DNA of 64,000 nt from Candidatus Zixiibacteriota bacterium (lineage in GTDB: Bacteria > Zixibacteria > MSB-5A5 > GN15 > FEB-12): positions 1-64,000 of the forward strand of contig JBFMDV010000009.1 in NCBI GenBank assembly GCA_040753875.1, written 5' to 3'. Below, in pieces: positions 1 through 64,000 of this stretch (within the stretch, counting starts at the first letter, position 1; each line of letters opens with the position of its first letter). The notes beneath the pieces were generated by a model. That model saw only the letters and a list, made by a program, of their open reading frames with translations. It had not been told where the DNA came from and ran no database searches. Made by a program: the position numbers and the translations under genes.

Positions 1-101
1 TCGCGGGCCACCGCGGCCACACTCCGACCCGGCTCCAAACTCAGCCGTACTGCTTCCAGCTTGAACTCCCGGTCATACCTCCGACGTTTCTCTCCAGACA
101 T
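1..101 (-). CDS. IS3-family transposase OrfA, N-terminal fragment
   Basis: The first 33 codons of a helix-turn-helix transposase subunit are visible before the window edge. The peptide starts MSGEKRRRYDREFK and continues LEAVRLSLEPGRSVAAVAR, the typical opening of the HTH_Tnp_1 (IS911/IS3 OrfA) domain that recognises the element ends. A strong Shine-Dalgarno site, GGAGGTG, sits just upstream of the ATG at 101. The gene is partial because of the window edge, not because of visible damage. OrfB, which holds the DDE catalytic domain, would lie further left. Confidence 0.8.
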   Translation of the reverse strand, partial: MSGEKRRRYDREFKLEAVRLSLEPGRSVAAVAR

Positions 102-168
102 CTGAACACCTCCGGACAGGAACATAATCCCATCCTTTCGTTGTGTCCACTAAACCGGGGCAAGGTCA
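1..168 (-). mobile_element. IS3-family insertion sequence, left end only
   Basis: The element runs off the left edge. Its terminus is read on the minus strand from 168: it opens with TGACCTTGCCCC and continues to GTGGACAC, which matches my memory of IS3-family left inverted repeats (TGA, a C-rich block, then GTGGACA). The OrfA start codon lies at 101, about 65 bp inside the terminus, as expected for this family. The right end and the target duplication are outside the window. The boundary at 168 is inferred from the terminal CA on the plus strand. Confidence 0.72.
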
Positions 169-1295
169 AGGACATCTTCTTCCGCGTGTACCCGGAGAAC
201 GCCGCCGCCTATGTTACCCAGACCCTTAACGGCCCGCCAGACGTATTTGATAGCCCAATTTCCTACAACCACCGTAGCGGGAGTTATGATACAACTATCG
301 CAATCCCACAGCTACATAGTGGTCGATTCTACGTGATAAGTGGGTTGCAGGATGCTTATGGTGTGTGGATGACCGGCAGGCCATCGCCTGGGCAATTGCA
401 CGTTGTCGTAACAAACGAACGCTCTTCTGCATATGACCCCAATACTCAGACGCTCTATGTCAGCAATGCTATTGATGAAGCACAGGGCGGCCCAGATGAC
501 TTTGATCAAGATGTGATTTGGCATGAGTATGGACATTGGATCGGTGACGTGTTCCACTTCATGGATGGTGGCGATTCAGTACATTCATGGCGAGACACTG
601 TCTCGCTGGAAACCGCTGGTACCGAGGCATTTGCACATCTCGTGGCTGCTTGGATAAAGGGATCTCCTTTTCTCCAGAACCGGTTTCGCAACTTCACCAA
701 GAGTTTTGGGCGAAACGTGGAAAACGGCGAGTGGGGCTTTGATGGCTTCGTAGACTCTTCGGCCAACAATTGGGGGGCGCAGGTGGAGGCTGCCGTAGCA
801 GGGATTCTCTGGGATATTTACGACTCGCAATCTGATGACCACAGCACTTTTGGTCAGATGGTGTACCCCCACCATGCAGACGGCATCGGCGATACTCTCA
901 GCGATGGCATTGGTGATATCCTTGTGACTCTCATGGACCGTAACATTTCTGGACATCATCCAGATAACATTGAGGAGTTTTGGTCGGCCTGGTTCCAACA
1001 AAGTGCGCCGTTGGGTCACACTCAGGCGATGGCAGATATCTGGTATGAACACGGTATCAACGATGAACCTTGTTGTATTGGCACAACCGGGAACGTGGAT
1101 TACGATCCTCAGGATTTGGTCGACATCTCGGATTTGTCGTACATGGTCGACTTTTTATTCCTTGACGGACCAGACCCCATTTGTCGGGCCGAGGCAAATG
1201 TCGACGCCGACCCTGGAGGGAGTATCGACATTTCAGATCAGAGTGCGCTGATCGATTTCATCTGCTTCAGTATTCCGCTACCGTCTTGCCCGTAA
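141..1295 (+). CDS. Secreted zinc metalloprotease with C-terminal dockerin-like module, 5'-truncated by an IS
   Basis: The open frame starts with a TTG at 141 inside the IS terminus, so roughly the first nine codons come from the IS and the true N-terminus, with its signal peptide, is missing. Residues 128-132 are HEYGH, a HExxH zinc site; a downstream TEAFAH (about 161-166) could supply the third, glutamate ligand as in gluzincins. After the protease domain comes a C-terminal pair of dockerin/EF-hand-like repeats (CCIGTTGNVDYD, then VDISDLSYMVDFLF, then a second DISD repeat), and the chain ends in SCP. No ribosome binding site precedes the frame, so it is probably a dead remnant, unless it is expressed from the IS. 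The protease family assignment is by motif only. Confidence 0.72.
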   Translation: MCPLNRGKVKDIFFRVYPENAAAYVTQTLNGPPDVFDSPISYNHRSGSYDTTIAIPQLHSGRFYVISGLQDAYGVWMTGRPSPGQLHVVVTNERSSAYDPNTQTLYVSNAIDEAQGGPDDFDQDVIWHEYGHWIGDVFHFMDGGDSVHSWRDTVSLETAGTEAFAHLVAAWIKGSPFLQNRFRNFTKSFGRNVENGEWGFDGFVDSSANNWGAQVEAAVAGILWDIYDSQSDDHSTFGQMVYPHHADGIGDTLSDGIGDILVTLMDRNISGHHPDNIEEFWSAWFQQSAPLGHTQAMADIWYEHGINDEPCCIGTTGNVDYDPQDLVDISDLSYMVDFLFLDGPDPICRAEANVDADPGGSIDISDQSALIDFICFSIPLPSCP

Positions 1296-1310
1296 GCATG
1301 ACGATCTGTA

Positions 1311-1345
1311 TCGGCCGCCCTGGGGGAGGACGCCAGGACGGCCGA
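1311..1345. terminator. Hairpin downstream of the metalloprotease remnant
   Basis: Arms TCGGCCGCCCTGG (1311-1323) and CCAGGACGGCCGA (1333-1345) pair with one mismatch over 13 bp around a 9-base loop, 15 bp after the stop codon. No T-run follows, so it is either a weak terminator or an mRNA-stabilising 3' hairpin. Confidence 0.4.
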
Positions 1346-1366
1346 ATCAAAGCCACCCGTTTTCCC

Positions 1367-1395
1367 TTGACAAAGCATCGGATTCTCCGCATACT
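1367..1395 (+). promoter_or_regulatory. Sigma-70-type promoter for the 1536 gene
   Basis: TTGACA (1367-1372), 17-bp spacer, CATACT (1390-1395). Transcription would start near 1402, giving an untranslated leader of about 130 nt before the ATG at 1536. Confidence 0.55.
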
Positions 1396-1535
1396 TCGTA
1401 TGAAATATCGGGCTCCGGTATCCTTCGCCCGAGTGAAAAAACTCTAATAGATTTTGCTTCTAAGGTAGGCCGCATTATTACTCGCTAAGGGATTGTAGTC
1501 GCACAGAAACCTTCTCCCTCAGGAAGGAGCACGCT

Positions 1536-2582
1536 ATGTCCCATCGTCTGGCACACATGGCCAAAGCTGCGGCCCTTATGCCGTTCATCACCTTTGGCTT
1601 TATCGGTGCTTCGCTCTGCGCCCAATCGTACGATCTCACCGTCCGCGTGAACGACACCTCCGCCTATCCCTCTTCCGGCGGCATGCTCAGTATTTACCTG
1701 ACCAACCGCATCGACAGCGTTGCTGGATTCTCAATTGGGCTGCAACTTGACCGACCGGACCTGATCTATTTCCCTGATTTTGCCGGAGCCGATACGGTTG
1801 GTACGCTGATTTCCGGGTGGGAATACGTCAATACGGGATCGATAGGAGGACAGGGTACCGATATCAAGATCATCGCGCTCGCCGATCTGATTGCACCTCC
1901 GGTCACGCCTCCCTTGCCGCCCCGGTCGCAGGAATCGCTCCTGGTGCGAATTCCATTCCTGACCTTTCCTGTTCCGGATACCCTCTCTGACAGGATTGTC
2001 CATGTGTTCATCATTACGGACCCACAACACACCGGCTTTTCCGATCCGCAAGGGAATCTGATATGCTACCCGGGCTACGTGGATACGACTTGCGTCTTGT
2101 ACGAACAGGGCTCTGTCGCAATCGAGGGTTGTGTGACAATGGTGCCCGGTGATGTTCAGGGGGATGGCACTTCTGATATCGCCGACCTTTCGGAACTGAT
2201 TGATTATGTACGCATTGGTGCCGGACAATTGACCGCCCCATACAACGGCGACGTCAATTTCGATTGCTGTGTTGGTTGGGACGATATCGACCAGATCATG
2301 TCCTGGCCGCAGCCGCCGCCTCCGGACCAACGGTGTGTTTGTCTCAATCCGCCCAGATGTTGCTGTCGTGGCCTGCGTGGCAATGTCGACAACGACATGA
2401 ACGACGTCACGGATGTATCCGACCTCACTGCCCTTGTCGAATATCTGTTTCACGGCGGGGGACCATACGGCTGTGATGAGGAAATGGATGTCGATGGCGG
2501 CGGCATGACTGACATTGGCGACTTGAGCCGGCTGGTGGAGTTTCTCTTCTTCAGCGGACCATCACCCGCAGCTTGTCCATAG
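1536..2582 (+). CDS. Secreted protein with cohesin-like N-terminal domain and dockerin-like repeats
   Basis: A 348-residue exported protein of unknown exact role. Residues 1-30 form a signal peptide (hydrophobic core ending ASLCAQ). Residues about 31-190 look like a beta-sandwich of the cohesin/adhesin type (GGMLSIYLTNRIDSVAGFSI). From about 200 there are dockerin/EF-hand-like calcium loops: GDVQGDGTSDIADLSELIDY, then a degenerate copy (GDVNFDCCVGWDDIDQI), then the paired terminal module beginning CCCRGLRGNVDNDMNDV and ending PAACP. The start at 1536 is supported by AAGGAG seven bases upstream. It shares the Cys-Pro-ended module with the genes at 141, 2704 and 22992. Cohesin-like plus dockerin-like parts suggest surface assembly or cell-surface binding, which is inference. 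Confidence 0.72.
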   Translation: MSHRLAHMAKAAALMPFITFGFIGASLCAQSYDLTVRVNDTSAYPSSGGMLSIYLTNRIDSVAGFSIGLQLDRPDLIYFPDFAGADTVGTLISGWEYVNTGSIGGQGTDIKIIALADLIAPPVTPPLPPRSQESLLVRIPFLTFPVPDTLSDRIVHVFIITDPQHTGFSDPQGNLICYPGYVDTTCVLYEQGSVAIEGCVTMVPGDVQGDGTSDIADLSELIDYVRIGAGQLTAPYNGDVNFDCCVGWDDIDQIMSWPQPPPPDQRCVCLNPPRCCCRGLRGNVDNDMNDVTDVSDLTALVEYLFHGGGPYGCDEEMDVDGGGMTDIGDLSRLVEFLFFSGPSPAACP

Positions 2583-2586
2583 TTCG

Positions 2587-2615
2587 TTGACAGGCAATGT
2601 AAAAGAGACTATTAT
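2587..2615 (+). promoter_or_regulatory. Sigma-70-type promoter for the 2704 gene
   Basis: TTGACA (2587-2592), exact 17-bp spacer, TATTAT (2610-2615). It begins only a few bases after the stop of the preceding gene, so the 2704 gene has its own promoter and a leader of about 80 nt. Confidence 0.65.
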
Positions 2616-2703
2616 ACGCTATATTTGGACCGACGCGGGGTGCTATCGAACAGCCCCAGCGTTCGGCTGAACGCTACTGAGGCAGCCACAAGGTATTGAT
2701 GCC

Positions 2704-3609
2704 ATGAAGCGCAAATTCGTTCACGTGGTTCTTGTAATGTTGGTCTGCGCCGGCATCCACGCTCGTGGCGTCGAGCGTCATTTGAGCCAGAGCGCGCCCC
2801 AGCGGCTTCAGATTCAGGAAGCAGCCGAAGTATCGGCTCCATGCATACTGAAGAACCACAATGATACGGCACTTGCCTATTACAGCGGTATCGGCGCCGG
2901 TGAGCGATACGTCACCTATCTCGACCCGGCAGCATGCGGAGCATCGCCGACATATCCGTTCGACGTCACCCAGATCCTCCTGTCGCTGTTCCCGGTTGCC
3001 GGCGCGGTGTGGCCCGTGAGTGTCGATCTCGAAGTGTGGAATCGAGCCGGATCCGGATCGTGCCAGGGTCCTGGCGCTCTTATCTGCAGTCAGCAGGTAC
3101 TCCTGGATTCGGCGGGGTTCGCTTTGCCGCATGTCGGTTCGGTCACGCTGTCGACACTGTGCACGGTTAACGGACCATTCTACCTCTCCATCTATTACAA
3201 TGGCGCAACTTCGGCGGTCTACCCGTCGGTCATGTTCGATAGTGATATGCCGGGCGATTCCTGCCTCAACTGGGGGTACTGGTCAGCGCAATGGTATCGG
3301 TGGAATCATTTTTTTGCGCCTCCAATTCCAGGCAACCTGATCGTATGGGGGATGGGTCAGCCGAGAGCGTCAGGTGACACTGCCGGCTGCTGTGTGGGTT
3401 TGACCGGAAATGTCGATTCAGATGCCGCGCAAGCAATTGATATCAGCGACCTGACATTTCTGGTCGATTATCTGTTCGGCGGGTCCGCTGTTTTGGGATG
3501 TTCCGAGGAGGCCAACCTCGACGGCGCCGCCGGTGTCGACATATCTGATCTGACCTTTCTTGTATCATACCTCTTTTTCGGCGGTACGGGACCGGGGCCC
3601 TGCCCGTAG
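2704..3609 (+). CDS. Secreted hypothetical protein with paired dockerin-like module
   Basis: A 301-residue exported protein. The signal peptide is roughly residues 1-20 (KRKFVHVVLVMLVCAGIHA). The middle part (about 45-215) is rich in Tyr, Gly and Cys and looks like a beta-sandwich; I recognise no catalytic motif or family in it. The C-terminal 75 residues are the paired module: CCVGLTGNVDSD, DISDLTFLVDYLF, CSEEANLDG, DISDLTFLVSYLF, ending GPCP. Four cysteines of the module match those of the sister proteins at 141, 1536 and 22992. It has its own promoter at 2587. An AAGG about ten bases before the ATG serves as a modest ribosome site. Confidence 0.7.
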   Translation: MKRKFVHVVLVMLVCAGIHARGVERHLSQSAPQRLQIQEAAEVSAPCILKNHNDTALAYYSGIGAGERYVTYLDPAACGASPTYPFDVTQILLSLFPVAGAVWPVSVDLEVWNRAGSGSCQGPGALICSQQVLLDSAGFALPHVGSVTLSTLCTVNGPFYLSIYYNGATSAVYPSVMFDSDMPGDSCLNWGYWSAQWYRWNHFFAPPIPGNLIVWGMGQPRASGDTAGCCVGLTGNVDSDAAQAIDISDLTFLVDYLFGGSAVLGCSEEANLDGAAGVDISDLTFLVSYLFFGGTGPGPCP

Positions 3610-3768
3610 CTGGTGGCACGCTAACCCTTCGTTAACGATACTCCGCCGGTATCTGACCGCAGAGATTCAACGACCGTGAAACTCCGCATTCCCCCTTGTC
3701 TTTTCCTTCCCGCCGACATACCTTCGACCGCTGTACTTTGAAATGACAGGTTTGAATCGTTGCCTCGA

Positions 3769-6456
3769 ATGAGCTTCAGTACTTTGCGCTCACCATGGGG
3801 AGGCTCGCTCTTAGTTCTAATTGTCCTGGCCATGGTCTGCCCGGTTCGCAGCCAGGATGACTCCCTCATCAATCCGATAGACAGCGGATATTATGAGGAC
3901 ACGATACCTGATATATACAAAGGGCAACCGTCGGCGATAGGCCCGAAGGAGGAGCCGGAGCAGATCGATGCGTCCGGACCGGCCTACTGCCTCACCGCTC
4001 ACAATATCGGGCGGATCGTTTTTCCTGTCTCGAACTATGGTCGTGTAGGTACGGCCGATGAAACGCCCTTTACGGACTGTTTCACCGGACTCAAGATCCC
4101 TAACGGGCAGTACCCCAAAGGGTCCAAATCGATCCACATGTTCAAAGGCGGCTTGTGGGTAGGTGCTGTCGTTGGCCGGGACACCCTTGTCTCGTGCGGT
4201 GCTGATGTTATCGTACGCAACCGCGAAATGAATCCGCTGCCGGCTCCGCTGGGGAACATCACCCGCCGCTCAACCCTCCGCCAGGAGTGGCCCGATTTCG
4301 AAAACGCGGTGTCCGAGCAGGACTATGTCGCGGTGTTCTATGACAGTGTCACCAGGGGCGTGCGATATCCATCGTTCGATGCTATCGACAGTCGGGCCCA
4401 TGCACCACTGCCGATCAAAGTCGTTCAGACCTCGTACGCCTGGTCGTATGAGTACGCCGATGATTTTGTGCTGTTCGACACCCGTATTCGCAACGAAGGA
4501 AAGAAGACGCTGAAAGACGTCTACATCGGCTTGTACATGGATCTTGACGTGCACCAGGACCGTCTGAATCCCTTCGCCCAGCAGTACCCGCCTCCGGGAA
4601 AGATCATCACTGAGGGTCGTGACGATATCACGGGCATGCTTCGCACGCTGTCGGTCGGCTACACCGCATGTGAGTTCGAGGATACGATCAACCTCGCCTG
4701 GACCGCCGACAACGACGGTGATTTCTCCGGTGGTATTCCGCTGGTGCCCAATGTCACCGGCGTGCGGTTTCTGAAAGGGCTGGCCGAAACCAAGAACCTC
4801 TCGTTCAACTGGTGGGTCTCCAATTACAATCCGGCGCTGGATTTCGGACCGCAGACCAAAGAGAAGTTCCGGTACATGGGGAGTGGGACCGGCACCCCGA
4901 TCGGCGATCGAAACAAGTACCACATGATGACCAACGGCGAGATCGACTACGATCAGGTATATAACTACCGCGTTTCCGCCACCGACCTCTACTGGACCTA
5001 TCCGAATCAGTCAAACGCCCGGGCGCTGTCGATCGGTGGTGACGGCCAGTTCGTGCTCGCCGTGGGACCGTTCGAGCTTGGCCCCGGACACGAGATCATG
5101 GTGCCGTGGGCTTATGTGGGCGGCACGAACCTCCACTTAGATCAGTACAATCTCCAGCGGAACATTCGCTTCATATATAATCCGACGAAATTCTACAAAG
5201 GGCTTGATTTCGTGCCGCTCGCTAAGAACGCGGTGTGGGCGTCCTGGGTGTATGACAATCCCGGAGTCGATACCGATAACGACGGGTACGCCGGCAAGAG
5301 TGTCATCTGCGCTCTCGATTCGCAATTTGTCGATGGTCGCTGGGTGACCACGGCTGCCGAAACGACCTGGTACGAAGGGGACGGTATTCCCGATCTCAAA
5401 GGGGCCGCCCCGCCGATGCCGCCCAAGACTTGGGTCTATCCGATACCCAATGGCTTCCGCATTCGCTTCAACGGACAGGCCTCTGAGCAGAGCCGCGATG
5501 TGTTCTCCCGGCTGCTGGATTTTGAGGGGTACCGCGTCTATTTCGCGCGCGATGATCGTGAAAGCAGCTATTCACTGACGGCCTCGTACGATCGCGAAAA
5601 CTACGACAAGTGGGTGTACAACGCCAATAGAAAGCCGCAGCCAGGTTACGACCTCACCGGTCCACCGATGACTCGTGAGGTCCTGGCCTGCGCGTATGGT
5701 TCCGGCCTGGATCGATGCAACGACTCGACATTTAATCCCTTGAAGTGGGGACCGGATGACCCGTACGTTCATCCGAATTTCCCACTGGATTCCGCATTCT
5801 ATTTCACCATACACGACTTCAACGCCTCCGAACTGGGTGTGACCACGCCAATACGCAAGATCTATCCCGACGAGCCGGAGCCATCGCCGTTTGAAACGCC
5901 CCGGCCGGAGCAACTCACCGAGGATGGATACCTCAAGTATTATGAATACGAGTGCACCATCGAGGGACTCTTGCCGAGCATTTCATACTACGTGAACGTG
6001 ACGGCGTTCGATTTCGGGTCGCCGCAATCCGGCCTTCGACCGCTCGAATCCTCGAGGACGATCAATCCCATACAAGGGTATCCCGACGGGACCGACCAGC
6101 CGGGACCCGATGGCACGCGCGCGATCTATGTCTATCCGAACCCGTATCGCCTCGATGCTCGCTATCGCGAAAGCGGCTACGAAGGTGTTGGCCGCGAAGA
6201 TCGCCCCAATGATCGTGTGCGAGCCATCAACTTCGCCAATCTGCCGCCCAAGTGCACTATTCGGATATTCTCCCTCGACGGGGACCTGATACGAGCGCTC
6301 GACCACAACTATGCGCCGGGTGATCCCATGGCCGCCCACGAAACCTGGGACATGATCACCCGGAACACGCAGATGATCGTCTCGGGTATCTATTATTGGA
6401 CGGTTGAGGACGACCGCGGCAACACGACCATCGGCAAGCTCGTCGTTATCATGTAA
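3769..6456 (+). CDS. Large secreted surface protein with C-terminal FlgD/sorting-type domain
   Basis: An exported protein of about 895 residues. I place the start at the ATG 3769; a TTG at 3760 is the alternative. The signal peptide ends around VRSQ. The long middle part is all-beta in character with many aromatic residues and no recognised enzyme motif; a DTDNDGYAG stretch near residue 510 resembles a calcium-binding Asp loop. The last 110 residues hold the fibronectin/FlgD-like end module typical of FCB-group exported proteins: VYPNPYR, INFANLPPKCTIRIFSLDGD, then SGIYYWTVED and GKLVVIM. Such ends occur on proteins sorted to the surface by Por/T9SS-type or related systems. No secretion-system gene lies in this window, so the route is unknown. 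Confidence 0.68.
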   Translation: MSFSTLRSPWGGSLLVLIVLAMVCPVRSQDDSLINPIDSGYYEDTIPDIYKGQPSAIGPKEEPEQIDASGPAYCLTAHNIGRIVFPVSNYGRVGTADETPFTDCFTGLKIPNGQYPKGSKSIHMFKGGLWVGAVVGRDTLVSCGADVIVRNREMNPLPAPLGNITRRSTLRQEWPDFENAVSEQDYVAVFYDSVTRGVRYPSFDAIDSRAHAPLPIKVVQTSYAWSYEYADDFVLFDTRIRNEGKKTLKDVYIGLYMDLDVHQDRLNPFAQQYPPPGKIITEGRDDITGMLRTLSVGYTACEFEDTINLAWTADNDGDFSGGIPLVPNVTGVRFLKGLAETKNLSFNWWVSNYNPALDFGPQTKEKFRYMGSGTGTPIGDRNKYHMMTNGEIDYDQVYNYRVSATDLYWTYPNQSNARALSIGGDGQFVLAVGPFELGPGHEIMVPWAYVGGTNLHLDQYNLQRNIRFIYNPTKFYKGLDFVPLAKNAVWASWVYDNPGVDTDNDGYAGKSVICALDSQFVDGRWVTTAAETTWYEGDGIPDLKGAAPPMPPKTWVYPIPNGFRIRFNGQASEQSRDVFSRLLDFEGYRVYFARDDRESSYSLTASYDRENYDKWVYNANRKPQPGYDLTGPPMTREVLACAYGSGLDRCNDSTFNPLKWGPDDPYVHPNFPLDSAFYFTIHDFNASELGVTTPIRKIYPDEPEPSPFETPRPEQLTEDGYLKYYEYECTIEGLLPSISYYVNVTAFDFGSPQSGLRPLESSRTINPIQGYPDGTDQPGPDGTRAIYVYPNPYRLDARYRESGYEGVGREDRPNDRVRAINFANLPPKCTIRIFSLDGDLIRALDHNYAPGDPMAAHETWDMITRNTQMIVSGIYYWTVEDDRGNTTIGKLVVIM

Positions 6457-6489
6457 CGACCGACCGGGCGAGCGTTTTCGCCTCAACAC

Positions 6490-6519
6490 TTGACTTCCTC
6501 TTCACAATTCGCCTACTAT
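6490..6519 (+). promoter_or_regulatory. Sigma-70-type promoter for the OPT transporter
   Basis: TTGACT (6490-6495), 18-bp spacer, TACTAT (6514-6519). The predicted transcription start, near 6526, leaves a 35-nt leader. Confidence 0.45.
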
Positions 6520-6560
6520 CTCACCAAAGTCATGCACCGCTTTTTCATACAGAGGTCCGA

Positions 6561-8375
6561 ATGACACAACGACCCGAAATCACCTGGCAATCTGTTGTCG
6601 GCGCTGTCGTCGTCTCGGCCGTGGTTTCCATGGCCTATCCGTACATCGTCCTCAAACTGGGGATGGGTCCCAACATGAGCGTCATCGCAGCGTTTCTGGG
6701 AGCGATCTTCCTGGCCATAACCGCCCGTGCCACTCACGGGCGCAACGCCGTTCAGAACAACATCATCCAATCCGCGGCCACCTCGGCAGTCTCCACCGCC
6801 TTCATGTGCGTGGTAGCGGCAGCATTCGGTTACCTGGCGATGAATGAGTCGGTAGATGTCAAAGTTACGATCTCCACTTGGGATATGTTCACTTGGCTGG
6901 CCTGTTCAGGCGCTATCGGCGTCTTCATGTCGGCCATGTTTCGGCGATACTTCGTGGACGACCCGGAGATGATCTTCGCTGACGGTGTCGCCGCCGCCGA
7001 GACGATCAATGTGCTCGACCAGGGAGCCGCATCAGGTGCGAAGTTCAAAGTACTTGGTTTCAGTGCCGTCATCGGTATGGTCGTGGCGTTTCTCCGCGAT
7101 GGTCTGACCTGGATCGGCACCCTCGGACTCGCCATGCGGTATCGCATCGGAATCGAATGGGGCGTCTTGAACATCGGCACCGGCATGCTGATCGGCATTA
7201 ACGTGGGGTTGTCGATGCTTCTTGGCACCATGGTGGTCTGGATATTCGGGTCGATGGTCATGGACAAGGCCGGGCTATTCATTGTGCAGAACAGCATCGC
7301 CTCCCAGTATTGGGATCAGGCACAAGCGCTTATCGGGGTGAGTGAACTCTCCGACGTTCAGCGGGAGTTCCTGCATCAGCACGGCGGGCAGATGGCCAAC
7401 TACCTCAATGGAAACCATTTTCCGATCGTCATGCTCTGGTTCATGTGGCCCGCAACTGCGGTCATGATCACCGCCGCGCTAACTGCCGTCATCCTGAAAT
7501 GGCGCTCGATTGTCACCATGTTTCGCGAGCTGCGCGCGCCTAAGGCGGCGGGACACGAACGGACGGATGTTTCTTTGCGGACTATCATGATCATGAGTGC
7601 GCTGTTCACGCTGCTGTTGGCGTTTGTGCAAATGTCCCATTTCGCCATGCCCTGGTGGCAAACGATCGCTGCTGTTATCGCCGGTTTTCCGCTCATTCTG
7701 GTCGGCGTGCGAGTGCTGGGGGAGACCAACAACGGCCCGGTTTCGCTCATGGCGAACACACTGCAGGCGATCTTTCGGGCGTTCTCACCGGCTATCGGCC
7801 ACAACCTGGTAGCAGCCGGTATGGCCGGCAATATCAACTCGCAAGGCGAAGGACTCATGCAGGTGTTCAAGACCGGTAAGCTGGTCGGCTCGACACCGCG
7901 CGTGCTGACGTGGGTACAGTTTTTCGCCGTCCCGATCGGCGCCGCCTCGGTGGCGTTCATGTATCCCCTTCTGATCGCGCGATACGGTCTCGGCGGTGAT
8001 GGTCTCGCCGCCCCTACCGGGCTGAAACTGGCCAACATGGCGGTTCTGATGTCCAAAGGGGTGTCCGCGTTTCCGCCCGGGGCGCTTAAGTGGACCGTGA
8101 TCGCCGCGGTGGCCGGTGTGGTGATCGCGTTGTGCAAAAACAAATTCGGATGGCACTGGCTGCCAAGCGCGGCGGGATTCGGCTTTGCCCTGATCCTCCC
8201 CGGCACACTCAATCTTCCCATAGCGCTGGGCGCGATCTTAGCGTGGATCTGGCAAAAGATGTCTCCTGCCACGTATGAGCGGAATTATGTCACTGTCGCC
8301 TCTGGGTTTATTGGTGGTGAAGCGTTGATCGCCGGCCTGCTTTTGCCGCTGTTGTTCTATTTTGGAGTGTTTTAG
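6561..8375 (+). CDS. OPT-family oligopeptide/metal-chelate transporter
   Basis: A 604-residue integral membrane protein of the OPT/YSL superfamily, which imports short peptides or metal chelates using the proton gradient. The sequence is almost entirely hydrophobic helices with glycine-rich turns. Family-like features are the N-terminal YPYIVLKLGMGPNMSVIAA segment, a QNNIIQSAATS stretch early on, and GAMLIGI-type loops (NIGTGMLIGINVGLSMLL). Length suits the bacterial branch. An AGAGGT ribosome site precedes the ATG at 6561. The substrate cannot be read from sequence; neighbours give no hint. Confidence 0.85.
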   Translation: MTQRPEITWQSVVGAVVVSAVVSMAYPYIVLKLGMGPNMSVIAAFLGAIFLAITARATHGRNAVQNNIIQSAATSAVSTAFMCVVAAAFGYLAMNESVDVKVTISTWDMFTWLACSGAIGVFMSAMFRRYFVDDPEMIFADGVAAAETINVLDQGAASGAKFKVLGFSAVIGMVVAFLRDGLTWIGTLGLAMRYRIGIEWGVLNIGTGMLIGINVGLSMLLGTMVVWIFGSMVMDKAGLFIVQNSIASQYWDQAQALIGVSELSDVQREFLHQHGGQMANYLNGNHFPIVMLWFMWPATAVMITAALTAVILKWRSIVTMFRELRAPKAAGHERTDVSLRTIMIMSALFTLLLAFVQMSHFAMPWWQTIAAVIAGFPLILVGVRVLGETNNGPVSLMANTLQAIFRAFSPAIGHNLVAAGMAGNINSQGEGLMQVFKTGKLVGSTPRVLTWVQFFAVPIGAASVAFMYPLLIARYGLGGDGLAAPTGLKLANMAVLMSKGVSAFPPGALKWTVIAAVAGVVIALCKNKFGWHWLPSAAGFGFALILPGTLNLPIALGAILAWIWQKMSPATYERNYVTVASGFIGGEALIAGLLLPLLFYFGVF

Positions 8376-8410
8376 AGGTCGAGACGCATGGCTGAGAACA
8401 GGCTGCACTG

Positions 8411-10279
8411 ATGTATGGTCAGTTTGTCGTATTGGGCCCAAAAGCCTCAGGAATATCGCCCGAGGCGCTGACTTCGTGGTGGCGTCTGCAGGCAGACCTG
8501 GTTCTTGAACGTCCATCTCCTGATATACTCGCAGCAACTTTCGCCCCTTCGCCACGACAAGCATCGCGATCAGTCGCGCGGTCTGGTGACGGCAACGTTT
8601 TCGTGTCGGTCGACGGATATCTTCTGTGCGAAAATCTGCCGGCCTCGCGAACCCAGACAGAGCATTTCCATTACCTGGCCGATCTGATTCGGAGCGGTGG
8701 GATAACGGCCGGACTTGGGGCCATCCGATACGGCAGCTATAACCTGATCGTATCCGACCTGGCGAGGCGTCGCACCCACGTGGCGAACGATCATCTGGCC
8801 TCCATCCCGTTCTATCATGGGACCTTCGGAGATCTGCATGTCCTCTCTTCCAACCCGGTGGCGATCGCGCGTTCGCACCTGCTACCTAACACGTTCGACT
8901 GGCTGGCGTGTGCCGAATGGATGCGGGTTGGCTATTCGTTCGGGTCCCGCTATTTCTTGCGCGAGGTGCGCCTGCTTGACGCTAATGTCTGTCTGCAATA
9001 CGATCACGACAGCGGCGAAGTAGCGTGGCTGACACGCCCTCCTTCGCCAATCGACAAACTCCCCGAAGCACAATACCCGTCAATCGACCAGTTGAATTCC
9101 GCGTTGAAACAGTCTCTTGACGAGTTGGGTCAGATCGATCCGCATCCGGCTCATTTCATGAGCGCGGGAAAGGATTCGCGCCTGCTCCTTGCCGCCTGGC
9201 CGACAGAGTATGATCCGCCGTGTTACACGTACGGCAATCCTGATTCGCACGAGTTTACGATCGCCCAACAAGTAGCCCGCCTTCGCGGCTCGGAGTGGAT
9301 CCATATCTGGCCGCACGGCGATGAAGCGGCCTCGCATATCGAAAGCATGTTCGATACCAATGGCCTGATCGTGTTTCCGGACCGATATATCGCCGCCAAA
9401 CGGATCGCTGAAAACGGTCACGAGGGTGTGATGGACGGACTCCTGGGGGACACGTTCATGGGGTGGGGTTACCACCAGCGGAGCTCGGCATACGCAGGAA
9501 TGATGGGACGGATACTCCGGCACATCACCATTTACCATGATGACACGGTCGACTCGGTGGGGCTGGAGCGGTACGCGGGGAGACTGTATGTCGATATTCA
9601 GGATCCGAACGTCCGGTCGGCGCTTTCCGGTTATATCCGCGCCGATTTTCTGGCGACGTTGGACGATCACGACGACGCTATCCGCGAGGACCTGATGGCG
9701 GAATTGCGTCGCTGTCTTCCAGCCAACGGTTCGCTCGGGCTGTTGCGCCGCAGGTTCATGCTGGCAAACAGGAGCGCGCATGCGATCATCCATCAAGGGA
9801 CCATGTGCCGCGCATTCGTGCAGCCGTATTATCCGTTTGCTTCGGACCTGGGTTTTCTCGAGTTGCAGCGGCGGATCCCGCTCCAGGTATCGTCATTCAA
9901 CCGCCCGATCATCCGAATTTTTCGCACCTATTACCCGGCCTATGGAAAGATCCCGTACGGCGCGTCGTTGTTGCCGTTGAATGCACCCCCGTTGCGTCAT
10001 CAATTGTCGCAGCAGCTCATAGGGCGCGGTCTGTTCATTCCCGGATTGAGCGGGCAGCTCCGCGGAAAGGCGCGGGATGCCAACAGCTGGGGTGTGTGGC
10101 TGCGTCAGAGCGCGGCACTTCGCGACGTCGCGTGTGAGATGATGCGCCAGGGGGGAATTCTCGACGAGGCGGCCGCGGCCATCACCATGCAGAAGATCGC
10201 CACGGGGGAGATCGCGGGAACAGGCCTGATGTTCCACATGGCGGCGATCGCGAAGTGGCTGAGGCTGGCTCAACGATGA
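8411..10279 (+). CDS. Asparagine-synthase-like protein without the glutaminase cysteine
   Basis: A 622-residue protein with the two-domain plan of class-B asparagine synthetases. The N-terminal half resembles the Ntn glutaminase domain (GSYNLIVSDLARRR, then ANDHLASIPFYHG, then LHVLSSNPVAIA), but position 2 is Tyr where the catalytic Cys of glutamine amidotransferases should be. The C-terminal half has the PP-loop SAGKDSRLLLAAW (about 250-262), which binds ATP and forms an adenylate, and a GLLGDTFMGWG segment in place of the usual SGEGADELFGG. It therefore probably adenylates a carboxylate without using glutamine, as related beta-lactam-synthetase-like and exopolysaccharide-modifying enzymes do. 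Substrate unknown. Transcribed with or just after the OPT gene (35-bp gap). Confidence 0.7.
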   Translation: MYGQFVVLGPKASGISPEALTSWWRLQADLVLERPSPDILAATFAPSPRQASRSVARSGDGNVFVSVDGYLLCENLPASRTQTEHFHYLADLIRSGGITAGLGAIRYGSYNLIVSDLARRRTHVANDHLASIPFYHGTFGDLHVLSSNPVAIARSHLLPNTFDWLACAEWMRVGYSFGSRYFLREVRLLDANVCLQYDHDSGEVAWLTRPPSPIDKLPEAQYPSIDQLNSALKQSLDELGQIDPHPAHFMSAGKDSRLLLAAWPTEYDPPCYTYGNPDSHEFTIAQQVARLRGSEWIHIWPHGDEAASHIESMFDTNGLIVFPDRYIAAKRIAENGHEGVMDGLLGDTFMGWGYHQRSSAYAGMMGRILRHITIYHDDTVDSVGLERYAGRLYVDIQDPNVRSALSGYIRADFLATLDDHDDAIREDLMAELRRCLPANGSLGLLRRRFMLANRSAHAIIHQGTMCRAFVQPYYPFASDLGFLELQRRIPLQVSSFNRPIIRIFRTYYPAYGKIPYGASLLPLNAPPLRHQLSQQLIGRGLFIPGLSGQLRGKARDANSWGVWLRQSAALRDVACEMMRQGGILDEAAAAITMQKIATGEIAGTGLMFHMAAIAKWLRLAQR

Positions 10280-10441
10280 CCTCACCCGCCGATTCCGATT
10301 ATTCAAAGCCACAAGCCCCCCATCTTGCCCTTCAATTCGACATAAGAAACATACATAAATAGTAATAAACAGTAGAAAACGCTTGCAAAGTCTCTCTTTT
10401 CTGCGTTGTTTGAAGTCAAGAGTCAACCAACGGAGGTTACC

Positions 10442-11233
10442 ATGGGACTCAGAGCATTGTTTTCGTCCGATGCCTTCCCGTCGCTGGTCAACACCGATGC
10501 TTACTTTGAGAGACTGCTGCATGCCGACGGTACCAAGGCGCGCATTAATGGTCAGATTCTGCTTCTGACACTGTTTCTTTTTGCTTATGGCGTGGTGATG
10601 GGTGCTTACCACAGCCCCTTGCAGGCAGTGGTGGCCGGTGTCAAACTGCCCGCGCTCGTCATGCTTTCGCTTCTGATTTGTTTCCCGGCTTTCTTCATCG
10701 TTCAGTTCATTTTGGGCTCGCGACTGAAGTTGATCCAGATGGCCCCGCTGATCCTCTCGGGATTTCTTCTCATGTCGGCCATCATGCTCTCGTTCGTACC
10801 GATCGTGATCATCTTCCTGTTGACCGGCAGCGATTACTATTTCCTGCATCTCCTGCACATAGCCGTCGTGGTGTTCGCCGGCGTGTTTGGAATGAACACG
10901 ATCGTCCAGGCGCTCAAATTTTCGTGCGAGAAGAAGGATATCTATCCCCGAAACGGCGTCGTCGTCTTTCGCGTCTGGGTGATGATCCTTGCCTTTGTCG
11001 GAATTCAATTGGCGTGGAACCTGAGACCATTCATCGCCAAACAGGGGCAGCCGTTCGAGCTTTTCGGCACCTATGAAGGGAATTTCTACGCTGCCGTGAT
11101 CTACTCCGTCAAGCAGCTTGCCGATGCCGACCAGACACCGCACAACCGCCGGGAAACCGGACCTACGGATGTTGCTCCCGCCGACACCACGCGCATGCCT
11201 GTAGACTGGAGCGACAGTCTCTATGGACACTGA
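10442..11233 (+). CDS. Multi-pass inner-membrane protein, uncharacterised (Yip1-like)
   Basis: About 263 residues. The ATG at 10442 is preferred over an upstream frame start at 10406 because GGAGG lies six bases before it. A cytoplasmic N-terminus of about 45 residues is followed by five or six hydrophobic helices, then a soluble C-terminus rich in polar residues. The LGSRLKLIQMAPLILSGFLL region recalls a Bacteroidetes/FCB family that databases label with the unhelpful name actin-binding WH2 protein; I see no actin-binding motif. The last ten codons overlap the next gene, so the four genes 10442-12368 are probably one operon. Confidence 0.6.
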   Translation: MGLRALFSSDAFPSLVNTDAYFERLLHADGTKARINGQILLLTLFLFAYGVVMGAYHSPLQAVVAGVKLPALVMLSLLICFPAFFIVQFILGSRLKLIQMAPLILSGFLLMSAIMLSFVPIVIIFLLTGSDYYFLHLLHIAVVVFAGVFGMNTIVQALKFSCEKKDIYPRNGVVVFRVWVMILAFVGIQLAWNLRPFIAKQGQPFELFGTYEGNFYAAVIYSVKQLADADQTPHNRRETGPTDVAPADTTRMPVDWSDSLYGH

Positions 11234-11453
11234 CATCATGACGCTCGAAGAAGTCGCCGCGTATCTGAAACTGAAGCCGCAGACGATCTACACGTGGGCA
11301 CAGGAGAAGCGGATTCCGGCCGCCAAGCTGGGCAAGGAGTGGCGGTTCAGAAAGTCCATGATCGACAGGTGGTTCGCTTCTCATATCGACGCCAGGTTCC
11401 GCGAGATCATCGAGGCGGGTGATGCGCTTGGCGGCGAAGGCGCCGAGACCTGA
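11223..11453 (+). CDS. Excisionase/MerR-like helix-turn-helix DNA-binding protein
   Basis: A 76-residue protein almost wholly made of a winged helix-turn-helix of the HTH_17 (excisionase) type: MTLEEVAAYLKLKPQTIYTW, then RIPAAKLGKEWRF and IDRWF. Such single-domain proteins bind DNA as accessory regulators. The start may be ATG 11223 or ATG 11238. It overlaps the membrane-protein gene by 11 bp, implying coupled translation. No integrase or phage gene is near, so it is more likely a small regulator than a mobile-element excisionase. Confidence 0.78.
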   Translation: MDTDIMTLEEVAAYLKLKPQTIYTWAQEKRIPAAKLGKEWRFRKSMIDRWFASHIDARFREIIEAGDALGGEGAET

Positions 11454-11542
11454 GGGGGAGGCGGAACCCCCCAAAACCACCGCTTTGCCCTTGTACTGCT
11501 ACAGACTGCCGCATATCTTTGGCGACAAAGATAGGGGAATCG

Positions 11543-11932
11543 ATGATCTGTCCTAAATGTCACGCCGAGTATCGGGAGGGGACCTATAAGTGCGCCGATT
11601 GCGACGTGTGGCTGGTGACCTATCTACCCGACAAACCCGCGGATGCCGACAGTGAGCCTAAGCCAGAGCTCGATGAATCAGAAGAGGGGGAACTGGAATA
11701 CCAGGAGCTGGTGACAATCCTCACCACCAATAATCTCTCGATCCTGTTGATAGCGCGCTCGGTGCTGGACAGCGCGGGGATCGACTATTACACGCAGGGG
11801 GACGCACTGGGCGGGATAGTCGACAGCCGTCTATTGGTGCGCGAAAGCGATGTCGAGGAAGCGGTCAAGCTGTTAGAGACGCTGCCTGAGGAGGGGGAGA
11901 TGGGGGGAAGCGAAGGAGAAGCACATGAGTGA
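11543..11932 (+). CDS. Zinc-ribbon plus DUF2007 protein
   Basis: About 129 residues. The ATG at 11543 follows AGGGGAA and starts MICPKC; an upstream TTG at 11519 is less likely. The first 20 residues hold CPKC...CADC, a zinc ribbon. After an acidic linker rich in Glu and Asp, residues about 55-115 match DUF2007 (a putative signal-transducing fold): LVTILTTNNLSILLIARSVL, then a GDALGGIVDSRLLV loop and VEEAVKLLETL. The acidic tail overlaps the next gene by 8 bp. Function unknown; DUF2007 proteins resemble ligand-binding ferredoxin-like folds. Confidence 0.72.
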   Translation: MICPKCHAEYREGTYKCADCDVWLVTYLPDKPADADSEPKPELDESEEGELEYQELVTILTTNNLSILLIARSVLDSAGIDYYTQGDALGGIVDSRLLVRESDVEEAVKLLETLPEEGEMGGSEGEAHE

Positions 11933-12368
11933 AGAACGAGTGCGTCTGTTCGACGGGAGCAAGGAGCCAAATCCACGGCAAGTAGCTTCCTTTGTAGGGG
12001 CCAGGAGCTACAAGCGCTGGAAGCGGATCGGTGCATTCATCGACAAGAACTATCCGGGAGTATTCTCACCCGAATGGCTCTACGGGGGAAAGAAGTACGG
12101 GTGGGGGCTCCGCTATAAGAAGTCGAAGTCCTTTTGCACGCTCATACCGGAGAAGAACCAGTTTCGCATTCTGATCGTGTTTGGAGGCGAGGAACGGGCG
12201 AAAGTAGAAGCAACCATTTCCGAACTCGTTTCTCATGCACGAGAAGATTATGTCGCCGCGAAAACATACGCCGACGGCAAGTGGCTTGGACTGCTGGTCG
12301 ACAGCGACAAGGTGCTGGCCGATGTTGAGCGACTGTTGTTGATCAAGAGGAGGCCGAAGCGGGGGTAA
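11925..12368 (+). CDS. DUF3788 family protein
   Basis: A 147-residue soluble protein. The order of motifs fits DUF3788: W-rich N-terminus (YKRWKRIGAFIDKNYP), then YGGKKYGWGLRYKKSKSFC, LIPEKNQFRILIVFG, and a C-terminal DGKWLGLLVDSDKVLADVER. Proteins of this family are small cytosolic proteins with no known reaction. It is the last gene of the operon starting at 10442 and overlaps its neighbour by 8 bp. It is followed by a cluster of hairpins. Confidence 0.75.
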   Translation: MSEERVRLFDGSKEPNPRQVASFVGARSYKRWKRIGAFIDKNYPGVFSPEWLYGGKKYGWGLRYKKSKSFCTLIPEKNQFRILIVFGGEERAKVEATISELVSHAREDYVAAKTYADGKWLGLLVDSDKVLADVERLLLIKRRPKRG

Positions 12369-12428
12369 TGATTGACGGGGAAGTACGACAAAGTTCGCAC
12401 CTGATAGGTGCGGCACGAATTGAAAACG

Positions 12429-12643
12429 GCACACGAGGACGTGTGCGGTTTATGGTATTGTTGGATTCCCGCGTCCGCTGGAATGACAATTTGTGGGTGT
12501 CGGGTTTCTCGGTCGAAGCGACCTCGGAACCCGACCTACGATGCGCCAGACAAACAGAAGACAGGCGCGGGGGGGCCGCGCCTGTTGCATATCGCACACA
12601 GTGTTATTACATAGGGAGCCGTCAGGCGGGGACGCCTGACGGC
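12429..12643. repeat. Cluster of five hairpins between converging genes
   Basis: The 325-bp gap between the DUF3788 gene and the OmpA gene holds five palindromes in a row: GCACACG/CGTGTGC (12429-12446), ATTCCCGC/GCTGGAAT (12465-12484), the GTCGGGTT element (12499-12540), ACAGGCGCGG/CCGCGCCTGT (12561-12585), and GCCGTCAGGCG/CGCCTGACGGC (12618-12643). The last two are perfect 10- and 11-bp stems with short loops. Some may act as terminators for both converging genes; the second and third are copies of dispersed repeats seen again at 17.0 kb. Confidence 0.7.
12499..12540. repeat. Dispersed palindromic repeat, copy 1 (GTCGGGTT...AACCCGAC)
   Basis: A 42-bp element: arm GTCGGGTTTCTCGGTCG, short loop, arm CGACCTCGGAACCCGAC, then CTACG. 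The outer arms recur at 14113-14219 and 16963-17003. It is a non-coding, REP-like family. Confidence 0.75.
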
Positions 12644-12693
12644 ACAGTAAATGTCACACACAATGTAAGGTGTCGAAGATGTAATGTGTCGAA

Positions 12694-13863
12694 TTATTCG
12701 ACCGATTCGATCTCCACGCGGCGGTTCTGGGCTTTGCCTTCATCAGTGTTGTTGTCGCCGATGAAGTACTGCGGGTTCTCACCGTAGCCTTTGGAGGACA
12801 TCCGATTGCTCGGTACACCTTTGCCTTCAAGATATGAGACGACCGCCTTGGCGCGGTTCTCGGACAGACGCTGGTTGTAGCCGGAGCCGCCGGTGTTGTC
12901 GGTAAATCCACCGACACGGATATTGATCTCCGGGAACGACTGCATTGTCTGCGCGACACCATCGAGAATCCGTTGCGAGCCAAGATCGATCTCGTACGAG
13001 TTAGTCGGGAAGTTGATGTGCAGTGTTATCTTCTCGCCCTTCTTGATGATCTTGGGGCAACCGGTCTCATCAACCGGAATCCCTGCCGGAGTGCCGGGGC
13101 ATTTGTCCAGATAATCGGCCACACCGTCACCATCGGAATCCTTCGGGCAGCCAACCGCATCGACCGGAGCGCCGGTCGGCGTGTTCGGGCATTTGTCGAG
13201 ATTATCGGTCACGCCATCGCCATCGGAGTCTATCGGGCATCCACTGGCGTCAACTCGCACACCAGCGGGAGTGCGTGGGCACTTGTCTGCTTCATCGGTG
13301 ACACCATCGCCATCACTGTCTTTCGGGGTCTCTTTGACTACCGGTTTCTCGACCATCGCTGCCACCAATGGCTTATAATATTCGGCGACATAGGGACGAT
13401 TGTCCTGAACATCGGGTACACCGTCCTGATCGGAGTCGACATCAGGCGGCTGCTGGAGCGGATCGACACGCGGACCCATGGGCGCCATGTAATACTCCAG
13501 CACGTACGGGCGATTGTCCAGATAGTCAGGGACTCCATCCATATCGGAGTCGACGGTGTTCGGCTGGGTGGTCGGATCCACGCGCGGCCCGGCCGGCATG
13601 TTGATATACTCCGCGAGATACGGACGGTTGTCGTTCATATCCGGCACGCCATCGGCATCGCTGTCCACCGTGGCAGGCTGCATCGCCGGATTCGCGCGCT
13701 CGGAGCTTGGCGCCATGAAGTACGAGGCGACATGCGGACGGCGATCCAGGTCATCAGGCAAGCCGTCGCCGTCGCTGTCGATTGCGCGAGCGGCAGGCGC
13801 GGCGAGCACAAAACAGGCGAGCAGTACCAGCAGCCCGGCTCTGATAATCTGCTTTCCGTACAT
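12694..13863 (-). CDS. OmpA-family protein with seven thrombospondin type-3 repeats
   Basis: An outer-membrane/peptidoglycan linker of about 389 residues. I prefer the ATG at 13863, eight bases after GGGAG; an ATG at 13893 would add ten residues. A signal peptide ends near APAARA. Seven DSDxDGxxD calcium-binding repeats follow: the first four end in a Tyr-rich NRPYxxEYY linker, the last three in the usual KCPxTPxGxxVDxxGCP. The C-terminal 120 residues are an OmpA peptidoglycan-binding domain (INFPTNSYEIDLGSQRIL, GFTDNTGGSGYNQRLSENRA, NRRVEIESVE). There is no N-terminal beta-barrel; attachment to the outer membrane may be through partners. A sigma-70 promoter lies at 13940-13968. Confidence 0.88.
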   Translation of the reverse strand: MYGKQIIRAGLLVLLACFVLAAPAARAIDSDGDGLPDDLDRRPHVASYFMAPSSERANPAMQPATVDSDADGVPDMNDNRPYLAEYINMPAGPRVDPTTQPNTVDSDMDGVPDYLDNRPYVLEYYMAPMGPRVDPLQQPPDVDSDQDGVPDVQDNRPYVAEYYKPLVAAMVEKPVVKETPKDSDGDGVTDEADKCPRTPAGVRVDASGCPIDSDGDGVTDNLDKCPNTPTGAPVDAVGCPKDSDGDGVADYLDKCPGTPAGIPVDETGCPKIIKKGEKITLHINFPTNSYEIDLGSQRILDGVAQTMQSFPEINIRVGGFTDNTGGSGYNQRLSENRAKAVVSYLEGKGVPSNRMSSKGYGENPQYFIGDNNTDEGKAQNRRVEIESVE

Positions 13864-13939
13864 AGACATTTCTCCCTTTTCAGTCAGGTTCATCAGGGTT
13901 TCCTTTGCTATTGGATATATTTGGTCGAAAACTGCCCAT

Positions 13940-13968
13940 ATTTAATGTGCTGTCGGGCGATTAGTCAA
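13940..13968 (-). promoter_or_regulatory. Sigma-70-type promoter for the OmpA/TSP3 gene
   Basis: On the minus strand TTGACT (13968-13963), 17-bp spacer, TTAAAT (13945-13940). The predicted start, near 13933, gives a 70-nt leader. Confidence 0.5.
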
Positions 13969-14112
13969 CACCAACCCGCGGGCAATATGTGTTTTTGCCT
14001 GTATTCTATTGCGCTGCATAATGTTATATTGCTCCATTATGCCGAGTTTTGGTTGCCCAATGGCTATGAAAAGAGTATCTTGGTGAGTCGCCGATGTCCA
14101 CATAGCACCCGT

Positions 14113-14219
14113 GTCGGGTTTCTCGCTGGAGTTGAGTAGGACTTTGGCGAGGATTTGGTCGAGCGAGTAGTGGCGCGATGTAAAATTCGGTGATGGTCGC
14201 ACTCGGAACCCGACCTACG
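14113..14219. repeat. Dispersed palindromic repeat, expanded copy 2
   Basis: The left arm GTCGGGTTTCTCG (14113-14125) and right arm CTCGGAACCCGACCTACG (14202-14219) are the same as in the copies at 12499 and 16963, but about 76 bp of unrelated sequence separates them. The rest of the 410-bp gap before gyrA is AT-rich and holds the promoter of the OmpA gene; I see no other gene in it. Confidence 0.65.
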
Positions 14220-14273
14220 AGCCACTGTGTGTTAGTGAAGATGAACGATTTAGCATAAAGGAGCTGGGCTCCC

Positions 14274-16703
14274 ATGGAACTGGAACGACAACGGATCGAG
14301 ACAGTCTACCTCGAAGAGGAGATGAAGTCCTCGTATCTGGATTATTCGATGTCAGTCATCACCAACCGGGCGCTTCCGGATATACGGGATGGCCTCAAAC
14401 CCTCGAACCGGCGCATTTTGGTGGCGATGAACGATCTGAATTTGATGCCGGGGCGGGCGCACCGAAAGTGCGCCAAGATCGCGGGTGACACCTCCGGTAA
14501 TTATCATCCGCACGGCGAGCAGGTGGTATACCCCACGCTCGTACGCATGGCGCAGGATTTCAACATGCGGTATCCGCTGGTGGACGGACAAGGGAACTTC
14601 GGGTCGATCGATGGCGATGATGCGGCAGCCATGCGGTACACGGAAGCTCGTCTGACACCGGTGGCGGTGGAGATGCTGGCCGATCTCGAAAAAGAGACGG
14701 TAGACTTCATGCCGAACTACGACTCGACGCTGACGGAGCCGAAAGTGCTGCCGGGGAAATTTCCGAATCTACTTTGTAACGGCACATCGGGTATTGCGGT
14801 GGGCATGGCAACCAGTATTCCGCCGCATAATCTTCGCGAGATCGTGCAGGCGATTATACATGTGATCGACAATGAAGAGTGCACTAATTCCGATCTGATC
14901 GACCTGGTGCCGGGTCCCGATTTTCCGACCGGCGGTATTATCAATGGTCGCGAGGGAATTCGCCAGGCATACATGACCGGCAAGGGGCATATTCCGGTCC
15001 GCGCCAAGGCGCTTGTTGAGCATATGAAAAACGGCAAGGATGCCGTAGTGGTGACCGAGATTCCGTATCAGGTCAACAAGGCGAATCTGCTTGAGAAGAT
15101 AGCCGACCTGGTGCGCGACAAGAAGATCGAGGGGATCTCCGATCTGCGTGATGAATCCGACCGCGATGGCATGCGGATTGTCATCGAACTCAAGAGGGAT
15201 ATTCCGCCTGAGGTCGTCCTGAATCAACTGTACGCCCACACGACCATGCAGGTGACGTTCTCGGTTACGATGCTGGGGTTGGATCATGGCGTGCCGAAGC
15301 TGCTTTCGCTCAAAGAGATGATCCAGGCGTTTGTCGAGCACCGTCACGAAGTGGTAGTGCGCCGTACCCAGTTTGATCTGCGCAAAGCGGAAGAACGGGC
15401 GCATATACTTGAGGGGTACAAGATCGCGCTCGACAATATCGATGCGGTGATCGCGCTGATCAAGAAATCCAAGGATGTCTCCACGGCGCGGACCGGTTTG
15501 ATGAGCACGTTCGGACTTTCCGAGATTCAGGCCAACGCCATTCTCGATATGCGTCTTCAGCGGCTGACCGGACTGGAGCGGCAGAAGATCGAGGATGAAT
15601 ATCTGGAGTTGATCAAACGGATAAGCGAGTACAAGGCGATCCTGGCCTCGAGAGACCTGCGCATGAAGATCATCAAGGACGAGACCAACGAACTGGCGAT
15701 CAAGTACGGTGATGATCGCCGGACGGAGATCCAGGATGCCGCCGAGGAGTTGTCGGTCGAGGACCTGATCGCCGAGGAAGATATGGTGATCACGATCTCG
15801 CATCTGGGGTATGTGAAGCGGCTTTCCGTCTCGGCGTATCGCAAACAGCAGAGGGGCGGCAAGGGTGTGATCGGGATCGAGACCAAGGAAGAGGATTTTG
15901 CCGAGCACGTCTTCGTGGCCTCGACACACGACTACATCCTGTTCTTCTCCAATCGCGGACGATGCTACTGGGTGAAAGTGCATGAGATCCCCACCGGCGG
16001 CAAGATGGCCAAAGGGAAGCCGATCGTCAACATGTGCGAGATGGGGCAGGAGGAAGTGATCACGGCGTTCTGCAAGGTGCGGGATTTCCCGGCGGACAAA
16101 TATGTCGTGATGGCGACGAGAGAGGGAGTTATCAAGAAGACCAGTCTCGATGCTTTCTCCAATCCGCGTAAAGTTGGTGTCAACGCGATGGATATCGCCG
16201 AAAAGACCGACGAGCTGATTGAGGCGGCGATCACGGACGGCACCTACGAGATCGTCCTGGCCACCCGCAAGGGGATGGCAATTCGATTCAGCGAGGATAA
16301 AGTCCGTTCCATGGGGCGCACAGCGTACGGCGTGAAAGGAATCGAACTGCCCAAGGGGGATTATGTGGTTGGCATGGTCGTGGTACGCCGCGACAGCACA
16401 CTATTGGTCGTCACGGAAAACGGGTACGGCAAACGAACCTCGATCGATGATTATCGTGTCACCAACCGTGGGGGCAAGGGGATAATCAATGTCAAAACCT
16501 CCGACCGTAACGGCGACGTGGTGGCGATCAAGGAAGTGCTGGACAACGACGAATTGATCCTGATCACCAAGAAGGGGATCACCAATCGTCAAGCCGTGAG
16601 CCAGATAAAAGTAATCGGGCGGAACACGCAGGGGGTGCGGCTAATCGCGCTGGGGAAGGATGACCTGGTGACTGATGTCGCGAGGGTGGCGAAAGAGGAA
16701 TAG
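14274..16703 (+). CDS. DNA gyrase subunit A
   Basis: GyrA cuts and rejoins DNA in the A2B2 gyrase that introduces negative supercoils. Length (809) is normal. The catalytic Tyr is Y122 in MRYTEARL. The YHPHG segment is present. The C-terminal wrapping domain carries the GyrA box as QQRGGKG (near residue 526), and beta-pinwheel blades follow, so this is gyrase rather than topoisomerase IV. In the quinolone-contact region, numbered as in E. coli, D82, S83 and D87 are replaced by E82, Q83 and P87. KPSNRR replaces the more usual KPVHRR. AGGAG lies about 11 bases before the ATG. gyrB is not in the window. Confidence 0.96.
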
Positions 16704-16762
16704 GGAGAATTTGCTCTCACCGCAATCCTTCGTCTGCGCTCAGGACGACGGCCGTGAGGTAC

Positions 16763-17047
16763 CCCGCCGCTTGCGGCGGGTCAGACTCCGCTCAGCGCGA
16801 CTATGACACAGCATACCGGCATTGAGGTGCGGCCGTGTGCCCCGCCACTTTTTCAACATTCCTCAAGCGGTGGGGTAGCCCGCCCGAGTGTGTCACCCCA
16901 GCGAAAGCTGGGGTCCAGACCGGGGCCCGCATTCTGGGTTATGTTTGATTGACAAAACAGATGTCGGGTTTCTCGCCCGAAGCGGGCTCGGAACCCGACC
17001 TACCGCATCACCGAGGCCGAGTTTGACATTCCCGCGCACGCGGGAAT
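16763..17047. repeat. Repeat-rich gap after gyrA
   Basis: The 467-bp gap between gyrA and the Ycf48-like gene contains four palindromes: CCCGCCGC/GCGGCGGG (16763-16780), CCCCAGC/GCTGGGG (16896-16913), the GTCGGGTT element (16963-17003) and ATTCCCGC/GCGGGAAT (17028-17047). The second and fourth resemble repeats scattered through the intergenic DNA of many bacterial genomes. No gene or clear promoter was seen here. Confidence 0.65.
16963..17003. repeat. Dispersed palindromic repeat, copy 3
   Basis: GTCGGGTTTCTCGCCCG, loop, CGGGCTCGGAACCCGAC, then CTAC. Compared with copy 1, the inner stem has changed on both sides together (GGTCG/CGACC becomes GCCCG/CGGGC), so base pairing has been conserved. 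Confidence 0.75.
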
Positions 17048-17170
17048 CCAACCATAGCCACGGCTATTGATTGCCGTTTTCACAGGAGTGACACCTGACG
17101 GCTTTACCCGCGTTTCAACACTGCTCAGCGCAACGAAGCCGGCCGTCAGTGGATCCAAAGTGTTCCGATT

Positions 17171-18739
17171 CTATCGTCCGCCGCTGAAGGTGGTGATGAT
17201 CGTGCCGTACGCGCCGATCGCCCAGCCGCGTCGGTTATTCAGGAAGTGGACTCCGAACAACCATTGGTCTGTCCCGGAAATCTGCTGTTGCCAGGTGGCA
17301 CCGCCGTTCTGCGTATGAATGATCACCCCGTCCGGTCCCACCGCCCAGCCATAATTCAAGTCGACGAACTGGACCGATCGAAACTCGATGTTGCTGCCGC
17401 TTGTCTGCGGTGTCCAACTGGTGCCGCCGTTCGTGGTCACCAGCACTCTTCCGCTGTCGCCAACAACCCACCCATGTTGCCGGTCCACAAATGAGACTCC
17501 CCACAGGCTGGCCCCCACGCCGGATGGCACTGCCTCCCAGAGTTGCCCGCCGTTGGTGGTGTGGAGTATGACGGCGTTATTACCAACGACAAACCCCTCC
17601 TGCGTGTCAAAGAATTGCAAGTCAGCCAGTGACGTCGTGACGGTGGAGTTCTGCGGTGTCCAGCCGCGGCCGCCATCGATGGTCTTGATGATCAAACCAG
17701 ACCGCCCGACCGCATAACCCGTGTCCGGCGTCAACATGTCCACTTTCCACAGCATCCAGGATTTGTCAAACGTGTGGGGTTCCCAGTGATCGCCGCCATC
17801 CGCGCTGATCAACACCTTGCCGCTATCTCCGACCGCGACACCATAGGTACTGTTCGTGAAGTCAATCCCTCCTAGTGTGGTGCCGGAGTAACTCGGTCCG
17901 ACCTGATTCCAGGTAGCGCCGCCATCCTTGGTGCCGAGCATTACGCCCGTTGGATCCGGCGCGTTGGGAATGAACCCGACCACGAATCCCCGCAACTCGT
18001 CAATGAATGTAAGCCCGCGAAAATCGAACGAATGCAGGCTGTATTGCTGAGTCCAGCCGATGACCGTCAGTGAGCACGGGACGACGAAGGGGGAATTGGC
18101 CGCCTGGGCCGACGTGAAGACCAGGTCATGACCGTATACGCCCGACAGCAGCCCGGTAGTGTCCAGTCCGACGAGGACCGTGTCGGGAGCCGAACCGGAT
18201 GTTGGCGTCACGGTCAACCATGGTGCGGACTCTGTGGCTGTAAAATCAAGTGGCCCGCCGCCGTTGTTGGTGATGTAGAGTGTTTCCGCCGGTGGGAGTG
18301 GCCCGCCCGCAGACATGCTGAATTTCACCACCTCGGGAGCGATCCCGATCGCACCGGAGATGGTGAATCGGACCGGTATGCGCTGGGGGGAATTGCTCGC
18401 CTTGCTCGTTGCCGTCACGACAATGGTGTCGTAATGCTCGCCGGAAACCAGGCTGCCGACATAGGCGGTGGCATATATAGTATCAGGTGCACTGCCAAGC
18501 GTCTGGGTTTCCAACCACGACGCCTTGTTGGAGACCTGGTAGGTCAGCGAGCCGGTACCACTGTTGGTGACTGCCACAACCTGACTGGACGGGTTGGCGC
18601 CACCGGCATTGGCGACAAAATGCAGTGAACCGGGCGAAAGGCTGATGGTGGCCTGATCGGAGTTAACGGTTCGACTGTTGGAACAACCGAGGCCAAGTAG
18701 AAGTCCGACGATGCCGAGAGTTGTGAGCTTACGCGCCAT
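17171..18739 (-). CDS. Lipoprotein with two BACON-like domains and a Ycf48-like propeller
   Basis: About 522 residues from the ATG at 18739 (a GTG at 18766 is the alternative). The leader LGIVGLLLGLGCSN looks like a lipoprotein signal, although the lipobox is not ideal. Two immunoglobulin-like BACON-type domains follow (about 30-210), each with a SPGSLHF/VVKFSMSAG start and SWL/PWL core. The rest is a beta-propeller of the Ycf48/Hcf136 or BNR type, with at least six repeats carrying the GGxxW turn (GGATWNQV, GGDHWEPH, GGRGWTPQ, GGQLWEAV, GGTSWTPQ, GGATWQQQ). A scaffold or carbohydrate/protein-binding role on the cell surface is likely; no catalytic residues are evident. Confidence 0.78.
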   Translation of the reverse strand: MARKLTTLGIVGLLLGLGCSNSRTVNSDQATISLSPGSLHFVANAGGANPSSQVVAVTNSGTGSLTYQVSNKASWLETQTLGSAPDTIYATAYVGSLVSGEHYDTIVVTATSKASNSPQRIPVRFTISGAIGIAPEVVKFSMSAGGPLPPAETLYITNNGGGPLDFTATESAPWLTVTPTSGSAPDTVLVGLDTTGLLSGVYGHDLVFTSAQAANSPFVVPCSLTVIGWTQQYSLHSFDFRGLTFIDELRGFVVGFIPNAPDPTGVMLGTKDGGATWNQVGPSYSGTTLGGIDFTNSTYGVAVGDSGKVLISADGGDHWEPHTFDKSWMLWKVDMLTPDTGYAVGRSGLIIKTIDGGRGWTPQNSTVTTSLADLQFFDTQEGFVVGNNAVILHTTNGGQLWEAVPSGVGASLWGVSFVDRQHGWVVGDSGRVLVTTNGGTSWTPQTSGSNIEFRSVQFVDLNYGWAVGPDGVIIHTQNGGATWQQQISGTDQWLFGVHFLNNRRGWAIGAYGTIITTFSGGR

Positions 18740-18789
18740 CTTTGCCTGCTTCGTAGACGAGTGCACCGAATCACATCGTGTCCATCCTC

Positions 18790-18818
18790 TTACTACGATG
18801 ACAGCGGCAATTTGTCAA
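18790..18818 (-). promoter_or_regulatory. Sigma-70-type promoter for the Ycf48-like gene
   Basis: On the minus strand TTGACA (18818-18813), 17-bp spacer, TAGTAA (18795-18790). The -35 box sits inside the T-run of the terminator of the preceding minus-strand gene. Confidence 0.5.
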
Positions 18819-18850
18819 AAGAAAAAGCACGGCGGCTAAGACGGCCGTGC
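18813..18850 (-). terminator. Rho-independent terminator of the small 18900 gene
   Basis: On the minus strand a stem GCACGGC/GCCGTGC (18850-18844 with 18833-18827) encloses a 10-base loop and is followed at once by TTTTTCTTTT. It lies 50 bp past the stop of the 69-residue gene. Confidence 0.75.
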
Positions 18851-18899
18851 CGTGGGAATCTGCTCGTGAGTCAATCTCGCGCGTTTTTCGGTCCGGCGC

Positions 18900-19109
18900 T
18901 TACATCTCCGTATCCAGCAGGTAGTCCCTCAAGTCATCAATATCCATGTTTTGCAGCAACTGCTTATGCTGGCGCCAGACGCGGTGTCCTCCACGGGGCG
19001 CTTTCTCTCGCAGGCTGGGCCGTCCATGACCGCTCCGAGGCTGGTCCGAGCCACTTGCGGGCATGGTCGATTCTGTCCGTTTGTCGTCCTGTTTTCTGTG
19101 CTCCTCCAT
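18900..19109 (-). CDS. Small hypothetical protein, 69 residues
   Basis: A short, highly charged protein. The N-terminal half is rich in Arg, Lys, His and Gly (EEHRKQDDKRTE, then GHGRPSLREKAPRGG); the C-terminal half ends in an acidic helix, MDIDDLRDYLLDTEM. I recognise no family. I accept it as a gene because GGAGGAA stands just before the ATG at 19109 and a rho-independent terminator follows the stop in the same direction. A longer frame at 18929-19162 overlaps it but has no such signals. Confidence 0.65.
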   Translation of the reverse strand: MEEHRKQDDKRTESTMPASGSDQPRSGHGRPSLREKAPRGGHRVWRQHKQLLQNMDIDDLRDYLLDTEM

Positions 19110-19494
19110 CGTTCCTCCGGATCGGTTCTCCCTTGCTGGACATGGATGTGTGGGCTTTTCACCTTCTGTTATCGGTCGGTTGAAATGCGCGGATTGAGGG
19201 AAAGCGGGTCTGCCAACCTGAAAAGTGCATTTTTTGAGCGGACGTCCCCGATAGGGGGTCCCGCCCCGTCATGGTCGACTTCATAGCAGCAATCTCGACA
19301 GAGTCTGCAAGAGCGCAGCCGGTTGCTTAGTTGGCGGCTGGTCTGCGAACCATATTCCCAATCCACGAGCTGCAGCTTTTCGCTGTCCGGCATGCAGATA
19401 GGGGTGCATGTCCGCGGTCAGAAAGAGCCGTTTGACTGCGGCACAGCGTATGCTCAAAGCTTAGTCAGAGACGAAGGAACCAGAAGGTGGTAGC
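19110..19494. other. 385-bp gap with no recognised gene
   Basis: This stretch separates the divergent small gene (minus) and the 206-residue gene (plus), so it should hold promoters for both. I could not pick a convincing -35/-10 pair. No hairpin or repeat stands out, and the open frames here lack ribosome sites. Confidence 0.4.
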
Positions 19495-20115
19495 ATGTTA
19501 GACGGCAAATTTCAGCGTGGATTCTCCAACGAGCGACTCGCCGCTGCGCATGAACCCAAAGTGCGCAAGGACGACCACGGCTTCTACATCATGTCCCTTT
19601 CCGAGAACTGCAAGGTGTATTTTGAGGACTACTACGGGTTCCTAAGCCTGACCTACGACAAGGCCAAACGGGAACGGGACTCCGCTCGCATCAAATTAGC
19701 GCGGACTTCCCACGAGCATGGCGAGACGGTCGCCTATTACCGCGCCCGGTTGGTGATCATCGATCTGCTCATGCGCACGATCCTCCGGTTCTACACCGAT
19801 GGTTCCAATTTCGGGGTGATCATGACTCCCTGGTGCTTCGGGACGGTGGTGCTGGAGAAGATCGAGGTGTACCGCGACCGCCTGAACAAAGGGGAGGTCG
19901 AGGATCCCAATATTCCGGAGTACCCGTATTACGTAATCAAGTACGTTGACGAGGTCTACAAGATTACGCTGCTTGAGCTGTTCGATTTTCCCCAGCAGGC
20001 GTTTCAAATGCGCTGGCAGTATTCCGAACTGTTGAAACGGTACTCGCGGATACTGACCGATATCACCGGCTCGTTGCAGTCGGTCATCCACTCCGTACGA
20101 AATCTTGGTTCTTAA
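19495..20115 (+). CDS. Hypothetical helical protein, 206 residues
   Basis: A soluble, probably all-helical protein with no signal peptide. Notable features are a Tyr/Phe-rich stretch (CKVYFEDYYGFLSLTYDKAK), a charged helix (KRERDSARIKLARTSHEHGE) and a hydrophobic middle (IIDLLMRTILRFYTDGSNFG). I do not recognise a family. Its ribosome site is AGAAGGTGG. It is followed by a strong terminator and then by an HD-GYP gene in the same direction, so the two are separate units but may be functionally linked. Confidence 0.6.
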   Translation: MLDGKFQRGFSNERLAAAHEPKVRKDDHGFYIMSLSENCKVYFEDYYGFLSLTYDKAKRERDSARIKLARTSHEHGETVAYYRARLVIIDLLMRTILRFYTDGSNFGVIMTPWCFGTVVLEKIEVYRDRLNKGEVEDPNIPEYPYYVIKYVDEVYKITLLELFDFPQQAFQMRWQYSELLKRYSRILTDITGSLQSVIHSVRNLGS

Positions 20116-20150
20116 GAGAATAGAGCCAGAGCCCTCCAACTCTCCGTGAG

Positions 20151-20184
20151 CCCCCGGTCCCGCCTGGACCGGGGGAATTTGTTT
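20151..20184 (+). terminator. Rho-independent terminator after the 19495 gene
   Basis: Perfect 10-bp stem CCCCCGGTCC (20151-20160) / GGACCGGGGG (20166-20175) with a 5-base loop, followed by AATTTGTTT. Confidence 0.8.
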
Positions 20185-20268
20185 AGTCATGTCGGTCGTC
20201 TGCCGATATTCAGATGAAAGCAACCGGGTATAGTTTGTAAGCGCCGGACATACCGGAAATATGGTCCC

Positions 20269-21252
20269 ATGACTTCTACAGCAGTCAAGAACAGGGTCGA
20301 ACAGAAGTATCTGCCCATCTATCTGGATTCGCTCCGGGTGGACTCAGTGTTGGATTTCGATCTGTACCTGCAGGTCAACAACGATCTGATCCTGTACCGT
20401 TCCCCCAATCTCTCGTTTACGGACAAGACCCGCCAGAAACTGCTTGAGAACCGTGTCGACCGCCTCTATGTCCCGATCGACAAGAAGGCAGAGTACCAGC
20501 AGTACATCGAGCGGAATCTCGACAAGATCCTGGTCGACCCGACCATCCAGGAAGAGAAAAAAGCGGCCATCCTGTACGATACCTCCACCAATCTGGTCAA
20601 GGATGTACTGAGTAACCCGACGTTCGGCGACAATATCCACCGCTCCAAGAATCTGGTGGAAAACACAGTCGAATATATTCTCAGAGGGCGGGATGCATTC
20701 TTGAATCTGCTTCGGATCACGTCGTTCGACTACTACACGTTCACCCACAGCGTCAACGTCTGCACGTTCTCAATTGCATTGGCCCAACAGATGGGATTCA
20801 AAGACGAGCAGTTTCTCAATCAACTTGGGGTCGGGGCGCTCTTACATGATATCGGCAAGTCGAAGATCTCCGACCGGATCATCAACAAGCGCTCGGCGCT
20901 TACGCCGATCGAATTCGAGATCATGAAGAAACATCCCAAGTGGGGCGTGGATATTCTCCAGGAGACCGCTCTGGTAGCCGAGCCCAGCTATTACCCGGTC
21001 CTCCAGCATCACGAGCGAGGGGATCGGCGGGGGTACCCATCGGGCCTGTCGCTTGATGACATGCATATCTATTCGCGGATCGTGGCGATCGCCGATTCGT
21101 TCGACGCCATGACCACCCAGCGTGTGTATCAGAAGGCGATGGACACATTCCCGGCGCTCAAGATCATGTTCTCGCTGAAGGGGGCCTACGACGAGCAGCT
21201 GCTCCGGAGTTTTGTCGAGCTGATGGGCCCGAGCGGTCTGACCGACATCTGA
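20269..21252 (+). CDS. HD-GYP domain cyclic-di-GMP phosphodiesterase
   Basis: A 327-residue cytosolic protein. The N-terminal 140 residues are a helical region resembling the DUF3391-type sensor parts found before HD-GYP domains (YLPIYLDSLRVDSVLDFDLY). The HD-GYP domain spans about 150-300: FTHSVNVCTFS, then the metal-binding LLHDIGKSKI, an ALTPIEFEIMKKHPKWG segment, and the signature HHERGDRRGYPSGL, which replaces the standard HHExxDGxGYP with Arg at one place. Domains of this type hydrolyse c-di-GMP to pGpG or GMP; here the HD pair and GYP are intact, so activity is likely. It stands as a single gene. Confidence 0.9.
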   Translation: MTSTAVKNRVEQKYLPIYLDSLRVDSVLDFDLYLQVNNDLILYRSPNLSFTDKTRQKLLENRVDRLYVPIDKKAEYQQYIERNLDKILVDPTIQEEKKAAILYDTSTNLVKDVLSNPTFGDNIHRSKNLVENTVEYILRGRDAFLNLLRITSFDYYTFTHSVNVCTFSIALAQQMGFKDEQFLNQLGVGALLHDIGKSKISDRIINKRSALTPIEFEIMKKHPKWGVDILQETALVAEPSYYPVLQHHERGDRRGYPSGLSLDDMHIYSRIVAIADSFDAMTTQRVYQKAMDTFPALKIMFSLKGAYDEQLLRSFVELMGPSGLTDI

Positions 21253-21419
21253 AACTGGCCCGCAGCCTTTCCGCTTAGGACTGAAATTCCCGAAGGTGTT
21301 GTTGAAAACGGACTTATGTTCGTATATCCTCCTCTGAACGCAATGAACAAACGGGCAGTGTCACGGATAGCCGACCCCGAAACACAGGGAAAGTCTAACC
21401 TGCAAGAGGAGGAGCTTTC

Positions 21420-21581
21420 ATGTTGAGACGCTCGGCGTCGATCTTGCCGGTACTGAAGATGACACTTGGAGTTGTCGTTGCATGCGGCCCGGCCCGAGAT
21501 GAACCGTGCCCCCCTGATGCCCAGCAAGCGAATTTCAAACCGGGTGCCGCAGCCGATTCCGCCAATTGTTTGGAGAATTGA
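21420..21581 (+). CDS. Small putative lipoprotein, 53 residues
   Basis: A short gene with a strong ribosome site (GAGGAGG, seven to eight bases before the ATG at 21420). The peptide starts MLRRSASILPVLKMTLGVVV and reaches a lipobox VVAC, so cleavage before Cys-21 would leave a mature lipoprotein of about 33 residues. The mature part is Pro/Ala-rich and has two further cysteines. No family recognised. It lies 113 bp upstream of the octaheme cytochrome gene on the same strand and may share its transcript, which would suggest a link to periplasmic electron transfer (inference). Confidence 0.55.
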   Translation: MLRRSASILPVLKMTLGVVVACGPARDEPCPPDAQQANFKPGAAADSANCLEN

Positions 21582-21694
21582 CTTGAGTCAAATCGCCCAG
21601 TTTTGTGAATTACGATACTATCTCAGGCAGCCGGGCTACCCCTGCCGATAAGTCGAGATCAAGGGACTGTATTTTCGTGGAGGAGACAAGTGAT

Positions 21695-22927
21695 ATGATG
21701 CATTGGGTACTCACGACACTTCTGGTTCTGACGGCGACGTCGCTATTCGCGGCCGAGAATTGTGTGGAGTGTCACACACAAACAACACCGAACATTGTGA
21801 CCGACTGGCAACTCAGCAAACACGAAGAGAATGATATTACCTGTTCTGTCTGCCATGGCAGCGGGCACCAGTCAGCCGCTGACGTCGCGAACGTGCAGAT
21901 TCCTACGCCCCAGACCTGCGCTCAGTGTCACGAGGCGCAGGTGACACAGTTCAGCAAAGGTAAACACGCGTTTGGCTGGGCCTCTTATAAGGCAATGCCG
22001 ACGACACATGAATTGCCCATGGCCCTTGTGGACGGCATGAAGGGGTGCGGAGGATGTCACAAGATCGGTCTCAAGACCGATGGCGATATCCAGACGCTTC
22101 GGGCCGAGGGAAACAATTTCGGGATCGCCTCGTGTGATGCCTGTCATACGCGCCACACGTTCTCTGTGAAGGAAGCCAAGCAGCCGCAGGCGTGTCAAAC
22201 GTGCCACATGGGGTTTGACCATCCGCAGTGGGAAATGTATGCATCATCGAAACACGGTGTGAGGAATGAGCTAAAGCAGAAGGCGATTCTCCCGTCCTCA
22301 GCAGCAGCTCCGACCTGTCAGACTTGTCACATGCCCGAGGGGAATCACGAGGTTCGCACGGCGTGGGGCTTTTTGGCGGTTCGCCTGCCGCTACCCGAGG
22401 ACCCGCAATGGAAAGCAGACCAGGTTACGATTTTGCAGGCGCTCGGTGTGCTTGATCCCGAGGGCAAGCCGACCGCTCGCCTCGATGTGGTGAAAGCGGC
22501 CGATGTCGCCCGTCTGACGCAGGAAGCATTTGATGCCGAGCGGAACAAGATGCTCACTACCTGCAACCGGTGCCATTCGATGAATTTCGCGAAAGGGGAA
22601 CTCAAGAAAGGGGACGACATGATTCGTGAAATCGATCATCTCCTGGCCGAGGCAATTCGAATAATCGCCGGGCTTTATCAGGACGGCATTATTCCCAAGC
22701 CGAACGGCTACGCCTATGCTTTCCCGGATTTGCTGGCGTTCCACGACGCCCCTACCGTAATCGAACAGAGGCTGTTCACGATGCATTTGAAGCATCGGAT
22801 GCGGGCGTTCCAGGGGGTATTTCATGCCAACCCGGACTATGCGCTGTGGTACGGTTGGAGTGAGATGGTGCGCGACCTGGCCGAGATCAAGGAAATGGCC
22901 GCTGAACTCCGCTCCAAGAAGATCTGA
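21695..22927 (+). CDS. Octaheme c-type cytochrome of the hydroxylamine oxidoreductase (HAO) family
   Basis: A 410-residue periplasmic protein. The start at ATG 21695 is set by GGAGGAG nine bases upstream and the Sec signal that follows (MMHWVLTTLLVLTATSLFA). It has eight CxxCH haem sites: CVECH, CSVCH, CAQCH, CGGCH, CDACH, CQTCH twice, and CNRCH. The GMKGCGGCHKIG around haem 4 is typical of the active-site haem in the HAO family, and the helical C-terminus (FHANPDYALWYGWSEM) fits the same fold. Family members oxidise hydroxylamine or hydrazine or reduce nitrite. I cannot tell the direction, because I cannot confirm the tyrosine that cross-links the P460 haem. No quinol partner gene is adjacent. 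A terminator follows directly. Confidence 0.85.
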   Translation: MMHWVLTTLLVLTATSLFAAENCVECHTQTTPNIVTDWQLSKHEENDITCSVCHGSGHQSAADVANVQIPTPQTCAQCHEAQVTQFSKGKHAFGWASYKAMPTTHELPMALVDGMKGCGGCHKIGLKTDGDIQTLRAEGNNFGIASCDACHTRHTFSVKEAKQPQACQTCHMGFDHPQWEMYASSKHGVRNELKQKAILPSSAAAPTCQTCHMPEGNHEVRTAWGFLAVRLPLPEDPQWKADQVTILQALGVLDPEGKPTARLDVVKAADVARLTQEAFDAERNKMLTTCNRCHSMNFAKGELKKGDDMIREIDHLLAEAIRIIAGLYQDGIIPKPNGYAYAFPDLLAFHDAPTVIEQRLFTMHLKHRMRAFQGVFHANPDYALWYGWSEMVRDLAEIKEMAAELRSKKI

Positions 22928-22950
22928 TTCCAAATCGTCAATTCTCGTCA

Positions 22951-22986
22951 AGGGCAGGCTCGACACCGATCCTGCCCTTTTGTTTT
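22951..22986 (+). terminator. Rho-independent terminator of the octaheme cytochrome gene
   Basis: Stem AGGGCAGG (22951-22958) / CCTGCCCT (22971-22978), followed by TTTTGTTTT. It ends six bases before the stop of the converging minus-strand gene. Confidence 0.85.
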
Positions 22987-22991
22987 GCATT

Positions 22992-23549
22992 TCACGGACA
23001 CGCGGGAAAATCGCAGGTACCGAAACCGAACAAACAATCTACAAGTACTGCCAAATCGCTGATATCAAGCACGGCGTCCCCATTGATGTCTGCTTCTTCC
23101 CGACACGGGAGGATCGCCGAACAGACTAAGAAGAGCCAGTCGACCAGGTACGTGAGATCCGAGATGTCTACAACATCGCCGAAATCGTAGTCAACGTTTC
23201 CGCGAATGCCATGACAACATACGCCCGCGAAGTTCTGCCAGAATCCGTGATAGTTTCCCAAGCAGCCGAACGACGAATATTCCACCGCTGTCTGGCCGCC
23301 AGTGCCGCTCAGGCGATACATGGGCGAACTGGCTTCGGAGCCAGCATCGGACATGACCTGCCACATGAGCGGTGGAACGGAGTCCGGGCGAATAGAAATT
23401 GATGCCTGAGTAATTACTGCCTTCCCCGCAGAATCAGTTTTCGGTGGAACATCGATTCGAGTGCTGGCGGTCGGCACTTCGCCGGCCGCCGATATGCCAC
23501 AACACATGAGCCAAAAGACAATCGATGCGATCAAGTGTTTTGCAGTCAT
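22992..23549 (-). CDS. Secreted protein with Cys-Pro-ended paired dockerin-like module
   Basis: A 185-residue exported protein with a signal peptide of about 21 residues (IASIVFWLMCCGISA). Residues 22-105 have no recognised fold. The C-terminal 75 residues are the module also found at 141, 1536 and 2704: CCHGIRGNVDYD, VDISDLTYLVDWLF, CREEADINGD, DISDLAVLVDCLF, ending PACP. It starts 9 bp after the stop of the S74 protein gene, so both should be co-transcribed from the promoter at 25939. Confidence 0.72.
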   Translation of the reverse strand: MTAKHLIASIVFWLMCCGISAAGEVPTASTRIDVPPKTDSAGKAVITQASISIRPDSVPPLMWQVMSDAGSEASSPMYRLSGTGGQTAVEYSSFGCLGNYHGFWQNFAGVCCHGIRGNVDYDFGDVVDISDLTYLVDWLFLVCSAILPCREEADINGDAVLDISDLAVLVDCLFGFGTCDFPACP

Positions 23550-23558
23550 GGTGTCACC

Positions 23559-25775
23559 TCATCGAGTGTTTTCGGGCTTGTGGCCAAATTGGGCGGTGCG
23601 TTGTTCCAACTTTTCGAGACGGCTACGGAGTTCATCGTTTTGTGTCTTTAGTTCTTTAACGGCTTCGACGAGGACGGCTGAGAGTCGGGCGTAGTCGACC
23701 GCCAGGTATCCATCGGGATCCTGCGAAACAGCTTCGGGAACGACCTGTTGCATCTGCTGAGCGATGAAGCCGAGATGTCGACCTTCGGGGAAGTTCTTCG
23801 AGGGGAACTCGTCTCTGCGCCACTCGTAGGTCACCCCCTGAAGTCGCGCAATCTTGTCGAGACTGGAAGCGATCGGAAGGACGTTTTTCTTATAGTGTGA
23901 ATCGGAACAGGCTCCAAACGTCCCGGTATAACAAAGATTTCCTGCAAAAGACCCAGCATAGCCGGGACCGGGTGCCGAGCCGTATACACCGTTGCCCCCA
24001 CCAGTGCTAATTCCGGCGACACCCGAATAGCTTCCTGATGAGGTCCCCGTTATAGCATTTACCCCGTTCTGGTTTGAGCTGGCGGTGATTGGGCCAGTGG
24101 CATCGAGTCGCCCATTACAGGCAATCGCGGGACTTGAAGCCTGATTATTGTAGGAGATAGCTTGGAAAGCATACGCAGACGCTGTTCCCGTGCCACATGA
24201 TATTGCCGTTCCAGCAGAGTTGTAGCTCCAGAGTGCGACCGATGTACTACTCCCGTTTCGAACGCTGGCTGCTGCTTCATTGCCCGCCGAAATGGCCAGT
24301 CTGGCATCCGGAGCAGTCGTTCCAATGCCGACATTGCCTGAAGCTGCTCTGATGACCATGCGGTTTGAAGCACCAGCGTCAAATTGCAGATCAACAAGCT
24401 CCGTTGAACCGAATGTTGTCGTGGTACCATTGCTTGACGCGATCCACTTGTCTGCTCCTCGAAGGGGCTGATCTGCATCAAGCGAGATGGCGCCACCTGA
24501 CACAGTTAGCTTGTAGGCTGGGTTGGTTGTGCCGATGCCGACATTACCTGAACTGCTGATTCTTACACGTTCAAGTCCACCGTCAGTACCGATTGAAAGT
24601 CCTTGCCCGCTAAGAGTGTAAATTTGCGATACTTGATTTGCAGCAGTGCCTATTATCAGATCAGAATTTCCATTGTCGCTTCTGAATCTCGCAACGTCGT
24701 TAACGCCTGCAGGCACGACCACGGTCAATTTTCTGTCGGGCGCTGTTGTGCCTATGCCGACATTTCGGTTGGACACAATACTCGGGCCAATTGTAAACAG
24801 GTCTCCAAGACCAGCGCTTACCCATTTCCATTCTTCTGTACTACCTCCGCCAGTACTGCGGTGGTACATCTTGTTTGTACCTTGTCCTTGTGACATGTAG
24901 AACCCGCAGTTAGATCTGTTATCCCACCACAAAAACGTCTCCTGCGATCCCGCGTCCAAGTAGATACCGTTATCTGCCCAAGGTGTCGATGGACCAATCC
25001 CAAAGGAGATGGCACGAGCCCGGCCGTTTACGTCAAGTGTTCGCTCTGGGGTGAGAGTTCCGAGGCCGACGTTTCCGCTTGGCACGATGGTGAGGCGTGA
25101 TAGTCCACCGGCACTCTCATCGACGATGTCGAAATTCCCCGGGTTGCCCGGAATTTCTCCGGAAGATACACTATACTGCCTTCCGCCCGGCAGGCTATTT
25201 AAGAGTGACAACTGTGGCCCGCGACTGCCGTCATCTTGTACTTCTGCAAACCACCTGAATCGGCCCGTACCGGCTACGTCAAGGGTGGTGGTTGGTGTAG
25301 TAGTCCCAATCCCTACATTTCCCGTCAAGCGATAGACGTTTCCATTACTTACCTGCCAGACGGTATCAGTCGTCGGCGTAAAATTGCAGCTATCCGCATA
25401 CGTTGAACGAAATGCATACGCCACAGATACAAACAGTGTACGTGGACTCATTGGACTGTCGGCACCGACCTGTATTTCCATCCAGCGGCGGTCAGATTTG
25501 AACACCGTGTCAGACACAGGGTTCACTTTGCCCAATTTGACAGTGAACAGGCCATTGCGGACAAGGACACTGTCCTGAGTTTCAGTCCAGATGGGCAGGC
25601 CACCGCTTGAGTCAGCGAAAATGGAGAACGTCATCGGGGTTTGGAGGTCTATGGGCACGCCTACAGAGTTGGTGAGACGCCCCTGATAATTCATCTGATT
25701 TGGCGTGGCTGCTAACAGTATGCCTGAGAGAATGCAGAGTCCCAGGCATGCGGCGAACTTGGGCATACGGTTCAT
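23559..25775 (-). CDS. Exported fibre protein with C-terminal S74 self-cleaving chaperone domain
   Basis: A 738-residue protein. The signal peptide ends around GILLAA; residues 25-125 are a domain common on such proteins (NYQGRLTNSVGVPI, then FTVKLGK). The middle contains five copies of the tail-fibre motif GNVGIGTTxP followed by a strand (LDV, LTV, LAI), as in trimeric beta-helical fibres. The C-terminus is a peptidase S74 domain: CSDSHYKKNV carries the Ser and Lys used for self-cleavage in this family, followed by GFIAQQMQQVVPEAV and AVDYARLSAVLVEA. It ends in a coiled coil (LKTQNDELRSRLEKLEQR). The S74 part acts as a trimerisation chaperone and is then released. GGGAGGAG before the ATG fixes the start. 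Confidence 0.85.
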   Translation of the reverse strand: MNRMPKFAACLGLCILSGILLAATPNQMNYQGRLTNSVGVPIDLQTPMTFSIFADSSGGLPIWTETQDSVLVRNGLFTVKLGKVNPVSDTVFKSDRRWMEIQVGADSPMSPRTLFVSVAYAFRSTYADSCNFTPTTDTVWQVSNGNVYRLTGNVGIGTTTPTTTLDVAGTGRFRWFAEVQDDGSRGPQLSLLNSLPGGRQYSVSSGEIPGNPGNFDIVDESAGGLSRLTIVPSGNVGLGTLTPERTLDVNGRARAISFGIGPSTPWADNGIYLDAGSQETFLWWDNRSNCGFYMSQGQGTNKMYHRSTGGGSTEEWKWVSAGLGDLFTIGPSIVSNRNVGIGTTAPDRKLTVVVPAGVNDVARFRSDNGNSDLIIGTAANQVSQIYTLSGQGLSIGTDGGLERVRISSSGNVGIGTTNPAYKLTVSGGAISLDADQPLRGADKWIASSNGTTTTFGSTELVDLQFDAGASNRMVIRAASGNVGIGTTAPDARLAISAGNEAAASVRNGSSTSVALWSYNSAGTAISCGTGTASAYAFQAISYNNQASSPAIACNGRLDATGPITASSNQNGVNAITGTSSGSYSGVAGISTGGGNGVYGSAPGPGYAGSFAGNLCYTGTFGACSDSHYKKNVLPIASSLDKIARLQGVTYEWRRDEFPSKNFPEGRHLGFIAQQMQQVVPEAVSQDPDGYLAVDYARLSAVLVEAVKELKTQNDELRSRLEKLEQRTAQFGHKPENTR

Positions 25776-25938
25776 GATACTCCTCCCGTGATTGGGTACT
25801 TATGGTTGTTTGGACGGAATAACGGGAATGCGGTCTACGCGAACCGCTCCGATGAATTCTAAGGCGACATAAACTCCCCTCCTGGCAACCAGGATATTTT
25901 TGACGATCAGCCCGATCGTTTGAAAGCCCTTTTCTTAT

Positions 25939-25967
25939 AGTCTACCGTTTTGTCCGGGCTTTGTCAA
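25939..25967 (-). promoter_or_regulatory. Sigma-70-type promoter for the S74 fibre operon
   Basis: On the minus strand TTGACA (25967-25962), exact 17-bp spacer, TAGACT (25944-25939). The predicted start, near 25931, implies an untranslated leader of about 155 nt, long enough for regulation, although I see no known riboswitch in it. Confidence 0.65.
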
Positions 25968-26048
25968 GGGAAAAACGTGTTTGTCAATCGTTCGTCACAC
26001 GCCACAGTTACCATCGTATGGGTACCGTTTGCCTGGATTCAAGAGACA

Positions 26049-26105
26049 TGAAGACTCCTGAATCGATTGAGTCATAAGAGAGAGAATGCACTAAGGGAGT
26101 CTTCA
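26049..26105. repeat. Inverted repeat after the radical SAM gene
   Basis: TGAAGACTCC (26049-26058) and GGAGTCTTCA (26096-26105) are perfect complements separated by 37 bases. The right arm lies 9 bp beyond the stop of the minus-strand radical SAM gene. There is no T-run, so a simple terminator is unlikely. Confidence 0.6.
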
Positions 26106-26114
26106 GGTCCGATG

Positions 26115-27503
26115 CTATGCACTGGCAGGCTGGGAGATCTGACCATTATTGTAGTGATCGACGAACGCCATGACCTCCCTGGCTAATGTATCGAATCGGC
26201 GCTCCGGTATGGCCCGTCGAAATTGAGGTACAAGACAAAAAGGATCCATCGCCCCCCAATCGAGGTCAGCAGTGAACTGACCGTTTCGCAGTAAATCGTC
26301 GTAGTACTGCGACCCAGGATAAGGGGTGAACAGGCTCATCGACACGTGATCGGGGCGACACTGCTCGATGAGACGGATGGTATCCTGGATATCCTGTTCC
26401 GTTTCTTCCGGGAAGCCGATCATAAAGAAGGCGGACCAGTGCAGGTTCGCGTCTCGGACTGTTTTCGCGAAATTCACAACATCCGTTGGCGTGAGTTTTT
26501 TATCAATCCTCTTCAGGATTCGTTCGCTGCCGCTTTCGATCCCCACCTTGAGCATAGAGCATTTCGATCGCGAGAGCATCTGCAATCGGTCGGCGTCAAG
26601 CGTATCGATGCGCGTCAGGCACTCCCAATCCCTGATGCCTTGATGTCCGGCGATGTAGTCGGTGATTTTCTTGAGCCGCCGTGTGGAAGCGCTGAAGGTG
26701 TCGTCTCGGAAGTACAGCGAGCCGCTCCCGTAAGTGACGACGATAGTGCTGATTTCCTCAAACACGTCGCTCAGAGACCGATATGCGAGGCTGTTATGTA
26801 TGGAGTTCGAGCAAAAGCGGCACCGGTACGGACAACCGAACGATGTCATGATAATGCTGAGATCGCGATGCGAATAGGTGTCTGCATTCCGCAGCGCTTC
26901 TCTCCTCGGACGCCGTTGCTTCAGTACGGACAGATCGTTGTCCTCGGGGCCGTGCTCAATCGAGCCGCCCGCAAGTCGGTAGGTCAACCCAGCTATCCGC
27001 TCCGGTCGCGTGCCTGACAGACCGACCACGGAATTGACCAGGTCAGTGAATCCGGGCAGGGCGCTGCCGCGGACCACGTAGTCGATGCAATCATATTCGA
27101 GCAACTGTTCCGGCAAGGCCGTCGCATGCGGCCCGCCGCATACCACGGCGGGTCCGGTGTTCTGCTTTACCAGGCGTGCGATGGCTACCGCTGACGGGAC
27201 TTTCACGGTCATGCAGGAAATTCCGACCACGTCTGGCTGGAATCGTTTTATTTCGTCGACAATCGCCGTATAAATCGGATGCGCGAGATCGGAGACAGCC
27301 AGACGATATTGGGGAAACAGATCAAGCATTTCCAAGTATGTGAAGCACGTTGTCGAATCAGTGTGATCGGCGTCAAAGATTTCGACGTCATGCCCCTGCT
27401 GCATCAGGTCGTCTGCCAGAAACGACAACCCGACCGGATAGAACCATCGTGAAAAGCCCATGAACGCCGCGAAAGGGGGCTCGATCAACATCACCCGGGC
27501 CAT
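26115..27503 (-). CDS. B12-binding-domain radical SAM protein
   Basis: About 462 residues from the ATG at 27503, which follows GAAGGA; the frame extends further upstream (to 27608) but that part is not family-like. Residues 1-150 form a cobalamin-binding-type Rossmann domain (MARVMLIEPPFAAFMGFSRW, then DVVGISCMTVKVPSA and VVCGGPHATALPEQLL). The radical SAM core starts with CPYRCRFCS, the CxxxCxxC cluster ligands, and continues with KVGIESGSERILKRIDK and FFMIGFPEETEQD. Such enzymes methylate or rearrange lipids, cofactors or secondary metabolites. No partner gene is adjacent, so the substrate is unknown. Confidence 0.88.
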   Translation of the reverse strand: MARVMLIEPPFAAFMGFSRWFYPVGLSFLADDLMQQGHDVEIFDADHTDSTTCFTYLEMLDLFPQYRLAVSDLAHPIYTAIVDEIKRFQPDVVGISCMTVKVPSAVAIARLVKQNTGPAVVCGGPHATALPEQLLEYDCIDYVVRGSALPGFTDLVNSVVGLSGTRPERIAGLTYRLAGGSIEHGPEDNDLSVLKQRRPRREALRNADTYSHRDLSIIMTSFGCPYRCRFCSNSIHNSLAYRSLSDVFEEISTIVVTYGSGSLYFRDDTFSASTRRLKKITDYIAGHQGIRDWECLTRIDTLDADRLQMLSRSKCSMLKVGIESGSERILKRIDKKLTPTDVVNFAKTVRDANLHWSAFFMIGFPEETEQDIQDTIRLIEQCRPDHVSMSLFTPYPGSQYYDDLLRNGQFTADLDWGAMDPFCLVPQFRRAIPERRFDTLAREVMAFVDHYNNGQISQPASA

Positions 27504-27845
27504 CAGTAGTCCTTCAGGCTGTTGCCAAGGGGATTCCGACACGACGCCAACTCGTGGGTGCTCATGCTGGCAGGAACCGTGTGACACGTGCGTCGTGAAG
27601 GGCGACATGCTGTGCGAAAGCGCGGCTCAGGCATATAGCCAAGATATGTCCGGATAGAGGGGCAGGGCAAGGGGAACTGTCGACAGTAAACTCCGTCATT
27701 CCGTCAACCTGCAGCCCGGTGAGCGCACCGCTCGCCACTCAAACGCCGACGCTCGATCAGACGAGTTTGGCAGCACCGTTTTCCATTGTGGTGTCTTGGA
27801 CAAGTAATATATTCGAGCAGCGTCACATCGAAAGAAGGAGACAGG
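27504..27845. other. 342-bp gap with no recognised gene
   Basis: This is the divergent space between the radical SAM gene (minus) and the RidA gene (plus). A TAATAT at 27805-27810 could be the -10 box for ridA but has no good -35 partner. No repeat or RNA structure stands out. Confidence 0.35.
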
Positions 27846-28229
27846 ATGAAAGAAGTAATAAAGACGCCCATGGCCCCGCAGGCAATCGGCCCATATTCAC
27901 AGGCGATCCGAACACAGTGCAGCACGCTGCTCTTTTGTTCCGGTCAGATTCCGCTTGACCCGAAGACGATGCAGGTGGTCGGCAAGACCGCCGGTGAACA
28001 GTGTCAGCAGGTGATGGACAACATCACGAACCTGCTCAAGGCGGCTGGTGCCGACTGGTCACACGTTGTCAAAACCACCATCTTCCTGGCCGACATGAAC
28101 GATTTCGGCCCAGTCAACGACATGTACTCCACGTACCTGGGTGTCAATCCGCCGGCCCGCTCGACCGTGCAAGTGGCGCGGTTGCCGAAGGATGTAAAGA
28201 TAGAAATTGAGGTGATCGCGGCGATATAG
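27846..28229 (+). CDS. RidA-family enamine/imine deaminase
   Basis: A 127-residue cytosolic protein. The start is the ATG at 27846 after AAGGAG. RidA hydrolyses reactive 2-aminoacrylate-type enamines made by PLP enzymes, protecting the cell. Family marks are APQAIGPYSQAI near the N-terminus, FCSGQIPLDPKT, the catalytic Arg in NPPARSTVQVA and the Glu in IEIEVIAAI. The protein normally forms trimers with active sites between subunits. Length is standard. It is a single gene ending in a shared bidirectional hairpin. Confidence 0.93.
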   Translation: MKEVIKTPMAPQAIGPYSQAIRTQCSTLLFCSGQIPLDPKTMQVVGKTAGEQCQQVMDNITNLLKAAGADWSHVVKTTIFLADMNDFGPVNDMYSTYLGVNPPARSTVQVARLPKDVKIEIEVIAAI

Positions 28230-28236
28230 AAGAAAA

Positions 28237-28285
28237 TCGGCAGGTCACAACATTCGCCGGGGTGGCGAAAGTCAGGACCTGCCGA
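28237..28285 (-). terminator. Branched hairpin terminator between converging ridA and OmpA genes
   Basis: Outer arms TCGGCAGGTC (28237-28246) and GACCTGCCGA (28276-28285) enclose an inner stem TTCGCC/GGCGAA. Read on the minus strand it is followed by TTTTCTTC, so it works best for the OmpA lipoprotein transcript; on the plus strand the run is weaker. Confidence 0.7.
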
Positions 28286-28326
28286 AACAGTCCAATCGAT
28301 GTTTGGCTAATGGATACCTGTGCGAA

Positions 28327-28998
28327 TCAGCCCTGTTGGGCTTTGGCGGCGGCTTTGAGCTTGTCGTTGGCGAACACGGCGATCTCAACGCGTCGGTTCA
28401 ATTGCTTGCCGTCAACCGTCTCATTCGACGCCACCGGCTGGTCCTCGCCGTACCCCATCATTTTGAGACGATTCCCCATGACCTGTTGCAGTGTCATGTA
28501 GCTGCCGACTGAATTGGCGCGGCGGATCGATAGCTCGCGGTTGTGTTCCGATGAGCCGTCGGCATCGGTATGCCCTTCAATGAGCACATCGGTATCGGGA
28601 TACTTGTTCAGGATGACGGCCAGCTTCTGCAGGTTCGTCTTAGCTTCGGTCCGAAGATCAGATTTGTTGACATCGAACAAGATGCCGGATTCAAACGTAA
28701 TCTTGATTCCTTCGCCGATTCGCTCGATGTGTGCACCCTCGAGGTCCCGTTTCATTTCTTCGGCTTGCTTGTCCATCTGGTGCCCGATATAGGCCCCGGC
28801 GGCGCCGCCGACAACCGCTCCCAGGATCGCGCCGACCGCGGTGTTGCCGGCCTCGTGGCCGATGACACCACCGATTACTGCCCCGGCTCCGGTGCCGATC
28901 GCCGCCCCCTTGTCACGCTTTTTCCATGACCCGCATCCGAGCAGGTTGACGGTGAAAACAACCAGAACGAACAGGACTATTGATTTGCGCATATGCAT
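28327..28998 (-). CDS. OmpA-like peptidoglycan-binding lipoprotein
   Basis: About 223 residues (Pal/YiaD type). The start at 28998, or two codons later at 28992, is set by a perfect AAGGAGG and by the lipoprotein signal that follows (MRKSIVLFVLVVFTVNLLGC). After the lipidated Cys comes a glycine-zipper segment (GAAIGTGAGAVIGGVIGHEA, then AILGAVVGGAAGAYIGHQM), then a C-terminal OmpA domain (ITFESGILFDVNKSDL, IEGHTDADGSSEHNRELSIRRA, LNRRVEIAVF). It anchors the outer membrane to peptidoglycan. The frame upstream stays open through a DUF1232 region; see the next entry. Confidence 0.88.
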   Translation of the reverse strand: MHMRKSIVLFVLVVFTVNLLGCGSWKKRDKGAAIGTGAGAVIGGVIGHEAGNTAVGAILGAVVGGAAGAYIGHQMDKQAEEMKRDLEGAHIERIGEGIKITFESGILFDVNKSDLRTEAKTNLQKLAVILNKYPDTDVLIEGHTDADGSSEHNRELSIRRANSVGSYMTLQQVMGNRLKMMGYGEDQPVASNETVDGKQLNRRVEIAVFANDKLKAAAKAQQG

Positions 28999-29349
28999 GT
29001 ACCTCCTTGGTCTTCTCGCATGACAAGTGTTGTTCGAAGACGTCGAAGTGTCAAGGCAAAAAGGTGAGGGGAGCTGTGTCGTGACGCGTCCTCGACAGTC
29101 TTGTATCACATCGTCTGGTATCATTTTGATGGCCAAATACGCCAGTGTCGGCATCACTATCAGGTCATCGACATGACCAATGCCAGGAATGAAATCAGGC
29201 ACGATATCGAACGGCAGGAGCAAATAGCCGAGCGCAACCCGCAACAGCAGGCGGGCAAGTCGAGGCGTCCGCGGATGTTTCATCACCAGTTGGTACACTC
29301 GGATCTCACGTCTGAGATTTCGGCCGAGTGATTTCAAGCGTTCAAGCAC
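28999..29349 (-). CDS. DUF1232 (YkvA-like) membrane region open into the lipoprotein gene
   Basis: The same frame as the OmpA lipoprotein is open for 117 codons upstream and encodes a clear DUF1232 core: LLLRVALGYLLLPFDIVPDF, then IPGIGHVDDLIVMPTLAYLA, about residues 37-72. DUF1232 proteins are small membrane proteins of unknown role and usually stop shortly after this core. Here no stop codon occurs before the lipoprotein start, so the DUF1232 gene either makes a 340-residue fusion or has lost its stop. The GTG at 29349 has no good ribosome site; an ATG at 29283 is possible. The segment between the two (about residues 88-117) looks like non-coding sequence read in frame. Confidence 0.55.
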
Positions 29350-29456
29350 AGACGCAAGTATGGGACCAGGCTTGCGCTTGGCAATAGTGATCCTGTCTCT
29401 AAGAGAATCGATTGCGTCGGCCGCCGAGGTTTGCTGGTGGTGTCAATACCCAGACA

Positions 29457-30341
29457 TCAGAAGGAAAAGTGATCGGGGCCGTACACAAGCGTGGCGCCAA
29501 GATGAGCGGTTATCCCTATAAACAGGCTGTTGAGGGCGAGCAATCCTCGAAAGAGCCATCCCGTCAGCGGAGTACCTTTTCTTTCAAAACGGTACGCGGA
29601 ATAAGCGGTGAGACAACTAAGCATAGCCGACGATATTCCCAGGATGCGATGCCAGGAGAAATAGGCGGTCAAAAGGGCGGGATACCGGGCATCGGAACCT
29701 GCCGCCAGCCCCAGCAGTACCGCCAGTAAGGAGGAGGCTGCTCCAAGGTAGGTCATTTTTGTGCTGACCAGGTCAAGAATGGTCGACCGTCCGACTACGG
29801 ACGGCAGTGACATAAACAGGGCCGCAATGATCAACGCGATGGGGAAATGCACCACCACGGGGTGAAATTTGCCCAGATAGGTGATCATTCGGTTCGAAGA
29901 ACGATCGTGATCAGTAGCGTGATTGTGGCCGGCCATGGAACCGCTCTCGCTGTGACCTGTCTCCGACGCAGTTATCGAGTCGGGCTGCAAGGAATCCGTT
30001 GCCATCGGACCATGCTCGTTGGTGTGATCGTGTGCTTTATGACCGTTGGCCAGCGTAGCAAGATTGGATACGAATTTCTGTGGGTCGGCCAGGAATTGCC
30101 GTCGGCACTTCTGACAGCAGAAAGCAATTTCCTGTCCCTCGTATGTGACTGTAATAGTCGAATCGACCGGTTCGTCTGTTGTCACCGGACACAGCGCGTT
30201 GACAGGCGCTGCCCCGATATCAATGGCCAAAAGTACGGCAAAGGTGCTTGCAAGTACAAGCGCCTTTGCCTGATGGAAAAGTCGGGAGCTGAAATGGGCA
30301 GTCTCGACACCGAGGGGAAGAGAACTATCGGACAACCTCAT
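29457..30341 (-). CDS. YHS-domain and DUF2231 membrane protein
   Basis: About 294 residues; the ATG at 30341 is close behind the stop of the upstream gene, and no separate ribosome site is clear, so translation is probably coupled. A signal/anchor helix (about 26-46) precedes a YHS/TRASH metal-binding domain with CPVTTDEPVD and FCCQKCRRQF. A His-rich linker follows (HKAHDHTNEH, then AGHNHATDHD). The C-terminal half is DUF2231, four hydrophobic helices with FHPVVVHFPIALIIAAL. DUF2231 and YHS domains often occur together in heavy-metal resistance loci. It is the second gene of a copper-type operon with 30358-30843. Confidence 0.82.
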   Translation of the reverse strand: MRLSDSSLPLGVETAHFSSRLFHQAKALVLASTFAVLLAIDIGAAPVNALCPVTTDEPVDSTITVTYEGQEIAFCCQKCRRQFLADPQKFVSNLATLANGHKAHDHTNEHGPMATDSLQPDSITASETGHSESGSMAGHNHATDHDRSSNRMITYLGKFHPVVVHFPIALIIAALFMSLPSVVGRSTILDLVSTKMTYLGAASSLLAVLLGLAAGSDARYPALLTAYFSWHRILGISSAMLSCLTAYSAYRFERKGTPLTGWLFRGLLALNSLFIGITAHLGATLVYGPDHFSF

Positions 30342-30357
30342 TGTCAATCAAACGCTG

Positions 30358-30843
30358 TTAGTGTCCAGAATGATCATGACCGCTATGGTCTTCCGCTGGC
30401 GTCTTCTCTTTTGCTGGCGCATCCATAGCCTTCAGGTATTCCTGAGGGTTCTCAGCAAATTTCTTCTGGCACTTCTTGCAGCAGAAATAAATGCGACGCC
30501 CTTCGAAGTCTGTGAATACGTCTTTATCTTCGAGCGCTTCACCAGATACCGGACAGGTCTTTTGGACATTCTCGAAAAGCACGCCCTCTGCGGCTGCTTT
30601 CTTGAAATACTTGTCCGGATCTGCTTTCAGTTTGGCGCTGCACATCGGGCAGCAATGATATACGCGCTGCCCTTGAATGTCTGTGTAGGCGGATGAATCG
30701 GTCGGCTTTCCCATCACGGGACAGAGCGTCTGCGGCTTTAGCTCTTTCGGTGCGGACTGAGCAGCATCTTTCTTTTCATCAGCGCCGAACGCGACAGCGG
30801 CGAGTGTGAGGATTGAGAGCGCGATTAATGTGGTTTTCTTCAC
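30358..30843 (-). CDS. Periplasmic protein with two YHS metal-binding domains
   Basis: A 161-residue exported protein. The GTG start at 30843 follows AAGGAG. The signal peptide ends ATVAFGA-like (AAVAFGA). Two YHS/TRASH domains follow: CPVMGKPTDSSAY with YHCCPMCSAKL (about 41-80), and CPVSGEALEDKDVF with IYFCCKKCQKKF (about 95-135). The tail HSGHDHSGH is a further metal site. Cys-Cys-x-x-Cys clusters suit Cu(I)/Ag(I) binding; a chaperone or buffer role is inferred. It is the first gene of a two-gene operon; a shared palindromic site and a sigma-54-like promoter lie upstream. Confidence 0.85.
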   Translation of the reverse strand: MKKTTLIALSILTLAAVAFGADEKKDAAQSAPKELKPQTLCPVMGKPTDSSAYTDIQGQRVYHCCPMCSAKLKADPDKYFKKAAAEGVLFENVQKTCPVSGEALEDKDVFTDFEGRRIYFCCKKCQKKFAENPQEYLKAMDAPAKEKTPAEDHSGHDHSGH

Positions 30844-30908
30844 TGAGTTCTCCTTATGTTACTCTATTGTTGCTTTCACTCCGTGTTCAGTCGATTGTAC
30901 GCCACGTA

Positions 30909-30924
30909 GTCAACTGCCATGCCG
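30909..30924 (-). promoter_or_regulatory. Near-consensus sigma-54 promoter for the YHS operon
   Basis: On the minus strand CGGCATG-GCAG-TTGAC matches the TGGCACG-N4-TTGCW pattern at the -24 GG (30922-30923), but has GA instead of GC at -12. Its distance to the upstream palindrome (104 bp, centre to GG) equals that at the cusC-type promoter (105 bp), which is the main reason to accept it. Confidence 0.5.
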
Positions 30925-31017
30925 TTAGTCGGCCTAATCGTAACCTGTTGTAAGACAGCAAAATATGATGTAACATGGGGTGACGGGCGAACAATCAGTG
31001 GCTAATTTTGTTGATTA

Positions 31018-31032
31018 GTGTAGAATATTCTC
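31018..31032 (-). promoter_or_regulatory. Palindromic activator site upstream of the YHS operon
   Basis: Read on the minus strand it is GAGAATATTCTACAC followed by TAAT, with the perfect palindrome AGAATATTCT at 31022-31031. The identical 15-mer occurs at 33680-33694 upstream of the efflux operon, oriented the same way relative to its genes. It is probably the binding site of the response regulator encoded at 32276. Confidence 0.65.
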
Positions 31033-31196
31033 TAATGGTTGTCGATGACAAAGGTGAAAGGTCATGAGGAAGGCGGGTTCCGGAGGAAACGGGACTGCGT
31101 TGTCCTCGTTGTCGTACATGGAGTTCGACGATTGCATGAGCCCGTTCGGTAATTGGAGATCGCGACCGGCACGCTGATTGTGAGGAACTGAACTTG

Positions 31197-32279
31197 ATGA
31201 AAGGGAAAGTCGGCTATTCCATGACGATGACGGCACGAGAGCGAAACCTGAAGTTGGGGACACTCGTGCTGACGACGGCCCTGACGCTGGCAATTCATTA
31301 CGGCTGGGTGCAGTACCTCTTTGGGCATTACGACTGGCTCCATGCGCTGCACAGCCGGTTCTGCTATATACCCATCGTTATCGGGGCTGCCTGGTTCGGG
31401 TTGCGAGGAGGCATTCTGACCGCAGCCGTTATCTCGCTTCTCGTTGTGCCTTATTTGTACGGGCATGGGTCACATGAGGTTGACCTGACACAGGAACTGG
31501 TAGAGATTTTCTTTTACTTTGCCATTGGGGGACTGATTGGCGCTCTGATCGACCGGGAGGAGCGTATCCGCCGAAAGCACGAGGAAACGGAACGATATCT
31601 CGAACGAAGTCAGCATCTGTCGCTTTTGGGTCAGATGGCAGCCGGGGTGGCGCACGAAATCAAAAACCCGCTGGCCTCGATCAAGGGGGCAGTGGAGATT
31701 CTCAGCGATTGCAATACGCCTGAAACCGACCGCAAGGAATTCCGCGAGATCGTATCGAGCGAAATACGCCGGATAGACGGCACGGTCCGTGATTTTCTCG
31801 AGTTCGGACGCCCCCGTGAACCTCGGTACGAGGAGATTGATCTCTCGGCTACGGTCGCCGCGACGATCAAGCAAGTCGAGGCGCAGGCGGGAGCGGTAGG
31901 AGTGTCGCTACGGACAAACATCGACGAGGGGGTAGTAGTACTTGGAGACCGGGAGAAGCTCCACCAGGTGATCCTGAATTTGATTCTGAACGCACTCGAT
32001 GCCTCAGCCCACGGGTCGCACATCGATATTTGCGTAACGGAAAGAGCGCGACACTCGGCAGTTCTGGCTATAACGGATCACGGTCGCGGCATTGCGCCGG
32101 GAGATCTCGACAAAGTGTTCGAGCCGTTTTTCTCTACCAAGGCGACAGGCACCGGGCTCGGATTGCCGATCGTGAAGGCGATAATTGAAAAGCATCAAGG
32201 CAACATAACCCTTGAAAGTAGGCTGAATCACGGTACTACCGCAACCGTCACGCTGCCGCTTTTCCGGGAGGTGGTATGA
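31197..32279 (+). CDS. Membrane histidine kinase (ZraS-like role)
   Basis: A 360-residue sensor kinase. The ATG at 31197 follows GAGGAAC. Three or four helices occupy residues about 18-118, with short His-rich connections (FGHYDWLHALHSR, YGHGSHE) and no large periplasmic sensor domain. A dimerisation/phosphoacceptor helix carries the H-box GVAHEIKNPLASIKG (His about 153), then an N-box NLILNALDAS, G1 DHGRGIAPGD, and G2 GTGLGLPIVK. It phosphorylates the adjacent NtrC-type regulator, with which it overlaps by 4 bp (ATGA). Position between two metal-resistance operons points to metal sensing; the His clusters are candidate ligands (inference). Confidence 0.9.
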   Translation: MKGKVGYSMTMTARERNLKLGTLVLTTALTLAIHYGWVQYLFGHYDWLHALHSRFCYIPIVIGAAWFGLRGGILTAAVISLLVVPYLYGHGSHEVDLTQELVEIFFYFAIGGLIGALIDREERIRRKHEETERYLERSQHLSLLGQMAAGVAHEIKNPLASIKGAVEILSDCNTPETDRKEFREIVSSEIRRIDGTVRDFLEFGRPREPRYEEIDLSATVAATIKQVEAQAGAVGVSLRTNIDEGVVVLGDREKLHQVILNLILNALDASAHGSHIDICVTERARHSAVLAITDHGRGIAPGDLDKVFEPFFSTKATGTGLGLPIVKAIIEKHQGNITLESRLNHGTTATVTLPLFREVV

Positions 32280-33646
32280 GCATGCGGGTCCTGTTGGCCG
32301 ATGATGACTTGGCGCTTCGGCGGGTAGTACAGTTCAAACTGAAGCAGAAGGGATATGAGGTCACGGCGGTGGCCAACGCCGAAGAAGCGCTGTTCGAGTT
32401 GAAGCGGGGGCGGTTCGATCTCCTGCTTTCCGACATGAAGATGCCCGGTCTGAGCGGGCTCGAACTTCTCGAGATGGTGAAGAAGTCGCAGCCGGATATC
32501 GAGGTGATACTGATGACCGCCTACGCGGCGGTGTCACAGGCGGTGCAGGCGGTCAAGCTGGGGGCGTTCGACTACCTGACCAAGCCGTTCGAGGACGAGC
32601 AGTTGTTTGTGACGATCGAAAAGGCGGTCAAATTCCGTTCACTTGAACAGGAAAACAAGCGACTGAAGGAGCAGTTGAAAGCGGAGCGATCATCGCGGCC
32701 CATGGTCGGGGTGTCGAAACCGTTTCGCGAACTGGTGGCGCTGGTCGAAAAGATCGCGCCTACCGATGCGACCGTTCTCCTCACGGGGGAATCTGGCACC
32801 GGTAAGGAATTGATCGCGCGCGAAATTCACCGACTGAGCGCACGCAGCGGCGGGCCGTTCGTAGCGGTCAATTGCGCGGCTATCCCCAAGGACCTGCTGG
32901 AATCGGAGCTGTTCGGACACGTCAAAGGCGCATTCACCGGCGCCGTGAAGGACAAACGGGGGAAGTTTGAACTGGCGGCCGGCGGTACTCTATTACTCGA
33001 TGAGATCAGCGAGTTGAATGTGGAACTACAGGCGAAGCTGCTTCGCGCCATTCAGGAGCGCGTGATCGATCCGGTCGGTTCGGAACAGCACACGGAGATC
33101 GATGTCCGGCTGATAGCCTCGACCAATGTCAACCTTAAGGAGAGAGTATCGGGCGGCACGTTTCGCGAGGACCTGTTCTACAGGTTGAATGTCATCCCGA
33201 TCGAGGTGCCGGCGCTCCGCCGGCGACAGGAAGATATTCTCATTCTGGCGAGGAGCTTTGCACGCCAGTTTGCAGGAGGACAGGAGTTGCCGTTCGCGGC
33301 CGACCTCGCCGATCGACTTGTCAAATATGACTGGCCGGGGAACATCAGAGAGTTGGAAAATCTCATCGAACGGATGGTCATTCTGCGGCATTCGGATACA
33401 CTGACTGTTGACGATCTGCCGAGGGACTTCGCGGTGGACTCCCCTGCTCGCCCGTCCACGAGCGATGTGCCCATCGCCGGACACCTGACGTTTCATGAGG
33501 CGGAAAAGAAGCTGGTGCTTGAGGCGCTGGCTCGATTTGCCTGGAATAAGTCGCGTGCGGCAGATTACCTGAAGATTCCGCGCCACGTTCTAATCTACCG
33601 AATGAAGAAGTATGGGCTGTCCGGTTCAGGCCCTGAACTGGACTGA
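32276..33646 (+). CDS. Sigma-54-dependent response regulator (NtrC/ZraR type)
   Basis: A 456-residue activator. Receiver domain: Asp pocket DDD at 9-11, phosphoacceptor D53 (LSDMKMPG), Lys in TKPF. AAA+ domain: Walker A GESGTGKE (171-178), the sigma-54-contacting GAFTGA loop (218-223), Walker [10 protein letters not shown], and arginine-finger region [12 protein letters not shown] Fis-type helix-turn-helix ends the protein ([20 protein letters not shown]). The intact GAFTGA loop means it should activate sigma-54 promoters; the likely targets are the YHS operon behind it and the efflux operon ahead of it. Confidence 0.95.
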
Positions 33647-33679
33647 TTTCCTCTTCTGACATTTTGCTCCCCAAAACCT

Positions 33680-33694
33680 GAGAATATTCTACAC
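33680..33694 (+). promoter_or_regulatory. Palindromic activator site upstream of the efflux operon
   Basis: GAGAATATTCTACAC followed by CAAT; palindrome AGAATATTCT at 33681-33690. It repeats exactly the site at 31018-31032. A partial second copy, GAGAATAATAT, starts at 33700. It lies 105 bp upstream of the -24 GG of the sigma-54 promoter, a usual distance for an enhancer-binding protein. Confidence 0.7.
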
Positions 33695-33788
33695 CAATGG
33701 AGAATAATATCATCATCCATTGCTGTCGGATCAACGAGACACTACCGTATTTGCTTGTCGTTCAATAAAATAGATAGTTGTATAGCCG

Positions 33789-33804
33789 TGGCACGGGGCT
33801 TGCC
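33789..33804 (+). promoter_or_regulatory. Sigma-54 promoter of the efflux operon
   Basis: TGGCACG-GGGC-TTGCC: GG at 33790-33791 and GC at 33802-33803 with the invariant 10-bp spacing, matching the -24/-12 consensus except for the last base. Predicted transcription start is about 33815. It sits directly after the gene of a GAFTGA-containing activator. Confidence 0.85.
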
Positions 33805-33834
33805 AAAGACAAGGCAGATAAGATGTGGAGTAAA

Positions 33835-35145
33835 ATGGTAAGGCAAGGCAGATTGGTTGGTATGGTGACGCTGGTGGGTCTGGCGATTGGTCCATCCCTC
33901 AAAGGACAAGTAGCCAGTCCAGGTGTTCCGCAGGACACGCTGTCGCAGGAACAAGTGGTGCGCGAGGTAGTCGCGCACAATGACCGGGCGGCGGCCATGC
34001 AATACATGGAAGCAGCGGCGAACGCCAAGATCGGACCTGCCGGTGCGTGGGACGATCCGATGCTAATGCTGGGTGTCAATAACGTGCCAACGTCGTTCGA
34101 CTTCCGCATGGACCCCATGACGATGAAGATGGTGGGGCTGAGCCAGAACATTCCGTATGCCGGTCAGAAGGGGCTGGCGTCTAAAGCAGCGCGTGCGGAC
34201 GCGGCAGCCTCAACCGATGACAAACAAACCGTTCAACTTGAGTTGGCAGCCACCGCCAGGACGGCGTACGCCGAGCTGTATTATCGGCGGAAGGCACTGG
34301 CGTATCTGGCGTCACAGTATGAGTTGCTTGATGGGGTGGTGGCGTCTACGCGCGCGAAGCTGATCGCGAACCAGGCGACGCAGGATGAACTGCTGGCGGC
34401 TCAGGCGGAACAATGGCGCATGCAGGCACAACTGGTGATGGCCGAGTCAGACGCTCAAGAGGCCGGATTCAAGCTGAACGCATTGCGTGGCCGGGCGGCC
34501 GCGGAGGCAATTCCTCCACTGGCACGACCGCTTCTGGACTCGATTCCCAAAAGTGTCGATCCATGGCTTTCATCGGCCCAAGCGCATTACCCGCCGCTGC
34601 AAAAGCTTCGCCATAAATCCGAATCGTACGGTTTCTCGGCCGGCGCGGCACGGCGGATGAGCTGGCCGATGCTGGGGCTATCGGCGAGTTACGGCATCCG
34701 TGAGAGCACGGAGATGGAAAAGCGCGACAATATGCTCAGCTTCCAGGCAACGGTTTCGCTGCCGCTGTTCAGCGGACGATCACAGCGGCAGATGGCCCGC
34801 TCGATGGAAGCGATGAAGAAGAGCTCGGATGCCGAAGCCTCACAACTGTGGCGCGATGTTGAAGCGGCACTTTCAGCGCTGCATCAGCACGCCGAGCATT
34901 ACCAGGAGAATGTGAAGATGTACGATAGCCGGATCATTCCGGCCTCGGAGGACGCATTTCGCGGAGCGCTGGCCGGTTACCAGACCAACCGGACATCACT
35001 CACCACAGTACTCAGCTATGCCCTGGCGATCTATCGCGATCGGCTTGGCATGCTTCAGCAGGCAAACAATCTGGCGAGGACCATGGCCGAGGCTGAGAAA
35101 TACGCCGGCGATCCTGGCGCATATTCGAGCTCGGAAAGACATTAG
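33835..35145 (+). CDS. TolC-family outer-membrane efflux protein (CusC-like)
   Basis: About 436 residues. I choose the ATG at 33835 because GGAG lies four bases before it and the sigma-54 start site near 33815 leaves room for it; an ATG at 33823 would place its ribosome site at the transcript end. A signal peptide ends near SLKGQ. The rest is helical with two OEP repeats: EVVAHNDRAAAMQYMEAAAN, then the membrane strand region NVPTSFDFRMDPMTMKMVGL, and a second QATVSLPLFSGRSQRQMARS. It forms the outer-membrane channel of the tripartite pump with the next two genes. The stretch DPMTMKM is Met-rich, fitting copper/silver traffic. Confidence 0.87.
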   Translation: MVRQGRLVGMVTLVGLAIGPSLKGQVASPGVPQDTLSQEQVVREVVAHNDRAAAMQYMEAAANAKIGPAGAWDDPMLMLGVNNVPTSFDFRMDPMTMKMVGLSQNIPYAGQKGLASKAARADAAASTDDKQTVQLELAATARTAYAELYYRRKALAYLASQYELLDGVVASTRAKLIANQATQDELLAAQAEQWRMQAQLVMAESDAQEAGFKLNALRGRAAAEAIPPLARPLLDSIPKSVDPWLSSAQAHYPPLQKLRHKSESYGFSAGAARRMSWPMLGLSASYGIRESTEMEKRDNMLSFQATVSLPLFSGRSQRQMARSMEAMKKSSDAEASQLWRDVEAALSALHQHAEHYQENVKMYDSRIIPASEDAFRGALAGYQTNRTSLTTVLSYALAIYRDRLGMLQQANNLARTMAEAEKYAGDPGAYSSSERH

Positions 35146-35163
35146 AATTGGGAGTTAGACGAT

Positions 35164-36903
35164 ATGACGAATACACACGAACCAATCGATCCCCACGGGC
35201 ACGACTATATGCCGGAAGGGGAAGAGGCGCCGCCGCCGTACGTGCACACTGCTGCGATCGTACGGTGGGCCATTCTGGGTGCAATGTCGCTGTTTGCGCT
35301 CATCATGATCCTGAACTACTTCGGGCTCACCAGTTGGGCGAGTGCAGATGCCGGGACGACCCAATACCATTGCCCCATGCACCCGACCTACGTCAGCAAC
35401 CAGCCGGGAGATTGCCCGATCTGCGGAATGAGTCTGGTGCCGGTCCCGAAGAATGCCAAAGATTCAGCAGCGCAGGTCGATTCACACGCGGGACATGACA
35501 TGACCTCCAATATGGAGACTTCGTCAGGTCCAAAGTACTATTGTCCGATGGACCCGGAGATCGTATCCGACACTATGGGAACTTGCAGCAAATGCGGCAT
35601 GAATCTGGAGCCGGTGCCGGTCGCGAAACCGGGTCAATATATCTGTCCTATGGATCCGCAGATTGTGTCCGATACAGCGGGCCGGTGCCCAATCTGCAAG
35701 ATGTTCCTGGAGAAAGTGCCTGAGTCGGGTTCGACGGACGCTATGAAACAAGATGCCGGCGGCGCGCAAGACATGCAAGGTATGCCGGATATGCCGGGGA
35801 TGGCCGGTACCGCGAGTTCTTCGGGAACGGCCGAAATGCAGGATATGGGTCCCGCGCCGGTGCCGGGACTGGTGCCGGTGACGATCGAGCCGGAGCGGCT
35901 GCAATTGATCGGCATCAGGACCGGTAAGGTGGAGCGACGTGTTATCGGGGACAACGCCCGCCTGGTCGGGTATGTCACGCCCGATGAAAGCAAGCTGGCT
36001 TCCATCAGCGTTCGGTTCAGCGGCTGGGTGAAAGAGTTGTTCGCCGACCAGACGGGGCAGGCGGTATGGGCCGGGCAGCCGCTGCTTTCGGTATACAGCC
36101 AGGACCTGTTTCAGGCAGAACAGGACTACCTGATAGCGCGCGAGGCAAACAGCCGGGTGGCCACTGATGTCTCGCTCGCGGGGACGCGCAAACTGATGCT
36201 CGATGCGGCGCGGCAGAGACTTCAATTGCTCGGCGTTCCGGAGCAGGAGATGTCGCGACTCGACGCCGAAAAGAAGGCGAATGCCGAGTTGACTATTCGC
36301 AGCCCGTTTGGCGGATATGTGCTGGAGAAATCGGTGGTCGCAGGGCAATTCATCGGACCGGACCAGGCGCTGTTCAAAGTTGCCGATCTGAGCACTGTTT
36401 GGGTACTGGCGGACCTGTATGAACAGGATTTGCCGTCGCTGCGGCTCGACCAGAAAGCATCGCTGCGCTTGTCGGCCTTACCCGAAGAGATATTTGAGGG
36501 AAGGGTGGCGTATATCTACCCGACCGTTTCCGCGCAGACACGGACAATCAAAGCGCGTTTGCAGTTTGTCAACCACAGTATGAAACTGCGACCGGGGATG
36601 TACGCTGAGATATCTCTCGAAAACGCCGGCAACTCGACGCTGGCCGTATCGAACGATGCAATCATGGACGGTGGCAACACGCAGTATGCATTTGTGGTCG
36701 AGGACGGCCGCCACTTCGAACCGCGCCTATTGAAACTCGGCAGGCGTGGGGACGACTACAGCGAGGTCGTCTCCGGGCTGTCTGAAGGAGAGGCGGTGGT
36801 GACAAGTGCGAATTTCCTGATCGACTCGGAAAGTCGACTCAAGGCGGCTATCAGCGGCATGGGGGGTGCCAAACCAGAATCACATGAAGGACACGTGCAG
36901 TAA
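35164..36903 (+). CDS. RND efflux periplasmic adaptor (CusB-like) with three heavy-metal-binding domains
   Basis: A 579-residue membrane-fusion protein. GGGAG precedes the ATG at 35164. A His-containing N-terminal tail and one transmembrane helix (about 34-53) are followed by three HMBD zinc-ribbon-like domains: YHCPMHPTYVSNQPGDCPIC (68-94), YYCPMDPEIVSDTMGTCSKC (125-151) and YICPMDPQIVSDTAGRCPIC (159-185). A Met/Asp-rich linker (MQGMPDMPGMAG) comes next. The adaptor core follows: VTPDESKLASISVRFSGWVK, long helical hairpin, lipoyl half-motif IRSPFGGYVLEKSVVAGQFI, beta-barrel ending VVTSANFLIDSESRLKA. Three HMBDs are more than usual; they would load metal onto the pump. Confidence 0.9.
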   Translation: MTNTHEPIDPHGHDYMPEGEEAPPPYVHTAAIVRWAILGAMSLFALIMILNYFGLTSWASADAGTTQYHCPMHPTYVSNQPGDCPICGMSLVPVPKNAKDSAAQVDSHAGHDMTSNMETSSGPKYYCPMDPEIVSDTMGTCSKCGMNLEPVPVAKPGQYICPMDPQIVSDTAGRCPICKMFLEKVPESGSTDAMKQDAGGAQDMQGMPDMPGMAGTASSSGTAEMQDMGPAPVPGLVPVTIEPERLQLIGIRTGKVERRVIGDNARLVGYVTPDESKLASISVRFSGWVKELFADQTGQAVWAGQPLLSVYSQDLFQAEQDYLIAREANSRVATDVSLAGTRKLMLDAARQRLQLLGVPEQEMSRLDAEKKANAELTIRSPFGGYVLEKSVVAGQFIGPDQALFKVADLSTVWVLADLYEQDLPSLRLDQKASLRLSALPEEIFEGRVAYIYPTVSAQTRTIKARLQFVNHSMKLRPGMYAEISLENAGNSTLAVSNDAIMDGGNTQYAFVVEDGRHFEPRLLKLGRRGDDYSEVVSGLSEGEAVVTSANFLIDSESRLKAAISGMGGAKPESHEGHVQ

Positions 36904-36923
36904 GCACCGGAAAGCAGGCGGCC

Positions 36924-39900
36924 ATGATAAACGCGATTATCGAATACTGCGCGCGCAACAAAACAGTGGTGCTGATCGGGGCGTTATTCGCCGTGGTGGG
37001 CGCCTGGTATTCAATCACGAACGTCCCGCTGGACGCCATACCGGACCTGTCCGACACACAGGTGATTTTATTCTCCCAGTGGATGGGCCGAAGCCCCGAT
37101 CTGGTGGAAGACCAGATTACATATCCCATAACCACCGCCCTTTTGTCGGCGCCGCATGTGACGGCCGTGCGCGGCTATTCGATGTTCGGTATGTCGTTCA
37201 TTTATGTCATCTTCGAGGACGGCACCGACATCTACTGGGCACGCAGTCGCGTTATCGAATACATGAAACAGATAGAGGGGAAACTTCCGGCCGGTGTGAC
37301 ACCGACCATCGGACCTGACGCGACGTCGGTCGGCTGGGTCTATCAGTATGCATTGATCGATACCACCGGTACGCACGACCTGGCCGAGCTTCGCACCTTT
37401 CAGGATTTCAATCTCCGTTACGCGCTCTCGTCCGTCCCGGGAGTGGCCGAAGTGGCCAGCATCGGCGGATACCAGAAGCAATACCAGGTAGAGATCGATC
37501 CGGCGAAGTTGAAGGCGTATGGCTTGTCGATAGGGGATGTCAGCCGCGCCATTCGGGCCGGTAATAATGATGTTGGCGGGCGAGTTATAGAAATGACCGG
37601 TCGCGAGTATTTTGTCCGTGGCCAGGGATATGTGCAGGACCTCAACGCGCTTCGACAGGTCAGCCTGGGTGCATCGCCTGACGGGACGCCGATTCTTCTT
37701 GGCAATGTGGCCAAAGTGAGTTTTGGTCCGGAAATTCGCAGGGGACTTGGGGAATTCGACGGTGAGGGGGAAGCAGTGGGTGGGACAGTCATCATGCGCT
37801 ATGGCGAGAACGCGCTCGATGTAATCAGCCGAGTCAAGGCGAGAATCGACGAATTGAAGCCGGGTTTTCCTGCCGGCGTGGAACTTCGCGCTGTCTATGA
37901 CCGCAGCAGTCTTATCGATCGGGCGATCCACACGTTGAAAAACAGTCTTATCGAGGAGGGAATAGTTGTCGCGGCGGTCATCATCATATTCCTGCTTCAT
38001 TTCGGAAGCTCGCTGGTGCCGATTATTGCGCTGCCGTTGGCGGTGGCGCTGGCGTTTATCCCCATGCACTTGTTGGGGATCAATTCCAACATCATGAGCC
38101 TGGGCGGTATTGCCATCGCGATCGGCGCCATGGTGGATGCCAGTATCGTGCTGGTGGAGAATTCTCACAAGCGACTGGAGAAAGCACCGCCCGGGTCGAA
38201 CCGCACGGACGTAATTATCGCCGCCGCGAAGGAAGTCGGGCCCGCCATATTCTACTCACTGCTCATCATAACGATCGCCTTCCTGCCCATTTTTGCCCTG
38301 ACCGGCCAGGCGGGGAAGATGTTTTCGCCGCTGGCGTGGACCAAAACATTTGCCATGTTCTTCTCAGCCGTGGTGGCGATCACGGTGGCGCCAGCATTGA
38401 TGACGATCCTCATCCGTGGGAAGATCCACCCGGAATCCAAACATCCGGTTTCGCGCTATCTCATCTCGATCTACAAGCCGTTCGTGTACGTGGCGCTTAG
38501 AAACCCCAGGACCACGATAGCCATTGGTCTGGCCGCTATCATCTCGGCCATACCTATGCTCCCGAAGATCGGCTCGGAGTTCATGCCGCCTTTGAACGAA
38601 GGGGACATTCTGTATATGCCGACCACGTTCCCGAATATCTCCATCGAACAGGCCAAACAGTACATGCAGTTTCAGGATCGGGTGATCAAATCGTTCCCCG
38701 AGGTGATCTCAGTTTATGGTAAGGCTGGTCGCTCCGAAACCGCCACTGATCCGGCGCCGCTCTCCATGCTTGAAACGGTCGTGCAACTGAAGCCGCCGAG
38801 TGAGTGGCGCAAGGTGCCGGAGAACCGATGGTATTCGGGCTGGGCGCCGGAGTTTGTAAAGAAAATGCTTCGACCTGTCTGGCCGGAAGAACGGACAATC
38901 TCCTGGAAGGAACTGATCGCCGAGTTTGACAAGGCGATGCAGATGCCGGGCTGGACCAACGCCTGGACGATGCCGATCAAGACCCGCATCGACATGCTCT
39001 CGACTGGTATTCGTACACCGATCGGAATCAAGATATTCGGTACTGATCTGAAGGAGATAGAAAATATCGGCATGCAGCTTGAGCGATCGGTATCAAAGAT
39101 CCCGGGGACACGCAGTGTTTATTCCGATCGGAACACCGGCGGTTATTACGTAGATATCATTCCGGACCGCGCCGCCATTGCGCGATATGGTCTGAGCATG
39201 CAGGATGTTCAGGATGTTATCGAGGCAGCGATTGGCGGGATGCCGCTGTCGGTAACGGTCGAGGGGCGGAATCGATTCTCTATCAACCTCAGATACCCAC
39301 GTGATCTTCGTGACGATCTCGAAAAGTTGAAAGCGATCGAGGTGCCGTTGCCGCAGCGAACGAACCCGGCCGGCTCGTCCGCAATGGGACAAATGGGTGC
39401 TATTGGACCGACCGGCGGGTCGCCGATGCTCGCCAGCACCGATGCGTCGCTCGACTATCAGGTCTGGGCGCAGATGGACAGGATGGGGAGTGGAGCCGGC
39501 TCGGGCAGTTCGCTGCCGACCGGGGCTGCTTCAGTCATGACCGGCGGCATGAATGGCCAGGCGGCGCCATCGAGCGGCGCCTCAAGCGCGTTTAGCTTCC
39601 CGGAAGGGCGCCCGCATGTGCCGCTGGGACAGATCGCCGAGATCAAGATAGCCAGCGGTCCGCCCATGATCCGAGATGAAAACGGCATGCTGGTCGGATA
39701 TGTCTATGTGGACATGGACCAGGCCAAGCGGGATATCGGCGGCTATGTAAACGAAGCCAAGCAGGTGGTGGCGAAAGAGGTCAGTATTCCCGCCGGATAC
39801 CATCTCAAGTGGACAGGGCAATATGAGTTACTTGAAGTCATGGCGCGCCGGATGAAGGTGGTCATTCCGATCACGATTCTCCTCGTCATCATCCTCCTGT

Positions 39901-40385
39901 ATCTGAACTTCCGCAATATCACGGAGACGCTCATCGTGTTGGCCTCGGTGCCGTTCGCATTGGTCGGAAGCATCTGGCTCATGTATTTTCTCGGATACAA
40001 CTACTCGACTGCCACGCTTGTCGGGATCATTGCGCTGGTTGGCTTGGCCACCGAAACCGGTATTGTGATGATCTTGTACCTCGACCATGCCTATGAGCGC
40101 CGCAAGAAGGCCGGCAAGGTACGGGATCTGAACGACATCATCTGGGCGCACATGGAAGGGACAGTGATGCGGGTACGGCCGAAGTTGATGACGGTTGGCA
40201 CCACGATGATCGGGCTCGTGCCGCTCTTGTGGGCGACCGGTACCGGTGCTGATGTCATGAAGCGGATTGCCGCGCCGATGGTAGGGGGGCTTATCAGCTC
40301 GACGTTTCTGACACTTGAGATCATCCCGGTAGTGTACACGTACTGGCGGTTGTGGCAGATCAAGCATGAGAAGCGCGCAGCCTGA
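36924..40385 (+). CDS. CusA-type heavy-metal RND efflux pump
   Basis: A 1153-residue inner-membrane pump, longer than the usual 1040 or so. It has twelve transmembrane helices and the RND layout with DAIPDLSDTQVI near the N-terminus. The three methionines that bind Cu(I)/Ag(I) in E. coli CusA are kept in DILYMPTT (M565), PLSMLET (M615) and RIDMLSTG (M691), which points to monovalent copper/silver rather than Zn/Co/Ni. The extra length lies mainly at residues about 812-892, a Gly/Ser/Ala/Met-rich insert with seven methionines inside the second periplasmic part, before HVPLGQIAEIKI. Third gene of the sigma-54-driven operon. Confidence 0.93.
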   Translation: MINAIIEYCARNKTVVLIGALFAVVGAWYSITNVPLDAIPDLSDTQVILFSQWMGRSPDLVEDQITYPITTALLSAPHVTAVRGYSMFGMSFIYVIFEDGTDIYWARSRVIEYMKQIEGKLPAGVTPTIGPDATSVGWVYQYALIDTTGTHDLAELRTFQDFNLRYALSSVPGVAEVASIGGYQKQYQVEIDPAKLKAYGLSIGDVSRAIRAGNNDVGGRVIEMTGREYFVRGQGYVQDLNALRQVSLGASPDGTPILLGNVAKVSFGPEIRRGLGEFDGEGEAVGGTVIMRYGENALDVISRVKARIDELKPGFPAGVELRAVYDRSSLIDRAIHTLKNSLIEEGIVVAAVIIIFLLHFGSSLVPIIALPLAVALAFIPMHLLGINSNIMSLGGIAIAIGAMVDASIVLVENSHKRLEKAPPGSNRTDVIIAAAKEVGPAIFYSLLIITIAFLPIFALTGQAGKMFSPLAWTKTFAMFFSAVVAITVAPALMTILIRGKIHPESKHPVSRYLISIYKPFVYVALRNPRTTIAIGLAAIISAIPMLPKIGSEFMPPLNEGDILYMPTTFPNISIEQAKQYMQFQDRVIKSFPEVISVYGKAGRSETATDPAPLSMLETVVQLKPPSEWRKVPENRWYSGWAPEFVKKMLRPVWPEERTISWKELIAEFDKAMQMPGWTNAWTMPIKTRIDMLSTGIRTPIGIKIFGTDLKEIENIGMQLERSVSKIPGTRSVYSDRNTGGYYVDIIPDRAAIARYGLSMQDVQDVIEAAIGGMPLSVTVEGRNRFSINLRYPRDLRDDLEKLKAIEVPLPQRTNPAGSSAMGQMGAIGPTGGSPMLASTDASLDYQVWAQMDRMGSGAGSGSSLPTGAASVMTGGMNGQAAPSSGASSAFSFPEGRPHVPLGQIAEIKIASGPPMIRDENGMLVGYVYVDMDQAKRDIGGYVNEAKQVVAKEVSIPAGYHLKWTGQYELLEVMARRMKVVIPITILLVIILLYLNFRNITETLIVLASVPFALVGSIWLMYFLGYNYSTATLVGIIALVGLATETGIVMILYLDHAYERRKKAGKVRDLNDIIWAHMEGTVMRVRPKLMTVGTTMIGLVPLLWATGTGADVMKRIAAPMVGGLISSTFLTLEIIPVVYTYWRLWQIKHEKRAA

Positions 40386-40387
40386 AA

Positions 40388-41608
40388 TCAGGGCTTCTCG
40401 CGAAGCAGCAAGTCGGAAGTCGATTGAACTTGGGACTGTACGCTTAGCGGCCTAAGGGCATCGGCAATGAGTCGATTGCCCAGGGGTCGGAAGTGGCCGC
40501 CATCCTCAAAAAACAGCTGCCACGGCGGCTCCCCGGAGTCACGAAGGACCTGCCGGACATCGACCATAGTGAAACCCTCCTTTCTAAGATTGGCTACGAG
40601 CGTGCCAAACTGATCCGGTAGACGTTTGCGCCATCGGGATGGAAACGCGGTCGCCTGATCCGGGATCAGCATGTAGATGACCTTCGCATCGTGTCTTGCA
40701 GCTTCGTCCTTCAACCGCCGCATGAGGGTGAGCACCAAAGGAGAGGTCTCTCGTTCGTCGCTGAGTATACCGAATAGTCCGCGTGCCTTTTTGTACGTCC
40801 ACCAACCTAAAGACGCGAGCGGTGAAAAACCGCACCGTTGATAGCCGGTGAATTCGGCGTAGTATTCATCACTCGCCACAAGACTGTCGAGCAGGTCGTT
40901 GTGTTGGAATACCGTTCGCCAGATATCACGGTGCGGAACGGGCATCAACGTAAGAGCTGTATCGCGCATAATAAGGCGTGGCTTAAAGTGCGGCATGTAG
41001 ACTTCCTGCGGATATCGTAACGGCAGGTACCGGTTGTCAAGTCCATCGGAAGGATGGTAGGGAAGTCCGACAGCGATCACGTTCGCGTTGTATTGCCAAA
41101 GTCGATTGGAATAGGCGAGGTACATCTGGTCCAGCGTGTAAAGCATGGTGGCGAAGTTGAGACATTCTGTGGTCGAGTCTTCCAAGTACGCTGAAATGGT
41201 CTCATCGGTTGTGACCGCGGCACCTCCGTTGGTCAGCGAACTACCAAGAAAGAGCGCGCGAATCGGCGTGGTCCGGTCCAGGCCATACTCATGCATCGAG
41301 CGAGCGCCGTTGGCGTCGAGTTGCCATTTGTCGCGGCTGGCATTAGGGCGATTTCGCCATCCCAGCAAAGAATCATACACGAGGTAATCATCGCGGTCAT
41401 CCAAAAAGCGGATCGTGGTCATGCGGGCGCGGTCGCCGAGGTAGGCGGACAAGTAGACATGTTTTGGTACTATTAGCGGTCCCACTAGTGATACGATGAG
41501 TTCGGCGGCAACGAGAATCAGCGTAGCGTACCACAACGCCGGTGCACCGCGGCGGAGATGGACCAACTGCTTGAATAGTGAAGGGGCGTTTGTCTCAATG
41601 TTATTCAT
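40388..41608 (-). CDS. SGNH/AlgJ-like acyl-transfer partner, membrane anchored
   Basis: A 406-residue protein with one N-terminal transmembrane helix (about 24-46, LWYATLILVAAELIVSLVGP) and a large outer domain. The outer domain has SGNH-hydrolase-like elements: RALFLGSSLTNGG with the candidate catalytic Ser, an Asn/Gly-type block (VIAVGLPYHPSDG), and a late EDGGHFRPLGNRLIADAL with a candidate Asp/Gly-His pair. Such proteins work with MBOAT transferases in adding acetyl groups to exopolysaccharides or cell-wall glycans. The MBOAT gene ends 3 bp upstream in the same operon. The stop lies 2 bp from the converging CusA stop. Glycan substrate unknown. Confidence 0.7.
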   Translation of the reverse strand: MNNIETNAPSLFKQLVHLRRGAPALWYATLILVAAELIVSLVGPLIVPKHVYLSAYLGDRARMTTIRFLDDRDDYLVYDSLLGWRNRPNASRDKWQLDANGARSMHEYGLDRTTPIRALFLGSSLTNGGAAVTTDETISAYLEDSTTECLNFATMLYTLDQMYLAYSNRLWQYNANVIAVGLPYHPSDGLDNRYLPLRYPQEVYMPHFKPRLIMRDTALTLMPVPHRDIWRTVFQHNDLLDSLVASDEYYAEFTGYQRCGFSPLASLGWWTYKKARGLFGILSDERETSPLVLTLMRRLKDEAARHDAKVIYMLIPDQATAFPSRWRKRLPDQFGTLVANLRKEGFTMVDVRQVLRDSGEPPWQLFFEDGGHFRPLGNRLIADALRPLSVQSQVQSTSDLLLREKP

Positions 41609-41611
41609 ATC

Positions 41612-43063
41612 TCAAAACTGAAAGTAGATGAACTGGCTGGTCTGTCCCGGCCGGGCGTTGAAGAGAAACAGTATCAAGGCCACGTATGCGACGGCGGCGG
41701 TTATGGCGGGGACAGATGCCTTTACGGTCGGTCGATGCTCCAGCAGCCATCCGGCAATGTGGTCAACCGCAAAGGCGAAGAACGCTCCCCATACCATCAT
41801 CGGGAGTTGCAACTGTTTCACCCCAGAGCCAGAGAACAGGCCAGTCAGGTAGGAAGCAAACGCATCAAAGCTATTGGATCGAAAGAGCACCCATGAAACC
41901 AGCAAGGCCGCCTGCGTGATAAGCCATGCCGCCACTATTCCGAATGAGAACCAGCTATTGTCGGATTTCTTTGTCTCAACCGCCGCACGGGATCGATGCC
42001 AAATTTCGTAGGTGACAATGTAGATGCCGTGAAGCGCTCCCCACGCCACAAATGTCCAGCTGGCTCCATGCCAGAGTCCGCAGATGACAAAGACGACGAA
42101 CAGGCTAAAATGGGAGCGAAGCCGGATTTTCCAGCCGCCACTGAACGGAATGTTCTTTGCCAACGCCCACCAGATATAGTCACGAAGCCATCGCGATAGC
42201 GTGATATGCCACCGCCGCCAGAACTCGGCGATGTTCACGGCGAGGTAGGGGAAGTTGAAGTTCTCCGGCAGTTTCAGGCCCAACAGGCGTGCCACGCCAA
42301 CGGCCATGCTGGAGTACCCCGAGAAGTCGGCATATATCTGAACGGCGTATCCCGCCATGGCCAGCCAGTGAAGACCTGCCGAGTAGCTCTCTGGAGCGGC
42401 AAAGACCGGATCGACGAGATACAGCGCCAGCGTGTCGGCGATGAACAGTTTCTTGAACAGACCGAGCAGAATCCGACGGAGGCCCACCTCCAGATCGGCG
42501 GGGGTGGGCTGTCTTTCCTTCCGAAACTGGGGCAGGAACTGGCGGGCACGAGTGATGGGACCGGCCACAATATGGCCGAAAAAGCCGGCGAAGACCGCAA
42601 AGTGAAGCGAGGAACCGGTCGGCTTGATCTGACCGCGATAGATGTCCAGAGTGTACGTGAGCATTTGGAACGTGTAGTACGAGAGGCCGAGCGGGAGAAT
42701 AATGTGTCGAGTGACCGACGACACGGTGAATCCCGCCGACGCCAGCATCGCAGCAAAACTCTCGACGAAGAAATTGTAGTACTTGAAATATCCGAGCACG
42801 CCAACACTTACGATGAGACTGACCAGCAGCCAGGCGCGCCGGCGCACCGGTCGGTCGGCCTGATCGATCTGGCTGCCGCAGACATAATTGACGGCGGCAA
42901 GGGAAAACAAGAGTGCCAGGAAGCGCCAGTCCCAGTACGCGTAGAAGAGGCAATTGGCGGATAGAAGCAACCAGACCTGCGGGCGATTCGGTAAATACCA
43001 GTAGACCAGGAAAACGCCAATCAGGAATACGGCAAAGACGGATGATGCAAAGCTCATGATCAC
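41612..43063 (-). CDS. MBOAT-family membrane O-acyltransferase (AlgI-like)
   Basis: A 483-residue polytopic membrane protein that moves acyl groups across the membrane to extracytoplasmic polymers. The start may be GTG 43063 or ATG 43057. Family marks include the WDWRFLALLFSLAAVNY region, HIILPLGLSYYTFQMLTYTL, FFGHIVAGPITRARQFLPQF, FWRRWHITLSRWLRDYIW and the conserved His in CGLWHGASWTFVAWGALHG. It is paired with the SGNH protein downstream. AlgI/DltB/PatA relatives act on alginate, teichoic acid or peptidoglycan; which one applies here cannot be decided because no polymer synthesis genes are nearby. Confidence 0.92.
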   Translation of the reverse strand: MIMSFASSVFAVFLIGVFLVYWYLPNRPQVWLLLSANCLFYAYWDWRFLALLFSLAAVNYVCGSQIDQADRPVRRRAWLLVSLIVSVGVLGYFKYYNFFVESFAAMLASAGFTVSSVTRHIILPLGLSYYTFQMLTYTLDIYRGQIKPTGSSLHFAVFAGFFGHIVAGPITRARQFLPQFRKERQPTPADLEVGLRRILLGLFKKLFIADTLALYLVDPVFAAPESYSAGLHWLAMAGYAVQIYADFSGYSSMAVGVARLLGLKLPENFNFPYLAVNIAEFWRRWHITLSRWLRDYIWWALAKNIPFSGGWKIRLRSHFSLFVVFVICGLWHGASWTFVAWGALHGIYIVTYEIWHRSRAAVETKKSDNSWFSFGIVAAWLITQAALLVSWVLFRSNSFDAFASYLTGLFSGSGVKQLQLPMMVWGAFFAFAVDHIAGWLLEHRPTVKASVPAITAAVAYVALILFLFNARPGQTSQFIYFQF

Positions 43064-43160
43064 CTGCGTATGTTTGGCGGCACCGGATCAGACCGCCAAG
43101 CATACAATGTGGACCAGTGTGGTCCAAGTCCTTTTTGCGGTAGGGCCGTCTCAATAACAA

Positions 43161-43188
43161 CAGGCAGGTACCTTCGGACACCTGCCTG
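43161..43188 (-). terminator. Hairpin terminator of the RRM gene
   Basis: Arms CAGGCAGGT (43161-43169) and ACCTGCCTG (43180-43188) form a 9-bp perfect stem. On the minus strand it is followed by TTGTTATTG, a moderate U-run, 50 bp beyond the RRM stop codon. Confidence 0.65.
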
Positions 43189-43237
43189 ACAACTCTCACT
43201 GAAGATGACGCCTGAACGGGTCGTGTCGTTCGGAGAA

Positions 43238-43555
43238 CTATTCTCTGCTGCGGCCGCGGAAACCGCCGCCACCGTCGCCGAACCGACGGTCACCACCGCC
43301 GCCCGGTCGGTCCTCTTTGGGACGACCGACGTTTACGCGGAGACGACGACCCTTCAGGTCCTGTCCGTTCAGCCCGTCGATAGCGGCCTGAGCCTCGGAG
43401 TCGGAGGGCATCTCGACGAACCCGAAGCCGCGCGGCTGACGCGTATCGCGGTCGAAAATGATCTTCGCGGATGAGACCTCGCCGAACGCCTCAAACGCTG
43501 TTCTCAGTTCCTGCTCTGTCAATTCGTGGGGCAGGTTGCCTACGTAGATGTTCAT
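43238..43555 (-). CDS. RRM-domain RNA-binding protein
   Basis: A 105-residue single-RRM protein. RNP2 is IYVGNL (residues 3-8) and RNP1 is RGFGFVEM (about 42-49), both with the aromatic residues that stack on RNA. The last 25 residues are a flexible Gly/Arg/Asp-rich tail (RPGGGGDRRFGDGGGGFRGR). Bacterial proteins of this kind act as RNA chaperones and are often cold induced. GAGG eight bases before the ATG sets the start. Single gene with its own terminator. Confidence 0.95.
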   Translation of the reverse strand: MNIYVGNLPHELTEQELRTAFEAFGEVSSAKIIFDRDTRQPRGFGFVEMPSDSEAQAAIDGLNGQDLKGRRLRVNVGRPKEDRPGGGGDRRFGDGGGGFRGRSRE

Positions 43556-43605
43556 GAAAAAAACCTCATTAAGTGGGGTTACCCCCGCTGTGCGCGGAGA
43601 ATGGT

Positions 43606-44310
43606 TTATGTATGATTTGTTGCTATACGAAAGAAGTTTTCAAGCAATTGATTGTTGAGAGTCCTGATCTTTGTTTCGTTATCGACAAAAGAAGCGATAA
43701 CTTTATCTGCGTTCAGGCCGGTTTCGACAAGCTCGCCTTGGTAGGTTTGACACCAGCCGGCAATATCCGACCCTGTGGCCTCGAGGTGAAACTGAATCCC
43801 AACTTGTTTCCCTCGCCGGAACGCCTGATTGGCACACAGGTCGCTCTTCGCCAGATTCGGCACGCCAAATGGTGTCTTGAAGGTGTCCCCATGCCACTGG
43901 AACGCCGGAAAGCTGGTGTCAAAACCCCAAAACAGCGGGTCGGTCTGACCTTCCGAGGTCAGCTCGATCATGGAAGCGCCGATCTCCTTCACGTTGTTGC
44001 GTCCGACTGACGCCCCCAACACGCGGGCCAGGAGCTGACCGCCGAAGCAAATGCCCAGGTATGGGATATCGGCCCGCACCGTGCCGGACACGTACTCGAA
44101 AAGCCTGACCAGAAATTCATGCTCGCGATAGGTGGTGACCGACAGCGGACACCCCATCACCACCAAAGCGCCGAGATCGCCGGCATCCGGGTATGCATTA
44201 TCGGTCCATGACCTGACCAGAGTCCACGGTATGTCTCTTTGGGAGAGGTAATCCACTATGGCGCCGGGTGGCTCCGGGGCACAATTCTGAACGACAAGAA
44301 CAGGTTTCAT
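43606..44310 (-). CDS. Class I glutamine amidotransferase-like protein
   Basis: About 234 residues from the ATG at 44310; a GTG at 44328 is also possible. It has the GATase1 fold with the nucleophile Cys in YLGICFGGQLLARVLG and a His/Glu pair in GIQFHLEATGSDI, so the triad looks complete. FQWHGDTF is typical of the GuaA-like stand-alone branch. Such proteins hydrolyse glutamine or gamma-glutamyl amides. It follows the polyamine operon at a distance of 76 bp; a PuuD-like role in removing gamma-glutamyl groups is conceivable, but the sequence is closer to GMP-synthase-type GATases than to PuuD. No synthetase partner is adjacent. Confidence 0.8.
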   Translation of the reverse strand: MKPVLVVQNCAPEPPGAIVDYLSQRDIPWTLVRSWTDNAYPDAGDLGALVVMGCPLSVTTYREHEFLVRLFEYVSGTVRADIPYLGICFGGQLLARVLGASVGRNNVKEIGASMIELTSEGQTDPLFWGFDTSFPAFQWHGDTFKTPFGVPNLAKSDLCANQAFRRGKQVGIQFHLEATGSDIAGWCQTYQGELVETGLNADKVIASFVDNETKIRTLNNQLLENFFRIATNHT

Positions 44311-44386
44311 ATAGGAAGACAACTGCACTGCCTTCAGCCAAACAAGCTACACGAAATACGGGATACGTGCAATAGCTGTTAGAAAG

Positions 44387-45274
44387 CTATTTGAAGAGCT
44401 CCTTGACAAATTGTGGCAGCGCAAAGGCCGCGTGATGGATATCGGCGTTGTAGTAGCGGGTGGTGAGACGGAGTCGCTCGTATCGAGCCCGGTCGAAGTC
44501 CTTGAGCGGGTCGTACTTGCGCGTGCAAAGGGCAAACGACCAGTAAGCCGACGGATATATGGGCATAAAACATGTATACATTTTTACAACCGGGAAGACC
44601 GCTTGAAGGTTCGCGAAAATCCCCCTGACCGACTGCTGGTTGAAGAAAGGTGATTCGGACTGCGCTACCACGATGCCATCGGGGTTCAGGCGGGCCGCCA
44701 CGTTTCGGTAGAATGGCTGCTGGAACAGTTCCTGAGCAGGACCAACCGGATCAGAAAGGTCCAACAGGATGATATCGAATTTGTCCGTCCCCTTTTCGAT
44801 ATACTCTTTGCCGTCCATGAAAACCAGCCTGGCCCTTCGGTCATTCACGCCGGTGGTCAGGTAGGGGAAGTATTTCTTTGAGACCTCGACCACCATCTGG
44901 TCGATCTCGCACATCACGCACTCTTCGACTTCCGGGTGTTTGAGGATCTCGGTCAGGGCGCCGCAGTCACCGCCTCCTATAATGAGCACTCGTTTCGGGC
45001 TCGGGTGGGTGAAGAGCGGAATGTGGGTGATCATCTCGTTGTAGGCGTTGTTGTCACGGTCGGCGGCCATGAGGGAGCCATAGAGGACCAGCAGGCGACC
45101 GAAATCCCGGCTCTCCAGAATGTCGATCCGCTGAAACTCCGATTGGAGGGATGCCACCACTCGGTCAACCTTGACGGTGAGACCGGAGAGCCCCTCATGG
45201 AGTTCGGAGTACCAGACATTCCACAGGTCGGTCATGCTGGTCTCATGGACCATCACGCCATCTTGCCTCGACAT
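44387..45274 (-). CDS. Spermidine synthase (polyamine aminopropyltransferase)
   Basis: A 295-residue enzyme that transfers the aminopropyl group of decarboxylated S-adenosylmethionine to putrescine. The ATG at 45274 has AGGAGA six bases upstream; the frame is open further but unlike the family. Family motifs are present: LESRDFGRLLVLYGSLM, IIGGGDCGALTEILKH for dcSAM binding, MCEIDQMVVEVSKKYFP, and DLSDPVGPAQELF with the catalytic Asp. It is the last gene of the operon regulator-speD-odc-speE, whose other enzymes supply both substrates. Confidence 0.95.
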   Translation of the reverse strand: MSRQDGVMVHETSMTDLWNVWYSELHEGLSGLTVKVDRVVASLQSEFQRIDILESRDFGRLLVLYGSLMAADRDNNAYNEMITHIPLFTHPSPKRVLIIGGGDCGALTEILKHPEVEECVMCEIDQMVVEVSKKYFPYLTTGVNDRRARLVFMDGKEYIEKGTDKFDIILLDLSDPVGPAQELFQQPFYRNVAARLNPDGIVVAQSESPFFNQQSVRGIFANLQAVFPVVKMYTCFMPIYPSAYWSFALCTRKYDPLKDFDRARYERLRLTTRYYNADIHHAAFALPQFVKELFK

Positions 45275-45300
45275 GTTCTTCTCCTGGGCGCCAATTCCGC

Positions 45301-46482
45301 TCACGACTGTGCCTGCTCGATCACTTTGTATTCCGGGCGATACAGCGAGTTGAAATCGGAGCCGGAGACGGCACAATAAGCGCCGGTCATCGGGAATACA
45401 AACATCTCGCCGATCTCGTGCTCCGGGATGAACAGGCCATCGTACATGACGTCAAAGGAGTCGCAGGTCGGGCCGGCCAGCACCGAGAGCTTCTCGTTGC
45501 CCCGCTTATTGGTCACGACCGGATACTGGCAATGGTCGTACACAATGCCGGAGAAGGTCGAGTAGAGGCCGTCATCCAGATAGTACCACATTTTGCCGTC
45601 GCGGAACGACTTGCCTATGACCGAGCAGACCAGGGTTACGGGACTGGCGGAAATGAACCGCCCCGGTTCGCAGACCACCTTGATGCCGGGACGGATCTTC
45701 TTGTCCAATGCCTTCCGAATCGGCACGCAGAAATCCTCGATATTGGGGATCGGCTGAATGTACTCGACCGGGAAACCACCGCCGATATCCAGCACGCGAG
45801 TGTCGAACCCTTCGAGATCCAGCGCGTGGATCAGGTCTTTGGCGGCGTTGATCGCCTTGACATAGTTTTCCGGGTAGATGCATTGGGAGCCGATATGGAA
45901 GCACAGGCCGTAGAATTCATGCCCTGCCTCCTGGATCTGACGTGCCAGCGGGAGAACTTCGGCAACCGTGCAGCCGAACTTGTACTGGAGATTCACGACC
46001 GCCCGGGTGTTGGTGTTGATGCGATACCGAATGAGCACCTTGAGCTTCTTGTCGGTATAGCGATTGAACTTGGGGATCTCCGAGGGGTTGTCCACCACGA
46101 AAATCTCCACCCCTTTGCCGACTGCGTAGTCGAACTCATCCCGGGTCTTGACTGGATGGGAGTGAATCAGCGTGTGGGAGGCGACGCCGGTTTTGAGCAC
46201 AGATTCGATCTCCTTGGCGGAGCAGACGTCAAAATTGCCGCCGCCGGCCGCTACCTCGTCGATGATCTGCTGGTGGTTATTGGATTTGACGGCATAATGA
46301 ATGCCCACCCTCGGCAGCGCCGCTTTGAGCGCCAGATAATTCCTGCGAATCTCGGCCCGCGACAGTAGGAGCATCGGCGTGCCGAGCGACCTGTTTTCGA
46401 ACAACTCCCTGATAAGAGCAGTGTCCACGCCTCGGAAGAGGCTGGTGTTTTCCATAACCGCGAAATCCATAGCGTGCGTCAT
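45301..46482 (-). CDS. Ornithine decarboxylase, fold type III PLP enzyme
   Basis: A 393-residue alanine-racemase-fold decarboxylase that makes putrescine from ornithine. The ATG at 46482 follows GGGGAG. The PLP lysine is K66 in HYAVKSN; other family residues are HIGSQ, LDIGGGFPV, EPGRFISASPVTLV and, near residue 337, GPTCDSFD, the ODC-type version with the catalytic Cys (C340). The related diaminopimelate and carboxynorspermidine decarboxylases differ around these points. Lysine or dual activity cannot be excluded. Flanked at 14 and 26 bp by speD and speE, so the operon encodes a full ornithine-to-spermidine pathway. Confidence 0.9.
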   Translation of the reverse strand: MTHAMDFAVMENTSLFRGVDTALIRELFENRSLGTPMLLLSRAEIRRNYLALKAALPRVGIHYAVKSNNHQQIIDEVAAGGGNFDVCSAKEIESVLKTGVASHTLIHSHPVKTRDEFDYAVGKGVEIFVVDNPSEIPKFNRYTDKKLKVLIRYRINTNTRAVVNLQYKFGCTVAEVLPLARQIQEAGHEFYGLCFHIGSQCIYPENYVKAINAAKDLIHALDLEGFDTRVLDIGGGFPVEYIQPIPNIEDFCVPIRKALDKKIRPGIKVVCEPGRFISASPVTLVCSVIGKSFRDGKMWYYLDDGLYSTFSGIVYDHCQYPVVTNKRGNEKLSVLAGPTCDSFDVMYDGLFIPEHEIGEMFVFPMTGAYCAVSGSDFNSLYRPEYKVIEQAQS

Positions 46483-46496
46483 GGCGTACACTCCCC

Positions 46497-46913
46497 TTAG
46501 TGGGCCACTTGGGCCCGGTTGACGGTTTGCGGGAACGGCTTGTGGTGGATGACCTCATCGGTCTCCGACGGTATGCCGCGTTTCAGTTCCTGAACGTGGG
46601 CCTGGCGAGCCGCCAGCGCCTCGACCATGTGTTGGTGGGCCTTGTACGGGTCGACCGTGTCACCGCAGGTGAAATAATCGACTGCCGCATAGCCGTACTC
46701 GGGCCAGGTATGGATGGAAATGTGAGACTCGGCGATCACCACGACCCCCGAAACGCCCTGGGGGTTGTAGCGGTGAAAGACGGAGCGGACAATGGTCGCG
46801 CCCGACTTGCGAACCGCCTCGTTCATAGCCTCTTCGAGGTAGCGGATATCATCGAGCACGCGTTTGTCGCAGTTCGAGTACTCCACTACCAGGTGGCGTC
46901 CGAGCATCTTCAT
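46497..46913 (-). CDS. S-adenosylmethionine decarboxylase proenzyme
   Basis: A 138-residue class 1B SpeD. It cleaves itself to make a pyruvoyl group at the Ser of AESHISIHTWPE (S63), giving alpha and beta chains; the catalytic His and Cys are in SIHTW and DYFTCGD. Its product, decarboxylated SAM, is the aminopropyl donor for SpeE. AGGAGGG stands nine bases before the ATG at 46913. The C-terminus is somewhat longer than in Thermotoga-type enzymes. Second gene of the polyamine operon. Confidence 0.96.
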   Translation of the reverse strand: MKMLGRHLVVEYSNCDKRVLDDIRYLEEAMNEAVRKSGATIVRSVFHRYNPQGVSGVVVIAESHISIHTWPEYGYAAVDYFTCGDTVDPYKAHQHMVEALAARQAHVQELKRGIPSETDEVIHHKPFPQTVNRAQVAH

Positions 46914-46949
46914 CGTACCGGTCCCTCCTTCAGGACTCCAGGGTTACGT

Positions 46950-47492
46950 CTACATCTGGGGCGGGGTGGTGACCCACAGGACTCTCACCATGTTCCGCCC
47001 GTTGTTGATCAACTGATGAGTCTTATCGGACTCAAAATAGAAGCAGTGCCGGCTGGGCACCTTGTAACTCTTCTTGTTCATCTTCAGCGTGACTGTGCCG
47101 CCCAGCACATAGCCAAACTGCTCGCCGGGATGTGGCCCCTGGGGTTCCAGGCGGTCACCCGGTTTCATCTCCAGCATGATCGGGTCCATCAGGTTGTTGG
47201 TGGAGCCGGGCACCAGCAGTTCGAATTTGCTGATTCCCCAGCCCTCCACCGGCACCCGCTCCGCCGGCGTGAACACCACTTTTTCTTCGGCGCTGTCGGT
47301 GAAGAACTCGGACAGGGTCACGCTGAGCGCCTCCAGGAGGTCCGCCAGCGAATCGACCGAAATGGAGGATTGATCGTTTTCGAGTTGAGATATGAACCCC
47401 TTGGTGAGCTGGGCGCGGTCCGCCAGCTCTTCCTGTGTCAGCCCGGAGGCCAACCGCAGCGCCTTGATTTTCTCCCCGATCTTCAGCTCCAA
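46950..47492 (-). CDS. XRE-cupin transcriptional regulator of the polyamine operon
   Basis: A 180-residue regulator: HTH_3 domain (about 1-62; LRLASGLTQEELADRAQLTK, then FISQLENDQ) and a C-terminal cupin (about 105-178; PGDRLEPQGPHPGEQFGYVL, then HCFYFESDKTHQLIN). This is the PuuR-type arrangement, in which the cupin binds a small ligand, here probably a polyamine. The start is TTG 47492; an upstream ATT at 47501 is better placed behind GAAGGTG but would be a rare start. First gene of the operon, 36 bp before speD; two palindromic operators lie just upstream, so it probably represses itself and the pathway. Confidence 0.88.
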   Translation of the reverse strand: MELKIGEKIKALRLASGLTQEELADRAQLTKGFISQLENDQSSISVDSLADLLEALSVTLSEFFTDSAEEKVVFTPAERVPVEGWGISKFELLVPGSTNNLMDPIMLEMKPGDRLEPQGPHPGEQFGYVLGGTVTLKMNKKSYKVPSRHCFYFESDKTHQLINNGRNMVRVLWVTTPPQM

Positions 47493-47516
47493 CGAATCAA
47501 TCCGTTCACCTTCTTG

Positions 47517-47549
47517 GTTTAGTAAACTAAGCTTTTCTGTTTAATAAAC
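47517..47549. promoter_or_regulatory. Twin palindromic operators GTTTA-n-TAAAC
   Basis: GTTTAGTAAAC (47517-47527) and GTTTAATAAAC (47539-47549) are perfect 11-bp palindromes, 22 bp centre to centre (two helical turns). They lie right after the -10 box of the polyamine operon promoter, around and past the predicted transcription start. They are the expected binding sites of the XRE-cupin regulator. Confidence 0.75.
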
Positions 47550-47555
47550 GGTGGC

Positions 47556-47583
47556 AGTATACTTTCAGTTTCAAACTTGTCAA
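47556..47583 (-). promoter_or_regulatory. Sigma-70-type promoter of the polyamine operon
   Basis: On the minus strand TTGACA (47583-47578), 16-bp spacer, TATACT (47561-47556). Predicted start near 47549, inside the first operator. Confidence 0.8.
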
Positions 47584-47656
47584 GGATTTTTTGCCCGCGT
47601 CGGTGTTTTTTTTGAACAGTCTCGGCGCCGTTAGCCGCGGCAGAAGCGCTTTTGCC

Positions 47657-47685
47657 TTGCCAGAGCGCCGCCTGAATGGTACATT
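47657..47685 (+). promoter_or_regulatory. Sigma-70-type promoter for the beta-barrel gene
   Basis: TTGCCA (47657-47662), 17-bp spacer, TACATT (47680-47685). Predicted start near 47692. Confidence 0.45.
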
Positions 47686-47759
47686 ATCTATTGAGGACTT
47701 GCAAAGACCACCATTTACCCGCTGTGAAGAGTTCGTTGATGAAATATAGAGGAGGCCAT

Positions 47760-48308
47760 GTGAGGAAACTGCTTGTGGCCTGCTGCCTGCTGGCGGGGCT
47801 GGGAGGGACCGTCCAGGCGCAGAGCATCAGGGTCGGCATCGGGTTTTCCGCCGGTATGGATGTGCCGATCGGCCAGGAAGACCAGAAGTCCGGATCGCTG
47901 TTCGGGTTTAGAGCCCGACTGAAACTGCTCCCGGCGATTGCGCTGGAGCCAAACCTGTTTTTCACCAAATACGGGCAACCCTCCCCGCAGGATATCCCCG
48001 ACTACGATCTCCCCGGTTCCAAGATCACGGCGTATGGCGTTGATGCCACGCTGGGGGCGAAGATCGGTGGCACCGGTGTCAAGCCGTTCGGTATTCTGGG
48101 AGTCGGACACTACACGGTCAAGCGGGAGGAGGCGGATCAGAAATTCTCAGAGATCGGTTGGTCGGCCGGGTTGGGACTGGAGATCGGGATTACGTCAGTG
48201 GTGGGGCTCGATTTCCGCGGCAAACTGGTGGTCATTCCTGTCGAAGGGGGCGATTCTAAAAAAGCCGCCTCGGTGACGGGTGGCCTTAACTACTACTTCG
48301 GTAACTGA
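47760..48308 (+). CDS. Outer-membrane beta-barrel protein
   Basis: About 182 residues from the GTG at 47760, chosen because GGAGG lies just upstream and a Sec signal (RKLLVACCLLAGLGGTVQAQ) follows; an ATG at 47739 is less good. The rest is alternating hydrophobic strands with Gly/aromatic turns (RVGIGFSAGMDVPIG, FRARLKLLPAIALEPNLFFT, and the terminal GGLNYYFGN with a C-terminal aromatic). This is the small OmpA/OmpW-like eight-strand barrel type. Function unknown. Followed 12 bp later by a lipoprotein gene. Confidence 0.78.
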   Translation: MRKLLVACCLLAGLGGTVQAQSIRVGIGFSAGMDVPIGQEDQKSGSLFGFRARLKLLPAIALEPNLFFTKYGQPSPQDIPDYDLPGSKITAYGVDATLGAKIGGTGVKPFGILGVGHYTVKREEADQKFSEIGWSAGLGLEIGITSVVGLDFRGKLVVIPVEGGDSKKAASVTGGLNYYFGN

Positions 48309-48320
48309 GGAGAGACAACG

Positions 48321-48857
48321 ATGCGCACTATGATAAGAAGATCAGCCATCGCCGGTATGCTCGCCTCAGCTCTGATGGTAGGCGGCTGCCTGCTCTCGGC
48401 CACTTTCGTTGTGCAGGTCCTTTTCCGTGACTCCGATATGGGAGACCATACGGTTCGGTACCATAAGCTGGTGGATATTACCACTGAACCGGACTGGCAG
48501 GACAACAAGGACAAGATCCATACGATCGAGCTGGTCGGCTTCCAACTCTGGATAACCAATAACATTCAGGGGAATAGTTTCAACCTGTATGTCGATGATG
48601 GCGATGATCCCGAGCAAATGACCCGAGCCGATGTCGACGCCAACACGACCAAGATCATCAATGCCCTCGCCCTTCCGGCGGGAGAACAGAGATATGTGCG
48701 GTATTCCGAATCGCTGAGGCTGCTGCAGAATGAAGACATCCTCAAAGCGCTGGTGAAGGAAGGGAAGTTCCATTTCTACGCCACCAGCAAGAATCCGAAC
48801 ATCGATTTCACGCTCGATTCGGTGCGGGTGATCGTGACACTGTCGGCGGGCAACTGA
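48321..48857 (+). CDS. Hypothetical lipoprotein
   Basis: A 178-residue exported protein. The signal MRTMIRRSAIAGMLASALMV ends in a lipobox VGGC, so it is lipid-anchored. The mature part looks all-beta, with LVGFQLWITNNIQGNSFNLY and FHFYATSKNPNIDFTLDSVR. No family recognised. GAGGAGA precedes the ATG. It is co-transcribed with the beta-barrel gene and ended by a strong terminator, so the two may act together at the outer membrane. Confidence 0.68.
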   Translation: MRTMIRRSAIAGMLASALMVGGCLLSATFVVQVLFRDSDMGDHTVRYHKLVDITTEPDWQDNKDKIHTIELVGFQLWITNNIQGNSFNLYVDDGDDPEQMTRADVDANTTKIINALALPAGEQRYVRYSESLRLLQNEDILKALVKEGKFHFYATSKNPNIDFTLDSVRVIVTLSAGN

Positions 48858-48888
48858 GAGTCGGTCTCAGGCATACGCTATATAATGG

Positions 48889-48922
48889 AGAGCCGGCTCC
48901 GGATTCGGAGCCGGCTCTTTTT
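48889..48922 (+). terminator. Strong rho-independent terminator
   Basis: Perfect 12-bp stem AGAGCCGGCTCC (48889-48900) / GGAGCCGGCTCT (48907-48918) with a 6-base loop and a TTTTT tail. It separates the lipoprotein gene from the ATP synthase operon. Confidence 0.93.
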
Positions 48923-48978
48923 CCTGCCCGAGTTTCTGTTGCGCCAGATGGCGCGGGATGAAGGACAAAAAAATCGGT

Positions 48979-49006
48979 TTGACTTTGCTTTGGTCAGAAA
49001 TATATT
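48979..49006 (+). promoter_or_regulatory. Sigma-70-type promoter of the ATP synthase operon
   Basis: TTGACT (48979-48984), 16-bp spacer, TATATT (49001-49006). Predicted start near 49013, 25 nt before the atpZ ATG. Confidence 0.65.
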
Positions 49007-49037
49007 GGCGTCCGAAATTGTCACTGAAAGGGTTATT

Positions 49038-49298
49038 ATGACCCTTTTACTCGTTCCACCCGGTGGAAAAAAGGACAGGTCGTACGCCCAGATATCGCTG
49101 TTAGCGGCGATACCGGCGATCTTGGTGGCGGCCCCGCTGGTCGGGTTTTTCATCGGCCGTTGGGCCGACCAGAAACTCGGCACGGAGCCGTATCTGGTGA
49201 TCGGTGGGATAGTCCTTGGTTTTTTCGCAGCGGGTCGCGAGATATATCGACTGGTGAAAAAGTCTGAGGAGTTGGATAAGGACGACCGGGATGGCTGA
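49038..49298 (+). CDS. AtpZ-type F0F1 accessory membrane protein
   Basis: About 86 residues. The ATG at 49038 is preceded by AAAGGG; the frame is open upstream through the terminator but that part is not a gene. Two transmembrane helices (about 20-42 and 51-70) around a conserved GFFIGRWADQKLGTEP turn match the AtpZ/AtpI family. AtpZ helps assemble or supply Mg2+/Ca2+ for the synthase. First gene of the operon; it overlaps the next by 8 bp. Confidence 0.82.
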   Translation: MTLLLVPPGGKKDRSYAQISLLAAIPAILVAAPLVGFFIGRWADQKLGTEPYLVIGGIVLGFFAAGREIYRLVKKSEELDKDDRDG

Positions 49299-49704
49299 GA
49301 TGGGATTGGAGTTTATCGACCGCACGCTGCGCTCTTCCGGCATTGTCCTCCTCATTTTTCTGCCGTTCGGAGTCTATTACTTCGGCCTTTTCCCAACGCT
49401 CGCAATCCTGTCCGGAGCCATCTGGGGGATGCTCAATCTGATGATGACGACCGCTCTCATCCGGGCGTTCATTCGACCGGGTGGTGCCGATGTCGCGCGG
49501 TCGATTGCGTGGGCAGTGGTCAAGTTCCCGCTCTTGTATGGAGCTGGATTTGGCCTCCTGATGATACGCGAGTTCAATCCCATGCATCTGCTTATCGGTT
49601 TCACCGGCGTGCTCGGCGTGATGGTCCTCAAAGCTCTGGGACGATTGCTTCTTGGTTTGGATGCCGGAACGAGCAATGATAACCATATGGCTAAGACAGT
49701 ATGA
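49291..49704 (+). CDS. ATP synthase subunit I-like membrane protein
   Basis: A 137-residue protein with about four hydrophobic helices (GIVLLIFLPFGVYYFGLF, AILSGAIWGMLNLMMTTALI, and two more). Position between atpZ and atpB and its size fit the loosely conserved subunit I (AtpI), a helper for c-ring assembly. Sequence identity to the family is too low to be sure by eye. Overlaps atpZ by 8 bp and atpB by 4 bp, so translation is coupled. Confidence 0.65.
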   Translation: MAEMGLEFIDRTLRSSGIVLLIFLPFGVYYFGLFPTLAILSGAIWGMLNLMMTTALIRAFIRPGGADVARSIAWAVVKFPLLYGAGFGLLMIREFNPMHLLIGFTGVLGVMVLKALGRLLLGLDAGTSNDNHMAKTV

Positions 49705-50525
49705 GCGCTTTCGTTCACCAGATAATGACCCTTGCTGCGCCAACCGTGCTGCCGCTCCTGTCTGTGGCTTCATCGACTGAAGAGGGCGGGTCGTCCGAGC
49801 TTCCCTCACTCGTCGGGATGCTGACGCATCACGAAGGGCCAATATATCACTGGGTCAATATTATCTACGCGCTGGCGGTCTCCGTGATCCTCTGCGTGGT
49901 GGCGGTGCGGGTATATGCGAAACGACAGATGATCCCGGGACCGCTTCAGAATGTCGTCGAAATGGCCGTGGAAGGAATGTACAATTTCCTTCATTCAATC
50001 CTCGGCCACGAAGCCCGTAGGTTTGTGCCGTTTCTGGGGACATTGTTTTTCTATATCCTCTTTATGAACTTGATGGGGATCGTCCCGCTCGGCCATTCGC
50101 CCTCGACCAATATCAACATCACGGCATCGCTGGCGATAATGGTGTTCCTGTACGTGCAGTACATAGGGGTCACTCGGCTCGGCATTGTCGGGTATTTCGA
50201 CCACCTGATCGGTCAGCCACGCGACGTGATCGGATGGGTGATCGTGCCATTGATATTTCCCATTCACGTCATCGGCGAATTCGCCAAACCGTTCAGCCTG
50301 GCGCTCCGGTTGTTCGGTAATATTACCGGTGAGGATATTCTGGTGGCGGCGTTCGTGGGCTTAGGCGTGATGGCGCTGGGATTCATCGGTTCACCTGTCG
50401 GGCTGCCGTTCAACGTGCCGTTCATCCTTTTGGGATTGTTGCTGTCGACCATACAGGCACTGGTGTTCACGCTGTTGTCGACCATCTATATACTCATGAT
50501 GTTACCGCATGAGGAGCATCATTGA
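49701..50525 (+). CDS. ATP synthase F0 subunit a
   Basis: A 274-residue membrane subunit forming the two proton half-channels. The essential Arg lies in PFSLALRLFGNITGEDIL, and the C-terminal helix has the usual LLLSTIQALVFTLLSTIYI. The N-terminal 50 residues are a longer, periplasmic-facing extension with a SSTEEGGSSELPS stretch, not part of the core. Starts on an ATGA overlap with the subunit I gene. Confidence 0.96.
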   Translation: MSAFVHQIMTLAAPTVLPLLSVASSTEEGGSSELPSLVGMLTHHEGPIYHWVNIIYALAVSVILCVVAVRVYAKRQMIPGPLQNVVEMAVEGMYNFLHSILGHEARRFVPFLGTLFFYILFMNLMGIVPLGHSPSTNINITASLAIMVFLYVQYIGVTRLGIVGYFDHLIGQPRDVIGWVIVPLIFPIHVIGEFAKPFSLALRLFGNITGEDILVAAFVGLGVMALGFIGSPVGLPFNVPFILLGLLLSTIQALVFTLLSTIYILMMLPHEEHH

Positions 50526-50572
50526 CCGAGAACGATTCTGTTTTGAAGGAATAACGTAGATAGGAGGAAACA

Positions 50573-50812
50573 ATGGACTATCAATCAATGTTGGCATGGG
50601 CATTGCCGATGGGCGTCGGCCTGGCGGCGGTTGGTTCCGGCCTCGGTCTGGGACGGGCGGTCGGTTCAGCGATGGAAGCGATCGGTCGTCAGCCCGAAGC
50701 ATCCGGCAAGATTCAGACGGCCATGATTATCGGCGCTGCGCTGATCGAAGCTTTGACGATCTACGCCCTGGTGGTGTTTTTCCTGATGTTCGGGAAAATC
50801 GGCGCTCACTGA
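50573..50812 (+). CDS. ATP synthase F0 subunit c
   Basis: A 79-residue hairpin of two helices joined by the polar loop RQPEASGK. The ion-binding carboxylate is E59 in [14 protein letters not shown]. The first helix carries [20 protein letters not shown]. The residues around E59 lack the Gln and the E-S/T pair of sodium-type c subunits, so proton coupling is expected. GGAGG lies a few bases before the ATG. Confidence 0.96.
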
Positions 50813-50878
50813 AGTGGATTCGGCGTACGGCAACACAAGCGAAAGCCGTGCGCCAGCCGTTAGAGGACTGGAGATCGC

Positions 50879-51361
50879 ATGAGTTTAGAGTGGCAGCAGT
50901 TACTTACCCATGCATTGGGTTTTCTCATCACGCTGTGGATCCTCAAACGCTTCGCCTGGAAGCCGCTTCTGGCTTTGATGGAAGAACGGCGGAATCGGAT
51001 CGCGGGAGAATTCCGGCAGATTGAAACCGAAAGGGCGAATGTCGCAGGCCAAAAAGCTGAATACGATGCCAAGCTGCGTGAGATTGAGAATGAACGCCGG
51101 GCCAAAATTGTCGAAGCGGTTGAAGAAGGCAAGAAAGTGGCGGCAGATATCAAGAGCTCGGCGCAGAACGAGGTGAAGGAACTTCACGTCAAGGCGCGGG
51201 CCGAACTCGAACGGGATGTCGCCAAGGCGCGAGTGGAGCTTCGCAATCAGATGGTGACGATCACGATGACGGCCGCGGAAAAGCTGCTTCGCGAGAAGCT
51301 GGACGACAAAAAACACCGCGACCTGATCGACCGCTATATCGCGGAGATCGAGAAAGCATAG
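50879..51361 (+). CDS. ATP synthase F0 subunit b
   Basis: A 160-residue peripheral-stalk subunit: one N-terminal transmembrane helix (HALGFLITLWILKRFAW), then a long charged coiled coil (RNRIAGEFRQIETERANVAG and following) and a C-terminal AAEKLLREKLDDKKHRDLID that binds delta. Length is standard. Between atpE and atpH; ends 5 bp before the delta gene. Confidence 0.95.
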   Translation: MSLEWQQLLTHALGFLITLWILKRFAWKPLLALMEERRNRIAGEFRQIETERANVAGQKAEYDAKLREIENERRAKIVEAVEEGKKVAADIKSSAQNEVKELHVKARAELERDVAKARVELRNQMVTITMTAAEKLLREKLDDKKHRDLIDRYIAEIEKA

Positions 51362-51366
51362 TTCGG

Positions 51367-51915
51367 ATGCTGGCGCAAGAGATCGGACACAAATATGCGC
51401 ACGCACTGTTCATGTCCGCCAAGCATAAGAAGATGCTTGAGTTGGCTGATGAGCAGTTCCTGGCGCTGAAAGCAATCCTTTCGCAGGACCGGTCGCTGCA
51501 GTCGTTTCTCGATGCGCCGCAAGTGCCGGATGACAAGAAAGAAGCGCTGATCCGGAAGGTCTTCGAAGGCCGCATGGAACGGATGTTTGTCGAGTTCCTG
51601 CTGGTCCTGCTTGATAAGCACCGGATCAACTACCTGCCGGAGATCATCGACGAATTCGACCGGCTCGTGAAAGCCGAGAAGGGTATTGCGCGGGTAACCG
51701 TCATCACGGCGATGCCGCTTTCGACAGCCGAAGCGCAGTCGCTGATCGCCCGCCTGGCAGTGAGGAGCGGGATGACCATTGAACTGGAGCAGAAGATCGA
51801 TCCGGCCATCTTAGGCGGCACCATCGTGATTATGCACAACCAAATCATTGACGGATCGCTGCGGCACGGTCTGGACCGGATCCGCGAACAATTGGAAAAG
51901 GTCAAGGTGGCGTGA
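51367..51915 (+). CDS. ATP synthase F1 subunit delta
   Basis: A 182-residue subunit that links the b stalk to the top of the alpha/beta ring. The N-terminal helical bundle starts AQEIGHKYAHALF; the C-terminal part contains SGMTIELEQKIDPAILGGTI, and IDGSLRHGLDRIREQL, the family signature region. Normal length. A 127-bp gap with a palindrome separates it from atpA. Confidence 0.95.
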   Translation: MLAQEIGHKYAHALFMSAKHKKMLELADEQFLALKAILSQDRSLQSFLDAPQVPDDKKEALIRKVFEGRMERMFVEFLLVLLDKHRINYLPEIIDEFDRLVKAEKGIARVTVITAMPLSTAEAQSLIARLAVRSGMTIELEQKIDPAILGGTIVIMHNQIIDGSLRHGLDRIREQLEKVKVA

Positions 51916-51949
51916 TCGGTGGCGTGAGCCCGCGAAGAGAATACTTCGT

Positions 51950-51988
51950 CGTCACTTGCCTTTCGGCGGGCGACGCCTCGCAGTGACG
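51950..51988. repeat. Palindromic element inside the ATP synthase operon
   Basis: Between atpH and atpA, GTCACT (51951-51956) and AGTGAC (51982-51987) pair, with further complementarity outside (CGTC/GACG). It resembles the short GTCACT...AGTGAC repeats scattered in other genomes. It may affect the relative stability of the upstream and downstream parts of the operon mRNA. Confidence 0.5.
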
Positions 51989-52042
51989 GCGACGGGCTGT
52001 CCAGCGTATGGAATGTGAGCAATTTGACATAGGAGGATGATG

Positions 52043-53551
52043 ATGGGTCTCAATCCTGAAGAAGTCTCATCGGTCATCAGAAAAGAGATCGAGAAATACG
52101 AGACCAAGCTCGAAATGGAGTCGGTGGGAACCGTGCTCCAGGTGGGCGATGGTATCGCTCGCATCTGGGGTCTTGAGGACGTCCAGATGTCCGAGTTGAT
52201 CCTGTTCCCCGGCGATCTGCTGGGCATGGTGCTCAATCTCGAAGCCGACAACGTTGGCGCGGCGATTTTCGGCCCGGATACCAAGATTAACGAAGGGGAC
52301 ACGGTTCGTCGCACCGGACGAGTAGCCTCCGTGCCGGTAGGTGAGGCGCTGGTCGGCCGGGTGGTGAATCCGCTCGGGCAGCCGCTTGACGGCAAGGGCC
52401 CGATTGTGACCGATAAATATCGGGTGATCGAAGGGCACGCGCCGAATGTCGTGCAGCGCCAGCCGGTGAAAGAGCCGCTCCAGACAGGTCTCAAGGCGAT
52501 TGACTCGATGATTCCCATCGGGCGCGGACAGCGCGAATTGATTATTGGGGACCGTCAGACCGGCAAGACGGCGCTGGCCATCGACACCATCATCAATCAA
52601 AAAGGTCAAAACGTCTTCTGCATATACGTAGCGATCGGGCAGAAGGCCTCGACGGTGGCCCAGGTAGTGGAAGTGCTCCGCAAGCACGGTGCGATGGAAT
52701 ATACCACAGTCGTGACCGCGTCGGCGACCGACCCGGCACCGCTTCAATATATCGCGCCCTATTCCGGATGTGCCATGGGTGAGGAGTTCCGCGATTCCAA
52801 GCGGCACGCGCTCTGTATTTACGATGACCTGTCCAAACAGGCGCAGGCGTACCGCCAGTTGTCGCTCCTGCTTCGTCGTCCGCCGGGCCGCGAGGCATAC
52901 CCCGGAGACATTTTCTACTGTCACTCGCGTCTGCTGGAGCGTGCGGCCAAGTTGTCCGATGAATTGGGTGGCGGATCGCTGACCGCACTGCCGATTATCG
53001 AAACGCAGGCCGGCGACGTATCGGCTTACATTCCGACCAACGTAATCTCCATTACCGATGGCCAGATATTTCTCGAATCCGAGTTGTTCTTCTCCGGCGT
53101 ACGACCGGCGATCAACGTGGGTATCTCGGTGTCGCGAGTCGGCGGCAACGCGCAAACCAAGATGATGAAGCAGGTGGCTGGCTCGTTGAAGCTGGACCTG
53201 GCGCAGTACCGTGAGCTGGCGGCGTTTACGCAGTTCGGTTCAGACCTGGACGAGGCGACCCGCAAGCAGCTCAACCGTGGCGAGAAGATGGTAGAGTTGC
53301 TTAAACAGTTGCAGTATGTCCCGATGCCGGTCGCCAAACAAGTGATGGTCATTTGGGTGGGAACCCGCGGGCATTTTGATGATGTGCCAAAGGCGGCGAT
53401 TGCCCGATTCGAACGTGAGTTCTTCGCCTATTGCGACAAAAACTATCCGGAGATCGAGCCGACACTCGCCAAAGACAAAGTGATTTCGGACGCGACTGAA
53501 GCGAAGCTGAAAGACGCGGTCGGGAAATTCAAAGCCCAGTTCAAAGCATGA
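52043..53551 (+). CDS. ATP synthase F1 subunit alpha
   Basis: About 502 residues. Three ATG codons stand in a row (52037, 52040, 52043); AGGAGG directly abuts the first, so the third, six bases on, has the right spacing. The P-loop is [14 protein letters not shown], and the catalytic-site arginine region is present in [13 protein letters not shown]-like form ([20 protein letters not shown]). Binds nucleotide at the non-catalytic sites of the F1 hexamer. Normal length. Confidence 0.97.
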
Positions 53552-53585
53552 ACATGAAACACGTCAGGATTAGACAGGCTCGCCC

Positions 53586-54449
53586 GTGGCGACACTGAGA
53601 GCAGTAAAAAAACGAATCCGGACGGTTGTATCGACTCGTCGCATCACCAAGGCGATGGAGATGGTAGCTGCGGCCAATCTGCGTAAGGCGCAGCAACGGG
53701 TCATGCAGGCCAAACCGTATGCCAGGAAGCTTGACGAGATGCTGAGGCATCTGGCGGCCGGTTCAGCCGGCGAGATCACGCATCCGTATTTCGAGGAACG
53801 GCCGGTAAAACGGCACACCTTGGTGGTGATCACGTCGGATCGAGGGCTCTGCGGCTCGTTCAACTCGAACGTGATCCGTCGCGCTGACCAGTGGCTCAAC
53901 GAGCAGCACGAGGCGGAGGTCGAGATCGTGGCGATAGGCAAACGCGCCAACGATTACTACAAGCGCCGCCGCTGGCCGGTCGTCCAATTCTATGGCGACT
54001 GGGGCGGCGTCATCGACTACGATAAAGCCCGCCGTATCGTGTCGTTTCTTACTGCACGGTTCGTGGCGGGCGAAACCGATGCCATCAATCTGGTCTATAC
54101 GCGTTTTTTGTCCATGGCTCGATATCAGTTGACGAACGAGCAGTACCTGCCGATCGCGCGTCCGAAAGTCAGCGCGGAAGAGAAATGTGGTGAGTATATA
54201 TTTGAGCCGTCACCCGAAATGATCTATGCGGCGCTGATGCCGGGATATGCGACAACCAAAATGGTAACCGCTCTCGTGGAATCATTCGCCAGCGAACATG
54301 GCAGCCGGATGATGGCTATGGGGGCCGCCACCAACAACGCGGGCGATATGATCAATACCCTCACCCTGGATTACAACAAGGCGCGGCAGGCTCAGATCAC
54401 GAAAGAGATATTGGAAGTGGTGTCCGGAGCGGAGGCGTTGAAAGGGTGA
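53586..54449 (+). CDS. ATP synthase F1 subunit gamma
   Basis: A 287-residue central-stalk subunit with long N- and C-terminal helices: RAVKKRIRTVVSTRRITKAM at the start and the signature MGAATNNAGDMINTLTLDYN at the end. The middle ITSDRGLCGSFNSNVIRRA is typical. The start is GTG at 53586 with only a weak ribosome site, 34 bp after atpA. Confidence 0.96.
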   Translation: MATLRAVKKRIRTVVSTRRITKAMEMVAAANLRKAQQRVMQAKPYARKLDEMLRHLAAGSAGEITHPYFEERPVKRHTLVVITSDRGLCGSFNSNVIRRADQWLNEQHEAEVEIVAIGKRANDYYKRRRWPVVQFYGDWGGVIDYDKARRIVSFLTARFVAGETDAINLVYTRFLSMARYQLTNEQYLPIARPKVSAEEKCGEYIFEPSPEMIYAALMPGYATTKMVTALVESFASEHGSRMMAMGAATNNAGDMINTLTLDYNKARQAQITKEILEVVSGAEALKG

Positions 54450-54566
54450 GTGGCAAGCCACTTTTTTCCGCTTCGCGTCCAATGAGAGCGGCTGATGATC
54501 GGAAGAGTAGTGTAACAACCGGCCTATAGACGGAACTGGCCGTAAGTTTGACTAGATGTATTGTGA

Positions 54567-55991
<1,425 letters not shown>

Positions 55992-55993
55992 GA

Positions 55994-56410
55994 ATGATGT
56001 TTCTTCTGTCGATCGTCACGCCGGAACGCGCGTACTATGAGGCGGAGGTCCGGTCACTAACCGCGCCGGGCAGCGAGGGGTATCTTGGTGTGCTTTCCCA
56101 GCACGCGCCGCTAATCACGGCGCTCAAGCCGGGCAAGATCGAGTTTCGAGATGCTGAGGATGTCGTGCATGTGCTGGCAGTGTCCGACGGCTTTCTGGAA
56201 GTTTCGGCAAACCGGGCGACGATCCTGGCGGATGCGGTTGAGGAAGCGAATGGGATCGACATCGAGCGGGCCAGGGCCGCATACGAGCGGAACAAAGCGC
56301 GCATTGTGAAGGCGGGTGCGGGGGAAACCGATATCGACCTGCCGTCGGTGCGTTCGGCTCTGGAGCGAGCGGCTAATCGCATTCGAGTGTATAACGAAAC
56401 GCACCAGTAG
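55994..56410 (+). CDS. ATP synthase F1 subunit epsilon
   Basis: A 138-residue subunit: N-terminal beta-sandwich (VTPERAYYEAEVRSLTAPGS, then EGYLGVLSQHAPLITALKPG) and a C-terminal helical hairpin (IDIERARAAYERNKARIVKA), which regulates ATPase activity. Starts 2 bp after atpD; either of two adjacent ATG codons (55994, 55997) may be used. Followed by the operon terminator. Confidence 0.95.
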   Translation: MMFLLSIVTPERAYYEAEVRSLTAPGSEGYLGVLSQHAPLITALKPGKIEFRDAEDVVHVLAVSDGFLEVSANRATILADAVEEANGIDIERARAAYERNKARIVKAGAGETDIDLPSVRSALERAANRIRVYNETHQ

Positions 56411-56437
56411 GGGCCCGGACCAGGGGTCAAGCGTGAG

Positions 56438-56470
56438 CCGGTCGGTTGATACTGGCCGGTTTTTCTTTGT
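56438..56470 (+). terminator. Terminator of the ATP synthase operon
   Basis: Stem CCGGTC (56438-56443) / GGCCGG (56454-56459), including a G-T pair, followed by TTTTTCTTTG. A short stem but with a clear U-run. Confidence 0.7.
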
Positions 56471-56558
56471 TCTTCAGGTTGACCCTGACCCGGCGGCGGC
56501 CGGCCGCAGAAACGAGACAACTCGTTGTGTTGCTGTATGTTGTCGCTGGTGATTCGGC

Positions 56559-56587
56559 TTGACTTTTCAGGACTATTTGGGTAAAAT
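56559..56587 (+). promoter_or_regulatory. Sigma-70-type promoter of the yceD-fab operon
   Basis: TTGACT (56559-56564), exact 17-bp spacer, TAAAAT (56582-56587). The predicted start (about 56594) is only two bases before the yceD ATG, so the first gene may be read from a leaderless transcript. Confidence 0.7.
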
Positions 56588-56595
56588 TAGCGGTT

Positions 56596-57120
56596 ATGAT
56601 ATTGGACCTAAGAGAATTCGATCAGTTTCCGGCGACGGCCGAAGTGGCGGCTCAAAAGGACGAATTTCAATCGTTCGCTCCCGAAGTGACGGCGGTTGAC
56701 GATGTCCTGTTGCGGGTCACGATCCACAAGTCCGGTCAGGAATATATATGTCACGGGACAGTGCAGGCGCACGTCAAGATGGAGTGCAGCCGCTGCTTGC
56801 GCGAATTCTCGACTGAATTGAATATGCCGACCGAGTTTATCGTCCGATCGGATAGTCAGCCGGCGGAAACAATCAAGGGCGTGTTCGACGACCAGGATTA
56901 TGTCTATATGCACGGACAGAACTTGATGGCCGACCCGGGCGAAATCGTCCGTCAGGCGCTGGTTCTATCTCTCGACATGAAGCCGTTATGTGCGGCGGAC
57001 TGCAAGGGGTTGTGCCCGCGTTGCGGCGCCAATCTGAATGATGGCGCCTGCAGTTGCCGCCTTGAGCGGATCGATGACCGCTGGAGCGCGTTGAAGAGTC
57101 TGCGAAACAATCATACATAG
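56596..57120 (+). CDS. YceD/DUF177 protein (23S rRNA accumulation protein)
   Basis: A 174-residue protein. Family marks: N-terminal ILDLREF, ECSRCLREFSTELNMP in the middle, and the C-terminal LCAADCKGLCPRCGANLNDG with four cysteines that may bind zinc. YceD is needed for normal 23S rRNA levels and nearly always precedes rpmF, as here (15 bp). No Shine-Dalgarno is visible before the ATG, consistent with a leaderless start from the promoter at 56559. Confidence 0.92.
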   Translation: MILDLREFDQFPATAEVAAQKDEFQSFAPEVTAVDDVLLRVTIHKSGQEYICHGTVQAHVKMECSRCLREFSTELNMPTEFIVRSDSQPAETIKGVFDDQDYVYMHGQNLMADPGEIVRQALVLSLDMKPLCAADCKGLCPRCGANLNDGACSCRLERIDDRWSALKSLRNNHT

Positions 57121-57135
57121 AAAGAGGATACTCGG

Positions 57136-57318
57136 ATGCCCAACCCAAAACGACGACACTCGCGAACGCGCGGGCGGCTGCGCCGCACCGGCTGGAAGAT
57201 AGCCGTGCCCAACGTGGGCGAGTGCTCCAACTGCCACCAATCGCGTCTGCCGCACCATATCTGCCCGCACTGCGGGTTCTATGACGGGCGCAAGGTGCTT
57301 GCCACCCGGGAAGTGTAG
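57136..57318 (+). CDS. 50S ribosomal protein L32
   Basis: A 60-residue ribosomal protein. The N-terminal PNPKRRHSRTRGRLRRT is standard. It is the zinc-binding (C+) form, with CSNC and CPHC pairs (residues about 30-33 and 43-46). An AGAGGA ribosome site precedes the ATG. Between yceD and plsX as in many bacteria. Confidence 0.97.
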   Translation: MPNPKRRHSRTRGRLRRTGWKIAVPNVGECSNCHQSRLPHHICPHCGFYDGRKVLATREV

Positions 57319-57368
57319 TCTGGCGGTCACGCGACCGCGACATTGAGAAACGAAGACAAAAGGAACGA

Positions 57369-58469
57369 ATGACCGGAAACGGCCAGTACACGGTGGCGCT
57401 CGATGTCATGGGCGCGGACAAGGGCCCCGGCGACATTATTGATGGGGGCATAAGCGCCGCTCTCAAGCTGGGGGATCGAGTCAAAATCTGTCTGGTCGGT
57501 CACAAGGACAAAATGGACCAATACCTGGTCCACCATAAATCGCTTCCCGCGAATGTCTCCATACATCATGCCGAGTCCGAGGTGCCGATGCATATCGCGG
57601 CGACGGACGGTGTCAAATTGAAGGACAGTTCGATCTCGGTCGGACTCCGCATGGTGCAGCGCCGAGAGGCGGATGCCTTCGTGTCGCCGGGGAACACCGG
57701 TGCCGTGATGGCGTCGTCACTCCTGACGCTCGGTCGGATTGAAGGTGTCAGCCGCCCGGCCATAACGGCGGCGTTCCCGACCAGCGAGGGACGCCCGGCG
57801 TTTGTTCTTGATGTGGGTGCCAATGCCGACTGCAAGCCGCAGCATCTTTCGCAGTTTGCGGTCATGGGTTCAGTGTATGCGCAGGCCGTGCTTCATCTGG
57901 AAGCCCCCCGGGTGGGACTCATCTCCATCGGGGAAGAGCGCAGCAAAGGAAACGAATTGATATTCGCCGCCCAGGAACTCCTGAAACATTCCAAGATCAA
58001 CTTCGTGGGAAACATCGAAGGACGCGACATCATGGCGGGAACGGTCGATGTGGCGGTGACCGACGGTTTCACCGGAAATATCCTGCTGAAATTCGCCGAG
58101 TCGATCCAGCCGCTCATGATGAAAGCGATTAAGCGCCAGATTCAAACCAATATCTTTTCGCGCATGGGCGCGTACTTGATGCTGCCGTTCCTGAAACGCA
58201 TGAAGCGGGCGTTCGACTATGCCCAATACGGCGGCGCGCCGCTGCTGGGCGTCAACGGCATCGTGATCATCTGCCACGGTTCTTCGAACTCCATTGCGAT
58301 CGGCAATGCCGTGCTCGCCGCGTACGAGATGGCGAATCGGGGCATCAAAGAACGGATTCACGACGAATTGATCACAAATCATTTTGGACGTACGAATGGG
58401 TCACAAACTAAGCGCGCGGATAGCCGGGACGGGATCGTATACTCCGCCGCACCGGATGACCAACGCTGA
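57369..58469 (+). CDS. Phosphate acyltransferase PlsX
   Basis: A 366-residue enzyme converting acyl-ACP to acyl-phosphate for phospholipid synthesis. VALDVMGADKGP at the start and AFVSPGNTGAVMASSLLTLG, VLDVGANADCKP and VTDGFTGNILLKF are family motifs. AGGAACG precedes the ATG. The last 25 or so codons overlap the start of fabH by 74 bp in another frame and are not family-like (SQTKRADSRDG), so the C-terminus is unusually long. Confidence 0.95.
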   Translation: MTGNGQYTVALDVMGADKGPGDIIDGGISAALKLGDRVKICLVGHKDKMDQYLVHHKSLPANVSIHHAESEVPMHIAATDGVKLKDSSISVGLRMVQRREADAFVSPGNTGAVMASSLLTLGRIEGVSRPAITAAFPTSEGRPAFVLDVGANADCKPQHLSQFAVMGSVYAQAVLHLEAPRVGLISIGEERSKGNELIFAAQELLKHSKINFVGNIEGRDIMAGTVDVAVTDGFTGNILLKFAESIQPLMMKAIKRQIQTNIFSRMGAYLMLPFLKRMKRAFDYAQYGGAPLLGVNGIVIICHGSSNSIAIGNAVLAAYEMANRGIKERIHDELITNHFGRTNGSQTKRADSRDGIVYSAAPDDQR

Positions 58470-59385
58470 TCTCGAAAAGTTAGTCGATACATCCGACGAT
58501 TGGATCGTCAGCCGCACCGGCATCAGGGAGCGACGGATCGCCGCCAACGGCACTGCCACATCCGACCTGGCCGTGGAGGCGTGCCGTCGGGCCATGGACA
58601 TGGCCGGCGTTCGCAACGACGATATTGATCTGGTGATCAACGGCACGGTCACGCCGGATTACAAACTTCCGTCGACCGCCTGTGTGATACAGGAGAAAAT
58701 GGGGCTGACCACCGCCGCGGCATTCGACATCGCGGCGGCATGCACCGGGTTCATCAACGGCCTTTCCGTGGCCAAGGCGTTTATCGAAACCGGCCAGTAC
58801 CGGCGCATACTGGTGGTGGGTTCGGAGAAGCTGTCTTCGATCGTGAACTATACGGATCGCGCCACCTGTGTGTTATTTGGCGACGGCGCCGGTGCTGTGG
58901 TCGTGGAAGCCTCGGACTCGGATCGCGGGATCCTCTCGACCTACTTGAAGTCCGACGGCAGACTTCGCGAGTGGCTCTGGGTCGAAGTGGGCGGGACCGC
59001 CCGGCCATATACGCCGGAGTACTTATGGAACGGCCGGGACAAGGTCCTTATGAATGGATCGGAAGTGTTCAAGGTGGCTGTGCGCGAGATGAAGAAGGCG
59101 GCGCTAAGGGTGATCGAAGATGCCCGGTTGACACCCGCCGACATTTCGTTGCTCGTGCCGCATCAGGCCAACCTGCGGATTATTGCTGCCTTGGCCAAAC
59201 GGCTGCATATCGGCCATGAGCGGATGTTCTTGAATCTGGAAAAGTACGGCAATACCTCGGCGGCTTCCGTTCCGATCGCGCTCGACGAAGCCAACCGCCA
59301 GGGAAGGCTGAAACCGGGTGATCATGTGTTGATGGTGGCGTTCGGCGGCGGGCTTATCTGGGGCGCCGCACTGGTGAGATGGTGA
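58396..59385 (+). CDS. 3-oxoacyl-ACP synthase III (FabH)
   Basis: About 329 residues. It condenses a primer acyl-CoA with malonyl-ACP to begin fatty acid synthesis. Catalytic Cys in FDIAAACTGFINGL, His in VPHQANLRII, Asn in EKYGNTSAASVP. The ATG at 58396 lies inside the plsX frame; an upstream TTG (58384) is possible. The N-terminal SARIAGTGSYTPPHRMTN fits the family, so the overlap is real and not an error in start choice. Confidence 0.96.
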   Translation: MGHKLSARIAGTGSYTPPHRMTNADLEKLVDTSDDWIVSRTGIRERRIAANGTATSDLAVEACRRAMDMAGVRNDDIDLVINGTVTPDYKLPSTACVIQEKMGLTTAAAFDIAAACTGFINGLSVAKAFIETGQYRRILVVGSEKLSSIVNYTDRATCVLFGDGAGAVVVEASDSDRGILSTYLKSDGRLREWLWVEVGGTARPYTPEYLWNGRDKVLMNGSEVFKVAVREMKKAALRVIEDARLTPADISLLVPHQANLRIIAALAKRLHIGHERMFLNLEKYGNTSAASVPIALDEANRQGRLKPGDHVLMVAFGGGLIWGAALVRW

Positions 59386-59392
59386 GGAACAT

Positions 59393-60328
59393 GTGAATAA
59401 CACAGCATTGTTTTTTCCGGGGCAGGCATCCCAATACGTTGGCATGGGCAAAGATCTTCACGACTATTCGGCCGATGTTCGGCTGTTGTACGAGATGGCA
59501 TCAGATGAGATGGGGATTGACATAGCACGGCTGTCTTTCGAGGGACCAGCCGAGGAGCTGAAACGAACCGCCAACACGCAGCCGGCCATCTTGCTTCATT
59601 CGCTCGCGGTGCTGACCATCCTGCGTGAGGAGCTCCCGTCTTTTAGCTTTGCCGCCGGACATTCGCTCGGTGAATATGGTGCCCTGGCAGCGGCCGGAGC
59701 GCTCAGTAATGAAAACGCGGTTCGGGCAGTCATCAAGCGCGCGGCGTTGATGGAACAAGCCTGCATACAGAACCCGGGCACAATGGCTGCCATTATCGGT
59801 CTTGGCAATGAGCAAGTGGAAGAGGTGTGCAGGAAAGCCTCCATGTCAGGAATCGTCGTTGCCGCAAATTACAACGCGGCGAGTCAGGTTGTGATATCGG
59901 GCACCAACGCCGGGGTTGAGGCAGGCATAGCGTTCGCAAAAGAGGCTGGCGCCAAACGGGCGCTCAAGCTCGAAGTAGGCGGTGCGTTTCACTCGCCACT
60001 TATGCAGCCGGCCGTAGAATCGCTTGCCGCTTATCTTGAGGGGCTGAAGATCGATCAGGCGGTCCGCCCGGTCATAGCGAATGTCACGGGCCGGCCGGTC
60101 TCAGAACCCACCGAAATTCGGCAACTCCTGTCTCAGCAGGTCACAGCTCCCGTTCGCTGGGCACAGACCATGTCGTATCTCGCCGGAACGGGCGTCCGGA
60201 GCGTTATCGAAATCGGCCCTGGCAAGGTGCTGGCCGGTATGGCCCGGCGCGAAATGAATCTCGAACAGACCATCAATCTTGACACGCTGGCCGATGTCAA
60301 GGCGTTCACCTCGGTCGGCTCACGATAA
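59393..60328 (+). CDS. Malonyl-CoA:ACP transacylase (FabD)
   Basis: A 311-residue enzyme loading malonyl onto ACP. FFPGQASQYVGMGKDL at the N-terminus, active Ser in AGHSLGEYGALAAAGAL, His in GGAFHSPLMQPA, and a C-terminal VIEIGPGKVLAGM. The start is GTG at 59393 behind GAGGAAC. 7 bp after fabH and 8 bp before fabG. Confidence 0.96.
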   Translation: MNNTALFFPGQASQYVGMGKDLHDYSADVRLLYEMASDEMGIDIARLSFEGPAEELKRTANTQPAILLHSLAVLTILREELPSFSFAAGHSLGEYGALAAAGALSNENAVRAVIKRAALMEQACIQNPGTMAAIIGLGNEQVEEVCRKASMSGIVVAANYNAASQVVISGTNAGVEAGIAFAKEAGAKRALKLEVGGAFHSPLMQPAVESLAAYLEGLKIDQAVRPVIANVTGRPVSEPTEIRQLLSQQVTAPVRWAQTMSYLAGTGVRSVIEIGPGKVLAGMARREMNLEQTINLDTLADVKAFTSVGSR

Positions 60329-60336
60329 GGAAGCGT

Positions 60337-61068
60337 ATGGATTTTTCGGGAAAAACGGCACTGGTAACCGGATCGGCGCGCGGTATTGGCCGCGAGATTG
60401 CCGAGCAGTTCCTTCGACATGGCGCTCAAGTTGTCATTTGCGACATAGACCAGGCGTCGGTGGATGCCGCGCTGGCCCAGATGGGTTCTTCGGTGTTCGG
60501 TGTGAAGGCCGATGTCACCATCGCAGCCGATGTGGAAGCGATGTTCGAACAGGCTATGACCAGATTCGGCAGAGTGGATATCGTGGTCAATAATGCCGGG
60601 ATCACCCGCGACACGCTCATGATCCGGATGGATGAAAAGGACTGGGACCTGGTGCTTGACATCAATCTGAAAGGGGCGTTTCTTGTCTCCAAGGCGGCCA
60701 GCCGCATCATGATGAAGCAGCGGTATGGGCGCATTATTAATATCAGTTCGGTGATCGGCTTGGTCGGCAACGCCGGGCAGGCCAATTATGCGGCATCGAA
60801 AGCAGGTCTGATCGGGCTGACCAAGTCGGCGGCTCGCGAGTTGGCGAGCCGGGGCATCACGGTGAATGCCGTTGCTCCCGGGTTCATTGAAACCGAAATG
60901 ACCAAGAAGTTACCCGAAGCGGCGCGTGCAGCGTTGTTGCAGCAAGTGGTGGTGGGACGCCCGGGGCTGCCGTCTGATGTCGCCGCGACGGTTCTGTTTT
61001 TCGCCTCCGATGAGGCGGCATACGTCACCGGCCAGGTATTGGCGGTTGACGGCGGCTTGGCAATGTAG
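60337..61068 (+). CDS. 3-oxoacyl-ACP reductase (FabG)
   Basis: A 243-residue short-chain dehydrogenase that reduces the beta-keto group with NADPH. TGSARGIGREI nucleotide loop, NNAGITRD, catalytic Ser in INISSVIGLVGN, YAASKAG with the Tyr-Lys pair, and a C-terminal VTGQVLAVDGGLAM. AAGGAAG before the ATG. Standard length. Confidence 0.96.
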   Translation: MDFSGKTALVTGSARGIGREIAEQFLRHGAQVVICDIDQASVDAALAQMGSSVFGVKADVTIAADVEAMFEQAMTRFGRVDIVVNNAGITRDTLMIRMDEKDWDLVLDINLKGAFLVSKAASRIMMKQRYGRIINISSVIGLVGNAGQANYAASKAGLIGLTKSAARELASRGITVNAVAPGFIETEMTKKLPEAARAALLQQVVVGRPGLPSDVAATVLFFASDEAAYVTGQVLAVDGGLAM

Positions 61069-61100
61069 ACTAACAACAATATACGCAAAGGAGACAGTTC

Positions 61101-61352
61101 ATGCCTTCAGTCGAAGAAAAAGTCAAGGAAATCATAGTCGAGCAGCTCGGTGTCGAAGCCGGTCAGGTGACGGAAAGCGCCAAGTTCGTGGAAGACCTTG
61201 GAGCCGATTCGCTTGATACCGTGGAGCTGGTGATGGCGCTCGAAGAGGAGTTCTCTCTGGAGATCCCGGACGAGGACGCCGAGAAGATCCAGTCGGTCGG
61301 TGACGCCATCAGTTACATCAAAGAAAACACCAAGAAGGCCGGCGCCAACTGA
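61101..61352 (+). CDS. Acyl carrier protein
   Basis: An 83-residue acidic helical protein. The 4'-phosphopantetheine Ser is in [25 protein letters not shown] stands before the ATG. Carries the growing chain between the Fab enzymes encoded on both sides. The C-terminal [10 protein letters not shown] tail is slightly basic. Confidence 0.98.
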
Positions 61353-61389
61353 GCGCCGGCGCCGCTGCGATACGCAGGCGCGTGCATAT

Positions 61390-62637
61390 ATGAAGGTGAG
61401 AACGGTCGTGACTGGCTTTGGCGCGGTAACCCCGTTGGGTAACACTGTTGAGACTCTGTGGGAGAATCTGCTTGCCGGTAGGTCCGGCGTGGCGCGGGTC
61501 ACCCGGTTCAATGTCGACGACTACCCCACGCAGATAGCCGCCGAGGTCAAGGGATTCGACGCTTCACCGTACATTGAAAAGAAAGAGCTGCGACGCATGG
61601 ACCTGGCCGAGCAGTACGCCATCGTGGCCAGCGAAATGGCGGTCAAGCATGCCGGTCTGGATCTGAAATCGCTCGATCTGGATCGCTGCGGCGTGGTGAT
61701 CGGTTCCGGCATTGGCGGCATTTCCACCTTCGAGCAGCAGCACAGCACGCTGGTGACCTCGGGACCAGGTCGTGTCTCGCCATTCTTCATTCCCATGATG
61801 ATCATCGACATGTGCGCCGGATTGGTCTCGATGCGGTTCGGTTTCCGGGGTGCCAATTATGCCACGGTTTCCGCCTGCGCTTCCTCAGCCCATGCCATTG
61901 CCGATGCCTACCGTATCGTGCAGCGGGGAGAGGCGGACGTCATGATCGCCGGCGGTGCCGAGGCGACCATTACCCCAACCTCTATGGCGGGATTCTGCCA
62001 GGCGCGGGCGATGTCCACGCGCAACGACGAGCCGGAGAAAGCGTCACGGCCTTTTGACAAAGGAAGAGACGGCTTTGTCATGGGTGAGGGCTCGGCTATC
62101 ATCATCCTGGAATCGCATGAGCATGCGGTGAAACGAGGATCCCATATTTTTGGCGAGATTCTGGGCGCGGGCATGACGGCTGATGCGTACCACATGACAG
62201 CACCGCACCCGGAAGGGCATGGGGCAAGGCGCGCCATGCAGGCGGCACTCGTCGATGCCGGCCTGAAAGCGGATCAGATTGACTATATCAATACACACGG
62301 CACGGCAACCGACCTTGGCGATATCGCCGAGACCAAGGCGATCAAGGCGGTGCTCGGTGAGCATGCCTACAAGATACCGTGCAATTCCACCAAGTCGCTC
62401 ACCGGCCATCTGCTGGGCGCGGCAGGGGCGATGGAGTTCATCACCGTGTTGAAGTCGATCGAACACGAGTTGGTACATCCGACCATCAATCTCGACGAGC
62501 CGGATCCGGAGTGCGATCTGGACTACGTGCCGCATGTCAAGCGGACTTGGCCGGTGACCTACGCAATGTCCAACTCTTTTGGTTTCGGGGGCCATAACGT
62601 CACGCTTCTGGCGGGCAAGGTCAACGGACGAATGTAA
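61390..62637 (+). CDS. 3-oxoacyl-ACP synthase II (FabF)
   Basis: A 415-residue elongating condensing enzyme. The ATG at 61390 begins MKVRTVVTGFGAVTPLGNTV; the frame is open upstream but not family-like. Catalytic Cys in TVSACASSAHAIADAY, His residues in NTHGTATDLGD and NSTKSLTGHLLGAAGA, and the C-terminal SFGFGGHNVTLL. The ribosome site is weak. 37 bp after acpP. Confidence 0.96.
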   Translation: MKVRTVVTGFGAVTPLGNTVETLWENLLAGRSGVARVTRFNVDDYPTQIAAEVKGFDASPYIEKKELRRMDLAEQYAIVASEMAVKHAGLDLKSLDLDRCGVVIGSGIGGISTFEQQHSTLVTSGPGRVSPFFIPMMIIDMCAGLVSMRFGFRGANYATVSACASSAHAIADAYRIVQRGEADVMIAGGAEATITPTSMAGFCQARAMSTRNDEPEKASRPFDKGRDGFVMGEGSAIIILESHEHAVKRGSHIFGEILGAGMTADAYHMTAPHPEGHGARRAMQAALVDAGLKADQIDYINTHGTATDLGDIAETKAIKAVLGEHAYKIPCNSTKSLTGHLLGAAGAMEFITVLKSIEHELVHPTINLDEPDPECDLDYVPHVKRTWPVTYAMSNSFGFGGHNVTLLAGKVNGRM

Positions 62638-62645
62638 GCCACCGG

Positions 62646-63395
62646 ATGAAACTCTGGCAGACTCTCAAAGAACTGTGGGGAGAGTTACACGACGCCGATA
62701 CTGCGCGCCTGGAGGACCTTCAGGAGATCATTGGGTATCATTTCCGGGATGTGCGTACGCTACAGCTTGGTCTGACACATCGTTCATATTCACGTTCCAA
62801 CGGCCAGATAATTCCTTCGAATGAACGGCTGGAATTCCTCGGCGATTCTGTACTGGGCCTCGTGATCGCGGCACGGCTTTACGACGATTACCCCGACGAA
62901 GGAGAAGGGAACCTCACCAAGACCAAAGCGCTCCTGGTCAACGAGACCACTCTGGCCGGGATTGGCCGGAAGCTGAGGATCAACGTCTATATTCGCCTTT
63001 CACCGGAAGAGGAGCGGGCGGGCGGGCGGGAGCGCCCATCCATTATCTCCGATGCGTTCGAATCGATCATCGGGGCCGTCTTTCTTGACGGCGGCCTGGA
63101 GCCGGCGCGCGATGTAGTGCTTCGGCTTATCTACACCCACAAGGATCACGTGGTGGCTGATTCCTCGCAACGGAACTACAAGGGGGAGCTGCTGGAGTTG
63201 ATTCAATCCCGGGGGAATGGTGCGCCGCGCTACGACGTGGTCTCGGAGGTCGGGCCGGACCATGACAAGGTGTTCCATGTGGTGGTGACTATCGGTGGCG
63301 AAGAAGCAGGCAAAGGGAGCGGCTCGTCAAAAAAAGAAGCGGAGCAGCGCGCCGCCTGCCAGGCGCTGGAATATCTCGAAGGACGCCCATCCTGA
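62646..63395 (+). CDS. Ribonuclease III
   Basis: A 249-residue double-strand-specific endoribonuclease for rRNA and mRNA processing. The signature NERLEFLGDSVLGLVI contains the metal-binding acidic residues; DAFESIIGAVFLDGG carries the second set. A C-terminal dsRBD runs from about 175 (NYKGELLELIQSRG, then GSGSSKKEAEQRAACQALEY). Starts 8 bp after fabF, the common acpP-fabF-rnc order. Confidence 0.96.
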   Translation: MKLWQTLKELWGELHDADTARLEDLQEIIGYHFRDVRTLQLGLTHRSYSRSNGQIIPSNERLEFLGDSVLGLVIAARLYDDYPDEGEGNLTKTKALLVNETTLAGIGRKLRINVYIRLSPEEERAGGRERPSIISDAFESIIGAVFLDGGLEPARDVVLRLIYTHKDHVVADSSQRNYKGELLELIQSRGNGAPRYDVVSEVGPDHDKVFHVVVTIGGEEAGKGSGSSKKEAEQRAACQALEYLEGRPS

Positions 63396-63477
63396 TCGCA
63401 GGGGCAATAGCCGCAAACTCTCCACATACTCACAGCATTACACATATCATCAGGCATTTCCCGTCGCTCCCTCTGAC

Positions 63478-63506
63478 TTGACTTTGTGGGTACGGTTGGT
63501 CATATT
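63478..63506 (+). promoter_or_regulatory. Sigma-70-type promoter for etfB
   Basis: TTGACT (63478-63483), 17-bp spacer, CATATT (63501-63506). Predicted start near 63513, about 36 nt before the etfB ATG. Confidence 0.5.
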
Positions 63507-63548
63507 AGCTGCCATTAAACGAGTACCGAACTGTCGCTGGAGCGCGCC

Positions 63549-64000
63549 ATGAACATAGTCGTCTTGATAAAGCAGGTGCCGGAGATTGCACTTATCAAAG
63601 TTGATGAAGCGGCCAATCAGGTAGTGTTGCCGGCCGGGCCTGGGATTGTCAATCCATTTGATGAATATGCGGTCGAAGAGGGGCTTCGACTGAAAGAGAA
63701 GCATGGCGGCACCTGTGTTGTCATGTCGGTCGGGACGGAGCGGACCGAATCGGCGCTGCGCGATTGTCTCGCGCTCGGTGTCGACGACGCCTATCTGCTT
63801 TCCGACGAGCTTTTCGCTGGTTCCGACCCACAAGGTATCGGCCGAATCCTGGCGGCCGGGCTGAAAAAACTGGGGACATTCGACCTGATACTGGCCGGCA
63901 AACAGGCGATCGATTCCGATTCCGCCCAGGTGCCGGCAGCCGTGGCGGCACATCTGGATATCCCGCAGTCGCTGTTTGTGAAGAAATTCGAATCGGTCGC
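63549..64000 (+). CDS. Electron transfer flavoprotein beta subunit, N-terminal part
   Basis: The first 150 codons of EtfB; the gene continues past the right edge. NIVVLIKQVPE is the typical start, followed by VNPFDEYAVEEGLRLKE, SVGTERTESALRDCLALGVD, and the AMP/FAD-binding LILAGKQAIDSDSAQVP. EtfB pairs with EtfA to pass electrons from acyl-CoA dehydrogenases to the quinone pool, or takes part in bifurcation. etfA would be expected downstream, outside the window. Confidence 0.95.
   Translation, partial: MNIVVLIKQVPEIALIKVDEAANQVVLPAGPGIVNPFDEYAVEEGLRLKEKHGGTCVVMSVGTERTESALRDCLALGVDDAYLLSDELFAGSDPQGIGRILAAGLKKLGTFDLILAGKQAIDSDSAQVPAAVAAHLDIPQSLFVKKFESV

Follow-up and report, generated by a model that had tools for sequence, protein, structure and literature searches.

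A shared C-terminal module

Four proteins encoded in the window, a stretch of 64,000 nucleotides from a Candidatus Zixiibacteriota genome, carry a common module of ~73 residues at their C-termini (Table 1). The original prediction of one homologous tail was borne out for all four proteins, each at its predicted position, and 24 of the 74 alignment columns are invariant. A TTG at 141 had been taken as the start of the first gene. The true start is uncertain: the frame stays open back to base 3, at the contig start, and because it runs into the first bases of the contig, the N-terminus of the 3..1295 product is missing. The HEYGH motif, at residue 174 of this open frame, suggests a putative zinc metallopeptidase; the N-terminal part of the product had no Pfam match. 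The second, degenerate dockerin of the 1536 protein scores under the 22.9 cut-off of Dockerin_1.

Table 1. Genes and modules of the window that bear on the shared tail.
Feature	Position	Strand	Basis
Secreted protein fragment, HEYGH (HExxH) and C-terminal module	3..1295	+	Open frame, motif
Predicted Cys-clasped dockerin module 1 (CCIGTTGNVD...SCP)	1071..1292	+	Alignment, genome profile search
Predicted cohesin-dockerin protein of 348 aa, with cohesin-fold domain, degenerate dockerin and clasped dockerin behind a signal-peptide-like start	1536..2582	+
Predicted beta-sandwich domain of cohesin fold (residues 1-150 of the model, pLDDT largely >90)	1623..2072	+
Degenerate dockerin repeat of 1536 protein, residues 204-243	2145..2264	+	Pfam Dockerin_1, 20.3 bits
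Predicted Cys-clasped dockerin module 2	2361..2579	+	Alignment, profile, structure model
Secreted protein, N-terminal domain without assigned family, and C-terminal module	2704..3609	+
Predicted Cys-clasped dockerin module 3, the modelled module	3388..3606	+	Profile, AF2 model, Foldseek
Short secreted protein, 185 aa, module at end	22992..23549	-
Predicted Cys-clasped dockerin module 4	22995..23219	-	Alignment, profile

A profile of the four tails matched 78 places at E<=0.01 in the 3.29-Mb genome, ~60 of them above 50 bits, and the shared tail is therefore not due to chance. The module is present in 75 proteins of this genome, and 117 of the phylum's 132 genomes carry it. Pfam gives no label to this end of most module proteins. 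Identifying the module gives ~75 proteins per genome one common guess at function, in an uncultured phylum without well-studied members; a search of the open-licence literature found no joint mention of dockerins and this phylum's names.

Dockerin fold and proposed docking at the cell surface

A dockerin is a calcium-binding plug that normally fits a cohesin socket. By sequence and structure prediction, the shared tail is a variant of this domain, a divergent type I dockerin. The AF2 model of module 3 (pLDDT 91.1, pTM 0.80) has helices at residues 24-36, 44-47 and 57-69 and cysteines at 6, 7, 43 and 77. Foldseek ranks 1-30 for this model in the PDB were dockerins throughout (4fl4_A, TM 0.70/0.79), and 4fl4_A was also matched when the module profile was run against PDB sequences (E=1.1e-5). 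Fold model, Foldseek and profile match thus agree on the dockerin pair that had been proposed. Two F-hand repeats, each of a Ca-loop and a helix, are seen in sequence and model. As read from the alignment columns of 79 modules, D12 is invariant in both loops (79/79) and positions 1, 3 and 9 are mostly D or N; position 5 of loop 1 is D in 68 of the 79 modules and is weaker in loop 2. Loop 1 is enlarged to 14 residues in 64 of 68 CC-modules. The four window modules did not match Pfam Dockerin_1 (PF00404) at the curated cut-off, and just 12 of 72 module proteins did so at E<=0.001. The PF00404 cut-off serves annotation and does not mark a biological property.

The suspicion that the 1536 protein holds a cohesin-like domain was supported by its predicted fold, a cohesin beta-sandwich. 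For the N-domain, each of the 50 Foldseek matches listed was a cohesin or a complex containing one (best E 1.2e-7; the by-target TM reached 0.70); the domain had no match to Pfam PF00963. A paralogue of this cohesin-dockerin gene heads a cluster on contig C22 of the same genome, followed by genes for a cohesin protein with a T9 tail, a protein with 1-2 cohesins and a T9 tail, and a further protein with a T9 tail. The cluster was kept in 20 of 20 relatives inspected (16 picked for co-location and four not) and was present in 12 of 20 more relatives chosen without regard to cohesins. Across the 132 genomes of the phylum, 113 had both cohesins and modules, five had neither, and four and 10 were discordant (p=9e-4, a value confounded by ancestry). 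Cluster proteins carry 1-2 cohesins each, and no large multi-cohesin scaffoldin was found in the genome. Cohesin matches occur at 13 places, fewer than the 75 dockerin proteins; this count and the failure of the window modules to match Dockerin_1 speak against docking.

The genome encodes a type IX secretion system (T9SS), with 49 TIGR04183 matches and SprA at 533.9 bits. The T9SS tail and the module occurred together in one of the 75 proteins of this genome and in none of 45 in other stretches. That the module is itself a T9SS domain was ruled out: the window modules matched neither TIGR04183 nor PF18962, and 74 of the 75 module proteins lack a T9 tail. A signal-peptide heuristic was positive for 68 of 75 module proteins and 170 of 306 controls in its loose form, and for 49 of 75 and 82 of 306, respectively, in its strict form. 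Because this heuristic was too loose in the first form and only modestly better in the second, secretion of the module proteins rests mainly on their cargo types. Peptidases lead the 25 commonest Pfam families of the cargo, and cellulase families are absent from those 25 (72 module proteins). A peptidase-family match was found in ~20 of the 72 proteins scanned: 12 S8 (subtilases), three M28, two M14 and one each of C1, M64 and M1. The cargo also includes 'choice-of-anchor' domains.

From sequence and structure models, we consider it likely that a Cys-clasped type I dockerin docks exported cargo onto T9SS-anchored cohesins in a cellulosome-like, peptidase-rich assembly. The tail would dock Sec-exported proteins onto the cohesins of proteins with a T9SS C-terminal domain, this domain would bind the cohesin proteins to the outer cell surface, and small cohesin-dockerin proteins such as that at 1536 would serve as adaptors. 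Through the conserved cluster, the proposed docking of dockerins on cohesins is linked to anchoring at the surface by the type IX system.

Alternatively, the module itself might be a C-terminal export or sorting signal, used in place of the T9SS domain. It would then be read at the outer membrane, perhaps through its CP end, and would pass or attach the protein. Such a signal would fit the position of the CC-type module, which is C-terminal in 40 of 41 proteins of this genome and 71 of 81 at relatives' loci, as well as the ~75 copies per genome on varied cargo, the near-exclusive occurrence with T9SS tails and the 'choice-of-anchor' domains. This reading is unlikely, however, given the clear dockerin fold and Ca-loops, the variable ends and internal copies, the presence of cohesin genes in this genome and of a conserved cluster, and the lack of a detectable sortase.

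The ends themselves are informative. The tail was predicted to end exactly in CP, which is true of the four window proteins but not of the family: CP is the exact end in 23 of 41 CC-type proteins of this genome, in 38 of 81 at relatives' loci and in 21 of 36 from a further set of stretches, partly from the same genomes. Other CC-type modules end in C, in C and another residue, or in CP and a few residues, or are internal. A terminal CP is favoured but not obligatory. A role for the exact CP in sorting or cleavage was rejected because of this variation and because no sortase was found in the genome. The proteins stop at or just past the Cys with no hydrophobic/basic tail resembling a cleavable sortase/LPXTG-type signal, and covalent sorting at CP, as originally suggested, is unsupported.

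It is equally doubtful that the module is a cap, stabilised by Ca2+ and disulfides against proteolysis, that has no cohesin partner, the cohesin-like domains being adhesive beta-sandwiches. Four or more Cys and two Ca-loops would give a very stable cap, and dockerins are widespread in organisms not thought to degrade cellulose, so that their presence alone leaves function unclear (PMC9012536), but the dockerin and cohesin proteins share a conserved gene cluster and co-occur across the phylum.

Paired cysteines and a predicted clasp

The conserved feature of the tail is its cysteines, which co-vary as pairs. In CC-type modules, CC precedes loop 1, one Cys follows helix 1 and one lies at the very end. 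Among related sequences, found by a profile seeded on CC-type modules, mid and end Cys were present in 114 of 114 CC-modules, compared to a mid Cys in 11 of 44 other modules (p~7e-25), and the Cys number was even in 110 of 158 modules, against a mean of 84 and a maximum of 108 in 5000 shuffles. A single N-Cys or a loop-2 Cys accompanied the end Cys in 37 of 40 non-CC modules; the four non-CC modules without an end Cys had neither. This pairing is consistent with the disulfide clamp of the original prediction. Since the ends vary but the Cys are paired, the clamp half of that prediction stands and the CP attachment half falls.

Both structure models show isolated bridge residues at two places, three residues past CC and immediately ahead of the end Cys, and therefore head and tail touch in the models. 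The extra Cys probably staple the two ends of the dockerin together. One Cys of the CC pair would bond the end Cys and so make covalent the 'intramolecular clasp' between N- and C-terminus that clostridial dockerins are known to have; the other would bond the mid Cys to give an oxidation-locked domain. Clasps have precedents in the Tyr5-Pro66 stacking of a dockerin (PMC4728124) and in the contacts between N- and C-terminus of the ScaA dockerin, which involve Pro727 (PMC5934362). A covalent clasp, if true, would make the dockerin a robust tag for docking and would allow the role of the clasp to be tested.

Oxidation machinery that would fit such a clasp is also encoded: in this genome DSBA and VKOR are matched nowhere but in one 663-aa gene, which lies between two CC-module genes, an adjacency seen in one genome; no VKOR-DsbA gene was found in 400 kb around the modules of five relatives. 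Against docking, the cargo must cross the outer membrane, yet 74 of 75 proteins have no T9SS tail. There is a slim chance that the dockerin tail is an outer-membrane export ticket. Cargo would fold in the periplasm, where it would be oxidised by the VKOR-DsbA fusion, plug into the cohesin of a T9SS carrier and cross the SprA translocon piggy-back. This, if true, would account for the dockerin that dozens of secreted proteins carry in place of the expected T9SS tail, and for the covalent nature of the predicted clasp. Least probable of all is that the Cys, instead of pairing within the module, coordinate a metal or cross-link the module to another surface protein through disulfides, for although a vicinal CC with two more Cys could hold metal and some modules have CxxC ends, Cys are lost and gained in pairs in several geometries, including two-Cys modules, and the models put head and tail in contact.

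Comparison with known assemblies

The T9SS type A C-terminal domain (TIGR04183/PF18962) is likewise C-terminal on dozens of unrelated secreted proteins but belongs to a different family, and here it is found on the cohesin proteins, not the dockerin proteins. The type I dockerin found in cellulosomes of clostridia (for example Clostridium thermocellum, PDB 4fl4) has the same two F-hand repeats, fold and C-terminal place, and its repeat symmetry is also alike, with DISDL in both halves here. The modules described here differ in their 14-residue first loop, their four conserved Cys and their scores below, or absence from, PF00404, and a covalent clasp is predicted where the clostridial domain uses aromatic-Pro stacking.

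At the level of the assembly, the proposed docking seems to be a variant form of cellulosome-type assembly and not a new sorting signal. The cellulosome-like complex of Candidatus Stygibacter (Cloacimonadota) likewise places dockerins at the C-termini of peptidases (S8, C25), and also of glycosidases, and has one 3,755-aa scaffoldin with cohesins, CBMs and a C-terminal domain that attaches it to the surface (PMC8542988). In contrast, the cohesin proteins of the present genome are several, smaller and encoded in a conserved cluster, its dockerin proteins number ~75, peptidases are prominent in the cargo, and the dockerins are predicted to be Cys-clasped. The 'Planctosome' of freshwater Planctomycetes is a hypothesised cohesin-dockerin complex for polypeptide degradation (PMC6461901). 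The part of its description available to us mentions no Cys clasp, but includes an adaptor with both cohesin and dockerin and an M14 peptidase cargo, as here; the lineages differ, and its anchor is a lamin-tail protein whereas a T9SS tail would serve in Candidatus Zixiibacteriota. Our results suggest a peptidase-loaded relative of the cellulosome.

Fold and distribution of the C-terminal module

The original prediction described one tail shared by four window proteins (141, 1536, 2704 and 22992). All four tails were located, and they aligned with 24 invariant columns out of 74. The contig begins inside the first gene, which therefore lacks its 5' end: the reading frame stays open as far as base 3, and the TTG at 141 is just the first start codon within it. 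Pfam Dockerin_1 matched none of the four modules. The suggestion that the tail is a dockerin pair was borne out by an AF2 model from a 79-row alignment (pLDDT 91.1, pTM 0.80; helices 24-36, 44-47 and 57-69), by Foldseek against the PDB, where ranks 1-30 were dockerins, and by a match of the module profile to the PDB sequence 4fl4_A (E=1.1e-5). Predicted model and sequence together show a dockerin fold. G12 and the position-12 Asp of both loops (D26 and D59 of the modelled module) were invariant in 79/79 rows. Asn or Asp at position 1 and Asp at 3, 5 and 9 were near-universal in loop 1, while position 5 was weaker in loop 2; calcium binding would be expected from these loops. Loop 1 had 14 residues in 64 of 68 rows of the CC-type (Cys-Cys before loop 1) but 12-13 in all 11 others.

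A profile built from the four tails matched 78 places in the window's genome, 18 to 152 in each of 20 relatives and, at E<=1e-6, 117 of the 132 genomes of the phylum. Named matches were to Candidatus Zixiibacteriota, GN15 and records titled Calditrichaeota. The stretches surrounding every matched place in the window's genome yielded 75 module proteins. Among 72 module proteins, the Pfam families listed included at least 12 S8 subtilases, three M28, two M14 and one each of C1, M64 and M1 peptidases, together with PKD, TSP3, beta-propeller and FG-GAP repeats; thirty rarer families lie beyond these counts and may include a few glycosidases. The first window protein carries an HEYGH motif. NCBIfam returned 'choice-of-anchor' families and also NF045500 (Omp28_seleno), matched by 8 of the 72 (best E 1e-31). 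The C-terminal 55-60 positions of NF045500 matched the module, so this model seems, from the sequence match, to include a dockerin tail. Tandem duplicates of 911 and 926 aa on another contig have nearly identical dockerin tails ending in CAR and CAH. The gene of the 22992 module protein adjoins a multihaem c-type cytochrome gene (about eight CxxCH motifs by eye), and directly upstream of it, co-directional, lies a gene for a protein with a C-terminal Peptidase_S74 (endosialidase chaperone) domain.

Positions of individual features (C5, C22 and C23, other contigs of the window's genome; L116, L123 and L139, stretches of them; G102, a relative's genome)
Feature	Position	Strand
Cohesin-dockerin protein 1536	window 1536..2582	+
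Multihaem cytochrome	window 21605-22927	+
Peptidase_S74 protein	window 23559-25775	-
VKOR-DsbA-DsbA fusion	C23:169312-171300 (L123:5313-7301)	
Tandem duplicate, 911 aa	L139:4685-7417 (C5)	
Tandem duplicate, 926 aa	L139:7558-10335 (C5)	
Cohesin-dockerin protein and three T9SS-tailed proteins (outside window)	L116:3684-13446 (C22)	
Cohesin match in relative	G102:C11:15601-15777	

Terminal residues and cysteine co-variation

An exact terminal CP had been noted, which was true of the four window tails but not of the family at large. In the window's genome the module was C-terminal in 40 of 41 CC-type proteins and CP formed the last residues in 23; five ended in C, five in C plus another residue, and others in CP plus a few residues. 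The proposed count by profile search across related genomes gave variable ends, with CP terminal in 38/81 at the relatives' loci, where some modules were internal, and in 21/36 of a further set from 400 kb of five relatives, whose genomes are partly shared with the earlier set. There is a clear preference, though no requirement, for Pro directly after the end Cys (28/41 and 42/81 in the window's genome and relatives, respectively); the fixed element close to the terminus is Cys rather than CP.

Among 158 modules, the mid Cys (after helix 1) and end Cys were both present in 114/114 CC-modules; absence of the mid Cys would cost a CC-module just a few of its 60-130 bits, and such a module would not have escaped the search. 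The mid Cys occurred in 11 of the 44 modules without CC. The end Cys was retained in 40 of these, 37 of which had a lone N-terminal Cys or one in loop 2, and the four that lacked it had neither partner (p=2.6e-4, a generous value as the sequences are related and were found by a profile seeded on CC-modules). Cys number was even in 110/158 modules, against 84 expected from shuffles. In both AF2 models isolated bridge residues were the third after CC and the one just before the end Cys, so that the module termini meet in these models. The predicted disulfide clamp is consistent with this co-variation and these modelled head-tail contacts.

The sole DSBA/VKOR matches of the window's genome fell in a 663-aa VKOR-DsbA-DsbA fusion whose gene is flanked on both sides by CC-module genes, a suggestive arrangement, observed once. 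The N-terminal stretch of the protein encoded downstream looks cupredoxin-like by eye. Taken together, the co-variation, the contacts in the models and the VKOR-DsbA-DsbA gene point to a disulfide clasp.

Probable cohesin partners and the T9SS

The 1536 protein was predicted to contain a cohesin-like domain. Its modelled N-domain (pLDDT mostly above 90) retrieved cohesins throughout the Foldseek matches listed (best E 1.2e-7), which makes 1536 a cohesin-dockerin protein; a further, degenerate dockerin lies between its cohesin and its C-terminal module. PF00963 matched 13 places in the window's genome, six above the cut-off. A 376-aa paralogue is encoded on another contig and likewise ends in CP. 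Downstream of it, in the same orientation, lie three genes whose products all carry T9SS tails (type IX secretion C-terminal domains, TIGR04183/PF18962). Pfam Cohesin matches two of these products, and a cohesin profile made in this analysis matches the other. This order, cohesin-dockerin protein first, was kept in 20/20 relatives, 16 of them chosen because both families matched one contig, and in 12 of 20 chosen solely by a 1536-like frame, where two of the eight misses lay at a contig edge and one positive had its module below threshold. In total, the cluster was present in the window's genome and 32 relatives. Per genome, module and cohesin were both present in 113, both absent in five and discordant in four and 10, a count confounded by ancestry. 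In one relative, a cohesin match falls within an open frame of 24,197 aa, which would encode an exceptionally large surface protein.

The window's genome has 49 T9SS tail matches and SprA, the T9SS translocon. From their tails, the cohesin proteins would be attached to the surface; fold, co-occurrence and gene cluster suggest that the module docks onto cohesins, with 1536-type proteins, by their architecture and by analogy with the planctosome, as probable adaptors. The T9SS tail was absent from 74 of 75 module proteins, yet these should cross the outer membrane to reach the cohesins. Possible explanations are export together with a docked carrier, a different route, or a module that is itself read as a signal.

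Relation to known cohesin-dockerin systems

We found no published description of a four-Cys clasped dockerin with a 14-residue first loop, of its abundance across Zixiibacteriota, or of the conserved cluster. Cohesin-dockerin systems outside cellulosomes are documented from many lineages (PMC9012536, citing Peer et al. 2009). For Candidatus Stygibacter, a complex resembling a cellulosome has been proposed, one that carries peptidases on a scaffoldin attached to the surface (PMC8542988). The adaptor proposed for the planctosome (PMC6461901) parallels the 1536-type architecture. Clostridial dockerins have their ends joined by an 'intramolecular clasp' in which Tyr5 stacks on Pro66 (PMC4728124), and Pro727 of the R. 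flavefaciens ScaA dockerin makes contacts of this kind (PMC5934362). In the Zixiibacteriota module the clasp would be a disulfide; by analogy, the favoured terminal Pro of this module may be the counterpart of the stacking Pro.
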